A stretch of DNA of 64,000 bases, taken from Sulfurimonas sp. (lineage in GTDB: Bacteria > Campylobacterota > Campylobacteria > Campylobacterales > Sulfurimonadaceae). The translations under genes were made by a program, and so were the position numbers. Below are positions 1 through 64,000 of the stretch, in pieces (within the stretch, counting starts at the first letter, position 1; every line of letters starts with the position of its first letter). Below the pieces are notes generated by a model. The model was not told the origin of the DNA. It made no database searches and was given only the letters and a program-made list of their open reading frames with translations. The stretch is taken from the NCBI RefSeq assembly GCF_028694605.1, contig NZ_JAQVKP010000001.1, positions 248,001-312,000 of the forward strand, in the 5' to 3' direction.

Positions 1-1659
1 AAAGAAAAAGGCGTTACCGTAGAAGCACCAAAAGAACAGAAACAAGAGAGTACAAAACAAGCTATAGAAAAACCCATAGAACCTCAAGAGGTAAAAGAGA
101 GTGCTCCGCTACCTACTAGCACGCTGCCTAAAATCAAAGAACACAATATTTTAGAACTTGTAAACGAGCTAAAAGAGCAAAAAGGAGCTATTGTTGTCGA
201 GGAGTTGGAAGAAAATGCAAAACTTCTTGCAGCCATCGAAAAAGGGGAGGTTGAAAAACCAAAAAATTTCAAACTGCCTTCGGTTGAATTTTTGCAAAAA
301 CCAAATGCAAAAGCGCATAGTGTCGATGAGAGTGAGCTTGACGGGAAGATAAAGTTTCTTATTGAAAAACTTGCCCACTTTAAGATAGAGGGGGATGTGG
401 TGCGTACTTATGCAGGTCCCGTGGTCTCTACTTTTGAGTTTAAACCTGCCGCAAATGTTAAGGTTTCTCGTATCCTGAATCTTCAAGACGATTTGGCAAT
501 GGCGCTGAGTGCCGAGACTATCCGTATCCAAGCTCCGATTCCGGGTAAAGATGTGGTTGGGATTGAGATACCAAATGAGAAGATTGACACGATTTACCTA
601 AGAGAACTGCTTGATAGCAAACTTTTCAAAGAGTCCTCTTCGCCGCTTACTATTGTTTTGGGCAAAGATATAGTGGGTAAGCCATTTGTAACAGACCTTA
701 AAAAACTGCCTCACTTGCTTATAGCAGGAACAACGGGAAGCGGAAAGAGTGTGGGTATAAATGCTATGATACTTTCACTTCTCTATAAAAATTCTCCTGA
801 CCAGCTAAGACTACTGATGATAGACCCAAAAATGCTTGAGTTTTCTATCTACAACGATATTCCACATCTTCTGACCCCTGTTATAACCAAAGCTAAACAG
901 GCTATTGTGGCGCTTAACAACATGGTTTATGAGATGGAGCGCCGTTACGCCCTTATGAGTGACAACAGAACCAAAAATATAGAGAGCTATAACGAAAAAG
1001 TGAAAAAAGAGGGTGGCGAAAATCTTCCTTACATTGTTGTAATTATTGATGAGTTGGCGGATTTGATGATGACAAGCGGCAAGGATGTAGAGTACTCTAT
1101 TGCCAGACTTGCGCAGATGGCGAGAGCTTCAGGTATCCATCTTGTCGTGGCTACACAACGACCGTCCGTAGATGTTGTAACAGGTCTTATCAAAGCAAAT
1201 CTTCCCTCTCGAATCTCTTACAGAGTAGGACAGAAAGTGGACTCTAAAATTATCCTAGACCAGCAGGGTGCAGAGTCGCTTCTTGGCAAAGGAGATATGC
1301 TCTTCACGCCTCCGGGCGCTACAGGGCTTGTGCGCCTTCATGCTCCATGGAGCACGGAAGAGGAGATTGAGAAAATTGTTGATTTTATAAAATCTCAAAG
1401 AGCGCCAAACTACGACAAGAGCTTTTTAGTTGAGGATAGCGAGGCAGCCAGTGCATCTATGGGAGAGAGCTATGAAGAGCTTGACCCTATGTTTGAAGAA
1501 GCTAAAAATGTGGTGCTTGCTGATAGAAAGACTTCTATCTCTTATCTTCAAAGAAAACTTCAAATCGGTTATAACAAATCTGCAAGGCTTATTGAACAAC
1601 TTGAAAATGAGGGGATTCTATCTGCTCCAAACTCCAAAGGAATCCGTGACATTCTATAA
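1..1659 (+). CDS. ftsK: DNA translocase FtsK (3' part, cut by window start)
   Basis: The frame is open from base 1, so the gene starts upstream of the window and 552 codons are visible. FtsK is a septal, hexameric DNA pump that clears chromosome ends from the division site and activates XerCD/H-type recombination. Seen here: a charged linker (about residues 1-90), then the RecA-like motor with Walker A GTTGSGKS (visible residues 243-250), Walker B in the stretch VVIIDELADLMM, and the conserved ATQRPSVDVVTGLIKANLPS segment. The last ~65 residues form a winged helix (SISYLQRKLQIGYNKSARLI), the gamma domain that reads the orienting DNA motifs. The N-terminal membrane domain is outside the window. 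A TTG at 205 is not the true start because coding continues upstream. Confidence 0.95.
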   Translation, partial: KEKGVTVEAPKEQKQESTKQAIEKPIEPQEVKESAPLPTSTLPKIKEHNILELVNELKEQKGAIVVEELEENAKLLAAIEKGEVEKPKNFKLPSVEFLQKPNAKAHSVDESELDGKIKFLIEKLAHFKIEGDVVRTYAGPVVSTFEFKPAANVKVSRILNLQDDLAMALSAETIRIQAPIPGKDVVGIEIPNEKIDTIYLRELLDSKLFKESSSPLTIVLGKDIVGKPFVTDLKKLPHLLIAGTTGSGKSVGINAMILSLLYKNSPDQLRLLMIDPKMLEFSIYNDIPHLLTPVITKAKQAIVALNNMVYEMERRYALMSDNRTKNIESYNEKVKKEGGENLPYIVVIIDELADLMMTSGKDVEYSIARLAQMARASGIHLVVATQRPSVDVVTGLIKANLPSRISYRVGQKVDSKIILDQQGAESLLGKGDMLFTPPGATGLVRLHAPWSTEEEIEKIVDFIKSQRAPNYDKSFLVEDSEAASASMGESYEELDPMFEEAKNVVLADRKTSISYLQRKLQIGYNKSARLIEQLENEGILSAPNSKGIRDIL

Positions 1660-1716
1660 ATGTTACTAAAATACACATGTTTTTTATAAAATTTAGATAT
1701 TTTGTTTATTTTGGTA

Positions 1717-1740
1717 ACACCAATCTTCTGGTGTCTCTTT
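1717..1740 (+). terminator. weak possible terminator after ftsK
   Basis: A 6-bp inverted repeat (ACACCA / TGGTGT, loop of 6) is followed by CTCTTTATTTTG. The stem is short and the U-run is interrupted, so this is only a tentative end of the ftsK transcript. Confidence 0.3.
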
Positions 1741-1747
1741 ATTTTGT

Positions 1748-1753
1748 TACAAT
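1748..1753 (+). promoter_or_regulatory. putative -10 box for acnB
   Basis: TACAAT lies 31 bases before the acnB ATG in an AT-rich leader. Similar TAnAAT boxes precede many plus-strand genes in this window and no -35 consensus is evident, as is usual in Campylobacterota. Confidence 0.45.
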
Positions 1754-1783
1754 CCTACTAAATTTTAACTTATAGGAAAAAAA

Positions 1784-4333
1784 ATGTCATTTATAGAAGA
1801 GTATAAAGCGCATACGTTAGATAGAGAGGCTCTTGGTGTACCGCCGTTGCCGCTAAACGCCGCGCAAGCTGTTGCATTGGTAGAGATGATAAAAGCAGGT
1901 GAAGGCGACATGGCTCAAAATGTTGATCTTCTTACAAACCGTGTCTCTCCGGGTGTTGACGATGCTGCTTATGTAAAAGCTGCATTTTTAAATGATGTTG
2001 CATCTGAAAAAATCAGCGTAGCGGCAATTGCGCCAGAGCAGGCTGTAAGTATGATGGGCATGATGCTTGGTGGATACAATGTTAAACCGATGGTTGATGC
2101 ACTCGCTTCTAAAAATGCTAAAGTTGTAGAAGCGGCAAAAGAAGCACTTAAGCATACGCTTCTTGTTTATGATGCGTTTAATGATGTAGAAGAATTACAC
2201 AAGAAGGGTAATGCGGCTGCTAGTGAAGTTATCACTTCATGGGCAAATGCAGAGTGGTTTACATCTAAACCAGCTATTGCAGAGGAGATTACTTTTACGG
2301 TATTTAAAGTTGCCGGTGAGACAAACACAGATGATCTCTCTCCTGCATCTGAAGCATTTACTCGTTCAGATATTCCTCTTCATGCAAACTCAATGCTCGT
2401 TGCAAAGATGAATAATCCTATTGACACTATCAAAAAACTTAAAGAAAAAGGTCATCCAATCGCTTACGTGGGCGACGTTGTTGGAACAGGCAGCTCAAGA
2501 AAATCAGGTGTAAACTCTGTTCAGTGGCACATGGGCGAAGATATCTCAGGTGTTCCTAATAAGCGTACGGGCGGTATCGTTATAGGCGGGATTATCGCTC
2601 CTATCTTCTTTGCTACATGTGAAGATTCAGGCGCACTTCCTTTGGAGATGAGCGTAACTGAGATGGAGATGGGTGATGTGGTAACGATTTATCCATACAA
2701 AGGCGAGGCACATAAAGATGGTAAGTGTATTGCAACATTCAAGCTCAACCCAAATACTATCGTTGATGAAGTACGTGCCGGCGGGCGTATCCCGCTTATC
2801 ATCGGTCGTGGTTTGACTGCAAAAGCGCGCAGTGTTCTTGGACTTGGAGTATCAGATGTATTTATGACACCTGAACAGCCTGCCGATAGCGGTAAAGGAT
2901 ATACTCTTGCACAAAAAATGGTAGGTCGTGCGTGCGGCATGACCGGTGTTCGCCCCAGTATGTATGTAGAGCCTGTAACTTCAACTGTCGGTAGCCAAGA
3001 TACAACGGGACCTATGACAAGGGATGAGATAGTAGAGCTTGCGGCACTTGGATTTAGTGCTGATTTGGTAATGCAGTCATTTTGTCACACGGCAGCATAT
3101 CCGAAACCTTCAGATGTTGTGATGCACCATACACTTCCAGAGTTTATCTCTAAGCGTTCAGGTGTTGCACTTCGCCCTGGTGACGGAGTTATCCACTCAT
3201 GGTTAAACAGAATGGTTCTGCCGGATACTGTCGGAACAGGTGCAGATAGTCATACGCGTTTTCCTATCGGCATCTCTTTCCCGGGTGGTTCTGGAATTGT
3301 TGCGTTTGCAGCAGTAACGGGGTCCATGCCTTTAACAATGCCTGAGTCGGTTCTTGTACGCTTCAAAGGCGAGCTGCAACCGGGTATCACACTTCGCGAC
3401 CTTGTAAACGCTATTCCATATCAAGCTATCAAAGAGGGACTTTTAACGGTCGAGAAAAAGGATAAGAAAAATATCTTCAACGGTCGTATTTTAGAGATTG
3501 AGGGTCTGCCAAACATGAAGTGCGAGCAGGCGTTTGAACTCTCTGATGCGTCAGCTGAGAGAAGTGCAGCCGCTTGTACCGTTCTTTTAAATGAAGAGCC
3601 GGTAATTGAGTATCTAAAGTCAAACGTTGTTCTTTTAGAGTCTATGATTAAGGCCGGCTATGAGGACAAGCGTACATTGCAAAGACGTATTGAGAAAATG
3701 AATGAGTGGTTGGCAAATCCGTCACTTATGAAACCGGATGCTGATGCAGAGTATGCTGCAATCATTGAGATTGACTTAAATACAATCACGGAGCCTATTT
3801 TAGCATGTCCAAACGATCCGGATGATGTTGCGACACTAAGTGAAGTTTTGGCAAGCAACCGTCCTACAAAGATAGATGAAGTGTTTGTCGGTTCATGTAT
3901 GACAAACATCGGTCACTACCGTGCGCTTGGAGAAGTTCTAAGAGGCGAGGGCGCTGTTCCGACAAGACTATGGGTTTGTCCTCCGACAAAAATGGATGAG
4001 AAACAGCTTACGGAAGAAGGGTACTACTCTATCTTTGGCAGCTCCGGTGCAAGAACCGAAGTTCCGGGATGTTCGCTCTGTATGGGTAACCAAGCACGTG
4101 TCGGCGATGGTGCGGTAGTTTTCTCAACTTCAACTCGTAACTTTGACAACCGTTTAGGTAAAGATACAAAAGTTTATCTTGGTTCCGCAGAACTTGCGGC
4201 TGTATGTGCAAAACTAGGTCGCCTGCCGAGTGCTGCCGAGTATAACGAGATAGTTCCTAAGAAAATCGCAGGTAAAGAGGCTAAGATTTACAAATATCTT
4301 AACTTTAATCTTATCAAAGATTACAAACTCTAA
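1784..4333 (+). CDS. acnB: aconitate hydratase B
   Basis: Interconverts citrate and isocitrate through a [4Fe-4S] cluster; AcnB enzymes can also act on 2-methylisocitrate. The 849 residues match the AcnB family length (about 850-865). The N-terminal HEAT-like domain that distinguishes AcnB from AcnA is present (about residues 1-160), then the swivel domain, then the catalytic domains. Cluster ligands are seen as C705 (VGSCMTN) and C763/C766 (PGCSLCMG). The start ATG follows a leader with AGGAA. It stands alone between ftsK and a terminator, and functionally feeds icd and the oor block further on, in either TCA direction. Confidence 0.97.
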
Positions 4334-4339
4334 AAAATT

Positions 4340-4372
4340 GGCGCAAATCTCTTTGCGCCTCTATCTTTTTCT
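4340..4372 (+). terminator. rho-independent terminator after acnB
   Basis: Perfect 8-bp GC-rich stem GGCGCAAA / TTTGCGCC with loop TCTC (4340-4359), followed by a pyrimidine run rich in T. It starts 6 bases after the acnB stop. Confidence 0.85.
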
Positions 4373-4383
4373 TCTTCTTCTGC

Positions 4384-4389
4384 TAAAAT
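4384..4389 (+). promoter_or_regulatory. putative -10 box for the diguanylate cyclase gene
   Basis: TAAAAT lies 34 bases upstream of the ATG at 4423, just after the acnB terminator, which makes an independent promoter necessary. Confidence 0.4.
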
Positions 4390-4422
4390 ACATTACTTAT
4401 TACGCTACTGGACTTTTTAATA

Positions 4423-6798
4423 ATGCAGAAAATATATAAATTTGTGATTTTGATTTTTTTTCTTATTGGCGGAACTCTTTTTTTGTTTAATAATTTTATC
4501 AACAGCTATAACGAAGAGATAGCCAAAACAAAAGAGAAAATCAGTGGTGTTAACTTTGCACAAGAGGTGCAAAAATTTATTCTTAAAATTCAAAAGTTAC
4601 GCGGATATAGCCAATTTGATGCAAACTTAATGAGTGAAGCAGACTATGCTCTTGTTGTAAATAATGTGGCGCTTATTAAAGCAGATGCACAAAAAGATAT
4701 CGAAAACAGCAAAAATTTAAAAGCCCTATATCCGACACTCTATGATAAAGAGTATGAGCAAATTAAAAATGAGATTGAAACTCTTATAAACAGCTCGCTT
4801 GAAGATAAGGTGCTTATGTATCAAAAATACACTTATGTTATCGAGCAGCTGCAAGAGAAGATGTACTATCTCGGGTTTAAATCAAAGCTTCTGTTGGAGT
4901 CCGAGAGTGATAAATACTTTCTAATTGATATTATGCTCAAACATCTTCCAAATCTTATAGAAGTTGTGGGAAAAATAAGGGCAAAAACAAGCAGAGCTAT
5001 TCTTGAAGACTCCACGGATGTTGAGCTTAGGTACTCCATCAAAAACAGCTGCATTCTTTGCGAGGAGCATGCAAAGCAGGTTCAAAAGGCTGTTGAAGGG
5101 ATACGAGATTATGATGAAAAAACAAGACTTTTATCGCTCCTTGAAAATGTCAATACAGAGACAAAAAAGATGCAGGAGTATGTCAAAAAGAGCGTTACGC
5201 TTAGTGGTCAGACCATTAGCGCACTTGAGTTTTTTACACTCTCAACCAATACTATAGATAAGATTTTTGTACTCTATCGTGCAGATGCGGAGTTTTTGAA
5301 CCAAAAACTAAACCAGAAATTAAAAGAGCTTGAAGAGGATAAGCTTCACGGAATTATCATAGGGGCGTTTATCGTTATTTTAATACTTCTTATTATTGCT
5401 TCTATGGTGAGAAGCTATACTCTATATGTGAAGAGTGAAAAGAAGATTAAAAATAACCTCACAGCCATTATTCAGCTTAAAAATGACCTAGAAAAGTGCG
5501 CTACAATCGAAGAAATAGCATCGCAGGCACTATACTTTTTTTCAGAGAAATTTGGTGTTGTACAAGGAGCGATTTATCTCTTTCATGAAGAGAACAACAA
5601 ACTCTATCTGGCATCTTCGTATGCTACAAATGAGATGAAGCCCATTGTTGAGCTTGGAGAGGGGCTTGTGGGTGAAGTTGCAATCCAAAAAAAATCTATC
5701 GCCACAGAGTTTGAGATTTCTCAAAAACAGGTTTTTCGTATAGAAAATCTCACGGTTGCACCATCGAGCATCTGTACTCTTCCTCTGATGAGCCATGAGA
5801 AGATTTTCGGTGTTTTGCAACTTGCTTTTACAACAAAACATGAGATTGTCCATAATCAAGATTTTGCTTATTTTATAGATATGATTATCGGTTTTTTACG
5901 TGATGCGAAATCTGTCTATACAAGCAAAAAATATATTGACCTTATAGACAAATATGTTATTACGTCCAAAACAAATACAAAGGGAATTATTACCGATGTA
6001 AGTGATGCTTTTACTAAGATATCCGGATATACAAAAAATGAAGTTATAGGTAAATCACACTCCATAGTAGCACATCCGGACACCCCAAAAGAGGTTTATG
6101 AAGCACTTTGGAAAACTATTCTCGATGGCAAGATATATAAAGGAGAGTTAAAAAACCGCAACAAAAACGGAGATGATTACTGGATAGAGACTACTATCAC
6201 GCCACAGATTGATAAATATGGAAATATTATGGGATTCTCCGCCATCATACGTGACATCACAGACAAGAAGAGAATTGAGCAGTATTCTATTACGGATGCG
6301 CTTACCGGACTTTATAATCGACGATTTTTCGATGTGCAGTTTGCAAAGGAGTATAAAATCTCAAAGCGAGACGGAAAAAATCTTGTTTTACTGATGATAG
6401 ATATAGACTATTTTAAACAATATAATGATTTTTACGGACATCAAAAAGGCGATGAAACGCTAAGGGCGGTTGCAAAAACTATGCAGTTGCTCTTTAAAAG
6501 AGCCAACGACTATGTCTATCGTTTAGGAGGTGAAGAGTTTGCTGTCTCTTTTTATGCAGGAACGCAAGATGAGGCGCTGGAGAGAGCAGAGCTGCTTCGA
6601 AAAACTATTCAGAGCCAAAAAATAGAACACGCATCAAGCAAGATTTTAGACTATCTCTCGCTCTCAATAGGTCTTGCGTTTTTGCCAAAAGTATGTAAAA
6701 TGGATGTTGCCGGGATATACCAAGCAACGGATGAAGCACTGTACAGTGCAAAAAATGGCGGAAGAAACAGAATTGAGATGGCGTCCCTTAATCCCTGA
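4423..6798 (+). CDS. membrane diguanylate cyclase: sensor, GAF, PAS, GGDEF
   Basis: Predicted to make cyclic di-GMP from two GTP. A transmembrane helix at about residues 5-25 and another at about 312-332 enclose a ~285-residue helical periplasmic sensor. They are followed by a GAF domain (about 350-500), a PAS domain (about 510-610, with ITDVSDAFTKISGYTKNEVI) and a GGDEF domain (about 620-791). The active site is GGEEF at 702-706, so it should be catalytic. RAND stands in the usual RxxD inhibitory-site position just before it, which suggests product inhibition. No EAL domain is seen. The 3' end overlaps the convergent lolA by 11 bases. The signal sensed cannot be told from sequence. Confidence 0.92.
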   Translation: MQKIYKFVILIFFLIGGTLFLFNNFINSYNEEIAKTKEKISGVNFAQEVQKFILKIQKLRGYSQFDANLMSEADYALVVNNVALIKADAQKDIENSKNLKALYPTLYDKEYEQIKNEIETLINSSLEDKVLMYQKYTYVIEQLQEKMYYLGFKSKLLLESESDKYFLIDIMLKHLPNLIEVVGKIRAKTSRAILEDSTDVELRYSIKNSCILCEEHAKQVQKAVEGIRDYDEKTRLLSLLENVNTETKKMQEYVKKSVTLSGQTISALEFFTLSTNTIDKIFVLYRADAEFLNQKLNQKLKELEEDKLHGIIIGAFIVILILLIIASMVRSYTLYVKSEKKIKNNLTAIIQLKNDLEKCATIEEIASQALYFFSEKFGVVQGAIYLFHEENNKLYLASSYATNEMKPIVELGEGLVGEVAIQKKSIATEFEISQKQVFRIENLTVAPSSICTLPLMSHEKIFGVLQLAFTTKHEIVHNQDFAYFIDMIIGFLRDAKSVYTSKKYIDLIDKYVITSKTNTKGIITDVSDAFTKISGYTKNEVIGKSHSIVAHPDTPKEVYEALWKTILDGKIYKGELKNRNKNGDDYWIETTITPQIDKYGNIMGFSAIIRDITDKKRIEQYSITDALTGLYNRRFFDVQFAKEYKISKRDGKNLVLLMIDIDYFKQYNDFYGHQKGDETLRAVAKTMQLLFKRANDYVYRLGGEEFAVSFYAGTQDEALERAELLRKTIQSQKIEHASSKILDYLSLSIGLAFLPKVCKMDVAGIYQATDEALYSAKNGGRNRIEMASLNP

Positions 6799-7303
6799 TG
6801 ATATCAAAACTTAGAGGATAAACAGGATTGAAGAGAGTTTTACTTACCGGTTGATTTTGCTTTTGATTTTTAAAGAGTATAGTGATTTTATTTTCAAACT
6901 CATCTTTATAAGAGATAGAATCTATAAGCTCTCCATTCATCTTGATAGTAAATTGTGTATCTTTGTAGTGCGCTGTATAGCTGTTTTGAGTGCTTTTTTT
7001 TGCCTTGGAGATAATCTTGAAAAAATCAAAATTTGACTCAATACGTCTTACAATAACTTGTTCTATCTCAGGTTCAACAATTGTTGCTTCAAAGTCATTT
7101 ATATAAACCTCTTTTTTAATCGGTTTAAAATAGCTCCATCTTGCATTTTGCGGCTTGGAAGCAACTATATGACCGTTGTAGTTGATAGTTTTGTTCTCCT
7201 CGTCTGTAATGCTTTGAACAAAGTCTGCATCAAAAGAGGTCATAGAATCAAGTGAAGCAAAAAGCTGTGATGCAAAAAAAAGTGTAGTCAAAAAGAGTTT
7301 CAT
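6788..7303 (-). CDS. lolA: outer-membrane lipoprotein carrier LolA
   Basis: Periplasmic chaperone that takes lipoproteins from the LolCDE complex to the outer membrane. The 171 residues begin with a clear Sec signal peptide (MKLFLTTLFFASQLFA), and the mature part has the LolA-type opening with an extended beta pattern (SFDADFVQSI; VYINDFEATIVEPEIEQVIV). The family is usually about 170-210 residues in this phylum. It diverges from secA and converges with the diguanylate cyclase gene. A LolC/E-type permease lies downstream of secA on the other strand. The call rests on pattern and context rather than on catalytic residues. Confidence 0.85.
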   Translation of the reverse strand: MKLFLTTLFFASQLFASLDSMTSFDADFVQSITDEENKTINYNGHIVASKPQNARWSYFKPIKKEVYINDFEATIVEPEIEQVIVRRIESNFDFFKIISKAKKSTQNSYTAHYKDTQFTIKMNGELIDSISYKDEFENKITILFKNQKQNQPVSKTLFNPVYPLSFDIIRD

Positions 7304-7324
7304 CTGCGCTCCTGTATTTTTTGG

Positions 7325-7330
7325 ATTATA
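7325..7330 (-). promoter_or_regulatory. putative -10 box for lolA
   Basis: On the minus strand this reads TATAAT, 22 bases from the lolA ATG. It sits inside a 15-base perfect inverted repeat (TTGGAT-TAT-ATCCAA, 7321-7335), which could also be a small operator. Confidence 0.5.
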
Positions 7331-7384
7331 TCCAATCTGACCTTGGTTTTCGCCTATTTATGCGATTTCTAATCTTATATGTGC

Positions 7385-7390
7385 TAGAAT
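7385..7390 (+). promoter_or_regulatory. putative -10 box for secA
   Basis: TAGAAT lies 27 bases before the preferred secA ATG at 7417 and is divergent from the lolA promoter. Confidence 0.5.
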
Positions 7391-7416
7391 AAAGAGAATT
7401 TCTTTAAAGGTTGCAG

Positions 7417-9990
7417 ATGCTACAAGCATTAATGGGAAAAATTTTTGGTACTTCCAATGATAGAGAATTAAAAAGATATAAGAAGATAGTAGGTAAGATA
7501 AACGCTCTTGAGCCGACATACCAAGCTCTTAGCGATGATGCGCTAAAAGAGGCGTTTGGAGCACTTAAAGAGAGTGTTCTCTTAGGCACAAAAAGTTTGG
7601 ATGATGTTTTGGCAGACTCCTTTGCCATCACAAGAGAAGCAAGCAAAAGAGTGCTAAATATGCGTCATTTCGATGTACAGCTTATCGGTGGCATAGTTCT
7701 GCATGAGGGCAAAATCGCCGAGATGAAAACAGGAGAGGGGAAAACCCTTGTTGCAACATTGCCGATTGTTCTTAACGCTATAACCGGAAACGGGGTGCAT
7801 CTTGTTACCGTGAATGATTATTTGGCTTCAAGAGACGGCAATGAAATGCGTCCGCTTTATGAGTTTTTAGGCTTTAGCGTAGGCGTTATCCTTGAAAATA
7901 TGCACGACCCAATGGTAAAGCGAGAAGTTTACGGCGCGGATATAACATACGGAACAAACAACGAGTTTGGATTTGATTATCTAAGAGACAATATGAGCTA
8001 TTCTCGTGAAAATATGGTTCAAAGAGGGCACAATTTTGTGATCGTTGATGAAGTTGACAGTATCTTGATTGATGAGGCACGAACACCGCTTATTATCTCC
8101 GGACCGACAAACAGAACACTTAAAGATTTTAAAGATGCAAATCGTATAGCTCTTGCTCTTGTCAAAGACGAGCATTTTAGCGTGGATGAGAAAGACAGAA
8201 CGGTTCTTTTGACAGAAGATGGTATCACAAGAGCAGAAGAGCTTTTTGGAGTTGAAAATCTCTATAGTCCTGAAAACGCTTCACTCTCTCATGTACTCGA
8301 CCAAGCACTTAAAGCAAACTACCTTTTTGAAAAAGATGTTGACTATGTTGTAAACAACGGTGAAGTAGTCATTGTCGATGAGTTTACAGGACGTTTAAGC
8401 GAAGGACGCCGCTACTCTGAGGGATTGCATCAAGCTCTTGAGGCAAAAGAGGATGTTGATATAAAAGAGGAGACGCAAACTCTTGCAGATATCACTTTCC
8501 AAAACTACTTTAGAATGTACAATAAACTTGCAGGTATGACAGGAACGGCGCAAACAGAAGCGACGGAATTTGCACAGATTTATGGTTTGGATGTTATCTC
8601 TATTCCTACCAATATCCCGATTTCCAGAGTTGATTTAAACGATTTGATTTACAAAACAGAGAGAGAGAAGTTTGAAGCCGTTATTAACACCATCAAAAAA
8701 CTCTCCCAGACAGGTCAGCCGGTACTTATAGGTACTGCATCTATCGAAAAATCTGAAGTGCTGCATGAGTTCCTTAAAAAAGAAAAAATCGCACATACTG
8801 TTTTAAATGCAAAAAACCATGCACAAGAGGGTGAAATCATCAAAAGTGCAGGGGCAAAAGGTGCGGTAACGATTGCTACCAATATGGCAGGGCGTGGTGT
8901 TGACATCAAAGTAAATGATGAAGTCAAGGCACTTGGAGGTCTTTATATCATCGGAACAGAGAGACATGAAAACCGCCGTATCGATAATCAGCTAAGAGGA
9001 AGAAGCGGACGACAAGGGGATAACGGAACGACACAATTTTATCTCTCGCTTGAAGACAATCTTCTGCGTATTTTTGGAAGCGATAAAATTAAGAGTATTA
9101 TGGAGCGTCTCGGCGTTGAAGACGGTGAGTATATTGAGTCAAAGATGGTAACCCGTGCAGTTGAAAAAGCACAGAAAAAAGTTGAAAATATGCACTATGA
9201 GGGTAGAAAGCATATAGTTGAATATGATGATGTAGCGAATGAACAGAGAAAGATTGTCTATAAGTTTAGAAACCAGCTTCTTGACCCCGAGTTTGATATA
9301 GCATCAAAAGTTGATGAGATACGGGGACAGTATATCGAGCATATTTTTAACAACTCCGGAATATTTAACGGCGGAGCAAAAGAGGACTATAACCTAGAAA
9401 AAGTGTTTAAAGTGCTTCACGAAGAGATGAATCTTGAGTTAAATCCGGCAGATTATGTATCGTTCGAGTATGAAGAGCTACTTGAGAGAGTGACGCAAAA
9501 TGTCAAAAAAGTGTATGATGACAAGATGGGTGTACTTGACGTTTCTACGCGTGGTGAAATTGAAAGAGAGCTTTACCTCAAAGAGCTTGACAGTGCGTGG
9601 AGAGAACATCTGTATGCAATGGACAACATGAAAACAGGGATTAGACTTCGTGCATATAACCAAAAAGACCCGTTGGTTGAGTACAAAAAAGAGAGTTTTA
9701 ACCTCTTTACCGAACTTGTTGAAGATATAAAGTTCAACACTATAAAAACTCTTCAAATTATACAGTTTAGAGTACAAGATCCGGAAGAAGAGGCGAGACG
9801 TGTTGCCGAGCAGCTTGATATACAAAGAAAGGTTCAAGAAGCAGCGATGCAATTTAACCGTCAGCTGGAAGAAGAGGCAAACAACAAGGCGAAAGTCTCA
9901 AGAAATGATCTCTGCCCATGCGGAAGCGGCAAAAAATATAAGCTTTGCTGTGGTAAAAGCGGTCCAAAAAAAGGTGTTTTTGCCTCTTGA
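7417..9990 (+). CDS. secA: preprotein translocase ATPase SecA
   Basis: ATP-driven motor that pushes unfolded preproteins through SecYEG. Translation from ATG 7417 gives 857 residues; AAGG at 7407-7410 is 6 bases upstream. A TTG at 7411 would add two residues but is less likely. Walker A is KTGEGKT (104-110), the DEAD-type motor 1 motif is [14 protein letters not shown], and motif VI is [11 protein letters not shown]. The C-terminus has the zinc-binding tail C833-x-C835-x8-C844-C845, which contacts SecB or the ribosome; the last ligand is Cys, where some homologues have His. The stop overlaps the next gene, so the two are co-transcribed. Confidence 0.98.
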
Positions 9991-11189
9991 AAACTTCAAT
10001 CGTCTCTTACTTGGTAAAAAGATTTTTACGTTTTGACAACGAACAGCCTTTTATATTTCTCTCTGCGCTTTTAGCGTTCTTGGGGATTTCACTCGGTGTA
10101 ATGGTGCTTATCATCGCAATGGCACTTATGAATGGTTTTGATAATGAGTTTAGAAAAAAACTTACCATCATGAACTACCCTTTAACAATAATGCCGAAGT
10201 TTTACGGTGCCGTAAATGAAGACCTTCTCATGACGCTTGAGATTCAGTTTCCAAATCTTAGCTTTAGCCCTTACGTGCAGTCTGCGATTATGGCACGAAG
10301 CGGCTCAAAGCTTGAGGGAGGCTATCTGTTTGGAGTTGATTTTAAGAGTGAAGCAAAAGTAAACAGTGTTGTCAAAAAAGCGATTGAGGGGAAGAGTTTT
10401 GACAAGTTTGATGTGTTGGTCGGTAAAACACTAAAAGATGAGTTTATGCTTAATGATGATGACAAACTCATGTATATCTTTACCCACGTAGAGCCGGGCG
10501 GGATGAATGTCACTCCAAAAATCAAAAGATTTCAGGCAAAGGGATTTTTTGACTCCGGACTATCAGCTTACGACAAAGCCTACAACTACACCACGATTGC
10601 TTCACTTCAGACTATGCTTAACTTACCAAGCAACCAGTATAGCGGTATCCACATCTTTTCTGCAAATCCCCAAGAAGATATAGTTAAAATCAGAAAGCAT
10701 CTTCCGCAAAGCGTAGCCATAAAAGGGTGGTGGGAAGATAATGTCAACTTTTTTGCAGCACTTGAGCTGGAAAAAGCATCTCTTTTTATCGTGCTGATGC
10801 TTATCATCCTAATTGCAGCGATTAATATCATCTCTTCTTTACTTATGACGGTTATGAACAGAAGAAGCGAAATAGCACTTCTTTTATCGCTTGGAACAAC
10901 GCCTGCTGAAATCAAAAAAGTGTTTTTATATCTAGGTGTTGTTATAGGAACAAGTGGTATTTTAGCTGGAATCGCCCTTGGTATGAGCGGCTTATGGGTA
11001 CTTAGCACTTTTGACATCATCCATCTTCCAAAAGATGTCTATCCAACCTCTACATTGCCGCTTGATTTGAGCGTACAAGACTTTTTCTCGATTGTTATCG
11101 GTGCTTTTGTCATAGTAATTATTTCATCTTTTTATCCAGCAAAAAAAGCGAGCGAAGTAGATATTCTTACCGTTTTGAGGAATGAGTAG
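9987..11189 (+). CDS. ABC transporter permease, LolC/LolE family
   Basis: Inner-membrane permease of the lipoprotein-releasing type (FtsX/MacB_PCD fold). The 400 residues have one transmembrane helix at about 22-45, a large periplasmic domain (about 46-265) and three C-terminal helices (about 270-295, 315-345, 365-390). The final [17 protein letters not shown] is the typical cytoplasmic end of the family. The TTG start overlaps the secA stop by 4 bases (TTGA), which indicates translational coupling. No LolD ATPase is adjacent. Together with lolA nearby, export of lipoproteins is the best guess; C versus E cannot be decided from sequence. Confidence 0.85.
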
Positions 11190-14100
11190 AAGAATCTGCT
11201 TCTTCTTGGCTTTTTAATAGTTCAAAAGGGTACATAAGTGTTCTTTTGATGATATTGAAAGGTGCAACGACTATGTCTTTGGTTAGCTGTGTTTTAACAT
11301 CCGGATTATCAAGTGCACCTGTAATATGCAAAGAGGTTGAGACACTTTCATTTCCGAGCAATATATGACCGATGAGTGGGATTTTTGAAAATGAGCTTCC
11401 TAGCTGTGTTTTGAGGTTGAGATCAAGATTGATGCTATTTTCTTTGATGCTTGCTTCTCCGGCACCGACAATCTCTATCTCTTTTGAGTTAAGATATATA
11501 TCGCTTATCTTGTATTTTTCATCCTGAAGTTTAAACTTCATATATGCCTCTTTTGTTTTTATGCCATTGATGTTGTATCCGGGAAGAGAGAATGTTATAA
11601 GTGAAGGGACGGTGTTGACAAAGGCAAGAACATTGTTTAAAATCTTATAATCCAAAATCGTAGTATCTTTGATATGGATAGTTCCATCATACTCTTTAAG
11701 CGGTCCGCTGATGTAAAACTCCATTTCACCGCCTTTAAATTTGGAGTTTGCAAAGAGATTTTCCATAAACAAATCGTTAAAGTTTCCGCCCATGAGATAA
11801 AACTTTTTCTCCCTGAGAAGAAAATTTGCTTTACCGTTTTGATGTTTAAGTTCGCCATGAAGCATCTCATCGTTATACGTAAAGTAGATACTATCTGAAA
11901 TAATGCTTCTGTTTTCACTCAAGTAGAGCGAGCAGCCTGTAGTTTGGATGGAGACGGGAAGAGATTTTGTCTTTTGCTCTTTTTGCGCTACTTGTACATC
12001 CTCGTCCGTATCGTTGCTATCAAAGATATTTATCACTTCATCTATATTTATAACAAGATCATTTGCTTTTATCTTTAATGTATCTTCAAGGTCTATGGTT
12101 ATGAGATTATTTATCTTTGCTTTTGCATATCCTGTTTTTGTGTCATACGCTCCAACAACAGAATAACTTTCTACCGGTTTGTTCTCTTCTATAATAATTT
12201 TATGTTTATAGTCAGTATCCAAAGAGAAAGAGAGCTCATCCTCGTCGCTCTTTTTTTGCGCTCTAAATTGACCGTTGATTAGACCGTACTTTTGTAAAAG
12301 TTTGGATTTTTTGGCAAGATATTCAAGCGAAGCAACCTTAAAGTGCCATGCTTTGTCATCAAGCAGATATTCAACCCCATATTTGCTTGAGCTTATCTGT
12401 AACGCATCGCCTCTCTTTTTTATGGCAAGTTCAATTTTTTCATCAGCACTGAAAATCTCCTCAAACGCTTCATTTTGAAAGTAAAGCTCTTGGATATCTA
12501 CTGCTCCTAGACCGCTCTTGGAGTTATACTTTGCACTTAATTTTGCATTTATACTATCTTCATACCCAACTACCGCATCTTCAAGCCAGATGCCATCATC
12601 CAAGAGAGAAGCCGTTGCACTATGTACATCAATGTTTTTTTTGTCAATACGAAGCATAAATGGATTTTGCGCACTCATTGAGACCACTCCGTCTTTGTAG
12701 AGTGTTTTAAGGTTTACTGCTTTGTTCAATGAAACACCATTATAGTCCAAAGAGAGCAGGGCGATATCAAAAAAAGCTTCTTGTGATTTAAAGGAGACAT
12801 CACCCAAAAGTGTGGCGGTTGCCGTGTCTTGGACTTTTATATTTGTAGATGGGATTTTTGCTTCAAGGTTTTTTATGTCAAAGAGAACTTTTGCGGCATC
12901 CACATCAACAATATGTTCTTTGTAGTTCCATCGTGATTTTGCTATTTTCAGATAATCTTGTTTTTCATCGATAAAGTAAGTGACACCAAGGGGTTTCTCG
13001 TTAGGCGCAAGCGATAGATTTTTATCGGCAAAAGAGATAGTATCAAATGCAAAATCAAGTTTGCCTATCGACTTTTTAGCCTGCAAATCTAAAGCGACGG
13101 TTGCAGTTGCTATATCTTTGTAAGATGCTTTCATATCTTTTACTTTAACATCAGAATTTTTAAGCATAACATGTGCATCCAAAATATCGATATCTAGCCC
13201 CAAATAGTTTATCTGCGACTCTTTTGCATAAAAATCTCCGACTGCCTCTACATCCAAAGTCATAAGATTAATCTCTAAAGTCAAATCAGTATCTATCATC
13301 CCTTTTGTCTGAACAAACGGAAGTTTGATTTCATAATTATTGAGCAGATGCAGTAGGTCTTTGTTTGCTTGACCCTTAAAGAGGAGATGGAGTGTTAAAA
13401 GCTCCTCTTTGGTTGTAAAATCAATCTTTAACCAGCTTTTGTCAAGAAAAAAATCATAGGAGTAGGCATTTTGAGGTCGGATAAAAAGTACACCGTTTTT
13501 AAACTCCAAATCCGTCATTTTAGTTCTAATTGGTGCTACTTTTGTATCATAAGTGTAAATCAAATCATTTGCTACGGCTTTTGCATAAATATTTAGGTAT
13601 GCATCCTTCATTTTTTCATACTCAAGCCAGCCATAGAGTGCTTTAAGTTCCAGGCTTGATAACACTATCGCATCATCAACCCAGTATTTGAGTTCTTGGT
13701 CAAAATCAAAAAGTGATACTATTTGCTTTATATTTTTGATTTTTTGTTCTGATTCTACCGCATAATGTAACTTTTCTCTGTCGCTATGAGTATATAGTTT
13801 CAATACTGTTTCGTCTTGTATAGTAACTTTAAGTGCAGTTGTAAGCTCAAGTGTACCTTTGGTTGTAAAAATTATATCACCGTCTATTTTGAGACCTTTA
13901 TTGATGATTTCACATTTTTGAAGAAGAAGGTGAAAGAAGGTGTCGTTTGAGGTAAGCAGACCCTCTAATGCCACATCCGGTGAGTAGAGCTTTATAAATC
14001 CATCGTTTGCTTCACTATACTTCAACTCTAAGTTAAAGTTGCCAAAAGCCACTTTGTCAAGGCTTATCTCTTGAAAAAGGCTAAGATAGGCAAGTTTTGG

Positions 14101-14376
14101 TTTTAGGGAAGTCAGTAGAACTTGATAATCAGCTAAAGAATCGTCTTTTTCTTCTGTGTTTGTAAGAGTTATCTCTTTGACATGAAGCGTTATCTTTTCA
14201 TCCCATTTAATGTATAATTCCTCAGCTTTAATATTTGAAAATGAGACGTTTTTAACAAATATTCCATGCTGTAAAAAGATAAAAAGAGTCAGAAGCAGTA
14301 AAAGTATGAATGATAAAATAGTAACGATAGCAAACTGGATTTTTGAGATAGCATTAATAATCATCTTGTCGTTCAT
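11167..14376 (-). CDS. large AsmA-like / DUF3971-type envelope protein
   Basis: A 1069-residue protein with a single N-terminal membrane anchor (about residues 12-37) and a very long periplasmic part made of repeating beta-rich segments. The end resembles the AsmA-like C-terminal domain (GLIFTK-type stretches such as IVGAGEASIKENSINLDLNL). Proteins of this class (YhdP, TamB, AsmA) are held to bridge the periplasm and move phospholipids. ATG 14376 is preceded by TTAGG about 7 bases upstream. The 5' end overlaps the divergent mltG by 71 bases, and the 3' end overlaps the convergent permease gene by 23. The exact subfamily is uncertain. Confidence 0.75.
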   Translation of the reverse strand: MNDKMIINAISKIQFAIVTILSFILLLLLTLFIFLQHGIFVKNVSFSNIKAEELYIKWDEKITLHVKEITLTNTEEKDDSLADYQVLLTSLKPKLAYLSLFQEISLDKVAFGNFNLELKYSEANDGFIKLYSPDVALEGLLTSNDTFFHLLLQKCEIINKGLKIDGDIIFTTKGTLELTTALKVTIQDETVLKLYTHSDREKLHYAVESEQKIKNIKQIVSLFDFDQELKYWVDDAIVLSSLELKALYGWLEYEKMKDAYLNIYAKAVANDLIYTYDTKVAPIRTKMTDLEFKNGVLFIRPQNAYSYDFFLDKSWLKIDFTTKEELLTLHLLFKGQANKDLLHLLNNYEIKLPFVQTKGMIDTDLTLEINLMTLDVEAVGDFYAKESQINYLGLDIDILDAHVMLKNSDVKVKDMKASYKDIATATVALDLQAKKSIGKLDFAFDTISFADKNLSLAPNEKPLGVTYFIDEKQDYLKIAKSRWNYKEHIVDVDAAKVLFDIKNLEAKIPSTNIKVQDTATATLLGDVSFKSQEAFFDIALLSLDYNGVSLNKAVNLKTLYKDGVVSMSAQNPFMLRIDKKNIDVHSATASLLDDGIWLEDAVVGYEDSINAKLSAKYNSKSGLGAVDIQELYFQNEAFEEIFSADEKIELAIKKRGDALQISSSKYGVEYLLDDKAWHFKVASLEYLAKKSKLLQKYGLINGQFRAQKKSDEDELSFSLDTDYKHKIIIEENKPVESYSVVGAYDTKTGYAKAKINNLITIDLEDTLKIKANDLVINIDEVINIFDSNDTDEDVQVAQKEQKTKSLPVSIQTTGCSLYLSENRSIISDSIYFTYNDEMLHGELKHQNGKANFLLREKKFYLMGGNFNDLFMENLFANSKFKGGEMEFYISGPLKEYDGTIHIKDTTILDYKILNNVLAFVNTVPSLITFSLPGYNINGIKTKEAYMKFKLQDEKYKISDIYLNSKEIEIVGAGEASIKENSINLDLNLKTQLGSSFSKIPLIGHILLGNESVSTSLHITGALDNPDVKTQLTKDIVVAPFNIIKRTLMYPFELLKSQEEADSSTHSSKR

Positions 14377-15250
14377 ATACTACCTAACTCAGCCTGTAAA
14401 TTCCCCTAAAGTACTATACATTCCTGAGGGTTCCATTGGTAAGATTATAGCACAAATGCAAGAGAAGCACTATAATGTCAGCAAGCTTGATGTATTTTTA
14501 GTTCGTCTTATGGGATCCCCGCAAAGTGGTTGGATTAATCTTGCTACAACGCACAATAGAAGATGGGATTTTCTTTACAAACTTACCACTGCAAAAGCTC
14601 CTCTTGTTGCCATCACGCTAATCCCGGGAGAAACAACGCATATTTTTTTCAATCAGCTTAGCACGCAACTACAACTCAGCAGAGAGCTTTTACAACAGGA
14701 ATATGAACTTCAATCCAAGCGTATCGAAGGAGTTTTTGTTCCAAACACCTACAAGCTGCCGCTTGGTATAACAGAAAAAATGGCTATAAAAATTTTGCTC
14801 CGTGAATCACAAGAGCAGATGCAAAGAACAGCAAAAATGATATTTGGACTTTATGATGAGAAAAAATGGTTTCATTTTGTAACAATTGCCTCCATTATTC
14901 AAAAGGAATCAGCTACGATTGATGAGATGCCGCTTGTTAGTTCTGTTATCTATAACAGACTTAAAAAGGGGATGAAATTACAGATGGACGGAACACTAAA
15001 TTATGGGCAGTATTCCCATGTAAAAGTAACTCCTGAGATGATTAAAAATGATACTTCAACCTACAATACATACCTAAATAAGGGACTTCCTGAACATCCT
15101 GTCTGTAACGTCAGTCTTGAAGCAATCAGGGCTGCAATTTTTCCGGCACAAAGTGACTACCTCTACTTTATGAAATCCAAAAATGGAACACATGATTTTA
15201 CGCGTAACTATTCTACACATTTGGACAATATTAAACGTGCTACTAATTGA
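14306..15250 (+). CDS. mltG: endolytic murein transglycosylase MltG
   Basis: Cleaves nascent glycan strands in the inner membrane and so sets their length (YceG family). From ATG 14306 it has 314 residues: a short cytoplasmic start, one transmembrane helix (about 8-28), a LysM-like region, then the catalytic domain. The catalytic Glu is E201 in IIQKES, with the conserved LQMDGTLNYG and GLPEHPVCN stretches following. A longer frame starting at 14210 would precede the membrane anchor by 32 residues that lie wholly inside the opposite gene, so 14306 is preferred. The Shine-Dalgarno is weak (AAAAG). Confidence 0.9.
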   Translation: MNDKIVTIANWIFEIALIIILSFIYYLTQPVNSPKVLYIPEGSIGKIIAQMQEKHYNVSKLDVFLVRLMGSPQSGWINLATTHNRRWDFLYKLTTAKAPLVAITLIPGETTHIFFNQLSTQLQLSRELLQQEYELQSKRIEGVFVPNTYKLPLGITEKMAIKILLRESQEQMQRTAKMIFGLYDEKKWFHFVTIASIIQKESATIDEMPLVSSVIYNRLKKGMKLQMDGTLNYGQYSHVKVTPEMIKNDTSTYNTYLNKGLPEHPVCNVSLEAIRAAIFPAQSDYLYFMKSKNGTHDFTRNYSTHLDNIKRATN

Positions 15251-15389
15251 AACACTTTTAAAAGAAAAGTAAATAGTTTTACAATGTTTTGTCATATTAT
15301 TTATCTTGATGGTAAGATGTCTTTATAAATTTTTGCACTATGTGTTACCTTATTGCAAGAATATAAAATATTAAACCAAGGACAAAGAG

Positions 15390-17585
15390 ATGTCAAAAAT
15401 TATCTGGTCAAAGATTGATGAAGCACCGGCTTTAGCAACATATTCGTTTTTACCAATCGTAAGAGCTTTTACTAAAAATGCAGGCGTTGATGTAGAGTTG
15501 AGTGATATTTCGCTCTCAGGAAGAGTGATCGCAACATTTTCTGATTTTCTTACACCGGAACAAAAACAAGCAGATGCATTAGCACAGCTTGGTGAGATGG
15601 TGCAAGATGCAGAGTGCAATATTATAAAATTGCCAAATATTTCAGCTTCTGTCCCACAGCTTAAAGCTTGTATAGCAGAGCTCCAATCTCAAGGATACGC
15701 ACTTCCAAATTACCCTGAAGATGCAAAAACAGATGAAGAAAAAGCTATAAAAGAGAGATATTCTGCTTGTTTGGGTTCTGCGGTAAATCCGGTTCTTAGA
15801 GAAGGTAACTCGGATAGACGTGCAGCTGTAGCTGTTAAAAATTTTGCTAAGAAAAATCCTCATAAATTAAGAGCATTTTCTGAAAACTCAAAAGCTTACG
15901 TTGCACACATGACAGGCGATGATTTCTATGAAAATGAGCAGTCTGTTATCAAAAAAGGTAACTCAAAAGTTTCTATCAACTTAAACGGCAAGCTTTTAAA
16001 AGAGATAAATGCGGTTGATAGCGAAATTTTAGACGGTACTTTTATGTCTGCAAAAGCTCTTAGAGCATTTTATCAAGAGACATTGGAAGAGGCAAAAGCT
16101 AAAGATGTACTTTGGTCACTTCACTTAAAAGCAACTATGATGAAAATTTCTGACCCGATTATGTTCGGTCATGCTGTTGAAGTATTTTTCAAAGATGTTT
16201 TTGCAAAGTATGCAGATGAGTTTAAGGCACTTGGCATAAATGCCAACATGGGTCTTGGAGATTTATATAAAAAACTTGAAAAATCATCTAAAAAAGACGA
16301 GATTGAAGCGGCTATTATGGCAACTTACAAATCTCAGCCAAATATGGCGATGGTTGATTCTGACAAAGGTATCACAAATCTACACGCTTCAAACGACATT
16401 ATCATTGATGCTTCTATGCCGGTTGTCGTACGTGACGGCGGAAAAATGTGGAATGCAGAGGGTAAAGTTCAGGAGTGTGTTTCTGTAATTCCGGACAGAA
16501 CGTATGCAACTTTTTACAAAGAGATAGTTGATGACTGTGTTGCAAATGGTCAGTTTGATGTAACAAGTATGGGTAATGTTTCAAATGTCGGCTTAATGGC
16601 ACAAAAAGCTGAAGAATACGGCTCTCATCCTACGACTTTTGAAATTTCGGAAGATGGTGTTGTTGAAGTAGTTGATGCAGACGGTACAGTTTTAATGAGC
16701 CATAATGTTGAAAAAGGCGATATCTGGAGAATGAGCAGAGCAAAAGATGCTGCTATTAAAGACTGGGTAAAACTATCTCATGAAAGAGGTGTTATAACAG
16801 GTTCACCTGTAGTGTTCTGGTTGGATTCATTTAGACCGCATGATGCAAACTTGATTAAAAAATTGATGGAGTATTTACCGGCTCATTTGGCAAAAGCTCC
16901 AATCGAGTATGAGATTTTGGCTCCAAAACAAGCTATGAGATACTCACTAAGAAGAGTAAGAGCGGGAGTTGATACTATCAGTGCGACAGGAAACGTCCTA
17001 AGAGATTATTTAACAGACCTTTTCCCGATTTTAGAGCTTGGAACATCTGCAAAAATGTTATCAATCGTTCCGCTTTTAGCGGGTGGCGGTGTATTTGAAA
17101 CAGGTGCGGGCGGGTCTGCTCCAAAGCATGTTGAGCAATTCGTAAAAGAAGGTCACTTAAGATGGGACTCTCTTGGAGAATTTTTGGCACTTGCCGAGTC
17201 TTTAAGATTTATTGCACAAAAGCATAACTCTAAAGAGCTAGAAGCCGTAACTGAAGCTCTTGATATTGCAAATGCAGGATACCTTGACAATAACAAAGCT
17301 CCGGGAAGAAGCGCAGGCGAGCCTGATAACAAAGCTTCTCACTTCTTTGTTGCACAGTACTGGGCAGAGGCTTTGGCAAATCAGACAAAAGCGCCTGAGT
17401 TGGCGGCTAAGTTTGCTCCTGTAGCAGCTGCACTAAAGGACAGTGAAGCAAAAATTATGGAAGAGTTAATGGCTGTTGAGGGTAAAACTCAAGATATCGG
17501 CGGATACTACCATCCAAATGATGCAAAAGCAGATGCTGCGATGAGACCGTCTGCAACATTAAATGCCATCATTGATAGCATTTAA
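15390..17585 (+). CDS. icd: isocitrate dehydrogenase, monomeric NADP type
   Basis: Converts isocitrate to 2-oxoglutarate plus CO2, or the reverse in a reductive TCA cycle. The 731 residues match the monomeric IDH family (about 740), unrelated in size to the ~420-residue dimeric enzyme. Family stretches seen include IIKLPNISASVPQL near residue 75 and the NSDRRAAVAVKNFAKKNPH region that follows. AAGGA lies 8 bases before the ATG. It opens the block mdh-fumC-sucCD-oorDABC but has its own terminator. Confidence 0.96.
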   Translation: MSKIIWSKIDEAPALATYSFLPIVRAFTKNAGVDVELSDISLSGRVIATFSDFLTPEQKQADALAQLGEMVQDAECNIIKLPNISASVPQLKACIAELQSQGYALPNYPEDAKTDEEKAIKERYSACLGSAVNPVLREGNSDRRAAVAVKNFAKKNPHKLRAFSENSKAYVAHMTGDDFYENEQSVIKKGNSKVSINLNGKLLKEINAVDSEILDGTFMSAKALRAFYQETLEEAKAKDVLWSLHLKATMMKISDPIMFGHAVEVFFKDVFAKYADEFKALGINANMGLGDLYKKLEKSSKKDEIEAAIMATYKSQPNMAMVDSDKGITNLHASNDIIIDASMPVVVRDGGKMWNAEGKVQECVSVIPDRTYATFYKEIVDDCVANGQFDVTSMGNVSNVGLMAQKAEEYGSHPTTFEISEDGVVEVVDADGTVLMSHNVEKGDIWRMSRAKDAAIKDWVKLSHERGVITGSPVVFWLDSFRPHDANLIKKLMEYLPAHLAKAPIEYEILAPKQAMRYSLRRVRAGVDTISATGNVLRDYLTDLFPILELGTSAKMLSIVPLLAGGGVFETGAGGSAPKHVEQFVKEGHLRWDSLGEFLALAESLRFIAQKHNSKELEAVTEALDIANAGYLDNNKAPGRSAGEPDNKASHFFVAQYWAEALANQTKAPELAAKFAPVAAALKDSEAKIMEELMAVEGKTQDIGGYYHPNDAKADAAMRPSATLNAIIDSI

Positions 17586-17594
17586 TATTATTTT

Positions 17595-17632
17595 ATAGGC
17601 AGGGATTTTTTCTCTGTCTATTTTCTTTTTTT
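17595..17632 (+). terminator. rho-independent terminator after icd
   Basis: Stem ATAGGCAG / CTGTCTAT (8 bp with one G-U pair) enclosing an 11-base T-rich loop, directly followed by TTTTCTTTTTTT. It begins 10 bases after the icd stop. Confidence 0.7.
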
Positions 17633-17717
17633 ATGAAACTTTTTAGTTTTATAAAAAAGGCAAAAAATGTCTTTAGTTGTGGTGTGTTCAAGGGCTTCAT
17701 TAAGCCTATTTTGTTAC

Positions 17718-17723
17718 TATATT
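17718..17723 (+). promoter_or_regulatory. putative -10 box for mdh operon
   Basis: TATATT (overlapping TACTAT) lies 24-30 bases upstream of the mdh ATG and downstream of the icd terminator, so the mdh-fumC-sucCD run probably starts here. Confidence 0.35.
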
Positions 17724-17747
17724 GCAATTTAATTTCAAGGAGTGTGT

Positions 17748-18707
17748 ATGAATCAAGGAAAAAGAGTCGGAATCGTTGGTGCTGGAAATGTCGGTGCAAC
17801 AGTAGCATACTCTTTAGCAATGCTTGGTTCTTGTCATGAGATAATTCTTCGTGATAACAAGATTGATGTTGCTAAAGGAAAAGCGTTAGATATGAGCCAA
17901 GCTGCAGCAGCGGTAAGAAGCCACACCGTGGTAAGTGTTGCTGAAGAGATGTCGGATTTGACAAACTGTGATGTTGTCGTAGTAACTGCAGGAAGCCCAA
18001 GACTTCCGGGTATGAGCCGTGACGATCTGCTTATGATTAATGCAAATATTACAAAAGATGTTATTGCCGGAGTTGCAAAATACTCGCCTGATGCTATCAT
18101 CATTATGGTTTCTAATCCGCTCGATGCCATGACTTATGTCGCACTCAAAGAAAGCGGTTTTGAGAGAAGCCGTGTTATAGGAATGGCTGGGATACTAGAC
18201 AGTGCGAGAATGGCGAGTTTTATACAAGAAAAACTTGGCTATGGCGGAGGTCAAATTAGAGCTTCTGTTATGGGCGGACATGGTGATGATATGGTTCCGC
18301 TTGCTAGCTACTCAACTGTTGCAGGGGTTCCTTTGGCAAATCTTCTCTCACCTTCAGAGATTCAAGATATTGTTGTTCGTACGCGTAACGGCGGAGCTGA
18401 GATTGTAGGTTATCTAAAAACCGGTTCTGCATACTATGCGCCGGCAAAAGCAACGGCTATCATGGTAGAAGCGATACTTAAAGATACAAAACAGATTCAT
18501 CCGTGTGCTGTCTATTTGGAAGGTGAGTATGGTCACTCTGATGTAGTTTCCGGCGTACCGGTTATGCTTGGAGCAAACGGAGCTGAGAAAATTATTCAAA
18601 TATCTCTTAGCGAAGATGAGAAAAAAATGTTTGAAGGTTCTTGTAACTCTGTAAAGAATCTAATCAATACACTAAACAACAATAATTTTTTTAATAAAGG
18701 AGAATAA
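17748..18707 (+). CDS. mdh: malate dehydrogenase
   Basis: NAD-linked malate/oxaloacetate interconversion. The start is ATG 17748, since AAGGAG at 17737-17742 sits 5 bases upstream; a GTG at 17742 lies inside that ribosome site. The protein has 319 residues, with the Rossmann motif GAGNVG at residues 11-16, substrate arginines in [11 protein letters not shown], and the proton-relay His in MGGHGDDMV. It belongs to the LDH-like MDH group. fumC follows after 3 bases. Confidence 0.95.
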
Positions 18708-18710
18708 AAT

Positions 18711-20102
18711 TTGAGTACACGTATAGAAAAAGATACAATGGGAGAGATTGCAGTACCCATAGATGCTTATTGGGCTGCACAAACTCAAAGATCTATTGAA
18801 AATTTCGCCATCGGTGAAGAGAAGATGCCTTATGAGATTACAAGAGCGTTTTCATATCTAAAAAAAGCAGTTGCACTTGTAAATAAAGATTTGGGCAAGC
18901 TTGATGCTAGAAAAGCAGATGCTATAGCACAGGCTTGTGATGATATGCTGGCAGGAAAGCTGGATGATGCTTATCCTCTTGTTGTTTGGCAGACTGGTTC
19001 AGGCACACAGTCAAACATGAACAACAACGAGGTTTTAGCGTCTCGTGCAACAGAAATCTTGGGCGGCGATTTTAGAGTAGAGAAGCTTATCCACCCAAAC
19101 GATGATGTAAACAAATCTCAAAGCTCAAACGACACATACCCGACGGCTCTTCATGTAGCAGCAGTAATTGCAGTAGAAACCCGTGTTTTACCTGCTATTA
19201 AAAAATTAAGAGCAACATTGATTGAAAAATCTGCAAAATTTGATCATATTGTTAAGATTGGAAGAACTCACTTGCAGGATGCTACACCTCTGACTCTCGG
19301 TCAAGAGATTAGCGGTTGGGTTGAGATGCTTAACAAGTGTGAGAAGATGGCTAAAGACTCTCTTGAAGCCGTTCGTGAGCTAGCACTTGGCGGTACTGCC
19401 GTAGGAACTGGTCTTAATGCTCATCCTGAGCTTGGAGAGAGAGTAGCTAAAAAATTGACAGAACTTACAGGTCACACATTTGTAACTGCTCCGAACAAGT
19501 TTCACGCACTTACTTCTCATGACGCATTAGTTTTTGCACACGGCGCTCTAAAAGCGCTCTCTGCGGATATGATGAAGATAGCAAATGACGTTCGCTGGTT
19601 AGCATCCGGTCCTAGATGCGGCATAGGTGAGATTACTATTCCTGAAAACGAGCCGGGTTCTTCGATTATGCCGGGTAAAGTAAACCCTACACAAAGCGAA
19701 GCGGTAACTATGGTTACATGCCAAGTGATGGGAAATGACGCAGCTATCGGTTTTGCGGCAAGTCAGGGAAATTTCCAGCTAAATGTATTTAAGCCTGTAA
19801 TTGCGTATAACTTTTTACAATCATGTCGCTTATTGGCAGATTCTATCATATCGTTTAATGATAATTGTGCAGTTGGAATTGAACCGGTAGAAGATAAGAT
19901 AGATTTTTATCTCAATAACTCGCTTATGTTGGTAACTGCACTTAACCCATATATAGGGTATGAAAATGCGGCAAAAATAGCAAAGACAGCACATAAAAAC
20001 GGCTCAACTCTCAAGGAGACAGCGATAGAGCTAGGACTTTTGAGTGCCGAAGAGTTTGACAGATATGTTGTTGCAAAAGATATGATATCGCCAAAAGCGT
20101 AA
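18711..20102 (+). CDS. fumC: fumarate hydratase class II
   Basis: Iron-independent fumarase that hydrates fumarate to malate. It has 463 residues, typical of FumC, with the superfamily signature [11 protein letters not shown] beginning at G316. TTG start; AGGAG at 18698-18702, within the end of mdh, is 8 bases upstream, so translation is probably coupled to mdh. Other family segments seen are [14 protein letters not shown] and [16 protein letters not shown]. Confidence 0.97.
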
Positions 20103-20125
20103 ATTTTACAAAAAGGAAGAGTTTA

Positions 20126-21301
20126 ATGAATATACATGAATATCAGGCAAAACAGATTTTTGCCAAGTATGGTGTACCGACACCAAAAGGTTTAATGGCA
20201 GAGAGTGTAGAGCAGGCAGTTAAAAATGCCGAGATTTTAGGCGGTCCTATCTGGGTTGTTAAGGCTCAAATCCACGCTGGAGGTCGCGGTCTTGGCGGTG
20301 GTGTCAAACTTGCTCGTTCATTAGAAGAAGTTGAAAAGCTCTCTCGTGAGATTTTAGGGATGACTTTGGTTACTCACCAAACAGGACCTGAAGGTAAACT
20401 TGTTCAAAAACTATACATCGAAGACGGTGCAGATATAAAAGATGAGCTATATCTTGGTGTTGTTCTTGACCGTGCAAAAGAGATGCCTATCATTATGGCT
20501 TCAACAGAGGGCGGTATGGCGATAGAGGATGTTGCACATGATACTCCTGAGAAGATTATCAAAGTAGCCGTTGATCCGGCTATCGGTTTTCAAGGTTTTC
20601 ACGGAAGAGAGTTAGTGTTTGGTTTAGGTATCACTGACCCATCTGAGCAGAAAAAATTTATAGATTTTGCTTCAAAACTCTATAAACTCTATATGGAAAA
20701 CGATGCAGAGATGATAGAAATAAACCCGCTTGTAAAAACAGGAAGCGGTGAATTTTTAGCGCTTGACGGTAAAATGGGATTTGATGATTCAGCACTCGGT
20801 CGTCATCCGGAAATTGAAGCTATGAGAGATATTAGCGAAGAGGATGCTGATGAGAGAGAAGCCGGCAAATACGGACTTTCTTATGTGTCGCTTGACGGTG
20901 AAATCGGCTGTATGGTAAACGGAGCAGGTCTTGCAATGGGTACTATGGACACAATCAACTACATGGGCGGAACTCCTGCAAACTTCCTTGATGTCGGTGG
21001 AAAAGCAAATGCCGAGACTGTTGCAAAAGGTTTTGAGATAATTCTTAAAAACCCAAAAGTAAAAGCAATATTTGTAAATATTTTCGGAGGAATCGTTAGA
21101 TGTGACCGTATAGCAAACGGTATCTTAGAAGCTACAAAACTTGTAGATGTTCATGTTCCTGTAATTGTTCGCCTTGACGGTACAAATGCACCGGAAGCGG
21201 CAGAGATTTTAAGAAACGCAAATATTGCAAATGTTATAGCGGCTACGGATTTGGCTGACGGCGCTGCAAAAGCAGTAGCAGCTGCAAAACAAGCTAAGTA
21301 A
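20126..21301 (+). CDS. sucC: succinate-CoA ligase (ADP-forming), beta subunit
   Basis: Partner of SucD in succinate + CoA + ATP to succinyl-CoA, which in the reductive direction supplies OorDABC. 391 residues with an N-terminal ATP-grasp domain ([17 protein letters not shown] near residue 45) and a C-terminal CoA-ligase domain. GGAAG precedes the ATG. sucD follows 11 bases later with AGGAGG between them. Confidence 0.97.
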
Positions 21302-21312
21302 GGAGGGGATTT

Positions 21313-22188
21313 ATGAGTATATTGGTAAACAAAGACACAAAAGTAATCGTTCAAGGTTTTACGGGTAAAGAGGGTTCTTTTCATGCTGAGCAGTGTTTGG
21401 CGTACGGAACAAAGATAGTCGGAGGTGTAACACCAAATAAAGGCGGAACTGAGCATTTAGGTCAACCTGTATTTAACACGGTAAAAGATGCGGTTAGCGC
21501 TACCGGTGCAACGGTATCTATGATATTTGTTCCTCCGGTTTTTGTGGCAGATGCTGTTATGGAAGCAGCTGATGCCGGAATTGAACTTGCGGTTATCATC
21601 ACAGAGGGTGCACCGGTTCGTGATATGCAAGCAGCTAAAGCGTATGCAGTGAAACATGGTATGAAAACCATAGGACCAAACTGTCCGGGTATCATCACGG
21701 CTGAAGAGTGTAAAATCGGAATTATGCCGGGAATGATTTTCAAAAAAGGAAATGTCGGACTTATCTCAAAATCCGGAACGCTTACTTACGAGGGTGCAAA
21801 CCAAGTTTGCAGAGAAGGTTTTGGAATATCTACTGCGGTTGGTATCGGCGGAGACCCGATTATCGGTCTTTCATACAAACAACTTCTTCCGATGTTTGAA
21901 GCAGACCCGGAGACTCACGCAATCGTTATGATTGGTGAAATCGGAGGAGACTTGGAGATTCAAGCAGCGGCTTATATCAAAGAAAACATCAAAAAGCCTG
22001 TTGTGGCATTTATTGCAGGACAAACTGCACCTAAAGGCAAGAGAATGGGTCATGCCGGTGCGATAGTAAGCGGCGGAGCAGGAACAGCAGCCGAGAAAAT
22101 GGCAGCTTTAGAGGCAGCTGGTGTAAAAGTTGTTGTTTCACCTGCTGAAATTGGTAAGGCAATCGCCGAAGTTTTGGCAAAAAAGTAA
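21313..22188 (+). CDS. sucD: succinate-CoA ligase, alpha subunit
   Basis: Binds CoA and carries the phosphohistidine intermediate. 291 residues; CoA-binding Rossmann start ([15 protein letters not shown]), the IGPNCPGII loop, and the active-site His in [11 protein letters not shown] near the C-terminus. AGGAGG lies 8 bases before the ATG. Last gene before the 197-base gap to oorD. Confidence 0.97.
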
Positions 22189-22307
22189 CATTTTAAAAAT
22201 GTGCGAGCTACATTTTGTAACATATTTGTTTCTAAAGAAGGCGTTATGAGCACATTTTAGAGTTGCATTAATAAAAGTGGGTTAATCTGTCTATGAAAGT
22301 TACATGA

Positions 22308-22329
22308 GCGTTAGGGGAGAGCCTAACGT
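22308..22329 (+). other. stem-loop in the sucD-oorD gap
   Basis: CGTTAGG / CCTAACG form a perfect 7-bp stem (one more G-U pair outside) around loop GGAGAG. It has no T-run after it, so it is not a classic terminator. A TAGAAT at 22336-22341 follows 6 bases later and could be the -10 box for oorDABC, which would put the stem over the -35 region. The rest of the gap (22189-22307) shows no gene, only a short palindrome ACATTTT-A-AAAATGT right after sucD. Confidence 0.4.
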
Positions 22330-22385
22330 GAATAATAGAATGCAAGTTTACGCTTGATACTTTAAAAAAATAAAGAGGAGAATAA

Positions 22386-22721
22386 ATGAGTAAGTTTAGA
22401 ACTCAAAATCCAGGCAATCAGCCTGTATGGGTTAACACAAGCAATTGTAAAGCATGTGATATCTGTGTATCAGTTTGTCCGTCTGGTGTGCTTGGAATGG
22501 TGTATGAGCCTACATCAACTCTTGGCGCTATGATATCTGTTCAGCACCCAGAAGCTTGTATAGGTTGCATGGAGTGCGAATTGGCATGTCCTGACTTTGC
22601 TATCTATGTGGCAGAAAAAGGTGAATTTAAATTTGCGAAACTTACTGATGAGTCAAAAGCTCGTCAAGCTGCTGTTATTGCAAACAAATATAGATCACTA
22701 AGCGAAAAAGGAGCTAGATAA
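22386..22721 (+). CDS. oorD: 2-oxoglutarate:acceptor oxidoreductase, delta (ferredoxin) subunit
   Basis: Electron-transfer subunit of the four-part OorDABC enzyme. 111 residues with two [4Fe-4S] motifs, CKACDICVSVCP and CIGCMECELACP. GAGGAG lies 7 bases before the ATG. The stop overlaps the oorA ATG (TAATG). OOR decarboxylates 2-oxoglutarate with ferredoxin or flavodoxin, or carboxylates succinyl-CoA in reductive TCA. Confidence 0.95.
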   Translation: MSKFRTQNPGNQPVWVNTSNCKACDICVSVCPSGVLGMVYEPTSTLGAMISVQHPEACIGCMECELACPDFAIYVAEKGEFKFAKLTDESKARQAAVIANKYRSLSEKGAR

Positions 22722-23854
22722 TGGCAACTAGAGAAGTTATTTCAAGTGGAAACGAATTGTCTGCATTAGCTGCAAGAGATGCGGGATGTAAGTTTTTTGG
22801 AGGTTATCCAATTACTCCATCAAGTGAAATTATGCATGAGATGTCTGATTTGATGCCGGAAGTCGGCGGAGCATGTATCCAGATGGAAGATGAGATTGCA
22901 GGTGTTGCAGCGGCAATCGGAGCAGGAATGAGCGGTGTTAGAACTATGACTGCTACATCCGGTCCCGGTATTTCACTAAAAGCTGAAAATCTTGGTTTGG
23001 CTCAAATGACTGAAGTTCCGTTGGTTGTTGTAAACGTTATGCGTGGCGGTCCATCAACCGGTCTTCCGACTCGTGTATCTCAAGGAGACGTTGCTCAAGC
23101 GAAAAACCCTTCACACGGTGACTATAAATCAATTACGGTTTGTGCAGGTTCATTGGCGGAGTGCTATACTGAAACTGTTAGAGCATTTAACTTGGCAGAT
23201 AGATTTATGCAGCCTGTATTTGTTCTTTTGGATGAGACTTTAGGGCATATGCATGGAAAAGCAGTACTTCCAACAGAAGAAGAAGTTGCAGCGGGAATCG
23301 TTCCAAGAAAAGTATTTGAAGGTCCTGCGGAAGAGTATTTTCCGTATCAGTGTGAGCATGACCAGCCGGCAGTTCTAAACCCTATGTTCAAAGGGTATAG
23401 ATACCACTTTACAGGTCTTCATCATGATAGAAGAGGTTTTCCAACCGAGGAGATTGAGACTTGTAGAAAACTAATACAGAGACTTGAAGACAAAGTTGAA
23501 CTGCACAAAGATGAAATTGAATCAAATGAAGAGTTTTTCTTAGATGATGCAGAGATTATGATTGTTGCTTACGGTTCAGTTTCTCTTGCGGCAAAAGAGG
23601 CTATCCGCCACCTCAGAGCAGATGGCATAAAAGCAGGGCTCTTTAGACCAATTACACTTTGGCCAAGTCCGCAAGACAGAATGAGAGAGCTTGCTGCTAG
23701 AATCCCAAAAGTTCTATGTGTTGAGTTAAATATCGGTCAGTACAGAGACGAGGTTCAGCGTGCAACGGGAAGACTTGATATCAACGGATTATTTAAAGTA
23801 AACGGAAGACCGATTTCCCCTTATGAAATTGTTAACAAAGTGAAGGAGCTCTAA
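22721..23854 (+). CDS. oorA: 2-oxoglutarate:acceptor oxidoreductase, alpha subunit
   Basis: 377 residues of the pyruvate:ferredoxin-type alpha subunit. The N-terminal PYR-like domain carries GYPITPSSEIMHE and the TSGPGISLKAENLGLAQM segment, which positions the TPP of OorB. A C-terminal transketolase-like domain contains AYGSVSLAAKEAI. It overlaps oorD and leaves one base before oorB. Confidence 0.96.
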   Translation: MATREVISSGNELSALAARDAGCKFFGGYPITPSSEIMHEMSDLMPEVGGACIQMEDEIAGVAAAIGAGMSGVRTMTATSGPGISLKAENLGLAQMTEVPLVVVNVMRGGPSTGLPTRVSQGDVAQAKNPSHGDYKSITVCAGSLAECYTETVRAFNLADRFMQPVFVLLDETLGHMHGKAVLPTEEEVAAGIVPRKVFEGPAEEYFPYQCEHDQPAVLNPMFKGYRYHFTGLHHDRRGFPTEEIETCRKLIQRLEDKVELHKDEIESNEEFFLDDAEIMIVAYGSVSLAAKEAIRHLRADGIKAGLFRPITLWPSPQDRMRELAARIPKVLCVELNIGQYRDEVQRATGRLDINGLFKVNGRPISPYEIVNKVKEL

Positions 23855-23855
23855 G

Positions 23856-24713
23856 ATGGCATTTAATTATGAAAATTATTTAAGACTTGAGAAGATGCCG
23901 ACACTATGGTGTTGGGGTTGTGGTGATGGTGTAATTCTAAAAGCTTTTGTGAGAGCTATTGACAGCCTTGGTATTAATAAAGATGATGTTTGTGTAGTTT
24001 CAGGTATCGGATGTTCAGGAAGATTTTCATCTTATGTTGATTTCAACACAGTTCATACGACCCACGGAAGAACGATAGCATTTGCAACCGGTATCAAACT
24101 TGCAAATCCTACTAAGCATGTTATATGTGTTGCAGGAGACGGTGATGCACTTGCAATCGGCGGTAACCACACTATCCACGGATGTAGAAGAAATATAGAT
24201 ATAACTTTTATCATTATTAACAACTTTATCTATGGTTTGACAAACTCTCAAACAAGCCCTACGACCCCGCAGGGTATGTGGACTGTTTCTCAACAAGCGG
24301 GAAATATCGACCCTACTTTCAATGTAGCAAACTTGGCAATCGCTGCCGGAGCTTCATTCGTAGCAAGAGAGACTGTAAATGATCCTAAAAAACTAGAAAA
24401 AACTATGGTAAAAGCGCTGGAGCATAAAGGCTTCGCACTTCTTGAAGTTTTATCAAACTGCCATATTAACCTTGGTAGAAAAAATAAGATGAACTCTGCG
24501 GTTGAAAACTTAAGCTGGATAGACAGCATCACGGTTTCTAAGAAAAAATACGACACTCTGGCTCCGGAAGAACAATTGAATCTACTCCCTACTGGTATCT
24601 TAAAACAAGATACGGAAGCCGCAGAGTATTGTGATATGTATGCTGAAGTTGTAAAAGTACATCAGGGTAAGAGAAAAACGATTACTCAAGATGACTTTAA
24701 GAAAAAAATATAA
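23856..24713 (+). CDS. oorB: 2-oxoglutarate:acceptor oxidoreductase, beta (TPP) subunit
   Basis: 285 residues. The thiamine-diphosphate/Mg motif is seen as GDGDALAIGGNH followed by the conserved NN in IIINNFIYGLTNSQ. CWGCGDG near the N-terminus is typical of the beta subunit. AAGGAG within the oorA end provides the ribosome site. Confidence 0.96.
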   Translation: MAFNYENYLRLEKMPTLWCWGCGDGVILKAFVRAIDSLGINKDDVCVVSGIGCSGRFSSYVDFNTVHTTHGRTIAFATGIKLANPTKHVICVAGDGDALAIGGNHTIHGCRRNIDITFIIINNFIYGLTNSQTSPTTPQGMWTVSQQAGNIDPTFNVANLAIAAGASFVARETVNDPKKLEKTMVKALEHKGFALLEVLSNCHINLGRKNKMNSAVENLSWIDSITVSKKKYDTLAPEEQLNLLPTGILKQDTEAAEYCDMYAEVVKVHQGKRKTITQDDFKKKI

Positions 24714-24724
24714 GGAGACACACA

Positions 24725-25282
24725 ATGGCTAGAACATTAATGAGATTTACGGGCGTTGGTGGACAAGGTGTTCTTCTTGCAGGAGAGATTTTTGCAGCGG
24801 CAAAGATTAAGACAGGCGGTAACGGATTAAAAACTGCTACATATACTTCACAAGTTCGCGGCGGACCGACCGTCGTTGATATTACTTTGGATGATGATGA
24901 GATTTACTATCCGTATGCAAATGACGGTGAGATTAACTTCATGCTCTCTGTTGCGCAGGTAAGTTATGACCAGTTTAAAAAAGGGGTTCAAGAGGGCGGA
25001 ACTATCGTTGTTGACCCTAACCTTGTAAAACCTAGTGAAGAAGATACAAAGAAGTGGAATATTATTGAGATTCCGATTATTACTATTGCAAAAGAGGAAG
25101 TCGGCAATGTTATTACTCAGTCCGTCGTTGCTCTTGCTATAGCAAACACGATTATGAAACCTCTCGATAGAGAAGTTCTCATAGAGACGATGTTGTCAAA
25201 AGTTCCTGCCAAGGTTCACGATGTAAATAAAAAAGCTTATGACCTTGGTGAAAAATACGCAAAAGAAGCTACAAGTAAGTAG
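24725..25282 (+). CDS. oorC: 2-oxoglutarate:acceptor oxidoreductase, gamma subunit
   Basis: 185 residues of the gamma (POR_gamma) family with the opening FTGVGGQGVLLAGEIFA and VRGGPTVVDI. Completes the D-A-B-C order known from Helicobacter and Campylobacter. AAGGAG lies 7 bases before the ATG. A strong terminator follows. Confidence 0.96.
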   Translation: MARTLMRFTGVGGQGVLLAGEIFAAAKIKTGGNGLKTATYTSQVRGGPTVVDITLDDDEIYYPYANDGEINFMLSVAQVSYDQFKKGVQEGGTIVVDPNLVKPSEEDTKKWNIIEIPIITIAKEEVGNVITQSVVALAIANTIMKPLDREVLIETMLSKVPAKVHDVNKKAYDLGEKYAKEATSK

Positions 25283-25331
25283 TCTTTATATATCTGTGCC
25301 GGCTTCTTAAAAAGAGGGCATAGATAACTTT

Positions 25332-25357
25332 AGCAGCTCTGAGGAGCTGCTTTTTTT
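25332..25357 (+). terminator. rho-independent terminator closing the oor operon
   Basis: GCAGCTC / GAGCTGC perfect stem with loop TGAG and seven T directly after it. The strongest terminator in the window. Confidence 0.95.
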
Positions 25358-25402
25358 ATGCAAATAGCTGATATTAAATAATATCTATAATATTATAAAA
25401 TA

Positions 25403-26020
25403 TTAAACTCTAATGCTTTCCCAAAAAAACTCCACATGTTTTTCAAATTGAGTTGAGAGATTTGTGGTTGAGCCACTGTCAAATCTCAAAAGCGTAATCT
25501 GAAGCCTGATGTAGAAGAGGGTGGACAAAAACTCATAAGCAACCATCATGGGATCTGCTGAGCGAATTAGAGAGTTTTGCATCATTATAAAAAATGCTTC
25601 GGAGAGAACTTTTACATTTTCATTATGAAATTCACTCATAAACTGCTCTCTAAGCTCTCTATTTTGAAAAAGCTCTATCATAAGCAGCCTAAACATATTT
25701 TCGTTGTTTTTGTCAAATGTAAGAAGTTTGTACTGCATCGCAAATTTCTGTAAAAACAGTTTTCCCTTCAATGCTGATTCTTTTATATCGCTATTGTTTT
25801 GAGAGAATGGTGTTGTAAAAATCTCTTTTGCAACGCATAAAAAAATCTCCTCTTTATTTTGAAAATGATTATATAGCGCGCTCTCCCTAATTCCTACTTC
25901 CGAAGCAATTTTTCGCACGCTGGTAGCTTTAAAACCATGTTCTGAAAAGAGAGTAGATGCTGCTTTGAGTATCTTATCTTTAGTGTTTATTGTTTTTTTA
26001 TTTAGCGTATTTTCGGGCAT
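25403..26020 (-). CDS. TetR/AcrR-family transcriptional regulator
   Basis: 205 residues. The N-terminal helix-turn-helix is seen at about residues 15-60 (ILKAASTLFSEHGFKATSVR and IASEVGIRESALYNHFQNK), the usual TetR pattern. The helical C-terminal part would bind a ligand and dimerise, and is not recognisable further. Upstream of it lies an array of five operator-like palindromes, and a minus-strand TATAAT (26065-26070) falls between the first two. Autoregulation is therefore likely. The other divergent unit served by the array is the RNase P RNA gene. Confidence 0.93.
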   Translation of the reverse strand: MPENTLNKKTINTKDKILKAASTLFSEHGFKATSVRKIASEVGIRESALYNHFQNKEEIFLCVAKEIFTTPFSQNNSDIKESALKGKLFLQKFAMQYKLLTFDKNNENMFRLLMIELFQNRELREQFMSEFHNENVKVLSEAFFIMMQNSLIRSADPMMVAYEFLSTLFYIRLQITLLRFDSGSTTNLSTQFEKHVEFFWESIRV

Positions 26021-26040
26021 GTGGCAACCTTTTTATTGTA

Positions 26041-26181
26041 TGAACAAATGTTAATGTATTTATAATTATAAATGAACGGTTGTTAATTTAACCTTATATC
26101 AAGTGAACAGTTGTTCATCGGATTACAAGGTATAATGAACAATTGTTCACTTGTGAATAAAACCAGACGAACACTTGCTCA
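26041..26181. promoter_or_regulatory. array of five phased operator palindromes
   Basis: Five copies of a TGAACAnTTGTTCA-like palindrome start at 26041, 26073, 26104, 26136 and 26168, i.e. every 31-32 bases (three helix turns). The fourth is a perfect 14-mer (TGAACAATTGTTCA); the third has one central mismatch; the first, second and fifth are degenerate in one or both arms. Copies one and two flank the putative tetR -10 box on the minus strand. Copy four abuts a plus-strand TATAAT (26131-26136), and copy five covers the -35 position of the TACAAT in front of rnpB. The adjacent TetR protein is the obvious candidate ligand. Confidence 0.8.
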
Positions 26182-26188
26182 CCGTCAG

Positions 26189-26194
26189 TACAAT
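26189..26194 (+). promoter_or_regulatory. putative -10 box for rnpB
   Basis: TACAAT, 8 bases past the fifth operator palindrome and about 32 bases before the predicted 5' end of RNase P RNA. A second possible box, TATAAT, is at 26131-26136 within the array. Confidence 0.4.
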
Positions 26195-26225
26195 TTGAGT
26201 TAAAGGAATTTTTTTGTAAACTTCC

Positions 26226-26586
26226 GCAGGTACAACAGATAGCAACTTGAAATATTTCAAGAGGAAAGTCCGAGCTGCTCTAAGAAGGTGTTCCATTTAA
26301 CGAATGGCCGCAGTGATGCGAGGGAAAGTGCAACAGAGAGAAGACTTCCGCTTTAGCGGTAAAGGTGAAAGGGCGGTGTAAGAGACCACCAGTCTTTATA
26401 GCAATATAGAGAGCTTGTAAACCCAACATGGCAGCAAGAAACAGATGGTCAGCGTCTTAGGGAGCAAGTAAATGGTAATAATATGCTGTTTATTTGCTTA
26501 TGCTACTGTTTCGCTAGAGTTACTATGCAAATAGTAAAGTAGATTAATGCTATCAATACAAAACTCGGCTTACGTTGTGCCTAAAA
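26226..26586 (+). ncRNA. rnpB: RNase P RNA component, type A
   Basis: Catalytic RNA that trims tRNA 5' leaders. Seen in order: the P3 hairpin CTTGAAA-TA-TTTCAAG, the conserved GAGGAAAGTCCG (26261 onward), AGGGAAAGTGCAACAGAGAG, GTGAAAGGGCGGTGTAAGAG, AAACCCAACATGGCAGCAAG, and near the 3' end AAAACTCGGCTTAC. P1 pairs AGGTACAAC (26228-26236) with GTTGTGCCT (26574-26582). The ends are approximate to a few bases. It lies just downstream of the TetR-type operator array. Confidence 0.95.
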
Positions 26587-26786
26587 CACCATGTTGAAAT
26601 AATGCAAAATTTTATTTCTTGAATGAAATACTATTTAATATAAGATAGCTCATATGCAAAAAAAATTACCAAAAAGAAAGGCTTGAGGATAAACCTAGAA
26701 ATAGGCACTTTTATAGAAATTATTTTCAAGAGAATTTACATTATGTTAACCAATGTAAAAAATTATATTTCAAAGAGACAATTATC
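26587..26786 (+). other. 200-base gap after rnpB without a recognised gene
   Basis: AT-rich. Seen in it: a 10-codon ATG frame (MQKKLPKRKA, 26654-26686) with no good ribosome site; a small CCTA-GAAA-TAGG tetraloop hairpin (26694-26705); and an 8-bp stem TTTACATT / AATGTAAA (26735-26759) that might end the rnpB transcript but lacks a U-run. Nothing matches a known RNA family. Confidence 0.35.
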
Positions 26787-26996
26787 ATGAGTGATAGAAA
26801 ACAACAGCTTATCAATGACATCCAGAATTTGCTCAATAGCTATGATGGTGTCAATAAAACATCAATCAATCCAAATATTTTAGAGTTTATGGATGAAGAT
26901 ATGCTTATAAGCATTATCGATTCTCTTTTGCAGCAAAAAGAATATGCCAAAGAGCCTGATTTGGAGTGGTTGGAGAGATTTAAAAAATATAATTAA
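26787..26996 (+). CDS. small hypothetical protein, 69 aa
   Basis: Not recognised. ATG start with AAAGAGA about 7 bases upstream. The product is acidic and mostly helical, with no Cys and no membrane segment; it ends DLEWLERFKKYN. Codon use matches its neighbours. It is followed after 89 bases by a response regulator, so they may share a transcript. Confidence 0.6.
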   Translation: MSDRKQQLINDIQNLLNSYDGVNKTSINPNILEFMDEDMLISIIDSLLQQKEYAKEPDLEWLERFKKYN

Positions 26997-27085
26997 ATAA
27001 CTATAGTTGCTATCAATCAAAAACAGTTTCATTTGTTACTGAATTGTCTGTATAATTATAAATCACATAAAAAAAGGATACTTAA

Positions 27086-27631
27086 ATGTCTAATATAGAT
27101 TTAGTGCAGCTTACACAGGAAACAAAGAAGCTCACGGCAATGGTTGTTGAGGATGAAAAAGTTGCTAATGAACTTTTAAGCTCAACTTTCAAAAATTTCT
27201 TTTCTGATGTTAAATCATGCTTCAATGGTAAAGAAGCTTTAGAAGCTTATCTTAAATCAGCTCCGGATGTTGTTTTTGTTGATATTATAATGGCAGAGAT
27301 GGATGGTATAGAGCTTTCACGTAAAATTCGTGAAATTAACCCTACTCAAATCATCATTGTTATTTCTGCAAGCAATGATATTGAAAAAATATCTGAGTCT
27401 ATAGAAGTTGGTGTAAATAGCTTTATACAAAAACCTATTGATACGAAAAAAATCATAGAGTTGCTTGGAAATGTTGTTGCAATGGTTGCTAAAAAGAAAA
27501 AAGTTGAGACAAAAACATTCTCTATCTCTCTTCCACTAGATATTTATGAACTAGTGAACGATAATGCAAAGGCAGAGAGTATTTCTAAAAATGCTGTTAT
27601 TATCAGAGCGCTTCGCAGTTTTTACGAATAA
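27086..27631 (+). CDS. response regulator with REC domain and C-terminal ribbon-helix-helix
   Basis: 181 residues. The receiver domain (about 17-130) has the acidic pair E22/D23, phospho-acceptor D66 (VFVDI) and the conserved Lys in IQKPID. After a lysine-rich linker the last ~37 residues (FSISLPLDIYELVNDNAKAE onward) look like a CopG/Arc-type RHH DNA-binding fold rather than a winged helix or AAA output. No sensor kinase is adjacent. AAAGGA precedes the ATG. RHH assignment is by pattern only. Confidence 0.85.
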   Translation: MSNIDLVQLTQETKKLTAMVVEDEKVANELLSSTFKNFFSDVKSCFNGKEALEAYLKSAPDVVFVDIIMAEMDGIELSRKIREINPTQIIIVISASNDIEKISESIEVGVNSFIQKPIDTKKIIELLGNVVAMVAKKKKVETKTFSISLPLDIYELVNDNAKAESISKNAVIIRALRSFYE

Positions 27632-27673
27632 TAAAAAATACTGAGTTTTAGGAATTATTAAGAAATAGATCTG

Positions 27674-27679
27674 TATAAT
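27674..27679 (+). promoter_or_regulatory. -10 box for tRNA-Glu
   Basis: Perfect TATAAT 29 bases before the mature tRNA 5' end, preceded by AT-rich sequence. Confidence 0.6.
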
Positions 27680-27708
27680 TTCGGCTCAGTAACAAATACT
27701 GACAGAGT

Positions 27709-27783
27709 GGCCCCGTCGTCTAGCGGTCAGGATCCCAGGTTTTCATCCTGGTTACAGGAGTTCGATTCTCCTCGGGGTCACCA
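27709..27783 (+). tRNA. tRNA-Glu (anticodon TTC)
   Basis: 75-nt cloverleaf. The acceptor stem GGCCCCG / CGGGGTC contains one G-U pair. The anticodon stem CCAGG / CCTGG encloses loop TTTTCAT (anticodon TTC). The T-arm has TTCGATT, and CCA is encoded. It lies beside glnS and the GluRS-like gene, both on the glutamate/glutamine charging theme. Confidence 0.97.
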
Positions 27784-27892
27784 ACTTTCACTTCTTTTCA
27801 TACGACAATCAAGCGTTATATACCTAAGTCATCAATATGTATCGCAATTTCAGCCGTCCATACTTCTGTAAAACTAAAAATCACAACACCCA

Positions 27893-27923
27893 TTCTACGC
27901 ACCTTTAAAAAAAGTGCGTAGAA
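27893..27923 (-). terminator. stem-loop downstream of glnS
   Basis: Perfect 10-bp stem TTCTACGCAC / GTGCGTAGAA with an A/T-rich 11-base loop, 9 bases past the glnS stop. On the minus strand the loop holds the T-run and no clean U-tract follows, so it may be a terminator or an mRNA 3'-end stabiliser. The rest of the gap 27784-27931 shows nothing. Confidence 0.5.
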
Positions 27924-27931
27924 CCCCTATT

Positions 27932-30193
27932 CTACTTGATTAGCTTCTGTGCAACAAGCCCATTGACCACGCTTGGGTTTGCTTTGCCGCCTGTAGCTTT
28001 TAGAACTTGACCTACAAAAAAACCAAGCAGATTAGTGTTCCCTGCTCTAAACTTTTCCACATTGTCCGGATTTTTTGCAATTATCTCATCAATAATAGGC
28101 TCAATTACAGCAGGGTCGCTTATCTGGATAAGTCCCTTAGCTTGAACTATCTGCGTAGGGTTTTCTCCATTTGTAGCCATCTCTTCAAAAACCTCTTTAG
28201 CTATTTTATTTGAGATGGTGCCATCATCAATCATTTTAACAAGTTCTGCTATCTGGGATGCAGTAAACTTTAGCTCACCGGATTGTTTCTCTTTAAACTC
28301 TCTTGCTACTTCATTTGCTATAATGTTGGCAATAGTGACAGGTGAGTTGTGTAGTGAGAGTGTATTTTCATAAAAAGAAGAGAGTTTTTCATCTCTGGCT
28401 AAAATCTCGGCAACCATGCCCTTTAGTCCAAGTTCATTGATATATCTGTTAAGCAGTATCTGCTCTGCTTCACTCATGGCTTCAGCTTCACCCTCAATCT
28501 GAACCCTTTTATCGTCTGCTTTTTCTATCTTGGTGCTACTTTTTTCTATGCTGCTTTTTTTGCTCCAAGACTCTTTAAGACCTACGATTTTGTTAAAAAC
28601 TGGTTTTGCGTCTGTGTAGTCAATGGAATCGGCGTAAAAATACCCATGTCTTTCAAACTGGAATCTAACATCAGGCTTATCTGTTACAACCGCAGGTTCG
28701 ACAAGCGCATTTTGTATGATTTTTAAAGAGTCAGGGTTGAGATCTTCCATGTTTTGCGGGTTTTCGCAAGCATAAAGTCTCTCATAAAGCCTTACCTCTA
28801 CTTCTTTGGCAGACGCAGCATCCACCCATTGGATAGCACTTTTGACTTTTATGCCGCTTGTGTCTTGTCCGCTTTTGGAGTTTGGGCTGTACTCTGCTAT
28901 TATCTCTGTTATATCGCCGTTTTTGTCTTTTTTAACCTCTTTACATGTAATGATATATGCATTTTTGAGACGTACAGGCTGCTCTGGCGTAAGACGGAAG
29001 TATCCTTTTGGAGGATTTTCATCAAAGTCATCACGCTCAATATATATCTCTTTGGAAAAAGGTATCTTTCTTGACCCCTCTTTTGGTATATCATCAGGAT
29101 AATATGAGGCGTCAAGCTCTTCACTGCCATCATAGTTGGCTATTGTTACCTTTAGTGGGTTAAGCACACACATAACACGAGGTACTTTTGTGTTTAGATC
29201 ATCTCTGATACAAAACTCAAGCTGTGAGACATCAACGGTGGAGTTTGCTTTTGCTATGCCGATTTGATTACAGAAGTTTAAAATGGATTCTGGTGTATAA
29301 CCTCTTCTTCTAAGTCCTGCAATAGTAGGAAGGCGAGGATCATCCCATCCGCTTACTTTTTTTTCATTAACCAACTCCAGAAGCTTTCTTTTGCTCATAA
29401 CGGTATAGTTGATTCCAAGTCTTGCAAACTCATGTTGATAAGGGCGCGGTGGTTGGAGTCCAAGTGTTTCTAACACCCAGTCATAGATATCACGGTTGTT
29501 CTCAAACTCCAACGTACAGATAGAGTGGCTGACACCTTCGATGTAGTCGGATAGGCAGTGACCAAAGTCATACATAGGATAAATTGCCCACTTGTCCTCT
29601 GCTCTGTAGTGATGTGCATGTCGTATGCGGTATAAAAGCGGATCGCGCATCTTCATGTTTGCAGCAGACATATCTATCTTGGCACGAAGAACATGTTCAC
29701 CGTCTTTAAACTCACCGTTTTTCATTCTCTCTAAAAGGTCTAGGTTCTCTTCAACACTGCGCTTTGCATATTCACTGCGACGCCCGGCTTCTGTAACAGT
29801 ACCACGGTACTCACGCATCGTCTCTTCATCCAAGCTGTCAACATAAGCTTTGTCCATCTTGACAAGCTCTATGGCATACTCGTAAAGTTTGTCGAAATAG
29901 TCTGATGTATAACGCACATCGCCATTCCACTTAAACCCAAGCCAAGTAACGGCATCCTTAAGCGCTTCAACATATCTCGTGTCTTCGGTAGTTGGGTTTG
30001 TATCGTCCATTCTAAGGTTGCAATACCCGTTGTAGTCGCGTGCAATACCGAAATTTATGGCTATGGATTTGGCATGCCCGATATGAGGGAAGCCGTTTGG
30101 CTCCGGAGGAAACCTTGTGATAATATTTTTGTATTTGCCTGATTTTAGGTCTTTTTCAACTATTGTGCGTAAAAAATCTTTGTGTTCACTCAT
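27932..30193 (-). CDS. glnS: glutamine-tRNA ligase fused to a YqeY/GatB-type domain
   Basis: Charges tRNA-Gln directly with glutamine. Residues 1 to about 555 are class I GlnRS, with HIGH as P36-H37-I38-G39-H40 and the KMSKS loop as V265-M266-S267-K268-R269. From about 590 to 753 a GatB/YqeY tail follows, ending GFFVGQVLKATGGKANPSVV. The same fusion is known in Deinococcus GlnRS, where the tail helps grip tRNA-Gln. Helicobacter and Campylobacter have no GlnRS and instead use a second GluRS plus GatCAB, so this gene is probably acquired. Divergent from the GluRS-like gene. Confidence 0.95.
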   Translation of the reverse strand: MSEHKDFLRTIVEKDLKSGKYKNIITRFPPEPNGFPHIGHAKSIAINFGIARDYNGYCNLRMDDTNPTTEDTRYVEALKDAVTWLGFKWNGDVRYTSDYFDKLYEYAIELVKMDKAYVDSLDEETMREYRGTVTEAGRRSEYAKRSVEENLDLLERMKNGEFKDGEHVLRAKIDMSAANMKMRDPLLYRIRHAHHYRAEDKWAIYPMYDFGHCLSDYIEGVSHSICTLEFENNRDIYDWVLETLGLQPPRPYQHEFARLGINYTVMSKRKLLELVNEKKVSGWDDPRLPTIAGLRRRGYTPESILNFCNQIGIAKANSTVDVSQLEFCIRDDLNTKVPRVMCVLNPLKVTIANYDGSEELDASYYPDDIPKEGSRKIPFSKEIYIERDDFDENPPKGYFRLTPEQPVRLKNAYIITCKEVKKDKNGDITEIIAEYSPNSKSGQDTSGIKVKSAIQWVDAASAKEVEVRLYERLYACENPQNMEDLNPDSLKIIQNALVEPAVVTDKPDVRFQFERHGYFYADSIDYTDAKPVFNKIVGLKESWSKKSSIEKSSTKIEKADDKRVQIEGEAEAMSEAEQILLNRYINELGLKGMVAEILARDEKLSSFYENTLSLHNSPVTIANIIANEVAREFKEKQSGELKFTASQIAELVKMIDDGTISNKIAKEVFEEMATNGENPTQIVQAKGLIQISDPAVIEPIIDEIIAKNPDNVEKFRAGNTNLLGFFVGQVLKATGGKANPSVVNGLVAQKLIK

Positions 30194-30234
30194 TATTTGT
30201 CAAACCTTTTCATTTTAAAACTGTTGTCGGTTGC

Positions 30235-30323
30235 ATTTTATCAAATTGGAGCTTATAGCTCAATTTCCTTTGATTTCATCGCTTTTTAAACAAAGAACTT
30301 CCTTAGCTAAAACTTGATAAAAT
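30235..30323. promoter_or_regulatory. divergent promoter region, glnS / GluRS-like gene
   Basis: Minus-strand TAAAAT (30235-30240) serves glnS and plus-strand TAAAAT (30318-30323) the GluRS-like gene. Between them AAATT-G-GAGC / GCTC-AATTT (30243-30266, one bulge, loop TTATA) forms an inverted repeat at the -35 position of glnS, a candidate operator. Confidence 0.35.
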
Positions 30324-30352
30324 TCCAAAATTTAGATTAAACAGGAATATAA

Positions 30353-31621
30353 ATGCTTAGATTTGCGTTTAGCCCGACTAGCGATATAAATATTGGTGAT
30401 TTAAGAGTTGCCATATTGAACTATATTGTCTCAAAGCAGAGAGGTGAAGGTTTAATCGTTCGCATAGAAGATATGGATAAAGAGAGAAATATAGAGCAAA
30501 AAGAGGAAGAGATGCTCGGTATTTTGGGACTTTTTGGTATTGAGTACTCTCATGTTGTTCACCAAAGCCAAAATTTTCGTTTTCATGCGGCGATGGCTCT
30601 GCAACTTTTGCATGAAGCCAAGGCGTTTAATTGCTTTTGTTCACCTCAGTGGCTTGAAAAAAAAAGAGAAGAGGCTAAAAACAACAACGAAGCATACAAA
30701 TATGATGATGCATGTGCTTCTTTGCCTGCAGAACTTGTCATCGACAATGAAAATCCATTTACCGTGAGAATAAAAAAGCCACAAGAACCCATAATAATAA
30801 AAGACTATATTAATGGTGAAATGATTTTGAAACCTCAAGATGTAGAGAGTTTCATCATCATGAGCGAGAATAAGAGACCGACTTACAGCTTTGCCTGCGG
30901 AATTGATGATATGTTAAGCGACATATCTTTAGTCATCTGTGATGAAGAGCACCTAAGTGATGCACCCAAAGAGGATTGGATTCGAACATTGCTTGGTTAT
31001 CAAAAGAAAATCGAATATGCCCATCTTCCTCTTATGCAAGATGGTACTTCAAGCGTAAAGTGGCTTCTTGAAGAGGGTTATCTCCCTTCTGCGATTGTAA
31101 ATTATTTAATATCAACAGTAAATAAGCCGCCAAAGGATATATTTACTATGCAAGAAGCCCTAGAGTGGTTTAGCTTGGAAAATATATCCAAATCCCCTGC
31201 CCGCTTTGATATCAATATGCTAAAGCAGCTTAATAGGGAGCATCTAATGATGCTTGATGCCAAAGAGCTCTCACGTTATGTCGGTTTTGCAGATGAAGAA
31301 ATAGGAAAGCTTGCAAAAGTCTATCTTGAAGAATCAAGCACAACCAAAGAGCTTAGAAGCAAGATAGGTGCTATTTTTGCGCTAAAAGATATTCCTGAAG
31401 AGCTAAGAGAGTCATCGGCGGTGATTGCCGATATCATCAAAAAGGCACCCTGCTTCGATAGATATGAAGAGTTTGAAAAACATGTCATGCAAGAGTCCGG
31501 CATAAAAGGTGAAAATCTTTTAAAATCCATAAGACTTCTTCTTACGGGCAGCGAACACGGTCCTGATATTGCCGCTATATATCAATGTGTCAAAAATTAT
31601 ATAGGTGAGATTGTCAAATGA
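30353..31621 (+). CDS. GluRS paralogue lacking catalytic signatures
   Basis: A 422-residue full-length homologue of the second GluRS (GltX2-type) of Campylobacterota. Fold markers are kept: RIEDMDKERN, RPTYSFACGIDD, YAHLPL, SSVKWLLEEGYLP and NYLISTVN. The chemistry is gone: HIGH is replaced by N13-I14-G15-D16; the usual RGEDH is C196-D-E-E-H200; and KMSKR is absent, because H224-L-P-L-M-Q-D-G231 runs straight into TSSVKW. The frame is intact, so it is not a plain pseudogene. Not expected to form Glu-AMP. AGGAA precedes the ATG, and the stop overlaps the next gene by 4 bases. Confidence 0.85.
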   Translation: MLRFAFSPTSDINIGDLRVAILNYIVSKQRGEGLIVRIEDMDKERNIEQKEEEMLGILGLFGIEYSHVVHQSQNFRFHAAMALQLLHEAKAFNCFCSPQWLEKKREEAKNNNEAYKYDDACASLPAELVIDNENPFTVRIKKPQEPIIIKDYINGEMILKPQDVESFIIMSENKRPTYSFACGIDDMLSDISLVICDEEHLSDAPKEDWIRTLLGYQKKIEYAHLPLMQDGTSSVKWLLEEGYLPSAIVNYLISTVNKPPKDIFTMQEALEWFSLENISKSPARFDINMLKQLNREHLMMLDAKELSRYVGFADEEIGKLAKVYLEESSTTKELRSKIGAIFALKDIPEELRESSAVIADIIKKAPCFDRYEEFEKHVMQESGIKGENLLKSIRLLLTGSEHGPDIAAIYQCVKNYIGEIVK

Positions 31622-31902
31622 GTATTTTAGTTGAAATTATCCAAGGGTTAGGTTCAATCGTTTTAGGAATTATCAATGTTTATATATGGGTAATTATAAT
31701 ATCTGCACTGCTTAGTTTTGTCAATCCAGACCCGTTCAATCCTATAGTTCAGTTTTTATACAGAATTACAAATCCCGCCTATATGTTTGTAAGGAGATTT
31801 GTCAGAACAAACTTTAACGGTTTGGATTTGGCGCCGCTAATCATAGTGATTGGCTTGCAGGTTATCTTGGTAGTACTAAGCGCTCTCTTAAGAGCACTCT
31901 GA
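31618..31902 (+). CDS. yggT: YggT-family membrane protein
   Basis: 94 residues with two hydrophobic helices (about 8-35 and 65-93) and the family stretch INPAYMFVRRFV-like ITNPAYMFVRRF, then LDLAPLIIVIGLQVI. The YggT family has been linked to osmotic tolerance and, as YlmG/CCB3, to membrane complex assembly. Role here unknown. ATGA overlap with the upstream GluRS-like gene. Confidence 0.85.
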   Translation: MSILVEIIQGLGSIVLGIINVYIWVIIISALLSFVNPDPFNPIVQFLYRITNPAYMFVRRFVRTNFNGLDLAPLIIVIGLQVILVVLSALLRAL

Positions 31903-31903
31903 T

Positions 31904-32392
31904 TTACTCTTTTTTATATTTTAGTATCGCAGCAGATAGTGATTTTTCATCACTAAGAGATAGATTTATTTTATCTGCTGTTTCAAATGCCACCAGATAG
32001 TAGGTATTCCAGTTATTTGTCGTATCGATAAGGTGCGAAAATTGGTTCTCTTTAGGCAATTTTTTTATCTTTACCGGTAATTTGGAGTTTAAAGTAAGTT
32101 TTAAACTGCTCTCTATACCATCTTCGACGCTATGTAGCTCTTTTGCCTCTTTAAGGTAGATAAATATGAAGAAATACTCATGCTCATTAAAGGTTTCCGG
32201 ATAAACTTCATTAAGATATATTGCTGAAAAAATTCCTCTTACATCCCCGTTTTGTGAGACTATTTTGCTGCTTTGAAGACTTGAAGCACTTAGTTCTTTT
32301 GTTTTATCCATATCAAATGCAAAAAAAGCGTTTTTTTGAGAACACCCGGTAAAAAACAATAAAAAAGTCAAAAATAAAATAATATTTTTCAT
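31904..32392 (-). CDS. hypothetical lipoprotein
   Basis: Not recognised. The start is set at ATG 32392, which has AGGGA about 5 bases upstream and leads directly into a lipoprotein signal (MKNIILFLTFLLFFTGC); a longer frame adds nine non-signal residues. About 162 residues, with the mature start Cys17 after LFFTG. The mature part is alpha/beta, with no known motif. Converges with yggT, one base apart. Confidence 0.65.
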   Translation of the reverse strand: MKNIILFLTFLLFFTGCSQKNAFFAFDMDKTKELSASSLQSSKIVSQNGDVRGIFSAIYLNEVYPETFNEHEYFFIFIYLKEAKELHSVEDGIESSLKLTLNSKLPVKIKKLPKENQFSHLIDTTNNWNTYYLVAFETADKINLSLSDEKSLSAAILKYKKE

Positions 32393-32405
32393 CTCAATCC
32401 CTATA

Positions 32406-32449
32406 ATACCAAACAACATCCAGCATGTATAGTTGGACGTGTTTGGTAT
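32406..32449. repeat. imperfect inverted repeat upstream of the lipoprotein gene
   Basis: ATACCAAAC (32406-32414) pairs with GTTTGGTAT (32441-32449). Inner arms CATCCA / TGGACG pair further with one bulge and one mismatch, leaving an ~11-base loop. It lies between the divergent lipoprotein and mobB genes. Its outer ends resemble the outer ends of the long palindrome at 39516-39574. Confidence 0.6.
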
Positions 32450-32500
32450 AAATAATGGGAGAATTATAGCTTATTAAACAACCTTTTAAAGACTATTTTG

Positions 32501-32506
32501 TATAAT
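32501..32506 (+). promoter_or_regulatory. -10 box for mobB operon
   Basis: Perfect TATAAT, 28 bases before the mobB start; first promoter of the mobB-fbp-metG run. Confidence 0.5.
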
Positions 32507-32533
32507 CGCTAAAATTTTAATAAAGTATGACCA

Positions 32534-33037
32534 TTGAAAAAAAGATTAGCAGTTGCATTTACAGGACCCTCAAATAGCGGTAAAACGACACTTATACTTA
32601 AAATTGCCAGAAAGCTTATCCATGACCATAAGAAAGAGGTTGCTATCATAAAGCATGACCCAAAAGACAAGGCTCGTTTTGATGTTGAAGGCAAAGACAG
32701 CTATAAGTTCTCAGATACGGGTGCAGAGGTTATCGTGACTTCTCCAAATCGCACAACATACTTCTCTCAAAAACATAAAGATTTAGATGAAATGATAAGG
32801 CTTTTTGACAAATTTGATATTTTGCTTGTAGAGGGGCTTAAAAATCTCCCCCTTCCCCGCATCAGTGTTTTTAGAGACTCTTTGGATACTGACTATTTTC
32901 CATACATGGATGCATTGGCAACGGATGGAAGCATAGATATGAGCAGGTACGATTTTCCAAAAAATGTTGCCGTTTTAAACCTAAACAATTGTGAAGATGT
33001 GATAGAGTGGATATTTAAAAATGCAAAGGAAGTGTAA
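32534..33037 (+). CDS. mobB: molybdopterin-guanine dinucleotide biosynthesis protein B
   Basis: P-loop GTPase that helps MobA attach GMP to molybdenum cofactor, needed for periplasmic nitrate reductase-type enzymes. 167 residues with Walker A GPSNSGKT (about 10-17) and the family pattern [23 protein letters not shown] start; the nearby ATG at 32527 is out of frame. fbp follows after 2 bases. Confidence 0.9.
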
Positions 33038-33039
33038 AA

Positions 33040-33879
33040 ATGACTGATATATTTAGTGCTATACAAAGAAGCGCCATACGCATAAAAGATGCGATTGATA
33101 CGAAAGATATAGGGTATTCACAGCAGGAAAACAGCTCCGGTGAAACGCAGCTTCAGCTTGACATCAAGTGCGATATGATTATTGAAGAGGAGTTTTCAAA
33201 TGTCGCTTCCATCCACACCATAGCAAGTGAAGAGAAGGAGCATGCGGTAATGCTGCATGAAGAGGGCAAATACTTCATTGCTTACGATCCGCTTGATGGC
33301 TCATCGCTAATTGATGTAAACTTAAGTGTTGGTTCTATCTTCGGAATCTATGAAAACGCATTTGGCGCAAAAAATATGGTTGCTTCGTGCTATGTGGTTT
33401 TTGGTCCTCGTGTCGAGATGGTTTTTGCACACAATAAAGTAAAGCTTCATTTGCTTCAAGGCAAAGAGTTTGAGTTTGTCAAAGAGATTCGCTTAAATGA
33501 AAAAGGCAAACTCAATGCTCCCGGCGGAACACAGCAAAACTGGGGATCTTACCATAAAGAGATGGTAGATAGCTTCTTTGCAGAGGGGTATCGCCTGAGA
33601 TACTCCGGCGGAATGGTTCCGGATTTGCATCAGATTCTTCTTAAAGGCGGTGGACTTTTTAGTTACCCTGCTACATCGGATAAACCAAAAGGAAAGTTGC
33701 GTAAACTTTTTGAGGTTTTTCCTTTTGCCTTTATCTTTAAAAAAGCCGGTGGAGAGGCTATTGACGGGAGAGAAGATTTAATGGAGCTTGCGTATGCCAA
33801 TATTCATGACACTTCACCATGCTTTTTTGGCTCACGCTATGAGTTGCAAAGAGTAAAAGAAGTTTATGCAAACAACTGA
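33040..33879 (+). CDS. fbp: fructose-1,6-bisphosphatase class I
   Basis: Gluconeogenic hydrolysis of fructose-1,6-bisphosphate, the exit of fixed carbon from reductive TCA to sugars. 279 residues, shorter than the ~330 usual elsewhere but as in Campylobacterota. The metal-binding DPLDGSS loop is present (about residues 88-94), preceded by ASEEKE, and the C-terminal [14 protein letters not shown] supplies the last metal ligand Glu. GGAAG precedes the ATG. Confidence 0.95.
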
Positions 33880-34072
33880 GCCGCAAATACTTGACAAGTT
33901 TGAACTCCATCTTGATGAGATGATAGAAAAACTTCAAAACTGTCAGAGAGAAAAAGAGGTGAAGAGTTGCAGTAGTTGCGAACTTTACTTTGAGTGCGAA
34001 CTAAGAAGTAGTTATGTCAAAGCGGTTTACAACAGTATGTCTAAAGGTGATACCGGTGGATTTGAATTTTAA
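33866..34072 (+). CDS. small cysteine-containing protein, 68 aa
   Basis: Not recognised. Overlaps the end of fbp by 14 bases and is 12 bases from metG, so it is part of this operon. The N-half is a helical coiled region ([18 protein letters not shown]); the middle holds [13 protein letters not shown], whose Cys pattern (plus C28) could bind metal. Its place between fbp and metG is the only clue. Confidence 0.65.
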
Positions 34073-34084
34073 GGAAATAAAAAA

Positions 34085-36019
34085 ATGAGTAAATATATAA
34101 CGACCCCTATTTATTATGTTAACGGTGAAGCGCATATCGGGCATGCATATACAACTTTTATCGCCGACAGTGTGGCAAGATATGAGAAGCTAAGAGGTGA
34201 AGATACATACTTTTTAACTGGTACTGATGAACATGGGCAAAAAATAGAGGAGTCAGCACAGAAAAATGGCAAAGATACGCAAGCGTTCGCAGATGAGATA
34301 AGTGCAACTTTTAAAAATCTTTGGGATGAGTTTGGCATAAGCTACGATAAATTTATTCGCACAACAGATGATGCACACAAAAAAGGCGTGCAAAGAGCTT
34401 TTGAAGTTATGTACGCAAAGGGTGATATTTATAAAGATTTTTATGAGGGTCACTACTGTGTAAGCTGCGAGACTTTTTTTACCGAAACTCAGCTGGTTGA
34501 TGGCGAATTTTGTCCTGATTGCGGTAGAAGTACAAATGTCATCAAAGAAGAGAGCTACTTTTTTAGACTCTCAAAGTACGAAGATGCGCTTTTGAAACAT
34601 TATGAGGCAAATCCTGATTTTATTATGCCCCGTTCCCGTGCAAATGAGGTTATCAACTTCGTAAAAGGCGGTTTGCGTGACCTTTCGGTTACAAGAACAT
34701 CTTTTACATGGGGTGTAAAGATGCCCGAATCTATCAAAGACGATAAGCATGTAATGTATGTTTGGCTTGATGCGCTTCTCAACTATGTAACGGCATTGGG
34801 TTATGGAACTACAGAGGCAAATATGCGCTATTGGCCGGCTTCGGTGCAGCTTGTAGGAAAAGATATACTTCGTTTTCATGCTATCTACTGGCCTGCTTTT
34901 TTGATGAGTCTTGACCTTCCTCTTCCTAAGCATATCGGCGCTCACGGCTGGTGGACAAGAGATGGAGAGAAGATGAGCAAATCAAAAGGTAATGTTATCT
35001 CTCCAAAACAGGTTTCAGATGCCTACGGTGTTGAAAATTTGAGATATTTTATGCTTAGAGAAGTTCCTTTCGGGCAAGACGGCGATTTTTCCCAAAGAGC
35101 TTTTATAGATAGAATAAATTCAGAGCTTAGCAATGATTTGGGAAATCTTCTTAACCGCATCATCGGCATGAGCGGCAAATACTCAGATTTTGAGATAGAC
35201 AGTGTGGATGTGTTGAAGTATCATAAAAAAGAGATTGATGCGATGAATGTTGTTCTTGATTCGCTTGATGCTTATATGCAAAATTTGCAAACGCATAGAT
35301 ATCTTGAAGAGCTATGGAGACTTTTTTCTATCGGAAACAAAGCTATAGAAGAGCATGCTCCATGGGTTAAAATGAAAGAAGATAAAAAAGATGAGGCTTT
35401 GGCTACCGTGGCACTTGTAGCAAATATACTGGCAAAAGCTTCTATTATGCTTCATCCTATTATGCCAAAGACGACAAATATTATCGCCGATACGCTTAAT
35501 TTTAAAATAGATAATGCAAGCTACAAAGAGCTTGTTGTTAATAAAAACTTATTAAAACTATTTAATATCAAACAGACCCCTCCTCTTTTTCCTCGCATTG
35601 AAGAGCCTTTGATGCCTGAAGCTCCGCTTGCGCATCCAGATGCTCATAAAGAGGCTCCAAAAGCAGTTGCCCAGTGTGCAAAAGAGCAAGATAATCTTAT
35701 AGAGATCGGTCAGTTTTTTCAAACCTCACTTAAAGTGGGTATCGTAGTGGAAGCTGAAATTGTCCCAAAAAGCAGCAAACTTTTAAAGCTCAAAGTAGAT
35801 TTAGGTGAAGAGAATCCAAGACAGGTTGTAGCGGGGATAAGAGAGTTTTATACTCCTGAATCTCTGATAAACACCCATGTTTGCGTTGTTGCGAACCTAA
35901 AACCTGCAAAACTTATGGGTATGTTATCGGAGGGAATGCTTCTTGCTGCAAAGGATGAAGAGGGTTTGTGTTTAATCAGACCCGAGAGACCTAAAAAAGC
36001 AGGCACGCCTATTGGATGA
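34085..36019 (+). CDS. metG: methionine-tRNA ligase with C-terminal tRNA-binding domain
   Basis: Class I enzyme charging tRNA-Met. 644 residues: HIGH at H17-I-G-H20, a zinc knuckle CVSCETFF..CPDCGR, KMSKS at K296-M-S-K-S300, an anticodon-binding helical domain and a C-terminal OB-fold (Arc1p/EMAP-like) from about residue 540. AGGAAA precedes the ATG. The stop overlaps the next gene (ATGA). Confidence 0.97.
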   Translation: MSKYITTPIYYVNGEAHIGHAYTTFIADSVARYEKLRGEDTYFLTGTDEHGQKIEESAQKNGKDTQAFADEISATFKNLWDEFGISYDKFIRTTDDAHKKGVQRAFEVMYAKGDIYKDFYEGHYCVSCETFFTETQLVDGEFCPDCGRSTNVIKEESYFFRLSKYEDALLKHYEANPDFIMPRSRANEVINFVKGGLRDLSVTRTSFTWGVKMPESIKDDKHVMYVWLDALLNYVTALGYGTTEANMRYWPASVQLVGKDILRFHAIYWPAFLMSLDLPLPKHIGAHGWWTRDGEKMSKSKGNVISPKQVSDAYGVENLRYFMLREVPFGQDGDFSQRAFIDRINSELSNDLGNLLNRIIGMSGKYSDFEIDSVDVLKYHKKEIDAMNVVLDSLDAYMQNLQTHRYLEELWRLFSIGNKAIEEHAPWVKMKEDKKDEALATVALVANILAKASIMLHPIMPKTTNIIADTLNFKIDNASYKELVVNKNLLKLFNIKQTPPLFPRIEEPLMPEAPLAHPDAHKEAPKAVAQCAKEQDNLIEIGQFFQTSLKVGIVVEAEIVPKSSKLLKLKVDLGEENPRQVVAGIREFYTPESLINTHVCVVANLKPAKLMGMLSEGMLLAAKDEEGLCLIRPERPKKAGTPIG

Positions 36020-37011
36020 GACTTGAAAATTTTTTAGCGCTTACGCAAGCATCTCTTATCAATGAACCGTGTGTGCACAGTTTTGAAAATATTGTTTTTG
36101 AAGCGCACAAGGTAAAAAGAGGAGATCTTTTTTTTGCATACACTCAAGAAGATATTGGAGCGGCGGTTGCAAACGGTGCGTATGGAGTTGTTTTTGACAA
36201 ACCAACACAAATAAGTGACAATGAAATTGCTTGGATAAAAGCAAACAGTCTTGATGAGGCACTCAAAAAGCTGATTCGTTTTAAAAGTATCAAAAAAGAG
36301 ATTGTAGCGTATGAGTGCAATGAGATTATTTTTAAACTCTCCCTGCAAGTTATTACCCTTTCAAATTTTTTTCCTATTTTTGGAGATTTAAAGTCGATTT
36401 TTAAAACTATTTTAGAGATGCAGGATGGAACAATTATCCTTTTTTGCCCTGCTCTTGTGAATAAGGATATATTTGCAGTTGTTAAAAAAATGCCGCATCC
36501 GCCCTATTTTCCAATCGAAATCATGGAACAGACACTTTTTGAAACATCTTTTATTTATGATAATGTTTTTTATGAAAGGCAGCTTATTTCTCCTTTTTTT
36601 ATTCCTTATCTTGAAGAACTTCTACATCTCTATAAAACGCTAAATATAGAGTATAAACTTAGAAAGTTTACTCCGATTGATCATTTTGAACCTGTTTTTA
36701 TCAATAAAAAATTTGAGATTAAGAATTTTGGTACAAGTGACAAAGTTCTTATATTTGAGCCAAATAGCGAACTTGTTGATGAACAGATTTTGTTTTTAGA
36801 GTACCATGCTTCGTGGGCAAATACTATTTTTATTCTACCAAAGCATATTAAAGTAGAGAGTAGGGAAAATTTTTTTAATTATAAAAATGAAAAAGAGATT
36901 GTTGCTATTTTAAGAGAGAATAGATTTAACTTTGCTCTTGTTGTCGGTGTTGATAAATCGATTTTAAGCAAACCTCTATCGAGCCAAAGACAGCTAACGA
37001 TGGATTTTTAG
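36016..37011 (+). CDS. Mur-ligase-like protein without the ATP-binding motif
   Basis: 331 residues. The first ~95 resemble the N-terminal UDP-binding domain of MurE/MurF (VKRGDLFFAYTQEDIGAAVA, NGAYGVVFDKP, then a TLDEALKKL-like helix). No GTNGKT-type P-loop or later ligase motif follows. The remainder is hydrophobic and aromatic-rich and not recognised. It should not work as an amino-acid ligase; a regulatory or binding role in peptidoglycan synthesis is a guess. Translationally coupled to metG by 4-base overlap. Confidence 0.6.
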   Translation: MRLENFLALTQASLINEPCVHSFENIVFEAHKVKRGDLFFAYTQEDIGAAVANGAYGVVFDKPTQISDNEIAWIKANSLDEALKKLIRFKSIKKEIVAYECNEIIFKLSLQVITLSNFFPIFGDLKSIFKTILEMQDGTIILFCPALVNKDIFAVVKKMPHPPYFPIEIMEQTLFETSFIYDNVFYERQLISPFFIPYLEELLHLYKTLNIEYKLRKFTPIDHFEPVFINKKFEIKNFGTSDKVLIFEPNSELVDEQILFLEYHASWANTIFILPKHIKVESRENFFNYKNEKEIVAILRENRFNFALVVGVDKSILSKPLSSQRQLTMDF

Positions 37012-37023
37012 GATGGTATATAG

Positions 37024-38157
37024 ATGAACAGAAGAGATTTTTTGGTAGCAACAACAACTTCGTCTGCGGTTTTAGCACTGGGCGGATGCAATGAGAGTAA
37101 CAGAAAAGCGATTGACTACTCAAAACATCCACAACCTAAAGAGAGCGGCGAAAAGCATGTAAATATAAATAAAAACAAAAAGAGCGTCGTAAAACTTGCA
37201 ACAAGCTGGCCTGGGAGTTTTCCTATTATGGGTACGGGAGTAGAGAAGTTTGCACAGAGGGTTAAAGATATAAGCGGCGGCTCTTTGGAGATAAAAATCT
37301 ATCCAAAAAATACACTTGTGCCGGATTTGGCGGTTTTTGATGCATGTTCTAGCGGTCAAATAGATGCGTTCCACTCCGGACCTTACTACTGGAAAGGAAA
37401 AAACAGCGCATTTTCACTATATAGCGGTATCCCTTTTGGTTTTAGTGCAGAGGAGATAAACTCATGGATGCTATTTGGCGGTGGACTTGAACTCTGGAGA
37501 GAACACTATGCGAAGTACAACCTTCACCCATTTATGGGCGGCAACACAAACATCCAGATGGGCGGATGGTTTAGAAAAGAGATACAATCCCTCTTGGATA
37601 TGAACGGACTTAAGATGCGCATTCCCGGACTTGGCGGGGAAGTTTTTTCCAAAATGGGGGTTAACTCCGTACTGCTGCCTGCCGGAGAGATTTACACTTC
37701 CTTGGAACGCGGCGTTATCGATGCGACAGAGTGGGTCGGTCCTGCTCTTGACATTAAGATGGGGTTTTATAAAGTTGCACCTTTTTACTACTCAGGATGG
37801 CATGAACCTGGTTCCATCCTTGAAGTTACATTTAACAAACAGTTTTGGAACAAGCTCTCTTACGAGCATCAAGGCATGATAGAAGTAGCCGCAAACGAGA
37901 TGAACTCTAACATGACTTATGAGTTTCACTATGAAAATATCCATGCTCTTAAAAAACTCAAAGAACTCAATATCGAGATTCGGCAGTTTCCGCAGGATGT
38001 TGTGGAGGCAGGGAAAAAAGCACTCAAAGACGTGATTGATGAGCTTAATCAAAAAAACGGTGACTTTGAAACCGTATATAAGTCCATACAAAATCACCTT
38101 GCTTTATCAAAAGAGTGGAGTGATGCAAGTTTGAGATATTTTTTAAATGCAAGATAA
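37024..38157 (+). CDS. TRAP-type substrate-binding lipoprotein (DctP family)
   Basis: 377 residues. MNRRDFLVAT is a twin-arginine export motif and LALGGC is a lipobox (Cys22), so it looks like a Tat-exported lipoprotein. The mature part is DctP/TakP-like: VKLATSWPGSFPIMGTGVEKF, then GGSLEIKIYP, and the selectivity-type segment GLKMRIPGLGGEV with GVIDATEWVGP. Members of this TakP-like subgroup bind 2-oxo acids or related carboxylates. No DctQ/DctM membrane genes are near. Substrate unknown. Confidence 0.88.
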   Translation: MNRRDFLVATTTSSAVLALGGCNESNRKAIDYSKHPQPKESGEKHVNINKNKKSVVKLATSWPGSFPIMGTGVEKFAQRVKDISGGSLEIKIYPKNTLVPDLAVFDACSSGQIDAFHSGPYYWKGKNSAFSLYSGIPFGFSAEEINSWMLFGGGLELWREHYAKYNLHPFMGGNTNIQMGGWFRKEIQSLLDMNGLKMRIPGLGGEVFSKMGVNSVLLPAGEIYTSLERGVIDATEWVGPALDIKMGFYKVAPFYYSGWHEPGSILEVTFNKQFWNKLSYEHQGMIEVAANEMNSNMTYEFHYENIHALKKLKELNIEIRQFPQDVVEAGKKALKDVIDELNQKNGDFETVYKSIQNHLALSKEWSDASLRYFLNAR

Positions 38158-38829
38158 TCATACAAATCGGTAGGTATGAAGTCTTTTTAATTTTTGAGTG
38201 AGTGTTTTTGCTTCTGGGATATAGCTACTAACAAGTGCGTGAAACTCTTTGGAGTGATTCATGTGTTTGAGATGAGCAAGTTCATGCACGACGATAAAAT
38301 CTATAAGTTTTTTATCCAGTTTTATAAGTTCCGTATTAAAGACAATCACACCTTTAGAATTACAGCTTCCCCATCTGCTGCGCATTTTTTTAAACTTCAA
38401 ATCACTGTATCGAAGTTGCATCACTTGAGCAAAATATATAGCTCTTTGTGTGATGTAGGAGAATGCATAATTTTTATAAAATCTCTCATAGCACAGCTCA
38501 ACACCATGTTTGTTTGAAATTTTTACTTTTTGCAAAGATTCTCTTAATTCTTTTGCTTCATCAATATCTATGCTGAAAATTTCTCCGAAAAGCAAAATCT
38601 CATCCTCTAAAATCACATGAAGTGTTTGCACGGAAGATACTTTTTGAAGCTGTTTTCTTATCCAAGATTCTCTTTGCAAAAGAAGCTTTTGGATAAAATT
38701 ATCAGATACTTTTGGCGTTTTAAGAACTATTTCACCGTTTTTTTTAACACTTATATAACTGTTTTTAAGCTCAGGCTTTAGTAAATGCAAGATTTGCAAA
38801 TCATGAAATATGATTTTATTGATACTCAA
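38158..38829 (-). CDS. YgjP-like metallopeptidase-domain protein
   Basis: 223 residues of the DUF45/YgjP family (zincin fold, WSS1/M48-like). The zinc motif is [18 protein letters not shown], with HELAH plus a third His downstream; the [21 protein letters not shown] stretch before it is diagnostic. Physiological substrate unknown. Converges base to base with the TRAP gene and overlaps queC by 14 bases. Confidence 0.88.
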
Positions 38830-39490
38830 TAGGGTCTTTTACTCCTGCAAGCTTAAAGCCGTTTAGACGCAGACGACAGCTGTCACAAACGCCGCACGCC
38901 ATCTCTTCATCCTTGTAGCAACTCCATGTATTTTCAAGCGGAACATTAAGCCCAAGTGCATGCTGTACAATTTGTGATTTTTTTAGGTGTACAAGAGGCA
39001 TATAGATTTGAATTTTTGTCTCTTCTTTTGTACCAAGGTTGATGCTCTGCTCTATACTTTTGATAAAAGACTCTCGACAATCAGGATAACCACTGCTGTC
39101 CTCTTCCACTACCCCGATAGCAATAATCTCTGCACCCTCTTTTTCCGCCAAAGCTCCGGCGATACTTAAAAAGATACCGTTTCTAAAAGGGACATAGGTT
39201 ACGGGTACACCCTTTTGTACCCCTCCGGTAGGAACTTCTATGCTCTTGTCTGTAAGTGCGGAAGCACCTATTTGCGCAAAAAAATCCAAATCCAACACAT
39301 ATCGGTTTGAGGCACCGATGCTGTCGCAGATTTTATGAAAACAGGAGAGCTCTTTTTCTTGAGTTCTCTGTCCATAGTTAAAGTGCAGCGCTATAATCTC
39401 ATACCCCATTTTTTTGACCATATAGGCACCAAGCGTAGAATCCATACCGCCACTCATAATACATATTGCTTTTTTATTTTTTAAATTCAT
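38816..39490 (-). CDS. queC: 7-cyano-7-deazaguanine synthase
   Basis: ATP-dependent conversion of carboxy-deazaguanine to preQ0 in queuosine biosynthesis. 224 residues; PP-loop [12 protein letters not shown] near residue 13-24 and the zinc cysteines [18 protein letters not shown] near the C-terminus. Leader on the minus strand contains AAGGT-like weak ribosome site; the large palindrome lies 26 bases upstream of its ATG. Confidence 0.95.
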
Positions 39491-39515
39491 AAGGTAATTC
39501 TAACATATTCAAATG

Positions 39516-39574
39516 ATTATTACCACACCAGCAAATAAACTTAAGTTAAGTTTATTTGCTGGTGTGGTAATAAT
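39516..39574. repeat. 59-bp perfect palindrome between queC and ybeY
   Basis: A 29-base arm (39516-39544, beginning ATTATTACCACACC) is repeated as its exact reverse complement (39546-39574) around one central G. After a two-base bulge the pairing may continue with CAAAT / ATTTG. There is no T-run, so it is not a normal terminator. It lies between divergent genes, just before the putative -10 of ybeY. Confidence 0.95.
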
Positions 39575-39585
39575 TTGATACAATC

Positions 39586-40011
39586 ATGCCCATGATTGAA
39601 TATGATAACAGAACCACACTGCAACTTGACACAAATATAGTTGAAGCGATTGCCAACTCGCTTACAAAAAAAGAGATAGAGCTTGTTATTACTGATGCCA
39701 AAGAGATGCAAGAGATAAATAAAGAGCATCGCGGCATTGACAAAGCTACCGATGTTTTAAGTTTTCCATACGAAGAGATGCCTATGAGTCCTCTTGGCAG
39801 CATAGTGATATGTTCAGAACATATTGAAGAAAAAGCAAAAGAGTTTGGACATACAAAAAATGATGAGTTTACGCTTCTTTTTATACATGGTATTCTCCAC
39901 CTGCTGGGCTATGACCATGAAGTTGACGATGGAGAGATGCGCCAAGAAGAGGCAAAGCTGATTCAAAAGTTTGACTTGCCGCAGAGTCTGATTATCAGAA
40001 ACGAAGGATAA
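39586..40011 (+). CDS. ybeY: rRNA maturation endoribonuclease YbeY
   Basis: Zinc-dependent RNase involved in 16S rRNA 3' maturation and 70S quality control. 141 residues; the signature HGILHLLGYDH (H101, H105, H111) binds zinc. Two starts are possible, ATG 39586 (MPMIEY) and ATG 39592 (MIEYDN). No clear ribosome site precedes either, and TACAAT at 39579-39584 would, if a -10 box, place transcription start at the second ATG. Converges with mrdA one base apart. Confidence 0.95.
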   Translation: MPMIEYDNRTTLQLDTNIVEAIANSLTKKEIELVITDAKEMQEINKEHRGIDKATDVLSFPYEEMPMSPLGSIVICSEHIEEKAKEFGHTKNDEFTLLFIHGILHLLGYDHEVDDGEMRQEEAKLIQKFDLPQSLIIRNEG

Positions 40012-40012
40012 G

Positions 40013-41815
40013 CTACTTCTCCTTCTCGTCCGTTTTTATATATCCAAGTTCTAAGAGTTTATCATAAATACTTGAAACGATACTTCCCGTAGCTGCTCCG
40101 CCGTGTCCGCCGTGTTCTACCATAACAACTACTACATACTGAGGATTTTCATAAGGTCCATAGGTTGCAAACCATGCGTGAGAACGCGTGTAGTACTCCA
40201 TTTCATGCTCCAGTTCTCTTTGCTTGATATCTTGTAAGATACCTACTACTTGTGCCGTGCCCGTTTTTCCTGCAATTTTTACTTTTGTTTTTAGATAATT
40301 TGTCCCTGTTCCACCCGCTACATTGCATACTTCATACATTGCTTTTTGGATAGTCGGCAATCTTTTTAGTTCATCTTCACCAAGCACTTCTTGAATCTCC
40401 GGTTCTATGACCTTCTCTCCAAGCATATTTGCAAAATAGGGACGGGGAAGTTTTCCTGTTGCCATCAGAGCGGTAAACTGTGCAACCTGCACTGGGGTTG
40501 TCAAAAAATCGCCTTGACCTATAGATGTGTTGACCGTCTCTCCTATGTACCAGTTTTTGTTGAATTTTTTTCTTTTCCACTCGCGTGAGGGAACAGTTCC
40601 TATAAACTCATTTGGTAAATCTACGCCTGTTTTTTTTCCAAGTCCATAACGCACAAGTCCATCGCTCATTTTGTCTATACCAAGTTTAAGGCTTCCTTTG
40701 TAAAAGTAGTCATCACAACTCTCCCGAATTGCCTTTTTTATATCCGTGCTTCCATGTCCATCTTTTTTCCAACATCGAAATACCCTTGAGCCAATAGGTA
40801 TAGAACCTGTGCAAAAATCACTGAAATTTGGACCAACTTCCGGTGAGGTGATATATAGCAGACCTAAGCCTGTTTTTATAACAGAACCCGGCGGATAGAG
40901 TCCATGGACCAACTTGTTTGTAAAAGGTTTATCCAAACTGTTAGAGAGCTTGTCCCAAATTTCGCTGCTTATGCCTGTTACAAATGTATTTAAATCATAC
41001 TCCGGAAAACTGCTCGCCGATAAAACAGCACCATTGACTTCCATAACGACAACTGCTCCGGCTCTGTTTTCAAAAAGTGTAGCGATATACTTTTGAAGTT
41101 CTATATCAATATTGAGCGTTAGTTTCCTGTCTTCTACCGGCATTTGGCTTGATAGCTCTTCTACTTCTTGGTTATTTGCATTTACTTTTATCTCTCTTTT
41201 TCCTGCTAAACCTTGCAGATATTCGTTGTAATATCGCTCTATTCCTGATTTTCCGCTATAGCCGATAAGTTCAATCAACGGATTGTCTTGAACATCATCT
41301 TTATTTGCACGTCCTACATAGCCAACGATATGAGCGGCAGTTTCATTGTATGGATAGTACCTTTTTGGAGAAGAGACAATGTTTATATTTTCTCTTAAAC
41401 TTAAGATAGAGTAAACAGGCATAATTTGCTCGTATGAGACAAACTCAACAATATCGATAAAGTTGTGGTTGTAGTATGAGTCGTTTTTTTTGTACTCTTT
41501 GATAATTTTCTCTTTATCTAAGTGAGGCAGCAAGGAGAGAAGTGTGGCAAGTTCCGATTCAAAAATATCAAGGTTTTTTTTGAGTGTCAGATGCGGGGCG
41601 AGCTGTATCTTAAACCCAAGTTCATTGATAGCAAGAGGTCTGTTGTTGATATCGACAATTTCTCCTCTTACAGGCGCAATCTGCTCGATTTTAATAGTGT
41701 TGTTGTAGGAAAGTTTCTCGTAGTAGCTGTTTGATTCTACGGAGAGTAAAAAAACCCTTACAAGCAGTGCTAACCACGTAAGAGCGAACATAAAAAGTAT
41801 AAATTTGATTTTCAT
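40013..41815 (-). CDS. mrdA: penicillin-binding protein 2 (rod-shape transpeptidase)
   Basis: Cross-links peptidoglycan during cell elongation, partner of RodA/MreC. 600 residues: N-terminal transmembrane anchor (about 4-22), pedestal domain, then transpeptidase. Active-site S311-V-I-K314 (PPGSVIK), the second motif in RESCDDYF, and KTGTA (AGKTGTAQVVG). Start overlaps the MreD-like gene by 4 bases. Last gene of the long minus-strand envelope run. Confidence 0.95.
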   Translation of the reverse strand: MKIKFILFMFALTWLALLVRVFLLSVESNSYYEKLSYNNTIKIEQIAPVRGEIVDINNRPLAINELGFKIQLAPHLTLKKNLDIFESELATLLSLLPHLDKEKIIKEYKKNDSYYNHNFIDIVEFVSYEQIMPVYSILSLRENINIVSSPKRYYPYNETAAHIVGYVGRANKDDVQDNPLIELIGYSGKSGIERYYNEYLQGLAGKREIKVNANNQEVEELSSQMPVEDRKLTLNIDIELQKYIATLFENRAGAVVVMEVNGAVLSASSFPEYDLNTFVTGISSEIWDKLSNSLDKPFTNKLVHGLYPPGSVIKTGLGLLYITSPEVGPNFSDFCTGSIPIGSRVFRCWKKDGHGSTDIKKAIRESCDDYFYKGSLKLGIDKMSDGLVRYGLGKKTGVDLPNEFIGTVPSREWKRKKFNKNWYIGETVNTSIGQGDFLTTPVQVAQFTALMATGKLPRPYFANMLGEKVIEPEIQEVLGEDELKRLPTIQKAMYEVCNVAGGTGTNYLKTKVKIAGKTGTAQVVGILQDIKQRELEHEMEYYTRSHAWFATYGPYENPQYVVVVMVEHGGHGGAATGSIVSSIYDKLLELGYIKTDEKEK

Positions 41816-42264
41816 AAAACACTCATAATCAAAAATTCAATTGCAATATAGTAAATCACATAGTAGCTTATGCTTGGTGTCGGAAACATAAAGATATTTG
41901 ACAAAAGAGAGTAGAAAAGGAAAAAGCCAAGATATACCAAAAGAACAACAATAAATCTTATGCATGCGGCGCAATTGAAGCTTTGTGTGATTTTTGGAAC
42001 AACATATTTATGGAGCAAAAAAAAGTAAATAACTGTGCTAAAGAGTACATATCCATTTGCGGCTTCAAAAAGCAAAAGACAAAAAATAACTAAAAAAAGA
42101 ACTCCGGAATCCTCTTTTTTGAGTGCTTTGGAAAAATAAAAATAGAGTATTGCCAAAAGTGGCGGCAAAAAAAGATAGATACCGCTCAATGCTGTGTAAA
42201 AAAGAAATAAAACACCATAAAAGTATGGTGTTAGAGGGTTTTTATAAGAGAGACTTCGTTGCAT
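41812..42264 (-). CDS. MreD-like membrane protein
   Basis: 150 residues, four to five hydrophobic helices and very few charged residues. Little sequence signature; identified mainly from being directly upstream of the PBP2 gene, where MreD-type rod-shape proteins sit in this phylum. Its 5' end lies 34 bases inside the preceding acetyltransferase gene. Confidence 0.6.
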   Translation of the reverse strand: MQRSLSYKNPLTPYFYGVLFLFYTALSGIYLFLPPLLAILYFYFSKALKKEDSGVLFLVIFCLLLFEAANGYVLFSTVIYFFLLHKYVVPKITQSFNCAACIRFIVVLLVYLGFFLFYSLLSNIFMFPTPSISYYVIYYIAIEFLIMSVL

Positions 42265-42692
42265 ACGGGAAAATGTTTACATTTAATACAATCTGCCCAA
42301 ATTTTGTGCTCAGGCAGTGACTCTTTTGGAATTTCCACAAATCCAAGTTTTTCAAAAAAGGATTGCTTGTATGTAAGGCTTAAGAGTTTTTGAAGACCGA
42401 GTGCTTTTGCATCTTCTACCGCTTTTGCTATAAGCTGCTGCCCTATTCCCATGCCTCTTTTCCCCTCTTTTACAACAAGAGATCTGATTTCTGCAAGGGA
42501 AGGTGTATGGATATGAAGTGCGCAAAAACCGACTATTTCTCCATTCTCTTTTGCTAAAATATAAGATCTGATATTTGTCGCTATCTCATCAGAGCTTCTT
42601 GCCAAAATAACTCCCGCCTCAACTTCAGGGATAACTAGTTTTTGCATCTCGGCAATATCCGATAGCTTTGCTTTTGTCAACTCAATGTTCAT
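42231..42692 (-). CDS. GNAT N-acetyltransferase, probably N-acetylglutamate synthase-like
   Basis: 153 residues from ATG 42692; a GTG one codon earlier is also possible since AGAGGA lies upstream. Acetyl-CoA loop is KEGKRGMGIGQQLIAKA. The C-terminal KIWADCIKCKHFPVCNE is a hallmark of the short ArgA-type acetyltransferases that make N-acetylglutamate for arginine synthesis. The arginine role is inferred from that motif; neighbours are envelope genes. Overlaps engB by 11 and the MreD-like gene by 34 bases. Confidence 0.8.
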   Translation of the reverse strand: MNIELTKAKLSDIAEMQKLVIPEVEAGVILARSSDEIATNIRSYILAKENGEIVGFCALHIHTPSLAEIRSLVVKEGKRGMGIGQQLIAKAVEDAKALGLQKLLSLTYKQSFFEKLGFVEIPKESLPEHKIWADCIKCKHFPVCNEVSLIKTL

Positions 42693-43299
42693 CACAAGGT
42701 TCCTCTAAAATGGAGTGTAATAATGTCACAATCTTTCCTATGCCTCTCTTTTTGGAGCTTGAGACCATAAGTGCGTCTGGAAATGCCTTTTTGAGTTCAT
42801 TTTGCTCTTTTTGGTTTAATTTGTCAATTTTAGTAAAAATTTGAACAATATGCTGCGATGGTTGTGCATGTTGAAGTAAAAAATCGCCTACAGATTTGTC
42901 AATCTCTAAAAATGGGTGTCTTGCATCAACCAGATGAACAAATATCTTAATTTGCTCTCTTGAAACTATATAGTCAGTGAGATTTTTTTCCCAGTCGTAT
43001 TGAAGAGATTTGGCAACTTTTGCATATCCAAAGCCGGGTAAATCGACAAATTTTGCAAAACGTTTTTTTGTATTTTCTCTATCGATAAATGTTACATCAA
43101 AATAGTTGATAAGCCTTGTTTTTCCAGGAGTAGAAGAGACTTTCGCCAAGCCTTTATGGTTTGTGAGTGCATTAAGCAGCGAGCTTTTGCCCACGTTAGA
43201 GCGTGCCATGAAAACAACTTCATTTTGCTCTTGTGAGTTTGGCGCACCTGCTACATTGGCAGCAGATATAAGAAATTTTGCATCAACAATCTCAATCAT
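42682..43299 (-). CDS. engB: ribosome biogenesis GTP-binding protein EngB (YihA/YsxC)
   Basis: Essential GTPase for large-subunit assembly. 205 residues; P-loop ARSNVGKSSLLNAL (about 32-45), switch II DLPGFGYAKV, NKxD-type TKIDKL. Overlaps lptA by 8 bases. Confidence 0.95.
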   Translation of the reverse strand: MIEIVDAKFLISAANVAGAPNSQEQNEVVFMARSNVGKSSLLNALTNHKGLAKVSSTPGKTRLINYFDVTFIDRENTKKRFAKFVDLPGFGYAKVAKSLQYDWEKNLTDYIVSREQIKIFVHLVDARHPFLEIDKSVGDFLLQHAQPSQHIVQIFTKIDKLNQKEQNELKKAFPDALMVSSSKKRGIGKIVTLLHSILEEPCDEH

Positions 43300-43789
43300 T
43301 TTGCTCTTTCTTCGGCTCTTTTTCTTTTTTATCTTCAGGCATGTTAAAAATCATAATCACAGGTTCTTGTTGCGCACCTTTTGCGTATGCTTTGCCTTCT
43401 ATAGTTTTTAAGACAACTTCATCACCGATAATCTCTTTTTTCTCATTTAACTGTTTTAAATGTACATTTTGAAAAAAGTGATACTCTTTTTTTTGAGGAA
43501 GATAGATAACTTTTTGTGCCTTTCCGGTATAAAGAGCACCCTCTAAAGTTTTAATTTTAAATGAGGCATTGCCCTCTGCTATAAATTGTGTCGGCTCTTG
43601 GTTTGCGTTTGTATGAATAGTAACCTTTGAAGCATTAAGTTCATCGCTTCCTTTGATGATGTTAACATCACCTTCAAAAATAGAAACCCCTTTTTTCTGG
43701 TCTGCATTAAATAGCTTTGCTTTTACTTGAAGCTCTTGCGCGAATAGTGCCGTTGTTAAACAAATGGTTAAAAAAATCTTTTGTTTCAT
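43292..43789 (-). CDS. lptA: LPS transport periplasmic protein LptA (OstA-like)
   Basis: Forms the periplasmic bridge that carries lipopolysaccharide to the outer membrane. 165 residues with an N-terminal signal peptide (MKQKIFLTICLTTALFA) and OstA-type beta strands (VSIFEGDVNIIKGSDELNA). Charged lysine-rich end (EDKKEKEPKKEQND). Overlaps lptC by 4 bases. Confidence 0.88.
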   Translation of the reverse strand: MKQKIFLTICLTTALFAQELQVKAKLFNADQKKGVSIFEGDVNIIKGSDELNASKVTIHTNANQEPTQFIAEGNASFKIKTLEGALYTGKAQKVIYLPQKKEYHFFQNVHLKQLNEKKEIIGDEVVLKTIEGKAYAKGAQQEPVIMIFNMPEDKKEKEPKKEQND

Positions 43790-44307
43790 TTTTTTCTCTC
43801 TTCTATCTGATATTTTGCTGTTACATCTTTGGAGCTAACGGTTTCTTGTGAGCTGTTATAATGCAATCCTTTTCCTATAACCCTATTTTCTCCTCTATAA
43901 AGAAGGTACTCCCCATCTGCTATGGCAAGAGTTGTTTTTTTGTTATAAGTTGCTTTTTGTGTTTCAAACGTCAAGCCATCTTCGCGTTTGTAAACTATAT
44001 TGCCATCCAGATATACGACATCATCTTTATAGACACCGCTTTTTGATTTCATATTTGCGATATACTCTTTGGAACTGTCTGTATAGTCTATCTCTTCAAC
44101 CTTGTATCTGTCTTTGTAGCGTGTCGCTGTTGTTCCATTCATGGTTGTGATAAGACCTTTGATATCCAGCTCATACATAACAAAAGACGTAATACTAAAA
44201 AGAGGTACATCTCCGGAAGGCTGCTCTTTTATCTCTAACGGCTTAAAGGCAAAAAGTATGGTCAACAGTAAAAAAGAAACAGCAAGAAAAAAATAGTTTA
44301 TATTCAT
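43786..44307 (-). CDS. lptC: LPS export protein LptC
   Basis: Single-pass inner-membrane protein linking LptBFG to LptA. 173 residues, transmembrane helix at about 4-20 followed by an OstA-like beta-jellyroll (VYLDGNIVYKREDGLTFETQ). Identified by pattern and by lying between kdsC and lptA. Confidence 0.85.
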   Translation of the reverse strand: MNINYFFLAVSFLLLTILFAFKPLEIKEQPSGDVPLFSITSFVMYELDIKGLITTMNGTTATRYKDRYKVEEIDYTDSSKEYIANMKSKSGVYKDDVVYLDGNIVYKREDGLTFETQKATYNKKTTLAIADGEYLLYRGENRVIGKGLHYNSSQETVSSKDVTAKYQIEERKK

Positions 44308-44311
44308 GCGA

Positions 44312-44806
44312 TTATAACCAAAGAGCCATAAATTGTTCTCTTAAATCACCCTCATCTATGAGGATGTCTATCATCTCTCGTACAGCGCCTTCACCGCCAT
44401 TGGATGTAAGCACGGTATCAACAATCTCTCTAATCTCTTTTACACCATCTTTTGGAGTAAAGCTTCTGCCTACGCTGCGCAACATTTTATAGTCATTGAG
44501 ATCATCTCCTATGGCTCCTACTTCATAATGTTTTAAGCTAAGTTTCTCAAGTAGTTCTTTTAGCAAACTCTCTTTGTCTTTGACACCTTGAAAAAGATAA
44601 GAAATTCCAAGCTCTTTTGCTCTTTTCGTAACAATTTCAGAGTTTCTTCCGGTTATGATTGCGGCTTGATAGCCCATTTTTATCCATGAGCTAATAGCAA
44701 GACCATCTTTTACATTAAAATTTTTTATCTCGCTTCCATCGGAAGCGTAGATGATTTTTCCATCTGTAAGGCAACCGTCAACATCCAAAATAAGCAACTT
44801 AATCAA
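44312..44806 (-). CDS. kdsC: 3-deoxy-D-manno-octulosonate 8-phosphate phosphatase KdsC
   Basis: HAD-type phosphatase giving free Kdo for LPS core. 164 residues; DVDGCLTDGKI near the start holds the nucleophile Asp, with NVKDGLAI, TGRNSE and GDDLND motifs. Overlaps hisB by 4 bases; lptC follows after 4. Confidence 0.93.
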   Translation of the reverse strand: MIKLLILDVDGCLTDGKIIYASDGSEIKNFNVKDGLAISSWIKMGYQAAIITGRNSEIVTKRAKELGISYLFQGVKDKESLLKELLEKLSLKHYEVGAIGDDLNDYKMLRSVGRSFTPKDGVKEIREIVDTVLTSNGGEGAVREMIDILIDEGDLREQFMALWL

Positions 44807-45375
44807 AGCATATCTTTCGTGCTAGGAATGCCAGCTCTCTCATTTTTCTGCATTGCACGGCGAAGTGCTACCGCAAAAGCTTTAAAGGCAGCTTCGATGA
44901 TATGGTGCTTGTTTTTTCCCCTTTGAAGCACTATATGCGCACTTACTCTTGCATTGAGTACAAGGGCTTTAAAAAACTCTTCAACAAGTTCTGTATCAAA
45001 ATTTCCGACTTTTCCTGCAATATCTACTTCAAAAACGAGATAAGGACGGTTGCTTAAGTCCAAATCACAGCTTACACACGCTTCATCCATGACGATATTT
45101 GCACTCCCAAAACGCTCCATCTTGTTTACCGGGTAGATGGCTTCTGCCAGGAGTGAGCCAAGAACTATTCCGATATCCTCAACACTGTGGTGATCATCTA
45201 TGTGCGTATCGCCATTACATGAAATCTCTAAATCAATCAAAGAGTGTCTTGAAAAACTATCAAGCATATGGTCTAAAAAGCCAACGCCTGTATCTATCTT
45301 GCTTTTTTGCACTCCGTTGACTTCCAAGGAAATAGTGATATCCGTCTCTTTTGTTTTTCTGCTTTTACTAATCAT
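44803..45375 (-). CDS. hisB: imidazoleglycerol-phosphate dehydratase
   Basis: Histidine biosynthesis step 7. 190 residues, the single-function form without the phosphatase domain of enterics. The metal-binding motifs are THIDDHHSVEDIG and KNKHHIIEAAFKA. Embedded in the envelope run, as in related genomes. Confidence 0.96.
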   Translation of the reverse strand: MISKSRKTKETDITISLEVNGVQKSKIDTGVGFLDHMLDSFSRHSLIDLEISCNGDTHIDDHHSVEDIGIVLGSLLAEAIYPVNKMERFGSANIVMDEACVSCDLDLSNRPYLVFEVDIAGKVGNFDTELVEEFFKALVLNARVSAHIVLQRGKNKHHIIEAAFKAFAVALRRAMQKNERAGIPSTKDML

Positions 45376-45380
45376 TTTTT

Positions 45381-46190
45381 TTAATCCTCTCTAACTATAA
45401 ATGAGCCTTGAAAGTTTCCAAGCGCCTTGTAGTCTCTTGCTTCTTGTTCGCTTCTAAAACCTTTGAGCCATACTCTAAATAAGCGTCCGTTATTTGTCTG
45501 TACATCTTTTATGATTGTTTTGTAACCGTCCGTGTTGTTATATTTTTTTTGTGTTGCAACTGCACCCTCAAACCTTGCAAAAGAGCCGATTTGAAGAGCA
45601 AACCCATCGATAATCTGATCTTGAGGTGTATCTTTCAAATCTTGAAGCAGAGGAATATCTCTCTTTGATTTGGAGTGAAAACCAAGAACTTCAACTTTTA
45701 CAGGAGCAGTTCCGGCACCTACCATATCTATATTGCGTGCCGCAGTGTTTGATAAATCAATAATTCTTGTTTCCACAAAAGGACCTCTGTCGTTAATACG
45801 CACAACAGTACTTTTGCCGTTATTTTTATTTGTAACCTTTACAACTGTATTCATCGGCAGTGTTTTGTGTGCTGCTGTCATATCGTACATATTGTATGTT
45901 TCACCGTTTGAAGTTGATTTGCCGTGAAAATCAGGACCATACCAGCTTGCATTTCCATGAAAAATATCACCTACTTGCACCACCGTAGGGTAATATTTGA
46001 TACCCCTGATTTCATATGGCTTCATGGTCGGATGGTGATAATCTTTTTTATCTACGATGCTATTGTAAGAATTTTGATCTTCAGGGTAACTCTGTGTCTG
46101 AGATGGCACAGTATAGCTGCTTTTGCTTCTTGAACTACAGCCGGTTAAAAGCATCAACAGCAACGCTACAACGAGAGAGAGTTTACCCAT
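45381..46190 (-). CDS. rlpA: septal-ring lytic transglycosylase RlpA-like lipoprotein
   Basis: 269 residues. Lipoprotein signal with lipobox LLTGC (Cys18), a double-psi beta-barrel domain (GNASWYGPDFHGKSTSNGE, then TLPMNTVVKVTN and RINDRGPF) and a C-terminal SPOR domain (about 190-265) that binds denuded glycan at septa. Probably outer-membrane. Confidence 0.92.
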   Translation of the reverse strand: MGKLSLVVALLLMLLTGCSSRSKSSYTVPSQTQSYPEDQNSYNSIVDKKDYHHPTMKPYEIRGIKYYPTVVQVGDIFHGNASWYGPDFHGKSTSNGETYNMYDMTAAHKTLPMNTVVKVTNKNNGKSTVVRINDRGPFVETRIIDLSNTAARNIDMVGAGTAPVKVEVLGFHSKSKRDIPLLQDLKDTPQDQIIDGFALQIGSFARFEGAVATQKKYNNTDGYKTIIKDVQTNNGRLFRVWLKGFRSEQEARDYKALGNFQGSFIVRED

Positions 46191-46241
46191 TTATCTTATC
46201 TTCAGTTAAAATAGAACTCTTATATTACCAAAAAAAGTATT

Positions 46242-47363
46242 TCAAGCACTTTTATATTTAGTATAAAAAGCAAATTCTTTACCAATTTCTCTCGCAGATG
46301 CTACTCTCTGTGCTATAGGAATGATAAGTTTTTGATTAAAACTCAATTTATTATCTTTAAGCGCATTAAAATCTTTAATCACGTTTTGGCTAACGTTGTA
46401 TTTTTTTCCTATAGTATAAAGACTTTCACCTTTGGCAACCACATGAACTTTATAGAAATTTTGCATCTTTTGCGGAACGTACTTCTGCTTAAAGTCAGAG
46501 AGTTTTACATATGGAATATAGATTGCATATTCATTCGCATTTGGAGGAGCAAAATCATATTTGAGATGTTTGTTGAGTTTTTGCAGCTCCGGCAGCGGAA
46601 TCTCAATAAGCTTAGAAACTCTCGTCAGAGACTCTCCTCTTGGAACTTCTACTGTTGCAATCGCAAACGCATTAGCCCTGTTGAGTAGATAATCGTACTC
46701 ACTGTCGTGTAAAAATTGTTCATCATTCCCCATTAGCGCAAGCGAGAGAATTTTTCTTATATAAAGCCTGCTCTCCCTTGGAATATACTTCTCTTTGGAA
46801 TCAAGTAAAACCAAAAGATCATCGCTTTTTGCTCTACGGATAGCATTCGCAACCCTTCCTTCCCCACAGTTAAAGGCAAGAGCGGCAAGATACCATTTGC
46901 CAAACTTCTCATACAAAGCAGTGAGATATTTTGCAGCCGCTTCGGTTGATTTAATCACATCTCTTCTCTCATCCACATACTGATCTATTATCAAGCCATA
47001 AAGCTTCCCTGTTTCAGGCATAAACTGCCAAAAACCGGAAGCTTTTTTAACCGAATAGGCTCTAGTTGAAAAACTTGATTCTGCCATTGCCAAAAAAAGA
47101 AACTCCGGAGGTACGCCATGCTCTGCCAAAATGTTTTTTACCGTAGGGATAAAAAGATGTGCTTCGTCCATTGCCTGAAAAAAATTTTCTTCATCATAAA
47201 TATCTCTTTTGCTGTTTTTCATCTCATTCATAATTGGGTCATATAAAAAAGAGGCTTCTATGTCAAAAGATTCTAATATAGCTATTTCTTTGGTTTGATT
47301 TGTAAGGTAAGTGAGATTTGCACTGAGTAAAAGAGGGAGTAAAAATAGAATAATATATCTCAA
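46242..47363 (-). CDS. mltD: membrane-bound lytic murein transglycosylase D-like, with LysM
   Basis: Cleaves peptidoglycan glycan strands. 373 residues: signal peptide (1-15), SLT domain with catalytic E95 in LAMAESSFS followed by ASGFWQFMPETGKLYGL, and a C-terminal LysM (VVAKGESLYTIGKKYNVSQN). No lipobox is evident. First of the envelope genes after tatD; 77-base gap upstream of tatD end. Confidence 0.92.
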   Translation of the reverse strand: MRYIILFLLPLLLSANLTYLTNQTKEIAILESFDIEASFLYDPIMNEMKNSKRDIYDEENFFQAMDEAHLFIPTVKNILAEHGVPPEFLFLAMAESSFSTRAYSVKKASGFWQFMPETGKLYGLIIDQYVDERRDVIKSTEAAAKYLTALYEKFGKWYLAALAFNCGEGRVANAIRRAKSDDLLVLLDSKEKYIPRESRLYIRKILSLALMGNDEQFLHDSEYDYLLNRANAFAIATVEVPRGESLTRVSKLIEIPLPELQKLNKHLKYDFAPPNANEYAIYIPYVKLSDFKQKYVPQKMQNFYKVHVVAKGESLYTIGKKYNVSQNVIKDFNALKDNKLSFNQKLIIPIAQRVASAREIGKEFAFYTKYKSA

Positions 47364-47440
47364 ATTTGCAGCTCCTTTTCATAAATTGAATCTTAAAGTT
47401 TAGCTAAATAACCCAAATAAAAAAAGAGCGCTATTTGATA

Positions 47441-48217
47441 TTAGGAAATATTAAAAAGTTTAAGTGCATTTTTTGTAGTTATTTCTTCGATTTTTTCCTC
47501 TTTCGTCTCTAGCAATGCAGCTATTTTTTTTAAAATAAAAGTTGTATAAAAAGGCTCATTTCGCTCTCCCCTGTGGGGCATAGGCGTAAGATAAGGAGCA
47601 TCGGTTTCTATGAGAAGTTTTTCAAGTGGGATTTTTGGTAACACTTGAAGAAGTTTTTTTGCATTGCTAAAAGTAACAACTCCTCCTATGCCGAAATAAA
47701 ATCCGTTTTTTGCCAAAACTAGCAACTCTTCATCGGCATTGTAGCAGTGTAAAACACCGCCGACTTCGTTCGCATCGCTTGAAAGCAAAATCTCTTTTGC
47801 ATCTCTTGAAGCGTCTCTTATATGCACAATTATGGGCTTTTTATACTTTTTTGCCATCTCTATTTGAGAGAGAAAAATCTCTTTTTGTCTCTTTTTTTCT
47901 CTCTCCCTCTCCTCATCACTTCCCTCAAGTCTAAAGTAATCAAGTCCGCACTCGCCCACTGCAACGCACTTTGGATGGTTTATATATGCTTCAAAATCAA
48001 GCGTATCAAAAGCATCCATATCATAAGGATGTACGCCAACGGCAAAATAAACGTCGCTGTTTGCCTCGGCTATGGCAACGGCTCTTGAAAGATTTTTCGG
48101 GTCTGCTCCAGGGATGATAAAACGTCTAACCCCACCCTCTCTGGCTCTTTGCAAAACCATATCCAAATCATCATTGTATCTTACATCGTCGAGATGTACA
48201 TGTGTGTCAACTATCAT
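47441..48217 (-). CDS. tatD: TatD-family DNase / metal-dependent hydrolase
   Basis: 258 residues from ATG 48217, chosen because AAGGAG sits 7 bases upstream; an earlier TTG (48235) would include that ribosome site in the coding part. TIM-barrel with VDTHVHLDD, GECGLDYFR, PIIVHIRDASRD and ETDAPYLTP, the TatD metal ligands. ATGA overlap with the recN stop. Confidence 0.93.
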   Translation of the reverse strand: MIVDTHVHLDDVRYNDDLDMVLQRAREGGVRRFIIPGADPKNLSRAVAIAEANSDVYFAVGVHPYDMDAFDTLDFEAYINHPKCVAVGECGLDYFRLEGSDEEREREKKRQKEIFLSQIEMAKKYKKPIIVHIRDASRDAKEILLSSDANEVGGVLHCYNADEELLVLAKNGFYFGIGGVVTFSNAKKLLQVLPKIPLEKLLIETDAPYLTPMPHRGERNEPFYTTFILKKIAALLETKEEKIEEITTKNALKLFNIS

Positions 48218-49770
48218 ATATTTTCTCCTTGGCAAAGCAAAAGCAGCTCTTTGGCAAATCCTTTTGCCTCTTCTGTAATCCTCTCGCCGCTGATGATTCT
48301 TGCTACCTCTTGCGAGCGTTCATCAAAATTTAACTCTTTTACGTAGGAAGTCCCCTCTTTTTTATATACTAAAAAGTGCTGGTTACCCATAGATGTGAGT
48401 TGTGGCTGGTGAGAGATAACAAATATCTGAAAATGCTTTGAGAGACCCCTTAGCACTTTTGCAACACTCATCGACTCTTCACCGCTTAGGTTTGCATCTA
48501 TCTCATCAAGCATCAACACACCGCCCTCTTTGTTCATACACTCTGATTTGAGTGCTAAAACCCCAAGACGAAGTCTGTTAAACTCTCCCGTGCTTATCTT
48601 TTGCAAATCCGTACCATGAAGCTTAAGTGCTATCTCATCTTTTCCAAAAATATCAAGCTCTTTTTGGATTATTTCAACTTTGGCATCACGAAGGTAGAGT
48701 TCGTTGAGATATCGGTTCAAATCACGCTCAAACAGACCTATCTCTGCATGGCGCAGTTGTGTCAGCTTTTGCGAAAGCTCTTTGACTTTTTTTGCCAAAG
48801 ATGCCTCTTGCTGCTCCAAATCCCCTTTTGTCATCTCTATATTTTCGTACTTTTCAAGCTCTTGAATCTTTTGCTCTTTATATCTAATCGCGTCTTCTAT
48901 GCTGCCGTATCTTCTTTTTAGTTCACTAAGTACCTCAAGACGGTTTAAAACCTCTTCAACATTTACATCTTCTAACATCTCAAAGCGTTCTTGCGCACTC
49001 TCCATTACCGCTCTTAACTCGTTCATCGTATCGTTAAAAGATGAACTATCCACACCAAGCAACTCAAGTGTACCGACAACACTGTGTTCATACTCAAAAA
49101 TAGTATTTGCCCGTGTTATGCTCTCTAAAACTTTCTCTTTTTTGGAGAGCTCTTTTTTTATCTCCAAAAGCTCTTCATCTTCCGATACTTTTGGATTGAC
49201 CTCGCTGATTTTTTGAATTTCAAAAGCTGCAAACTCTTTAAGCTCCGTAACTCTTTTTTGCTCTTCCTCTATGATGAAGAGCGCTTTTTTAACTCTTTTA
49301 TGCTCTAAGAAAAAATCTTTATAGTCACTCTTAAGTTTTTCTATCTCAGGAGAGTGTTTTTGGATTCTGCTATCTAAAATCAGAAGCAGGTTTTCATTTT
49401 CAAAATCACTAAAATCTCTTAGTGAGAGGTGTTTTAAGTAGTTTGACGCAAGCAGGCTTAAGCTTTTTTTAGAGATATTTTGGTTGTTTATAAAGTATCT
49501 TGATTTCTCTTTTTTTAGGTGCTTAAAGATATAAACATCATCCTCTTCTATGCCGTACTCTTGTGCATCCAGCTCCCATGCGACGCTTGCCTCACACAAA
49601 GCGGCTTCACATGATGCCAAGCCAAAAGATGAGAGGATGGAGTGCATCAAAATCGACTTTCCGCTTCCGCTAGGTCCTGTGAAAACGATAAGCCCATTTT
49701 TCGGCTCTATCGCAACTTCTTTAAAACTAAGATACTCTTTGAGGTAAAATCTCTCTATCACTCGCCCCAC
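48214..49770 (-). CDS. recN: DNA repair protein RecN
   Basis: SMC-like ATPase for double-strand-break repair. 518 residues, slightly short for the family as in this phylum. Walker A FTGPSGSGKSILMHS (about 31-45), two coiled-coil arms, then signature and Walker B in ISTGEFNRLRLGVLAL and GGVLMLDEIDANLSGEES. Overlaps nadK by 13 bases. Confidence 0.93.
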   Translation of the reverse strand: MGRVIERFYLKEYLSFKEVAIEPKNGLIVFTGPSGSGKSILMHSILSSFGLASCEAALCEASVAWELDAQEYGIEEDDVYIFKHLKKEKSRYFINNQNISKKSLSLLASNYLKHLSLRDFSDFENENLLLILDSRIQKHSPEIEKLKSDYKDFFLEHKRVKKALFIIEEEQKRVTELKEFAAFEIQKISEVNPKVSEDEELLEIKKELSKKEKVLESITRANTIFEYEHSVVGTLELLGVDSSSFNDTMNELRAVMESAQERFEMLEDVNVEEVLNRLEVLSELKRRYGSIEDAIRYKEQKIQELEKYENIEMTKGDLEQQEASLAKKVKELSQKLTQLRHAEIGLFERDLNRYLNELYLRDAKVEIIQKELDIFGKDEIALKLHGTDLQKISTGEFNRLRLGVLALKSECMNKEGGVLMLDEIDANLSGEESMSVAKVLRGLSKHFQIFVISHQPQLTSMGNQHFLVYKKEGTSYVKELNFDERSQEVARIISGERITEEAKGFAKELLLLCQGENI

Positions 49771-50612
49771 CTTAACTTCTCTTTTAAAACATCAAAATAG
49801 TTATACTCTTCTCTGTGAATCAACTTGATAGTTTTTGCTGCGAGCTTTATATAAACACTCTCTCCAAGCCCAAGTTCATGGACATCCTGTCCGTCTATGA
49901 TTATCAAAGCTCTCTCTTCCGAGGTCTTCATTTCTATGGTAAATCGCCCCGGAAGTACAACAGGTCTTTGTGTCAAAGAGTGAGGGCAGATAGGTGTTAG
50001 GGCAAAAACATTGCTCATAGGAAAAAGAACGGGTCCGCCTGCCGAGAGGTTGTATGCGGTTGAGCCGGTGGGAGTGGAGACGACAACACCATCTCCATAG
50101 TAGGTGTTAAAAGAGCGCCCATCAACAAGCGCTTCAACATGTATCATATTGGAGACACGCGTGCGTGTCAAAACAACATCGTTAAAAGCGTATATTTTGA
50201 ACTCTTGTCCATTTTTTATTACGGTAGCTTCTAAAACAGCCCTTTCATCCACTCTATATCTGTTTTGCGTAATTTTTTTTACAAAAGAGTCAAGTTCATC
50301 AAGTGACAAATCAGTCAAAAAACCGAGATTTCCCGCATGAATGCCGAGAATCGGGATATCATGGTCAAAAGATCTTCTTACGGTAGATATAAGCGTACCA
50401 TCACCCCCGAAACTTACCAAAAAATCAGCTTCTTTACAGATTGTTTCAAAGTCATGCCCGACAAACCCTATCATAGCCGCACTTGCGCCCTCAAGCAAAA
50501 CCTCAATGGTATATTTTTTAAAGATAGTTTCCAGTTTCTCATAACCATCTCTGAGTTCAGGCGTAGATGGTCTTAAAACAACACCGACTTTTTTAATTGT
50601 TCGATTTTTCAA
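49758..50612 (-). CDS. nadK: NAD kinase
   Basis: Phosphorylates NAD to NADP. 284 residues; the GGDGT motif is in LVSFGGDGTLISTVRR, and the NAD-binding TPTGSTAYNLSAGGP follows. First gene of the minus-strand run; diverges from aspS. Confidence 0.96.
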   Translation of the reverse strand: MKNRTIKKVGVVLRPSTPELRDGYEKLETIFKKYTIEVLLEGASAAMIGFVGHDFETICKEADFLVSFGGDGTLISTVRRSFDHDIPILGIHAGNLGFLTDLSLDELDSFVKKITQNRYRVDERAVLEATVIKNGQEFKIYAFNDVVLTRTRVSNMIHVEALVDGRSFNTYYGDGVVVSTPTGSTAYNLSAGGPVLFPMSNVFALTPICPHSLTQRPVVLPGRFTIEMKTSEERALIIIDGQDVHELGLGESVYIKLAAKTIKLIHREEYNYFDVLKEKLRWGE

Positions 50613-50698
50613 ATATTAAGTCCTTAAGTTTTTTGAACTTTTTTGTAAATTATACATAAAAATAGGCACTGTTTTAAATGGGCTAAGAGAAGTTTAGA

Positions 50699-50704
50699 TA
50701 TAAT
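50699..50704 (+). promoter_or_regulatory. -10 box for aspS
   Basis: Perfect TATAAT, 31 bases before the aspS ATG. Confidence 0.55.
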
Positions 50705-50734
50705 CCGCAAAAATTATTTTAGGATTCACTATTC

Positions 50735-52477
50735 ATGAGAACTCATTATTGTACAGATTTAAGTGAAGCGGATGTAGGCAAAAGCGTTGTTTTGGCAGGT
50801 TGGGCAAATAGCTATCGTGACCATGGAGGAATCGTTTTTATAGATTTACGAGACAAAAGCGGTCTGATTCAGCTTACATGTGACCCGGAAGACAGCGCAT
50901 CTTCTCACAAAACAGCGAGCATGGTTCGTGATGAGTTTGTTCTTGTGGCAAAGGGCAAAGTTCGTCTTCGCGGTGAAGGCTTGACAAATCCTCGTCTAAA
51001 AACAGGTGCGATTGAAATCGTTGTGGATGAACTAACCATAGAAAACAAGTCAGCGGCAGTTCCTTTTGTCATCGGCGATAAAAATGTCGGTGAAGAGACA
51101 AGACTTAAGTATCGTTACTTAGAACTTAGAGACCCGTCCATGTATGAGACTTTCCGTCTTCGCTCTAAAGCGGCAATTGCGGCTAGAAACATCTTGGATG
51201 AAAACGGCTTTTTGGAAGTTGAAACTCCGATTTTAACAAAATCAACTCCGGAGGGCGCTAGAGACTATCTAGTGCCTTCACGTGTGCACAACGGCGAATT
51301 TTACGCACTTCCGCAATCTCCGCAGCTTTTCAAACAGCTTTTGATGGTCGGCGGATTTGACAGATACTTCCAGATAGCGAAATGTTTTAGAGATGAAGAT
51401 TTAAGAGCAGATCGCCAACCTGAGTTTACCCAGATAGATGTCGAGATGAGCTTTTGCGACCAAGAAGATGTTATGCTCATTGCAGAAAAACTCCTTGTTG
51501 CGATGTTTGGCGCATGCGGTGTTGAAATCAAACCGCCGTTTAACCGTATAGCTTACAGAGATGCTATGGAGTGGTACGGCTCAGACAAACCGGACTTAAG
51601 ATATGGTCTTAAAATGGTAGATGTTATAGATATATTTGAGAGATGCGACAATGAAATATTTACAAATATCGCAAAACAACCGCACAAAAACCGCATAAAA
51701 GCTCTAAAAGTTCCGGGAGCTGATTTGGTTTTTTCTAAAAGAGAGATGAAAACTTTTGAAGATTTTGTAAGACAGTTTGGTGCACAGGGACTTGGGTACT
51801 TCCAGATGAAAGAAGACGGTTTAAAAGGTCCGCTTATCAAGTTTTTTACGGATGCGGATATTGCGCTTCTTGTGGAGAGGCTCGGTATGGAAGTCGGTGA
51901 TGTCGTATTCTTCGGTGCGGGAGATAAAAAGACGGTTTGGGACTACATGGGTCGTCTTAGAATCTTTATAGCAGAACATGAGAAGATGAATCTTGTTGAC
52001 AAAGATGCCTATGAGTTTGTTTGGGTTGTTGACTTCCCTATGTTTGAAGTTGAAGACGGAAGAGTTAAAGCACTTCACCACCCTTTTACACAGCCAAAAG
52101 ATACAGATAAAGACGATGTTGAGGAGATAGATTCTATCGCTTATGACATTGTTTTAAACGGTACAGAGCTTGGCGGTGGAAGTATCCGTATTCATAAAGA
52201 GGAGATGCAAGAGGAGATTTTCAAACTTCTCGGTATCGGCGAAGAGGAAGCAAAAGAGAAGTTCGGATTCTTACTTGACGCTCTTAAGTTTGGTGCACCT
52301 CCGCACGGCGGTTTTGCTATTGGGTTTGATAGACTTATGATGCTAATCTCTAAAAAATCAAGCATTCGTGATGTTATAGCATTCCCTAAAACGCAAAAAG
52401 CTTCTTGTATCTTGACAAAAGCACCGAGTGAAGTAGATGCTACTCAGCTTAGAGATTTACATATAAAAATAAGATAG
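50735..52477 (+). CDS. aspS: aspartate-tRNA ligase
   Basis: Class II synthetase, bacterial type with GAD insertion, 580 residues. OB-fold anticodon domain (1-110), motif 2 [20 protein letters not shown], motif 3 [12 protein letters not shown]. In organisms without AsnRS such enzymes also charge tRNA-Asn for GatCAB; this cannot be told here. adk follows after 1 base. Confidence 0.97.
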
Positions 52478-52478
52478 T

Positions 52479-53044
52479 ATGAAAAAGCTATTTTTAATCA
52501 TCGGAGCACCCGGCTCCGGTAAGACAACAGATGCGGAGTTAATCGCCAAGCAAAACAGCGGAGTAACACATTACTCTACGGGCGATATGCTAAGAGCAGA
52601 AGTTGCAAGCGGCTCTACCCTTGGAACCGAAATAGAGAGCTATATCTCTAAAGGTCTTATCGTTCCCATAAAAATAGCCATAGAAACCATAGTAAACGCC
52701 ATCAAAAATGCCCCTACTCCCGTTATTATTATAGATGGATACCCTAGAAGCATGGAGCAGCTCGGTGCGTTAGATGACTACCTCGCAGCAGACTTATCAC
52801 TAGAACTTTGCAGTGTTATAGAGGTGTATGTAAGTGAAGATACCGCAAAAGAGAGAGTTTTAGGACGCTCTCGCGGCGAGGATGACAAGGTAGAGGTTTT
52901 TAACAACCGCATGAAAGTTTACACAGAGCCTCTTGATGCTATCAAAACATTTTATAGCGGTAAAAATCTTTTACATACGATAGATGGTGAGCGAACTATA
53001 GAAGAGATAGTTTTGGAGATGGAAAATTTTATAAAGTCAAAAAT

Positions 53045-53048
<4 letters not shown>
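52479..53048 (+). CDS. adk: adenylate kinase, short epsilon type
   Basis: 189 residues. P-loop [35 protein letters not shown] and a short lid ([21 protein letters not shown]). This short form is the usual Adk of Campylobacterota. Directly after aspS. Its stop codon lies in the palindrome shared with the convergent second adk. Confidence 0.92.
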
Positions 53049-53721
<673 letters not shown>

Positions 53722-53778
53722 CTATCCTAGCTCTTTTTTTTGGTATTATATGGAAACAGAGGTTAAAATCAGCTATTT

Positions 53779-54069
53779 TTACTCTTCATCTTCAAATCCA
53801 AAATCATCATCGTCTCCGCCGTTTTGAGCCTCTAAGATATCGTCAATCAGCTCTTTACACTCATCTTCTTCAATATCACCGCTTGCTATATCATCAAGAA
53901 CATCTTGCAAATCTGCCTTAAACTCTCTAAGCTCCTCTATCTCTTCTTTTGCTTCTTCGCTTGCATCTTTGTTATCTGCTATCTCTTGAAAAATCTCATC
54001 CAATCTCTCGTCAATATCAGGAATAACACTTTTTGTAATCAACTCTTCTAACTGCTGTGCGTACGACAT
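53779..54069 (-). CDS. small acidic helical protein, 96 aa
   Basis: Not recognised. Strongly acidic with predicted coiled coil (about 10-70; EEAKEEIEELREFKADLQ) and a tail of Asp/Glu (GGDDDDFGFEDEE). No Cys, no membrane segment. Upstream of the long adk on the same strand, 60 bases apart. TATACT on the minus strand 22 bases before the ATG overlaps the promoter of the divergent gene. Confidence 0.65.
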   Translation of the reverse strand: MSYAQQLEELITKSVIPDIDERLDEIFQEIADNKDASEEAKEEIEELREFKADLQDVLDDIASGDIEEDECKELIDDILEAQNGGDDDDFGFEDEE

Positions 54070-54090
54070 CTTGTATCCTTAAATGTTTTC

Positions 54091-54098
54091 AGTATAAT
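54091..54098. promoter_or_regulatory. overlapping divergent -10 boxes
   Basis: Plus strand TATAAT (54093-54098) points to the MoaB-domain gene; minus strand TATACT (54091-54096) to the acidic protein gene. One 8-base stretch thus serves as -10 on both strands, so the two promoters should exclude each other. Confidence 0.45.
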
Positions 54099-54129
54099 AC
54101 TTAAAAAAGATAAAGCGGTGGATTAAAAA

Positions 54130-54861
54130 ATGAACTTTTATGCGTGCATTATAGGAAGTGAAATACTCAACGGTCGCAGGATTGACAAACATTTTGAATT
54201 TTTAAAAAATGAGCTTCAAAAATATGGACATGAGCTTTTTGCCTCATTTGTTATAAAAGATGATGAAAACTTAATCCGAAAAACATATAACTTTATCAAA
54301 GATGATGCAGATGGTGTAATGTTCTCTTTTGGCGGTATCGGAGCAACTCCTGATGATTTGACAAGAGCTGTTGCGGCGGAGGTTTTTACTGCCAAAGAGC
54401 TTCAGAGACATAAAAAATTTGAACAAGATATCTTAGAACGATTTGGAAAAGATGCTTATCCGCACAGGATTTATATGGCAGATTTACCGCAAAATGCAGA
54501 GCTTCTTTTTAATCCCATTAACAATATGTCCGGTTTTTCACTACAGGACAGATATTTTTTTACCCCCGGCTTTCCGGAGATGTCACACCCGATGCTTAGG
54601 GCTGTTATAGAGAAGTTTTTTAGTAAAAGTGTCAAAAAACACAGGCTTACGCTTTTTGCAAAAACGAGCGAAAATACACTAATAGATATTATGCAAGAAG
54701 TTCCAAAAGATATAGAACTCTCCTCTTTGCCGATGTTGCGAGATAAAAAAGCATCTGTTGAAATATCGCTCTGCTCTACAGATAAGATTTATGTGGAAAA
54801 ATACTTTCATCTTTTTGAGGATTTTTTGAAAAAACAAAACATAGAGTATGAATTAATCTAG
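54130..54861 (+). CDS. CinA-type MoaB/Mog-domain protein
   Basis: 243 residues covering only the N-terminal molybdopterin-binding domain of CinA (IGSEILNGRRIDKHFEFL; SFGGIGATPDDLTRAVA; PGFPEMSHP). The C-terminal amidohydrolase domain of full CinA is absent. Such short forms are common; the activity is unknown, possibly NMN or ADP-ribose related. Followed by pgsA. Confidence 0.85.
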   Translation: MNFYACIIGSEILNGRRIDKHFEFLKNELQKYGHELFASFVIKDDENLIRKTYNFIKDDADGVMFSFGGIGATPDDLTRAVAAEVFTAKELQRHKKFEQDILERFGKDAYPHRIYMADLPQNAELLFNPINNMSGFSLQDRYFFTPGFPEMSHPMLRAVIEKFFSKSVKKHRLTLFAKTSENTLIDIMQEVPKDIELSSLPMLRDKKASVEISLCSTDKIYVEKYFHLFEDFLKKQNIEYELI

Positions 54862-54927
54862 TGTTTTCTTGCGTAATATGGGATTAAGAGCCAAAAGGTT
54901 AAAATACGCGAAAAAAGAAGGCTCTTT

Positions 54928-55482
54928 TTGCTAAATCTTCCAAATACACTAGCGTTTTTGCGCATCCTTTTAGCACCTATTATGTTTTGGGTCATTTTAA
55001 ATCCGGACTATTTTACACAGAACGGCTATCATGTTTCATGGAACTACTATTTTGCGGCTTTAATTTTCGTTCTTGCAAGCGTTACGGACTTTTTTGACGG
55101 CTATATCGCAAGAGAGTGGAATCAGATGACTATGCTTGGAGCCATTATAGACCCGCTTGCGGACAAGATGCTTACCATCGCCGCATTTTTGGGACTAATG
55201 ATGGTCGGCGAGGCGAGTGCGTGGGCTATCTATATAATCATCATCCGTGAGCTTTTTATCACTGGTATTCGTACCGTTGCGGTGAGTGAGGGGCTGGACG
55301 TCAAGGCTTCATGGAGCGGCAAGGTCAAAACGGTTGTGCAGATGTTTGCTATCGGTTTTTTACTGATGCACTGGCAATTTGCACAGGAGCTTTTATGGCT
55401 TGCGGTTGCACTCACACTCTATTCTGGCTTTGAGTATCTTTGGGGATTTAGGGCTGCACTTTTGGGAGTTAAAAAAGCATGA
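54928..55482 (+). CDS. pgsA: CDP-diacylglycerol-glycerol-3-phosphate 3-phosphatidyltransferase
   Basis: Makes phosphatidylglycerol phosphate. 184 residues, four to five membrane helices; CDP-alcohol signature D-G-x2-A-R-x8-G-x3-D-x3-D seen in DFFDGYIAREWNQMTML and AIIDPLADKM. TTG start with AAGAAGG 7 bases upstream. 4-base overlap with rseP. Confidence 0.95.
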   Translation: MLNLPNTLAFLRILLAPIMFWVILNPDYFTQNGYHVSWNYYFAALIFVLASVTDFFDGYIAREWNQMTMLGAIIDPLADKMLTIAAFLGLMMVGEASAWAIYIIIIRELFITGIRTVAVSEGLDVKASWSGKVKTVVQMFAIGFLLMHWQFAQELLWLAVALTLYSGFEYLWGFRAALLGVKKA

Positions 55483-56531
55483 GTTTTTTAGTATCGCTTC
55501 TAGTTCTCTCGGCACTTATCTTTTTTCATGAGCTTGGACACTACCTTGCAGCCCGCAGAATGGGTGTAAAGGTAGAGGTTTTTAGCATTGGTTTTGGCGC
55601 AAAAGTTGCCTCTTTTCATAAGTGGGGCAACGAGTGGAGGCTTGCACTCATCCCGCTTGGCGGCTATGTCAAGATGAAGGGACAAGATGACAGCGACCCG
55701 ACAAAAAAAAGCTATGACGCCGACAGCTACAATGTCAAAACACCGTTGCAAAAGATGTTTATCCTCTTTGCGGGACCGCTTGCAAATTTTGTTTTAGCTT
55801 TTATTCTCTATCTTTTTATCGCTCTTGGCGGACCAAATATCCTCTCTCCGGTTATCGGTCAGATAGTCAAAGACTCTCCAGCATTTGTGGCAGGAATTGA
55901 GACAAACGACACCATCCGCTCTATCAACGGCACGGCTATAACAAAATGGGAAGAGATGGCAGAGATTATTGAACATGCAGATGGAGTACTTAGCTTTGAG
56001 GTTGAGAGAGCCGGTTACATACACTTTATAGCCGTTACGCCAAAAATCACCCAGACAACAAATATGTTTAATGAAGTTATCGAGAAAAAGATGATAGGCA
56101 TAGGAAGTGCGGGAGTAACGCACAAGCTCTCGCTCGGTCTTGAAGAGACGTTCTCTTACGCAACAAATCAAACCATCCACGCTTCCACTCTTATATTTAC
56201 GGGGCTTAAAAAACTACTCTTTGGCGAAGTGCCGGCAAATGAGCTTGGCGGCGTTATCTCCATCGTCAAACTTACATCAGATGCGACAGATGCAGGATGG
56301 ATGAGTGTACTCTTTTTTGCCGCACTTATCTCTGTAAACCTCGGAGTCCTCAACCTTCTCCCCATCCCCGCACTTGACGGCGGACACATTATGTTTAACC
56401 TCTATGAATTTCTATTTAGACGAGAGGTAAATGAGGAGATTATGCTAAAACTCACCATTGCAGGATGGGTTATACTCATAGGGCTTATGGGGCTTGGGCT
56501 TTATAACGATATCAACAGACTTATAGGATAA
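55479..56531 (+). CDS. rseP: site-2 membrane metalloprotease RseP-like
   Basis: 350 residues. Zinc motif H17-E-L-G-H21 in the first helix, one PDZ domain (about 115-195), and the third ligand motif NLLPIPALDGGH near residue 295. Intramembrane cleavage of anti-sigma factors or signal peptides; substrate not evident as no rseA homologue is near. Confidence 0.93.
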   Translation: MSFLVSLLVLSALIFFHELGHYLAARRMGVKVEVFSIGFGAKVASFHKWGNEWRLALIPLGGYVKMKGQDDSDPTKKSYDADSYNVKTPLQKMFILFAGPLANFVLAFILYLFIALGGPNILSPVIGQIVKDSPAFVAGIETNDTIRSINGTAITKWEEMAEIIEHADGVLSFEVERAGYIHFIAVTPKITQTTNMFNEVIEKKMIGIGSAGVTHKLSLGLEETFSYATNQTIHASTLIFTGLKKLLFGEVPANELGGVISIVKLTSDATDAGWMSVLFFAALISVNLGVLNLLPIPALDGGHIMFNLYEFLFRREVNEEIMLKLTIAGWVILIGLMGLGLYNDINRLIG

Positions 56532-56534
56532 AAA

Positions 56535-57209
56535 ATGAACAAAGAAGAGTATAAGCTTTATATAGATGATGTGATTAGAAGAGTTGAGTTTGCCAGAATG
56601 CGCTTTGATGAGAAGCATATAGTCAAGATTGTAGCTATCAGCAAATACTCCACCGCAGATGAGATAAAAGCACTCTATGAGATAGGTCAAAGGGCGTTTG
56701 GAGAGAACAAAGTACAAGATTTGAGAGCAAAAAGCAGCGAGCTTGAAGAGCTGCCGCTTGAGTGGCACTTTGTGGGAAATCTGCAAAAAAACAAAATCAA
56801 CAACCTGCTTGACATAAACCCTGCTCTTTTTCAGGGGCTTGATTCGCTGGAACTAGCACTTGAGCTTCAAAAAAAGCTAGAAGCAAGAGAGATAACACTT
56901 GATGCACTGCTACAGATAAACTCTGCAAAAGAGGAGTCCAAACACGGCGTGATGCCTGAAGATGCCATTGCAATCTACAATCAGATAAAAGCAGAATGCC
57001 CAAATATCCGTCTAAAGGGCGTTATGAGTATCGGTGCGCATACAGATGATAAAGCGGTGATAAAAAATAGTTTTGAGACTACATATAACATCTACAAACA
57101 GTTAGAAGGTGCAACCATCTGTTCTATGGGTATGAGCGGGGATTTTGAACTCGCCATCGAATGTGGTTCCAACATGGTACGCCTCGGCTCTATAATGTTT
57201 AACAAATAG
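56535..57209 (+). CDS. YggS-family pyridoxal-phosphate homeostasis protein
   Basis: 224 residues of the PLPBP family. PLP lysine in IVAISKYS near residue 36, GENKVQDL, WHFVGNLQKNK and the C-terminal SMGMSGDFELAIECGSNMVR. Binds PLP, no catalytic reaction known. Gap of 3 bases after rseP. Confidence 0.93.
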   Translation: MNKEEYKLYIDDVIRRVEFARMRFDEKHIVKIVAISKYSTADEIKALYEIGQRAFGENKVQDLRAKSSELEELPLEWHFVGNLQKNKINNLLDINPALFQGLDSLELALELQKKLEAREITLDALLQINSAKEESKHGVMPEDAIAIYNQIKAECPNIRLKGVMSIGAHTDDKAVIKNSFETTYNIYKQLEGATICSMGMSGDFELAIECGSNMVRLGSIMFNK

Positions 57210-57245
57210 ACTTCTTGTATAACCTCTAATTCGAAAATATAATAA

Positions 57246-57305
57246 CGTTCGCCCTGAGTCTCTCAAAGGGTGTTTTGTTTATGGTTCGACAAGCTCACCA
57301 CGAAC
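57246..57305. repeat. REP-like inverted repeat
   Basis: Arm one (57246-57272, CGTTCGCCCTGAG...) and arm two (57283-57305, GGTTCGACAAGCTCACCACG...) are diverged inverted copies of the GTTCG-nnn-TGAG-n-TTGTCGAA type of extragenic palindrome found widely in bacteria. Lies between the convergent YggS gene and uvrA, the usual setting of REP elements. The rest of the gap 57210-57373 shows nothing more. Confidence 0.65.
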
Positions 57306-57373
57306 AAAAAACTGAGTTATGCAAGAAAAAATAGTTTGTGTACGTGCCCTACCAGACACGCTACCTTTGTTTT

Positions 57374-60202
57374 CTACTTATGAAGCAAAAGCTCTTTTAC
57401 AAGATACTCTCCCGTATAACTTCCTGTAGTTTTGTAGCTTTGTGCCACATCTTCCGGAGACCCCTCGGCGATAACCAAACCGCCCCCGCTCCCGCCTTCT
57501 GGCCCCATATCGATGATATAGTCCGCATTTTTAATCATGTCAAGATTATGTTCGATGATAAGAACCGAGTTCCCAAGTTCTACAAACTTATGAAGTACGC
57601 CTGTAAGTCTGTCAACATCGGCAAAGTGCAGTCCCGTTGTCGGCTCATCCAAGATATAGAGCGTTTTGCCTGTGTCCTTTCGGCTTAGCTCTTTGCTTAG
57701 TTTGATTCTCTGTGCCTCACCGCCTGAGAGTGTAATGGCATTTTGCCCAAGCGTGATATAGCCAAGACCGACATCAACAAGTGTCGAGAGTATCTGGTTA
57801 ATCTTTGGAATCGCTTTGAAAAACTCATACGCCTCTTCCACGCTCATGTTAAGTACATCTGAGATATTTTTGCCTTTGTAGAAAACTTCTAAAGTCTGTT
57901 GGTTGTATCTTCTGCCATGACATGTGTCGCATTTGACCATGATATCTGGTAAAAAGTGCATCTCAATCTTGTTTTCGCCCTCGCCTTGGCACTTTTCGCA
58001 TCTCCCACCTTTGACATTGAAGCTAAATCGTGAGCTTGTGTAGCCACGTATCTGCGCCTCTTTTGTCTGCTCAAAAAGATTTCTTATCTCATCCATAAGC
58101 CCTGTGTAGGTTGCAGGGTTGGAGCGTGGTGTGCGTCCTATAGGGCTTTGGTCTAGGTAGATAACCTTATCGACCTGCTCAAGACCTTCTATCTCCACGC
58201 CTGCGACTTTATTTACTTTTCTGGCATGGTTAAGCAGTTCTCGTGCCGTTGGCAGCAGTGTTTGGAGTATCAGAGAACTTTTTCCGCTCCCGCTTACACC
58301 CGTGATGCAGACAAAGTTGTTAAGCGGGATTTTGAGGCTAAGATTTTTGATATTATTTAATGTAACATTTTTTATCTCAATGTAGTTCTCTTGTGCTCTT
58401 CTGTAAAAATACTCAATCTTTTTTCTGCCGTAAAGATAGTCAGCTGTGAGTGTTTTGGCTTTTTTTAGCTTGTCAAGAGTTCCGGCAAAAACAACCTCTC
58501 CGCCAAACTTTCCTGCCCCTGCTCCGATATCGACCACAAAATCGGCACTCTCTATCGTCTCTTTGTCATGTTCGACCACGATAACACTGTTTCCCTTCTC
58601 CTGTAAGCTTCTAAGCGTGCGGATAAGTTTTAGCGTGTCTCTCTCATGAAGCCCGATGCTAGGCTCGTCAAGTACATACAAAACACCGGTCAAACCGCTG
58701 CCGATTTGTGAAGCGATACGGATGCGCTGTGCCTCCCCGCCGCTGATGGTTCTCGCATCACGCCCCAAGGTAATATAACCAAGTCCAACATCATGTAAAA
58801 AGTAGAGTCTCTCTCGTATCTCATTTAAGATTGGAGCGGATATCTGGACATTTTGTGCTTTAAGGTAGCTAAAGTTGTCTCTCTTTTCAAACCACTCATA
58901 GCTTTTGGAGATGGGCATATCTAAGATATCGGCTATACCTTTATCAGCCACCTTTACGGCAAGAGACTCTCTTTTGAGTCTATGTCCGCCGCAAACACTG
59001 CATACCTTTTCGCTCATGTAGTCGGATAGCTCTTTTTCGTCTTTAAACATATCATAAGCGATTTTTACGATACCGGGCCAAACTCTTTTGACTTCATGAC
59101 CCTTCCAAAGAAAACTCACTTCATCAATACCGCCGTGCAAAATCCCCTTTTTTTGGTAATCAGGCAAATCTGAGTAAGGGGTATTCGTGTCTATTTTGTT
59201 ATGTTCACAAAAGCCCTTTAAAAATGTAAAATAGTATCCTTTGTTAAAGCCGTAGATTATTTTGACTGCACCCTTTTCCACCGACAAATCCACGTCTATA
59301 ATCTTGTCATGGTCAAGCGCATAGCGAAGCCCAAGCCCGTCACACTCCCTGCATGCCCCTTTTGGGGAGTTAAAAGAAAAAGATAGCGGCTCCAGCGGGT
59401 CAAAACTTACCTTACAGTCAAAACAAGCGTTGTGTTCGCTATAGTGGATTTGCGAGCGGTGAAGCCCAAGTTCCTCGTGGTTGAGTATCTCTATTTCAAG
59501 CTCTCCGTAACTCTCTTTGAGTGCTTTTTCTACATCCGCTGCGATACGTTCTCTATTTTCCTCACTCACGACAACCCTGTCAATGACCACTTTAATAGTA
59601 TGTTTTTTGGTTTTGCTAAGCTCTATCTCCTCATCCAGACGCACCATCACCCCATCTATCATGGCGCGCACATACCCTTTATGCACAAGCGATTCCAGCA
59701 CATCGGCATATGAGCCTTTTTTTTCATTTACGATTGGAGCTAAGAGTACAAGTTTTGCCCCATTGGGAAGTTTTAGAACCTCGCCTATAATGTCGGATGC
59801 ACTCATCTGTGATATCTCTTTGTTACATTTATGGCAGTGCTGTACGCCTATGCGAGCATAAAGAAGTCTTAGATAGTCATAAATCTCTGTGATAGTTCCA
59901 ACGGTTGAACGGGGATTTTTAGAAGTTGTTTTTTGGTCGATGGCAATAGCAGGAGTAAGCCCCTCTATCTTGTCCACATCAGGTTTGCCGACACGGTCAA
60001 GAAACTGTCTCGCATACGAGGAGAGCGACTCCATATAGCGTCTTTGCCCTTCTGCATAAAGTGTATCGAAAGCAAGTGTCGATTTGCCGCTTCCACTTAG
60101 CCCCGTAAAGACAACGAGTTGATTTTTTGGTATCTCAAGCGATATATTTTTTAGGTTATTTTCTCTTGCACCCGTTATTTTGATTACATCTCTATTTTTC
60201 AT
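57374..60202 (-). CDS. uvrA: excinuclease ABC subunit A
   Basis: Damage-recognition ATPase of nucleotide excision repair. 942 residues with two ABC modules: Walker A GLSGSGKS (34-41) and GVSGSGKSSLI (about 630), zinc fingers CHKCNKE.. / CSVCGG and CEKCQGEGENK / CDTCHGRRY, and signature TLSGGEAQRIKLSKEL. TauE-like gene 12 bases upstream shares the strand. Confidence 0.98.
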   Translation of the reverse strand: MKNRDVIKITGARENNLKNISLEIPKNQLVVFTGLSGSGKSTLAFDTLYAEGQRRYMESLSSYARQFLDRVGKPDVDKIEGLTPAIAIDQKTTSKNPRSTVGTITEIYDYLRLLYARIGVQHCHKCNKEISQMSASDIIGEVLKLPNGAKLVLLAPIVNEKKGSYADVLESLVHKGYVRAMIDGVMVRLDEEIELSKTKKHTIKVVIDRVVVSEENRERIAADVEKALKESYGELEIEILNHEELGLHRSQIHYSEHNACFDCKVSFDPLEPLSFSFNSPKGACRECDGLGLRYALDHDKIIDVDLSVEKGAVKIIYGFNKGYYFTFLKGFCEHNKIDTNTPYSDLPDYQKKGILHGGIDEVSFLWKGHEVKRVWPGIVKIAYDMFKDEKELSDYMSEKVCSVCGGHRLKRESLAVKVADKGIADILDMPISKSYEWFEKRDNFSYLKAQNVQISAPILNEIRERLYFLHDVGLGYITLGRDARTISGGEAQRIRIASQIGSGLTGVLYVLDEPSIGLHERDTLKLIRTLRSLQEKGNSVIVVEHDKETIESADFVVDIGAGAGKFGGEVVFAGTLDKLKKAKTLTADYLYGRKKIEYFYRRAQENYIEIKNVTLNNIKNLSLKIPLNNFVCITGVSGSGKSSLILQTLLPTARELLNHARKVNKVAGVEIEGLEQVDKVIYLDQSPIGRTPRSNPATYTGLMDEIRNLFEQTKEAQIRGYTSSRFSFNVKGGRCEKCQGEGENKIEMHFLPDIMVKCDTCHGRRYNQQTLEVFYKGKNISDVLNMSVEEAYEFFKAIPKINQILSTLVDVGLGYITLGQNAITLSGGEAQRIKLSKELSRKDTGKTLYILDEPTTGLHFADVDRLTGVLHKFVELGNSVLIIEHNLDMIKNADYIIDMGPEGGSGGGLVIAEGSPEDVAQSYKTTGSYTGEYLVKELLLHK

Positions 60203-60214
60203 TTTTGCTCCGTT

Positions 60215-60946
60215 TTATAAGAATACTCTTTGTGCCAGATATAACACAATCAAAAGATAAAAAGTCACTAAAAGTTTTTTTTGCATTCCCGCATCGATTT
60301 TGTCTTTGAAGTGTATCCCCAAAGCAACGCCGGCGAAAGAAGCAATCCCGATAACCGAACCGCTGAAAAAATCTATCTCTCTGCTGAGCGTGTGCGATAT
60401 CAAACCCGCTACAGAGGAGAATATGACAAAAAATAGCCCGGCGGCGATAGCTTTTTTAAGATCTACATGCAAAAAAGTAACCAAAATCGGCACAAGAAGA
60501 ATGCTGCCGCCAACACCGATAAGCATACTTACAGTTCCTAAAACGACACCAATAGCAAACAAAATCCCTTTGTGTACACTTTTTTGCACTCGTCCTGCCG
60601 TTGTTTTAAAAAAAAGTCGCACTAGAGCAAAAAATGCAAAAGATAAAAAGATAATCTCAAGCACTCTATCGTCCACGCTGGAAGCTATAAAACCGCTAAA
60701 CATCGCACCGCAAAAGCCGCCTATCCCAATAGCAAACACCAAAGGAACATCAAGATTGTTCTTTTTATTATTTAGATAGCTTCCATAGATAGAACTAAAA
60801 ACCATCTGTACGATTGAAATTCCGATAGCATCCTTGATTTGATGCCCCAGAAGCAAAAGCAGCGGCACCAAAACAGTCCCTCCGCCGATTCCAAAAAAAC
60901 CAGAGAGTATGCCGACACCGACACCTAAAAGTATCAATTCTATCAT
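60215..60946 (-). CDS. TauE/SafE-family sulfite/anion exporter
   Basis: 243 residues, about eight membrane helices in two halves, each starting with a GFFGIGGGTVLVPLLL or LIGVGGSILLVPIL repeat typical of the family. Probably exports sulfite or a sulfonate-derived anion, fitting a sulfur-oxidising organism, but substrate is inferred only. Confidence 0.9.
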   Translation of the reverse strand: MIELILLGVGVGILSGFFGIGGGTVLVPLLLLLGHQIKDAIGISIVQMVFSSIYGSYLNNKKNNLDVPLVFAIGIGGFCGAMFSGFIASSVDDRVLEIIFLSFAFFALVRLFFKTTAGRVQKSVHKGILFAIGVVLGTVSMLIGVGGSILLVPILVTFLHVDLKKAIAAGLFFVIFSSVAGLISHTLSREIDFFSGSVIGIASFAGVALGIHFKDKIDAGMQKKLLVTFYLLIVLYLAQRVFL

Positions 60947-61049
60947 TGTCTTAACTTTTTTGCGAATTATAGCATCTTATACCAAATCAAACCCGCCTCC
61001 CAAGCTCCCATTATAAGAGAGTTTAATTTTACTTTGAGATTCAATCAAG

Positions 61050-61055
61050 TATAAT
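61050..61055 (+). promoter_or_regulatory. -10 box for cheX-fliN-fliO
   Basis: Perfect TATAAT, 22 bases before the ATG. Looks sigma70-type; no sigma54 or sigma28 consensus was seen. Confidence 0.5.
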
Positions 61056-61076
61056 CATCCAAACAAGGGCTAGAGA

Positions 61077-61499
61077 ATGTTAAATATAATTATAGAAGCT
61101 TCACAAAATTTTTGTATCCACCAAATAAGAGTTCCGTATGAAATGGTTGATGATATCAGTGAAATGAGAACAGTTATTGCTTCTATCGATATAGAGTTGC
61201 TTGGCGGGAAAAAACAGAGAGTTTATATCGGGGCAACACTTGATTTTGCACAAAGGGTTGCCGCCGCTCTTTTGGAAGAGGATGCGAGTGATGAAGAGAC
61301 GCTTGTGGATATGGTGCTTGAGACTGCCAATCTGATTGTCGGCAGTGCAAAAGTTCTATCACAAAGAGAGCCTCAGTACGCCTTTACTCTGCGTACGCCC
61401 AACTTTGAAAAGATAGGTTTATTTGATGTAGCGTACGATAAGGCAAAAATTCTTAAAGTTCAAAATGATGCAATGATTCTTGCTATCAAGGAAATATAA
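61077..61499 (+). CDS. CheX-like chemotaxis/flagellar protein
   Basis: 140 residues of the CheC/CheX/FliY fold: IDIELLGGKKQRVYIGATLDF strands, then the helix LVDMVLETANLIVGSAK with the E-x2-N pattern used for CheY-P dephosphorylation. Immediately upstream of fliN, so a role at the motor switch is likely. Enzymatic activity not certain. Confidence 0.75.
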   Translation: MLNIIIEASQNFCIHQIRVPYEMVDDISEMRTVIASIDIELLGGKKQRVYIGATLDFAQRVAAALLEEDASDEETLVDMVLETANLIVGSAKVLSQREPQYAFTLRTPNFEKIGLFDVAYDKAKILKVQNDAMILAIKEI

Positions 61500-61835
61500 T
61501 TGAAAAAGAGACATATATACGGAGTCAAGGATGAGTCTTTTGACCCTGAAACAGAGCTTTCATGGATGGATTATTCGGGGCTGCTTGATATGGAAGTTGA
61601 GTTTACATCTGATTTGGGTGAAACTGAGCTAACGCTTGGGGAGATACTGCAACTTAAAAAAGGTTCTATTATTGATTTGAAAAAACCTGCTGGAGAGAGT
61701 GTTGAATCTTACGTCAATGGTCGTATTTTAGGCAGAGGTGAGGTAATGGTCTATGAAAAAAATCTTGCCATCCGTATCAATGAGGTTTTAGATTCCAGCG
61801 CTGTTTTATACCACCTCTCAAAAGAAAAACCATGA
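61500..61835 (+). CDS. fliN: flagellar motor switch protein FliN
   Basis: 111 residues. C-terminal SpoA domain (LDMEVEFTSDLGETELTLGEILQL, then GSIIDLKKPAGESVESYVNG and RGEVMVYEKNLAIRI). TTG start directly after the cheX stop; AAGGA 7 bases upstream. Overlaps fliO-like by 4 bases. Confidence 0.93.
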   Translation: MKKRHIYGVKDESFDPETELSWMDYSGLLDMEVEFTSDLGETELTLGEILQLKKGSIIDLKKPAGESVESYVNGRILGRGEVMVYEKNLAIRINEVLDSSAVLYHLSKEKP

Positions 61836-62722
61836 TAAAACTTCTACTTATTTTAACCGTTCCTTTTTTACTGCATGCTGCAAAGATACTCAGCTATAAC
61901 ATCTATGACAGAACAGACAGAGTTGATGTGATGATTACTTTTGACACCCCTTACAATGGAGTGATTAAACAAAACACGACCAACTCGATTTTGACAATTA
62001 AACTTGAGGATGCTTCTATTGAATCTTCAAAAGTAAAGCAGCTTGCTTCAAAGTTTATCCGTTCTATCGCCATCACACCTATGAATGACCATACGCAAAT
62101 CGTTGCGGAGATTCCGCCAAATGTCGCATTGCAGGCTTCTAAAACATCAGATTCTTATGGGTTAAGGCTCCGTTTTGCCACTCCATCGGCAGTTCAAAAC
62201 AGCAGTGAGACAAACGATGTTTCTGCTGATGAACTCGCATCTCTTCCGACAAAAAAGAGCAATGATCTCGCCGGAAGCTATTACCTTGTTATTGCTATTT
62301 TAGTTGCAGGGATTGCGATTCTCTTTTATATCAAAAAAAGAGTCGTTCAGCCTCAAACGAAACAGACACAATCTTCTTGGCTCTTTCAAGAGAGCAATTT
62401 AGAAGAGAAAAAAGAGGTACATTCTGTACCAAGCAGCGCCTATGCGCAGAATGTAACCATCAGATTTCAAAAAGCGCTTAATAGCGACAATAGTGTTGTT
62501 ATGCTTGATTTTGGTGAACAGAGCTATCTTGTTTTGATGGGGAAAAGCAATATTTTACTTGACAAATTCAGCGGAGACAAGCCTGTTACAGAGGATGATT
62601 TCAATGCGATTTTACAAAACAGACATAAAGAGCTTGAAAACTTTTTAAATAACGATGACAAGCACCAAGAGTCGCTTAGAATTTATAAAGAGAAAGCCGC
62701 TTCCATCTCTTATGAACTTTAG
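61832..62722 (+). CDS. FliO-like protein with large periplasmic domain
   Basis: 296 residues: signal peptide (1-16), ~120-residue AMIN-like beta domain, transmembrane helix at 149-167, then a cytoplasmic part with a FliO-like core (VTIRFQKALNSDNSVVMLDF, followed by YLVLMGKSNILLDKF). Classical FliO has only the helix and the cytoplasmic domain. Operon with fliN supports a role in flagellar export-gate assembly. Assignment by pattern and context. Confidence 0.65.
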   Translation: MIKLLLILTVPFLLHAAKILSYNIYDRTDRVDVMITFDTPYNGVIKQNTTNSILTIKLEDASIESSKVKQLASKFIRSIAITPMNDHTQIVAEIPPNVALQASKTSDSYGLRLRFATPSAVQNSSETNDVSADELASLPTKKSNDLAGSYYLVIAILVAGIAILFYIKKRVVQPQTKQTQSSWLFQESNLEEKKEVHSVPSSAYAQNVTIRFQKALNSDNSVVMLDFGEQSYLVLMGKSNILLDKFSGDKPVTEDDFNAILQNRHKELENFLNNDDKHQESLRIYKEKAASISYEL

Positions 62723-62731
62723 AAGCACCCT

Positions 62732-63868
62732 TTAATCTTGAGGGTTTGTCTTCTCTTCTAAAAGCTTTTTAATCGTCTCAATATTGGCGCGGTTTAAGAA
62801 GTAGTGCTCATCCATCATCTTGTTGACATGATATACCTCTGTGACTGTTATGCCATAAGGGTCTTTTTTCTCTTTGACAATTTTGCCGCTATCATCATAT
62901 GAGTAGAGAAATAAAATCTTACGCGTCTGTTGCACATAGTAGGTAACAACAATCTCGTCAGAGTGCTTTTTCTCTAGCGCTACAATCACTTTATGGTCGT
63001 CCCTGATACTTTTGTCAAGGTTTAGCTCTTCTCTCATCTCTGAGGCTAAAATATAACCAATATAAAATTTATTGTACAAATCGTGGTATCTTTGAACTTT
63101 TTGGCTCATTAAAAAATTGATATCAAGTACATATTTTTTATGAGCCCTGAGCATTTTTGTAATCCAAGATATAGTGTTGTAGTATCGAAAAGGATGGAGT
63201 TTTAGCGTATGTGCTTCTATCATCTTTTCAGATTTAACTCTCTTTTTTGGTTGAAGTTTTTTTGTATCGGTGGCAACAATATGCTCAAGAACGCCTTTGG
63301 CAGAAAACTCATTTGTAAGCCAAACACTACAGTATGATGGAAGTTGTCTCACACCGGTTGCACCTTCGTTAAGTATGATAAGCGCTTTAATCTCGTAGTT
63401 TGGAAAGATAATTTCCAAGAGAGCTTTTTTCTTTCGAAGTCTTTTTCTAAGTTTGAGTACTGATTTGACAAGCGTCATCTCAACGAAATAGAGTTCATTG
63501 TCTTTTGTAATAAACATAGCATCAAATTCACTAATCTCTCTGCTTTTAGTTCTATAGACAATCTGCTGTTTTTCGCTGATAGAGAGAGTGTTTGCATGAG
63601 ATTTTATCTTGTCTTGATGAAACCCTTTAAGAACAAATTTTTCAATATCATCACTGTTTGCCGCATACATAAGAAGTTTTTCATAAACAAAATTTTCAAA
63701 AACTTCCCCTTCAAAAGAGCGGTAAGAGCTTAAAAAATGTTGGTCATCTTCACTTACCCCTTTTTTAATTAAAGAGAGTAGATAATTTATATTGTAATCA
63801 TAGTGAAGTAGGTTATCTCCTATATCACTCTCATCCAATGTTTTAATTGATTTACTTATTTTCAACAA
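62732..63868 (-). CDS. hypothetical protein with PD-(D/E)XK-like fold
   Basis: 378 residues, not recognised as a named family. Residues 53-135 resemble a restriction-like nuclease core: E58 in EVFENFVYEKL, D116 in SEFDAMFI, E130 in YFVEMTLV; the usual Lys is Thr132, so activity is doubtful. Basic run LRKRLRKKK follows. TTG start (63868, or 63865) overlaps the dus stop, so co-transcribed. Confidence 0.6.
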   Translation of the reverse strand: MLKISKSIKTLDESDIGDNLLHYDYNINYLLSLIKKGVSEDDQHFLSSYRSFEGEVFENFVYEKLLMYAANSDDIEKFVLKGFHQDKIKSHANTLSISEKQQIVYRTKSREISEFDAMFITKDNELYFVEMTLVKSVLKLRKRLRKKKALLEIIFPNYEIKALIILNEGATGVRQLPSYCSVWLTNEFSAKGVLEHIVATDTKKLQPKKRVKSEKMIEAHTLKLHPFRYYNTISWITKMLRAHKKYVLDINFLMSQKVQRYHDLYNKFYIGYILASEMREELNLDKSIRDDHKVIVALEKKHSDEIVVTYYVQQTRKILFLYSYDDSGKIVKEKKDPYGITVTEVYHVNKMMDEHYFLNRANIETIKKLLEEKTNPQD

Positions 63869-64000
63869 ACTATCTCGCTATTACTAAAAAAATCATCTAT
63901 CATACTGCGGCATTCATAAGGGTCAACGATGTGATTAATCCTAACTCTTAGTGCTGAAGCACCGCTGTAGCCTTTAGAGTAGGTATGCAGATGCTTTCGA
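63862..64000 (-). CDS. tRNA-dihydrouridine synthase, C-terminal end (cut by window end)
   Basis: 45 codons up to a TGA at 63862-63864. The peptide RKHLHTYSKGYSGASALRVR, continuing INHIVDP, matches the RKH..WY.KG..GA..LR..IN pattern at the C-terminus of Dus enzymes. The body of the gene is outside the window. Confidence 0.7.
   Translation of the reverse strand, partial: RKHLHTYSKGYSGASALRVRINHIVDPYECRSMIDDFFSNSEIVC

Follow-up and report, generated by a model that had tools for sequence, protein, structure and literature searches.

A helically phased palindrome array upstream of a tetR-family gene is linked to dif at the replication terminus in Campylobacterota

Results

Phased palindromes upstream of tetR

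In the window (the whole 64,000-nucleotide stretch of a Sulfurimonas sp. contig analysed here), five phased palindromes lie upstream of a gene for a TetR-family regulator (tetR, product TetR), overlap its promoter and are linked to a dif site (Table 1). In our assessment, TetR rather probably represses its own gene, the phased array being the tetR operator region and belonging to a conserved tetR-array-dif module located at the replication terminus.

Table 1 Features of the tetR-array-rnpB-dif locus (positions in the window).
Feature	Position	Strand	Remark
tetR, 205-aa TetR-family regulator	25403..26020	-	TetR_N 1.1e-16
O1, putative operator TGAACAAATGTTAA	26041..26054		Between tetR start codon and its -10; conserved
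Probable tetR -10, TATAAT	26065..26070	-	From alignment; near-invariant in genus
O2, putative operator TGAACGGTTGTTAA	26073..26086		Immediately upstream of tetR -10; placement equal in relatives
O3, putative operator TGAACAGTTGTTCA	26104..26117		Palindrome check
O4, putative operator TGAACAATTGTTCA	26136..26149		Palindrome check
O5, putative operator CGAACACTTGCTCA	26168..26181		Degenerate
Probable rnpB core promoter, TTAAAGG ... GTAAACT	26200..26222	+	Outside array; conserved whether or not tetR is present
rnpB, class A RNase P RNA	26227..26587	+	Between array and dif; RF00010, 216 bits
dif site TTTCAAGAGAATTTACATTATGTTAACC	26724..26751	+	One mismatch to published Sulfurimonas denitrificans dif

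Direct inspection of the window confirmed the starts of the five palindromes in the original prediction and their spacings of 32, 31, 32 and 32 bp. Taken singly, loose matches are unremarkable (23 in the window, ~35 in shuffles), but a chain of five at 31–33 bp occurred in none of 200 Markov shuffles of the window, where the longest chain was two. The form proposed for all five, TGAACAnTTGTTCA, is matched in full only at 26104 and 26136; the other three are variants (TGAACAAATGTTAA, TGAACGGTTGTTAA and CGAACACTTGCTCA), so that two palindromes are free of mismatches, two deviate at a single half-site base and the fifth deviates at two.

Among 93 Sulfurimonas-family loci with readable tetR and rnpB, a scan returned four palindromes in 85, five in six (some of the sites counted in five-site loci being chance matches) and three in two, with 275 of 283 operator spacings at 31 or 32 bp. 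The array was found wherever tetR occurs in this family (orthologues in 101 of 135 Sulfurimonas genomes), and the spacers between operators are not conserved in the genus alignment. G142 and G143, the nearest relatives, carry four operators rather than the five of the window, with a single gap of 43 bp; the difference is 21 bp, or two turns. Orthologous tetR genes (about 42–60 % identical) with three or four of the same palindromes upstream are also present in families f4, f18, f10 and f6 and in G038 (f3), with rnpB located elsewhere. Operator spacings there are 22/22/22 (f18), 22/31/33, 32/32 or 43/33 (f4), 32–33 (f10 and f3) and 43/43/43 (f6), corresponding to two, three or four helical turns with a best common period of 10.6 bp (six distinct values so well phased, p ~0.013 under uniform spacing). 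Rotational phase, not distance, is therefore what the array keeps across families, and the use of two-, three- and four-turn spacings in different families amounts to a natural experiment showing selection on phase. The helical phasing originally proposed and the conservation in close relatives are thus borne out; tetR and rnpB occur together in the 93 Sulfurimonas-family loci, but in other families tetR and its array are found without rnpB nearby.

TetR and the tetR promoter

TetR is, by sequence and predicted fold, an ordinary member of its family. An N-terminal TetR_N HTH domain (60.8 bits, cut-off 24) and a palindromic putative operator in its own promoter, the latter read from sequence only, place it among TetR/AcrR regulators, and the predicted model, of moderate confidence (pLDDT 72.6), aligns with TetR-family structures (best Z 11.8, 134 residues, rmsd 2.9), all of them generic matches. 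Across families, the C-terminal domain shows strong conservation (K98, D103, F110, E116, R124, F144 and MMQ, DP, EKH and FFW-like motifs), a pattern that would fit a fixed partner or ligand better than a drifting drug pocket. Two assemblies, G089 (C194, C85) and G173 (C81, C47), each carry two tetR orthologues, which could reflect contamination.

An operator directly precedes the tetR -10 in f1 and f4, while in f10 and f6 it occupies the space that separates the TTGACA-like hexamer of tetR from the TATAAT-like one. This is a clear autorepression layout in several lineages, in which TetR would be expected to repress its own promoter, and it supports the view of these palindromes as TetR-type operators with a role there. 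The array had been said to cover the promoters of both flanking genes; this applies to tetR, but the rnpB core promoter lies downstream of the last palindrome. In G038 (L075, 8410–8460) the tetR-proximal operator is centred in a long inverted repeat with arms of ~19 bp.

Linkage to dif and difH at the terminus

A dif site, missed in the first reading, lies 137 bp downstream of rnpB in the window; being 28 bp long, intergenic and near the GC-skew maximum (near 38–40 kb in the window), it is of XerCD type. In S. denitrificans the published dif (at 1,122,264; PMC2731167) is ~0.9 kb from the array. Cumulative GC skew peaks 12–13 kb beyond the window dif, an offset equal to that published for S. 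denitrificans. A small ORF of 69 aa (26787–26996), with no Pfam match, follows dif in the window.

Where at least 1.4 kb of sequence upstream of tetR was available (46 Sulfurimonas-family loci), dif was identified upstream of tetR in 36, always on the same side and in the same orientation (opposite orientation, 0), and about 1.4–6.2 kb away in four more; it was not found within the several kb examined in the other six, G002, G143, G098, G106, G110 and G025 (contig ends). XerCD-type dif lies at a variable distance, 0.3–1.1 kb, from the array, and in f10 and f6 it is likewise on the same side and in the same orientation. In the outgroups the exact 22-nt core of difH adjoins the array: in f4 and f18 difH, again always on the same side, is separated by 46–59 bp from the last operator and has a single orientation in 17 of 17 loci, and a XerH homologue (5jjv, E 1e-107) is encoded beside it where the contig is long enough, identifying a XerH/difH system. 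Apparent difH distances of 80–82 bp look like cases of an undetected degenerate last operator. No dif was found near the array of G038, and 366 kb of unrelated loci yielded no dif-like sites. In G127, where no tetR was detected, dif adjoins rnpB. Near the arrays of L066 (2749) and L058 (2811), dif-like sites whose right half is broken are possibly traces of dif-inserted elements. In all 21 complete genomes (f1, f4, f18 and f6) the locus is 0.45–0.50 of the chromosome from dnaA.

Linkage of this kind could reflect passive inheritance near the terminus, and the phased array might then do no more than subject tetR, and possibly distant targets, to a steep and tight negative feedback, beside a dif site whose proximity is inherited and functionless. 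Symmetric inversions leave genes at the terminus in place, the array is always attached to tetR, and several lineages have an operator within or next to the hexamers of the tetR promoter, all as expected if autoregulation were the whole explanation. However, the other neighbours have all changed between families while dif or difH has stayed within ~1 kb, and the tie spans two Xer systems with a fixed orientation for each type; we therefore consider autoregulation alone unlikely, although it deserves to be taken seriously, and favour the tetR-array-dif module.

Scattered palindromes

Isolated palindromes elsewhere lie mostly inside genes, and with nearly all of them intragenic no convincing local promoter regulon emerged. 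Those in ilvD, hprA-like and MoxR-like genes (L152–L191) are origin-biased and conserved in position in several species; the in-gene site of ilvD is exact in five of seven sequences, four of these five having been found by the pattern itself, which makes it weak as a sign of synonymous conservation. In nine complete Sulfurimonas chromosomes, 39 of 84 isolated palindromes lie within 0.1 of dnaA and two beyond 0.4, compared with 9/48 and 8/48, respectively, for a reversed control pattern, but the corresponding p-values (0.001–0.007) are too optimistic because orthologous repeats are not independent. The origin bias is thus a lead.

This lead would suit a nucleoid-occlusion-like factor of the SlmA or RefZ type, with TetR also binding the origin-near, in-gene sites and the terminus array serving its own control. 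RefZ and SlmA sequence models do match TetR over 120–150 residues, yet at scores far below their cut-offs (48.5 bits against 180 for RefZ, NCBIfam NF037937; 35.7 bits against 120 for SlmA, NCBIfam NF007015); neither protein is among the structure matches listed for the TetR model, which excludes nothing. Moreover, other families and G009, G011 and G073 show no clear genome-wide excess of palindromes, the bias draws on few sites, those in orthologous genes not being independent, and a terminus-located array runs contrary to the distribution of SlmA sites. Such a role appears improbable.

rnpB as a neighbour of the array

The purpose proposed in the original prediction, that the array puts rnpB under TetR as a repressor, or a variant with TetR as an activator at about -52, finds some encouragement in the position of the last operator, which in 81 of 93 loci lies between -63 and -56 relative to the rnpB 5′ end, near that of an UP element. 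In the window, O5 is at -59, as is the last operator in four-site arrays, with 46 bp between the edge of this palindrome and the RNA 5′ end. The rnpB core promoter (TTTAAAG...GTAnnAT) is nevertheless outside the array, directly before the RNA 5′ end, and is common to genomes whether or not they have tetR. Between the last operator and the rnpB -10 the distance drifts without phase (sd 3.4 bp, compared with 0.4 bp for operator spacing). Since this distance is unphased and tetR-less genomes keep the core promoter, the array is not retained for the control of rnpB, and arrays in other families do without rnpB altogether. As the main function of the array it was rejected, and the model as first proposed is quite improbable; a side effect of the array on rnpB in the Sulfurimonas lineage is possible.

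Among genomes with rnpB, G023, G063, G124, G127 and G111 have no detected tetR and no palindrome, and in the first four an oorC-like gene, elsewhere the flank of tetR on its other side, directly precedes rnpB. The tetR-less G123 has a lone palindrome at -40 of rnpB and a weaker one at -216, and G131 has two rnpB copies, one cut by a contig end and the other without a palindrome. On the best reading, the array belongs to tetR, not rnpB, and rnpB lies between array and dif by history.

Discussion

In the tetR-array-dif module as we picture it, TetR dimers, probably acting cooperatively, would occupy the three to five palindromes along a single face of the DNA helix, and TetR bound to the operator at the tetR promoter hexamers would repress tetR. 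The resulting nucleoprotein patch beside dif or difH would most likely have a task at the terminus, candidates being a structural aid to Xer recombination, control of its timing, or a coupling between terminus and division; rnpB is a neighbour that sits between array and dif in the Sulfurimonas family. The wider proposal, that several Campylobacterota families have a TetR-family protein which forms a phased nucleoprotein array next to dif, acts in dimer resolution, terminus organisation or division coupling under either Xer system and represses its own gene, is one we put forward tentatively, as plausible but somewhat more likely to fail than to hold in full.

A barrier to replication forks near dif, with autoregulation of the kind seen for tus and TerB, would account for the terminus location and the self-regulation layout, but the sites are palindromic and without polarity, unlike those of Tus/Ter and RTP/Ter, and number only three to five, making this very unlikely. 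That another protein, such as LexA, has its boxes in these palindromes is scarcely credible: their half-sites resemble the Gram-positive LexA box, GAAC-N4-GTTC, but indirect evidence speaks against it, as the array accompanies tetR from family to family and is missing where tetR is missing.

The titles and abstracts searched contained nothing linking rnpB or dif with TetR in this way, and we know of no MatP- or Tus-like terminus-bound factor in this bacterial group. If the link to dif is functional, TetR would be such a factor in Campylobacterota, and a transcription-factor fold would be in use at a chromosomal Xer site.

In HTH family, palindromic operator at its own promoter and divergent layout, the system resembles the TetR/AcrR autorepressors QacR, AcrR and DesT, but differs in having three to five operators on one helical face across families, a strongly conserved C-terminal domain and linkage to dif. 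Tus (tus-TerB) and MatP (MatP-matS) are likewise terminus-bound, and Tus is also autoregulated, as proposed for TetR; here, however, the protein family is another and the sites form a single clustered array. TetR-family proteins with position-marking sites, as in our candidate, have precedents in SlmA and in RefZ of Bacillus subtilis, whose binding sites mark chromosome position (PMC6657595), although TetR falls under the cut-offs of both families and its main site is the terminus array at its own gene. Closest to the proposed role at dif are the accessory sequences of cer and psi, where ArgR or ArcA acts with PepA at a Xer core site (PMC5357621): a transcription factor sits beside the core site, as TetR putatively would, the difference being that cer and psi are plasmid-borne and the dif site here is chromosomal.
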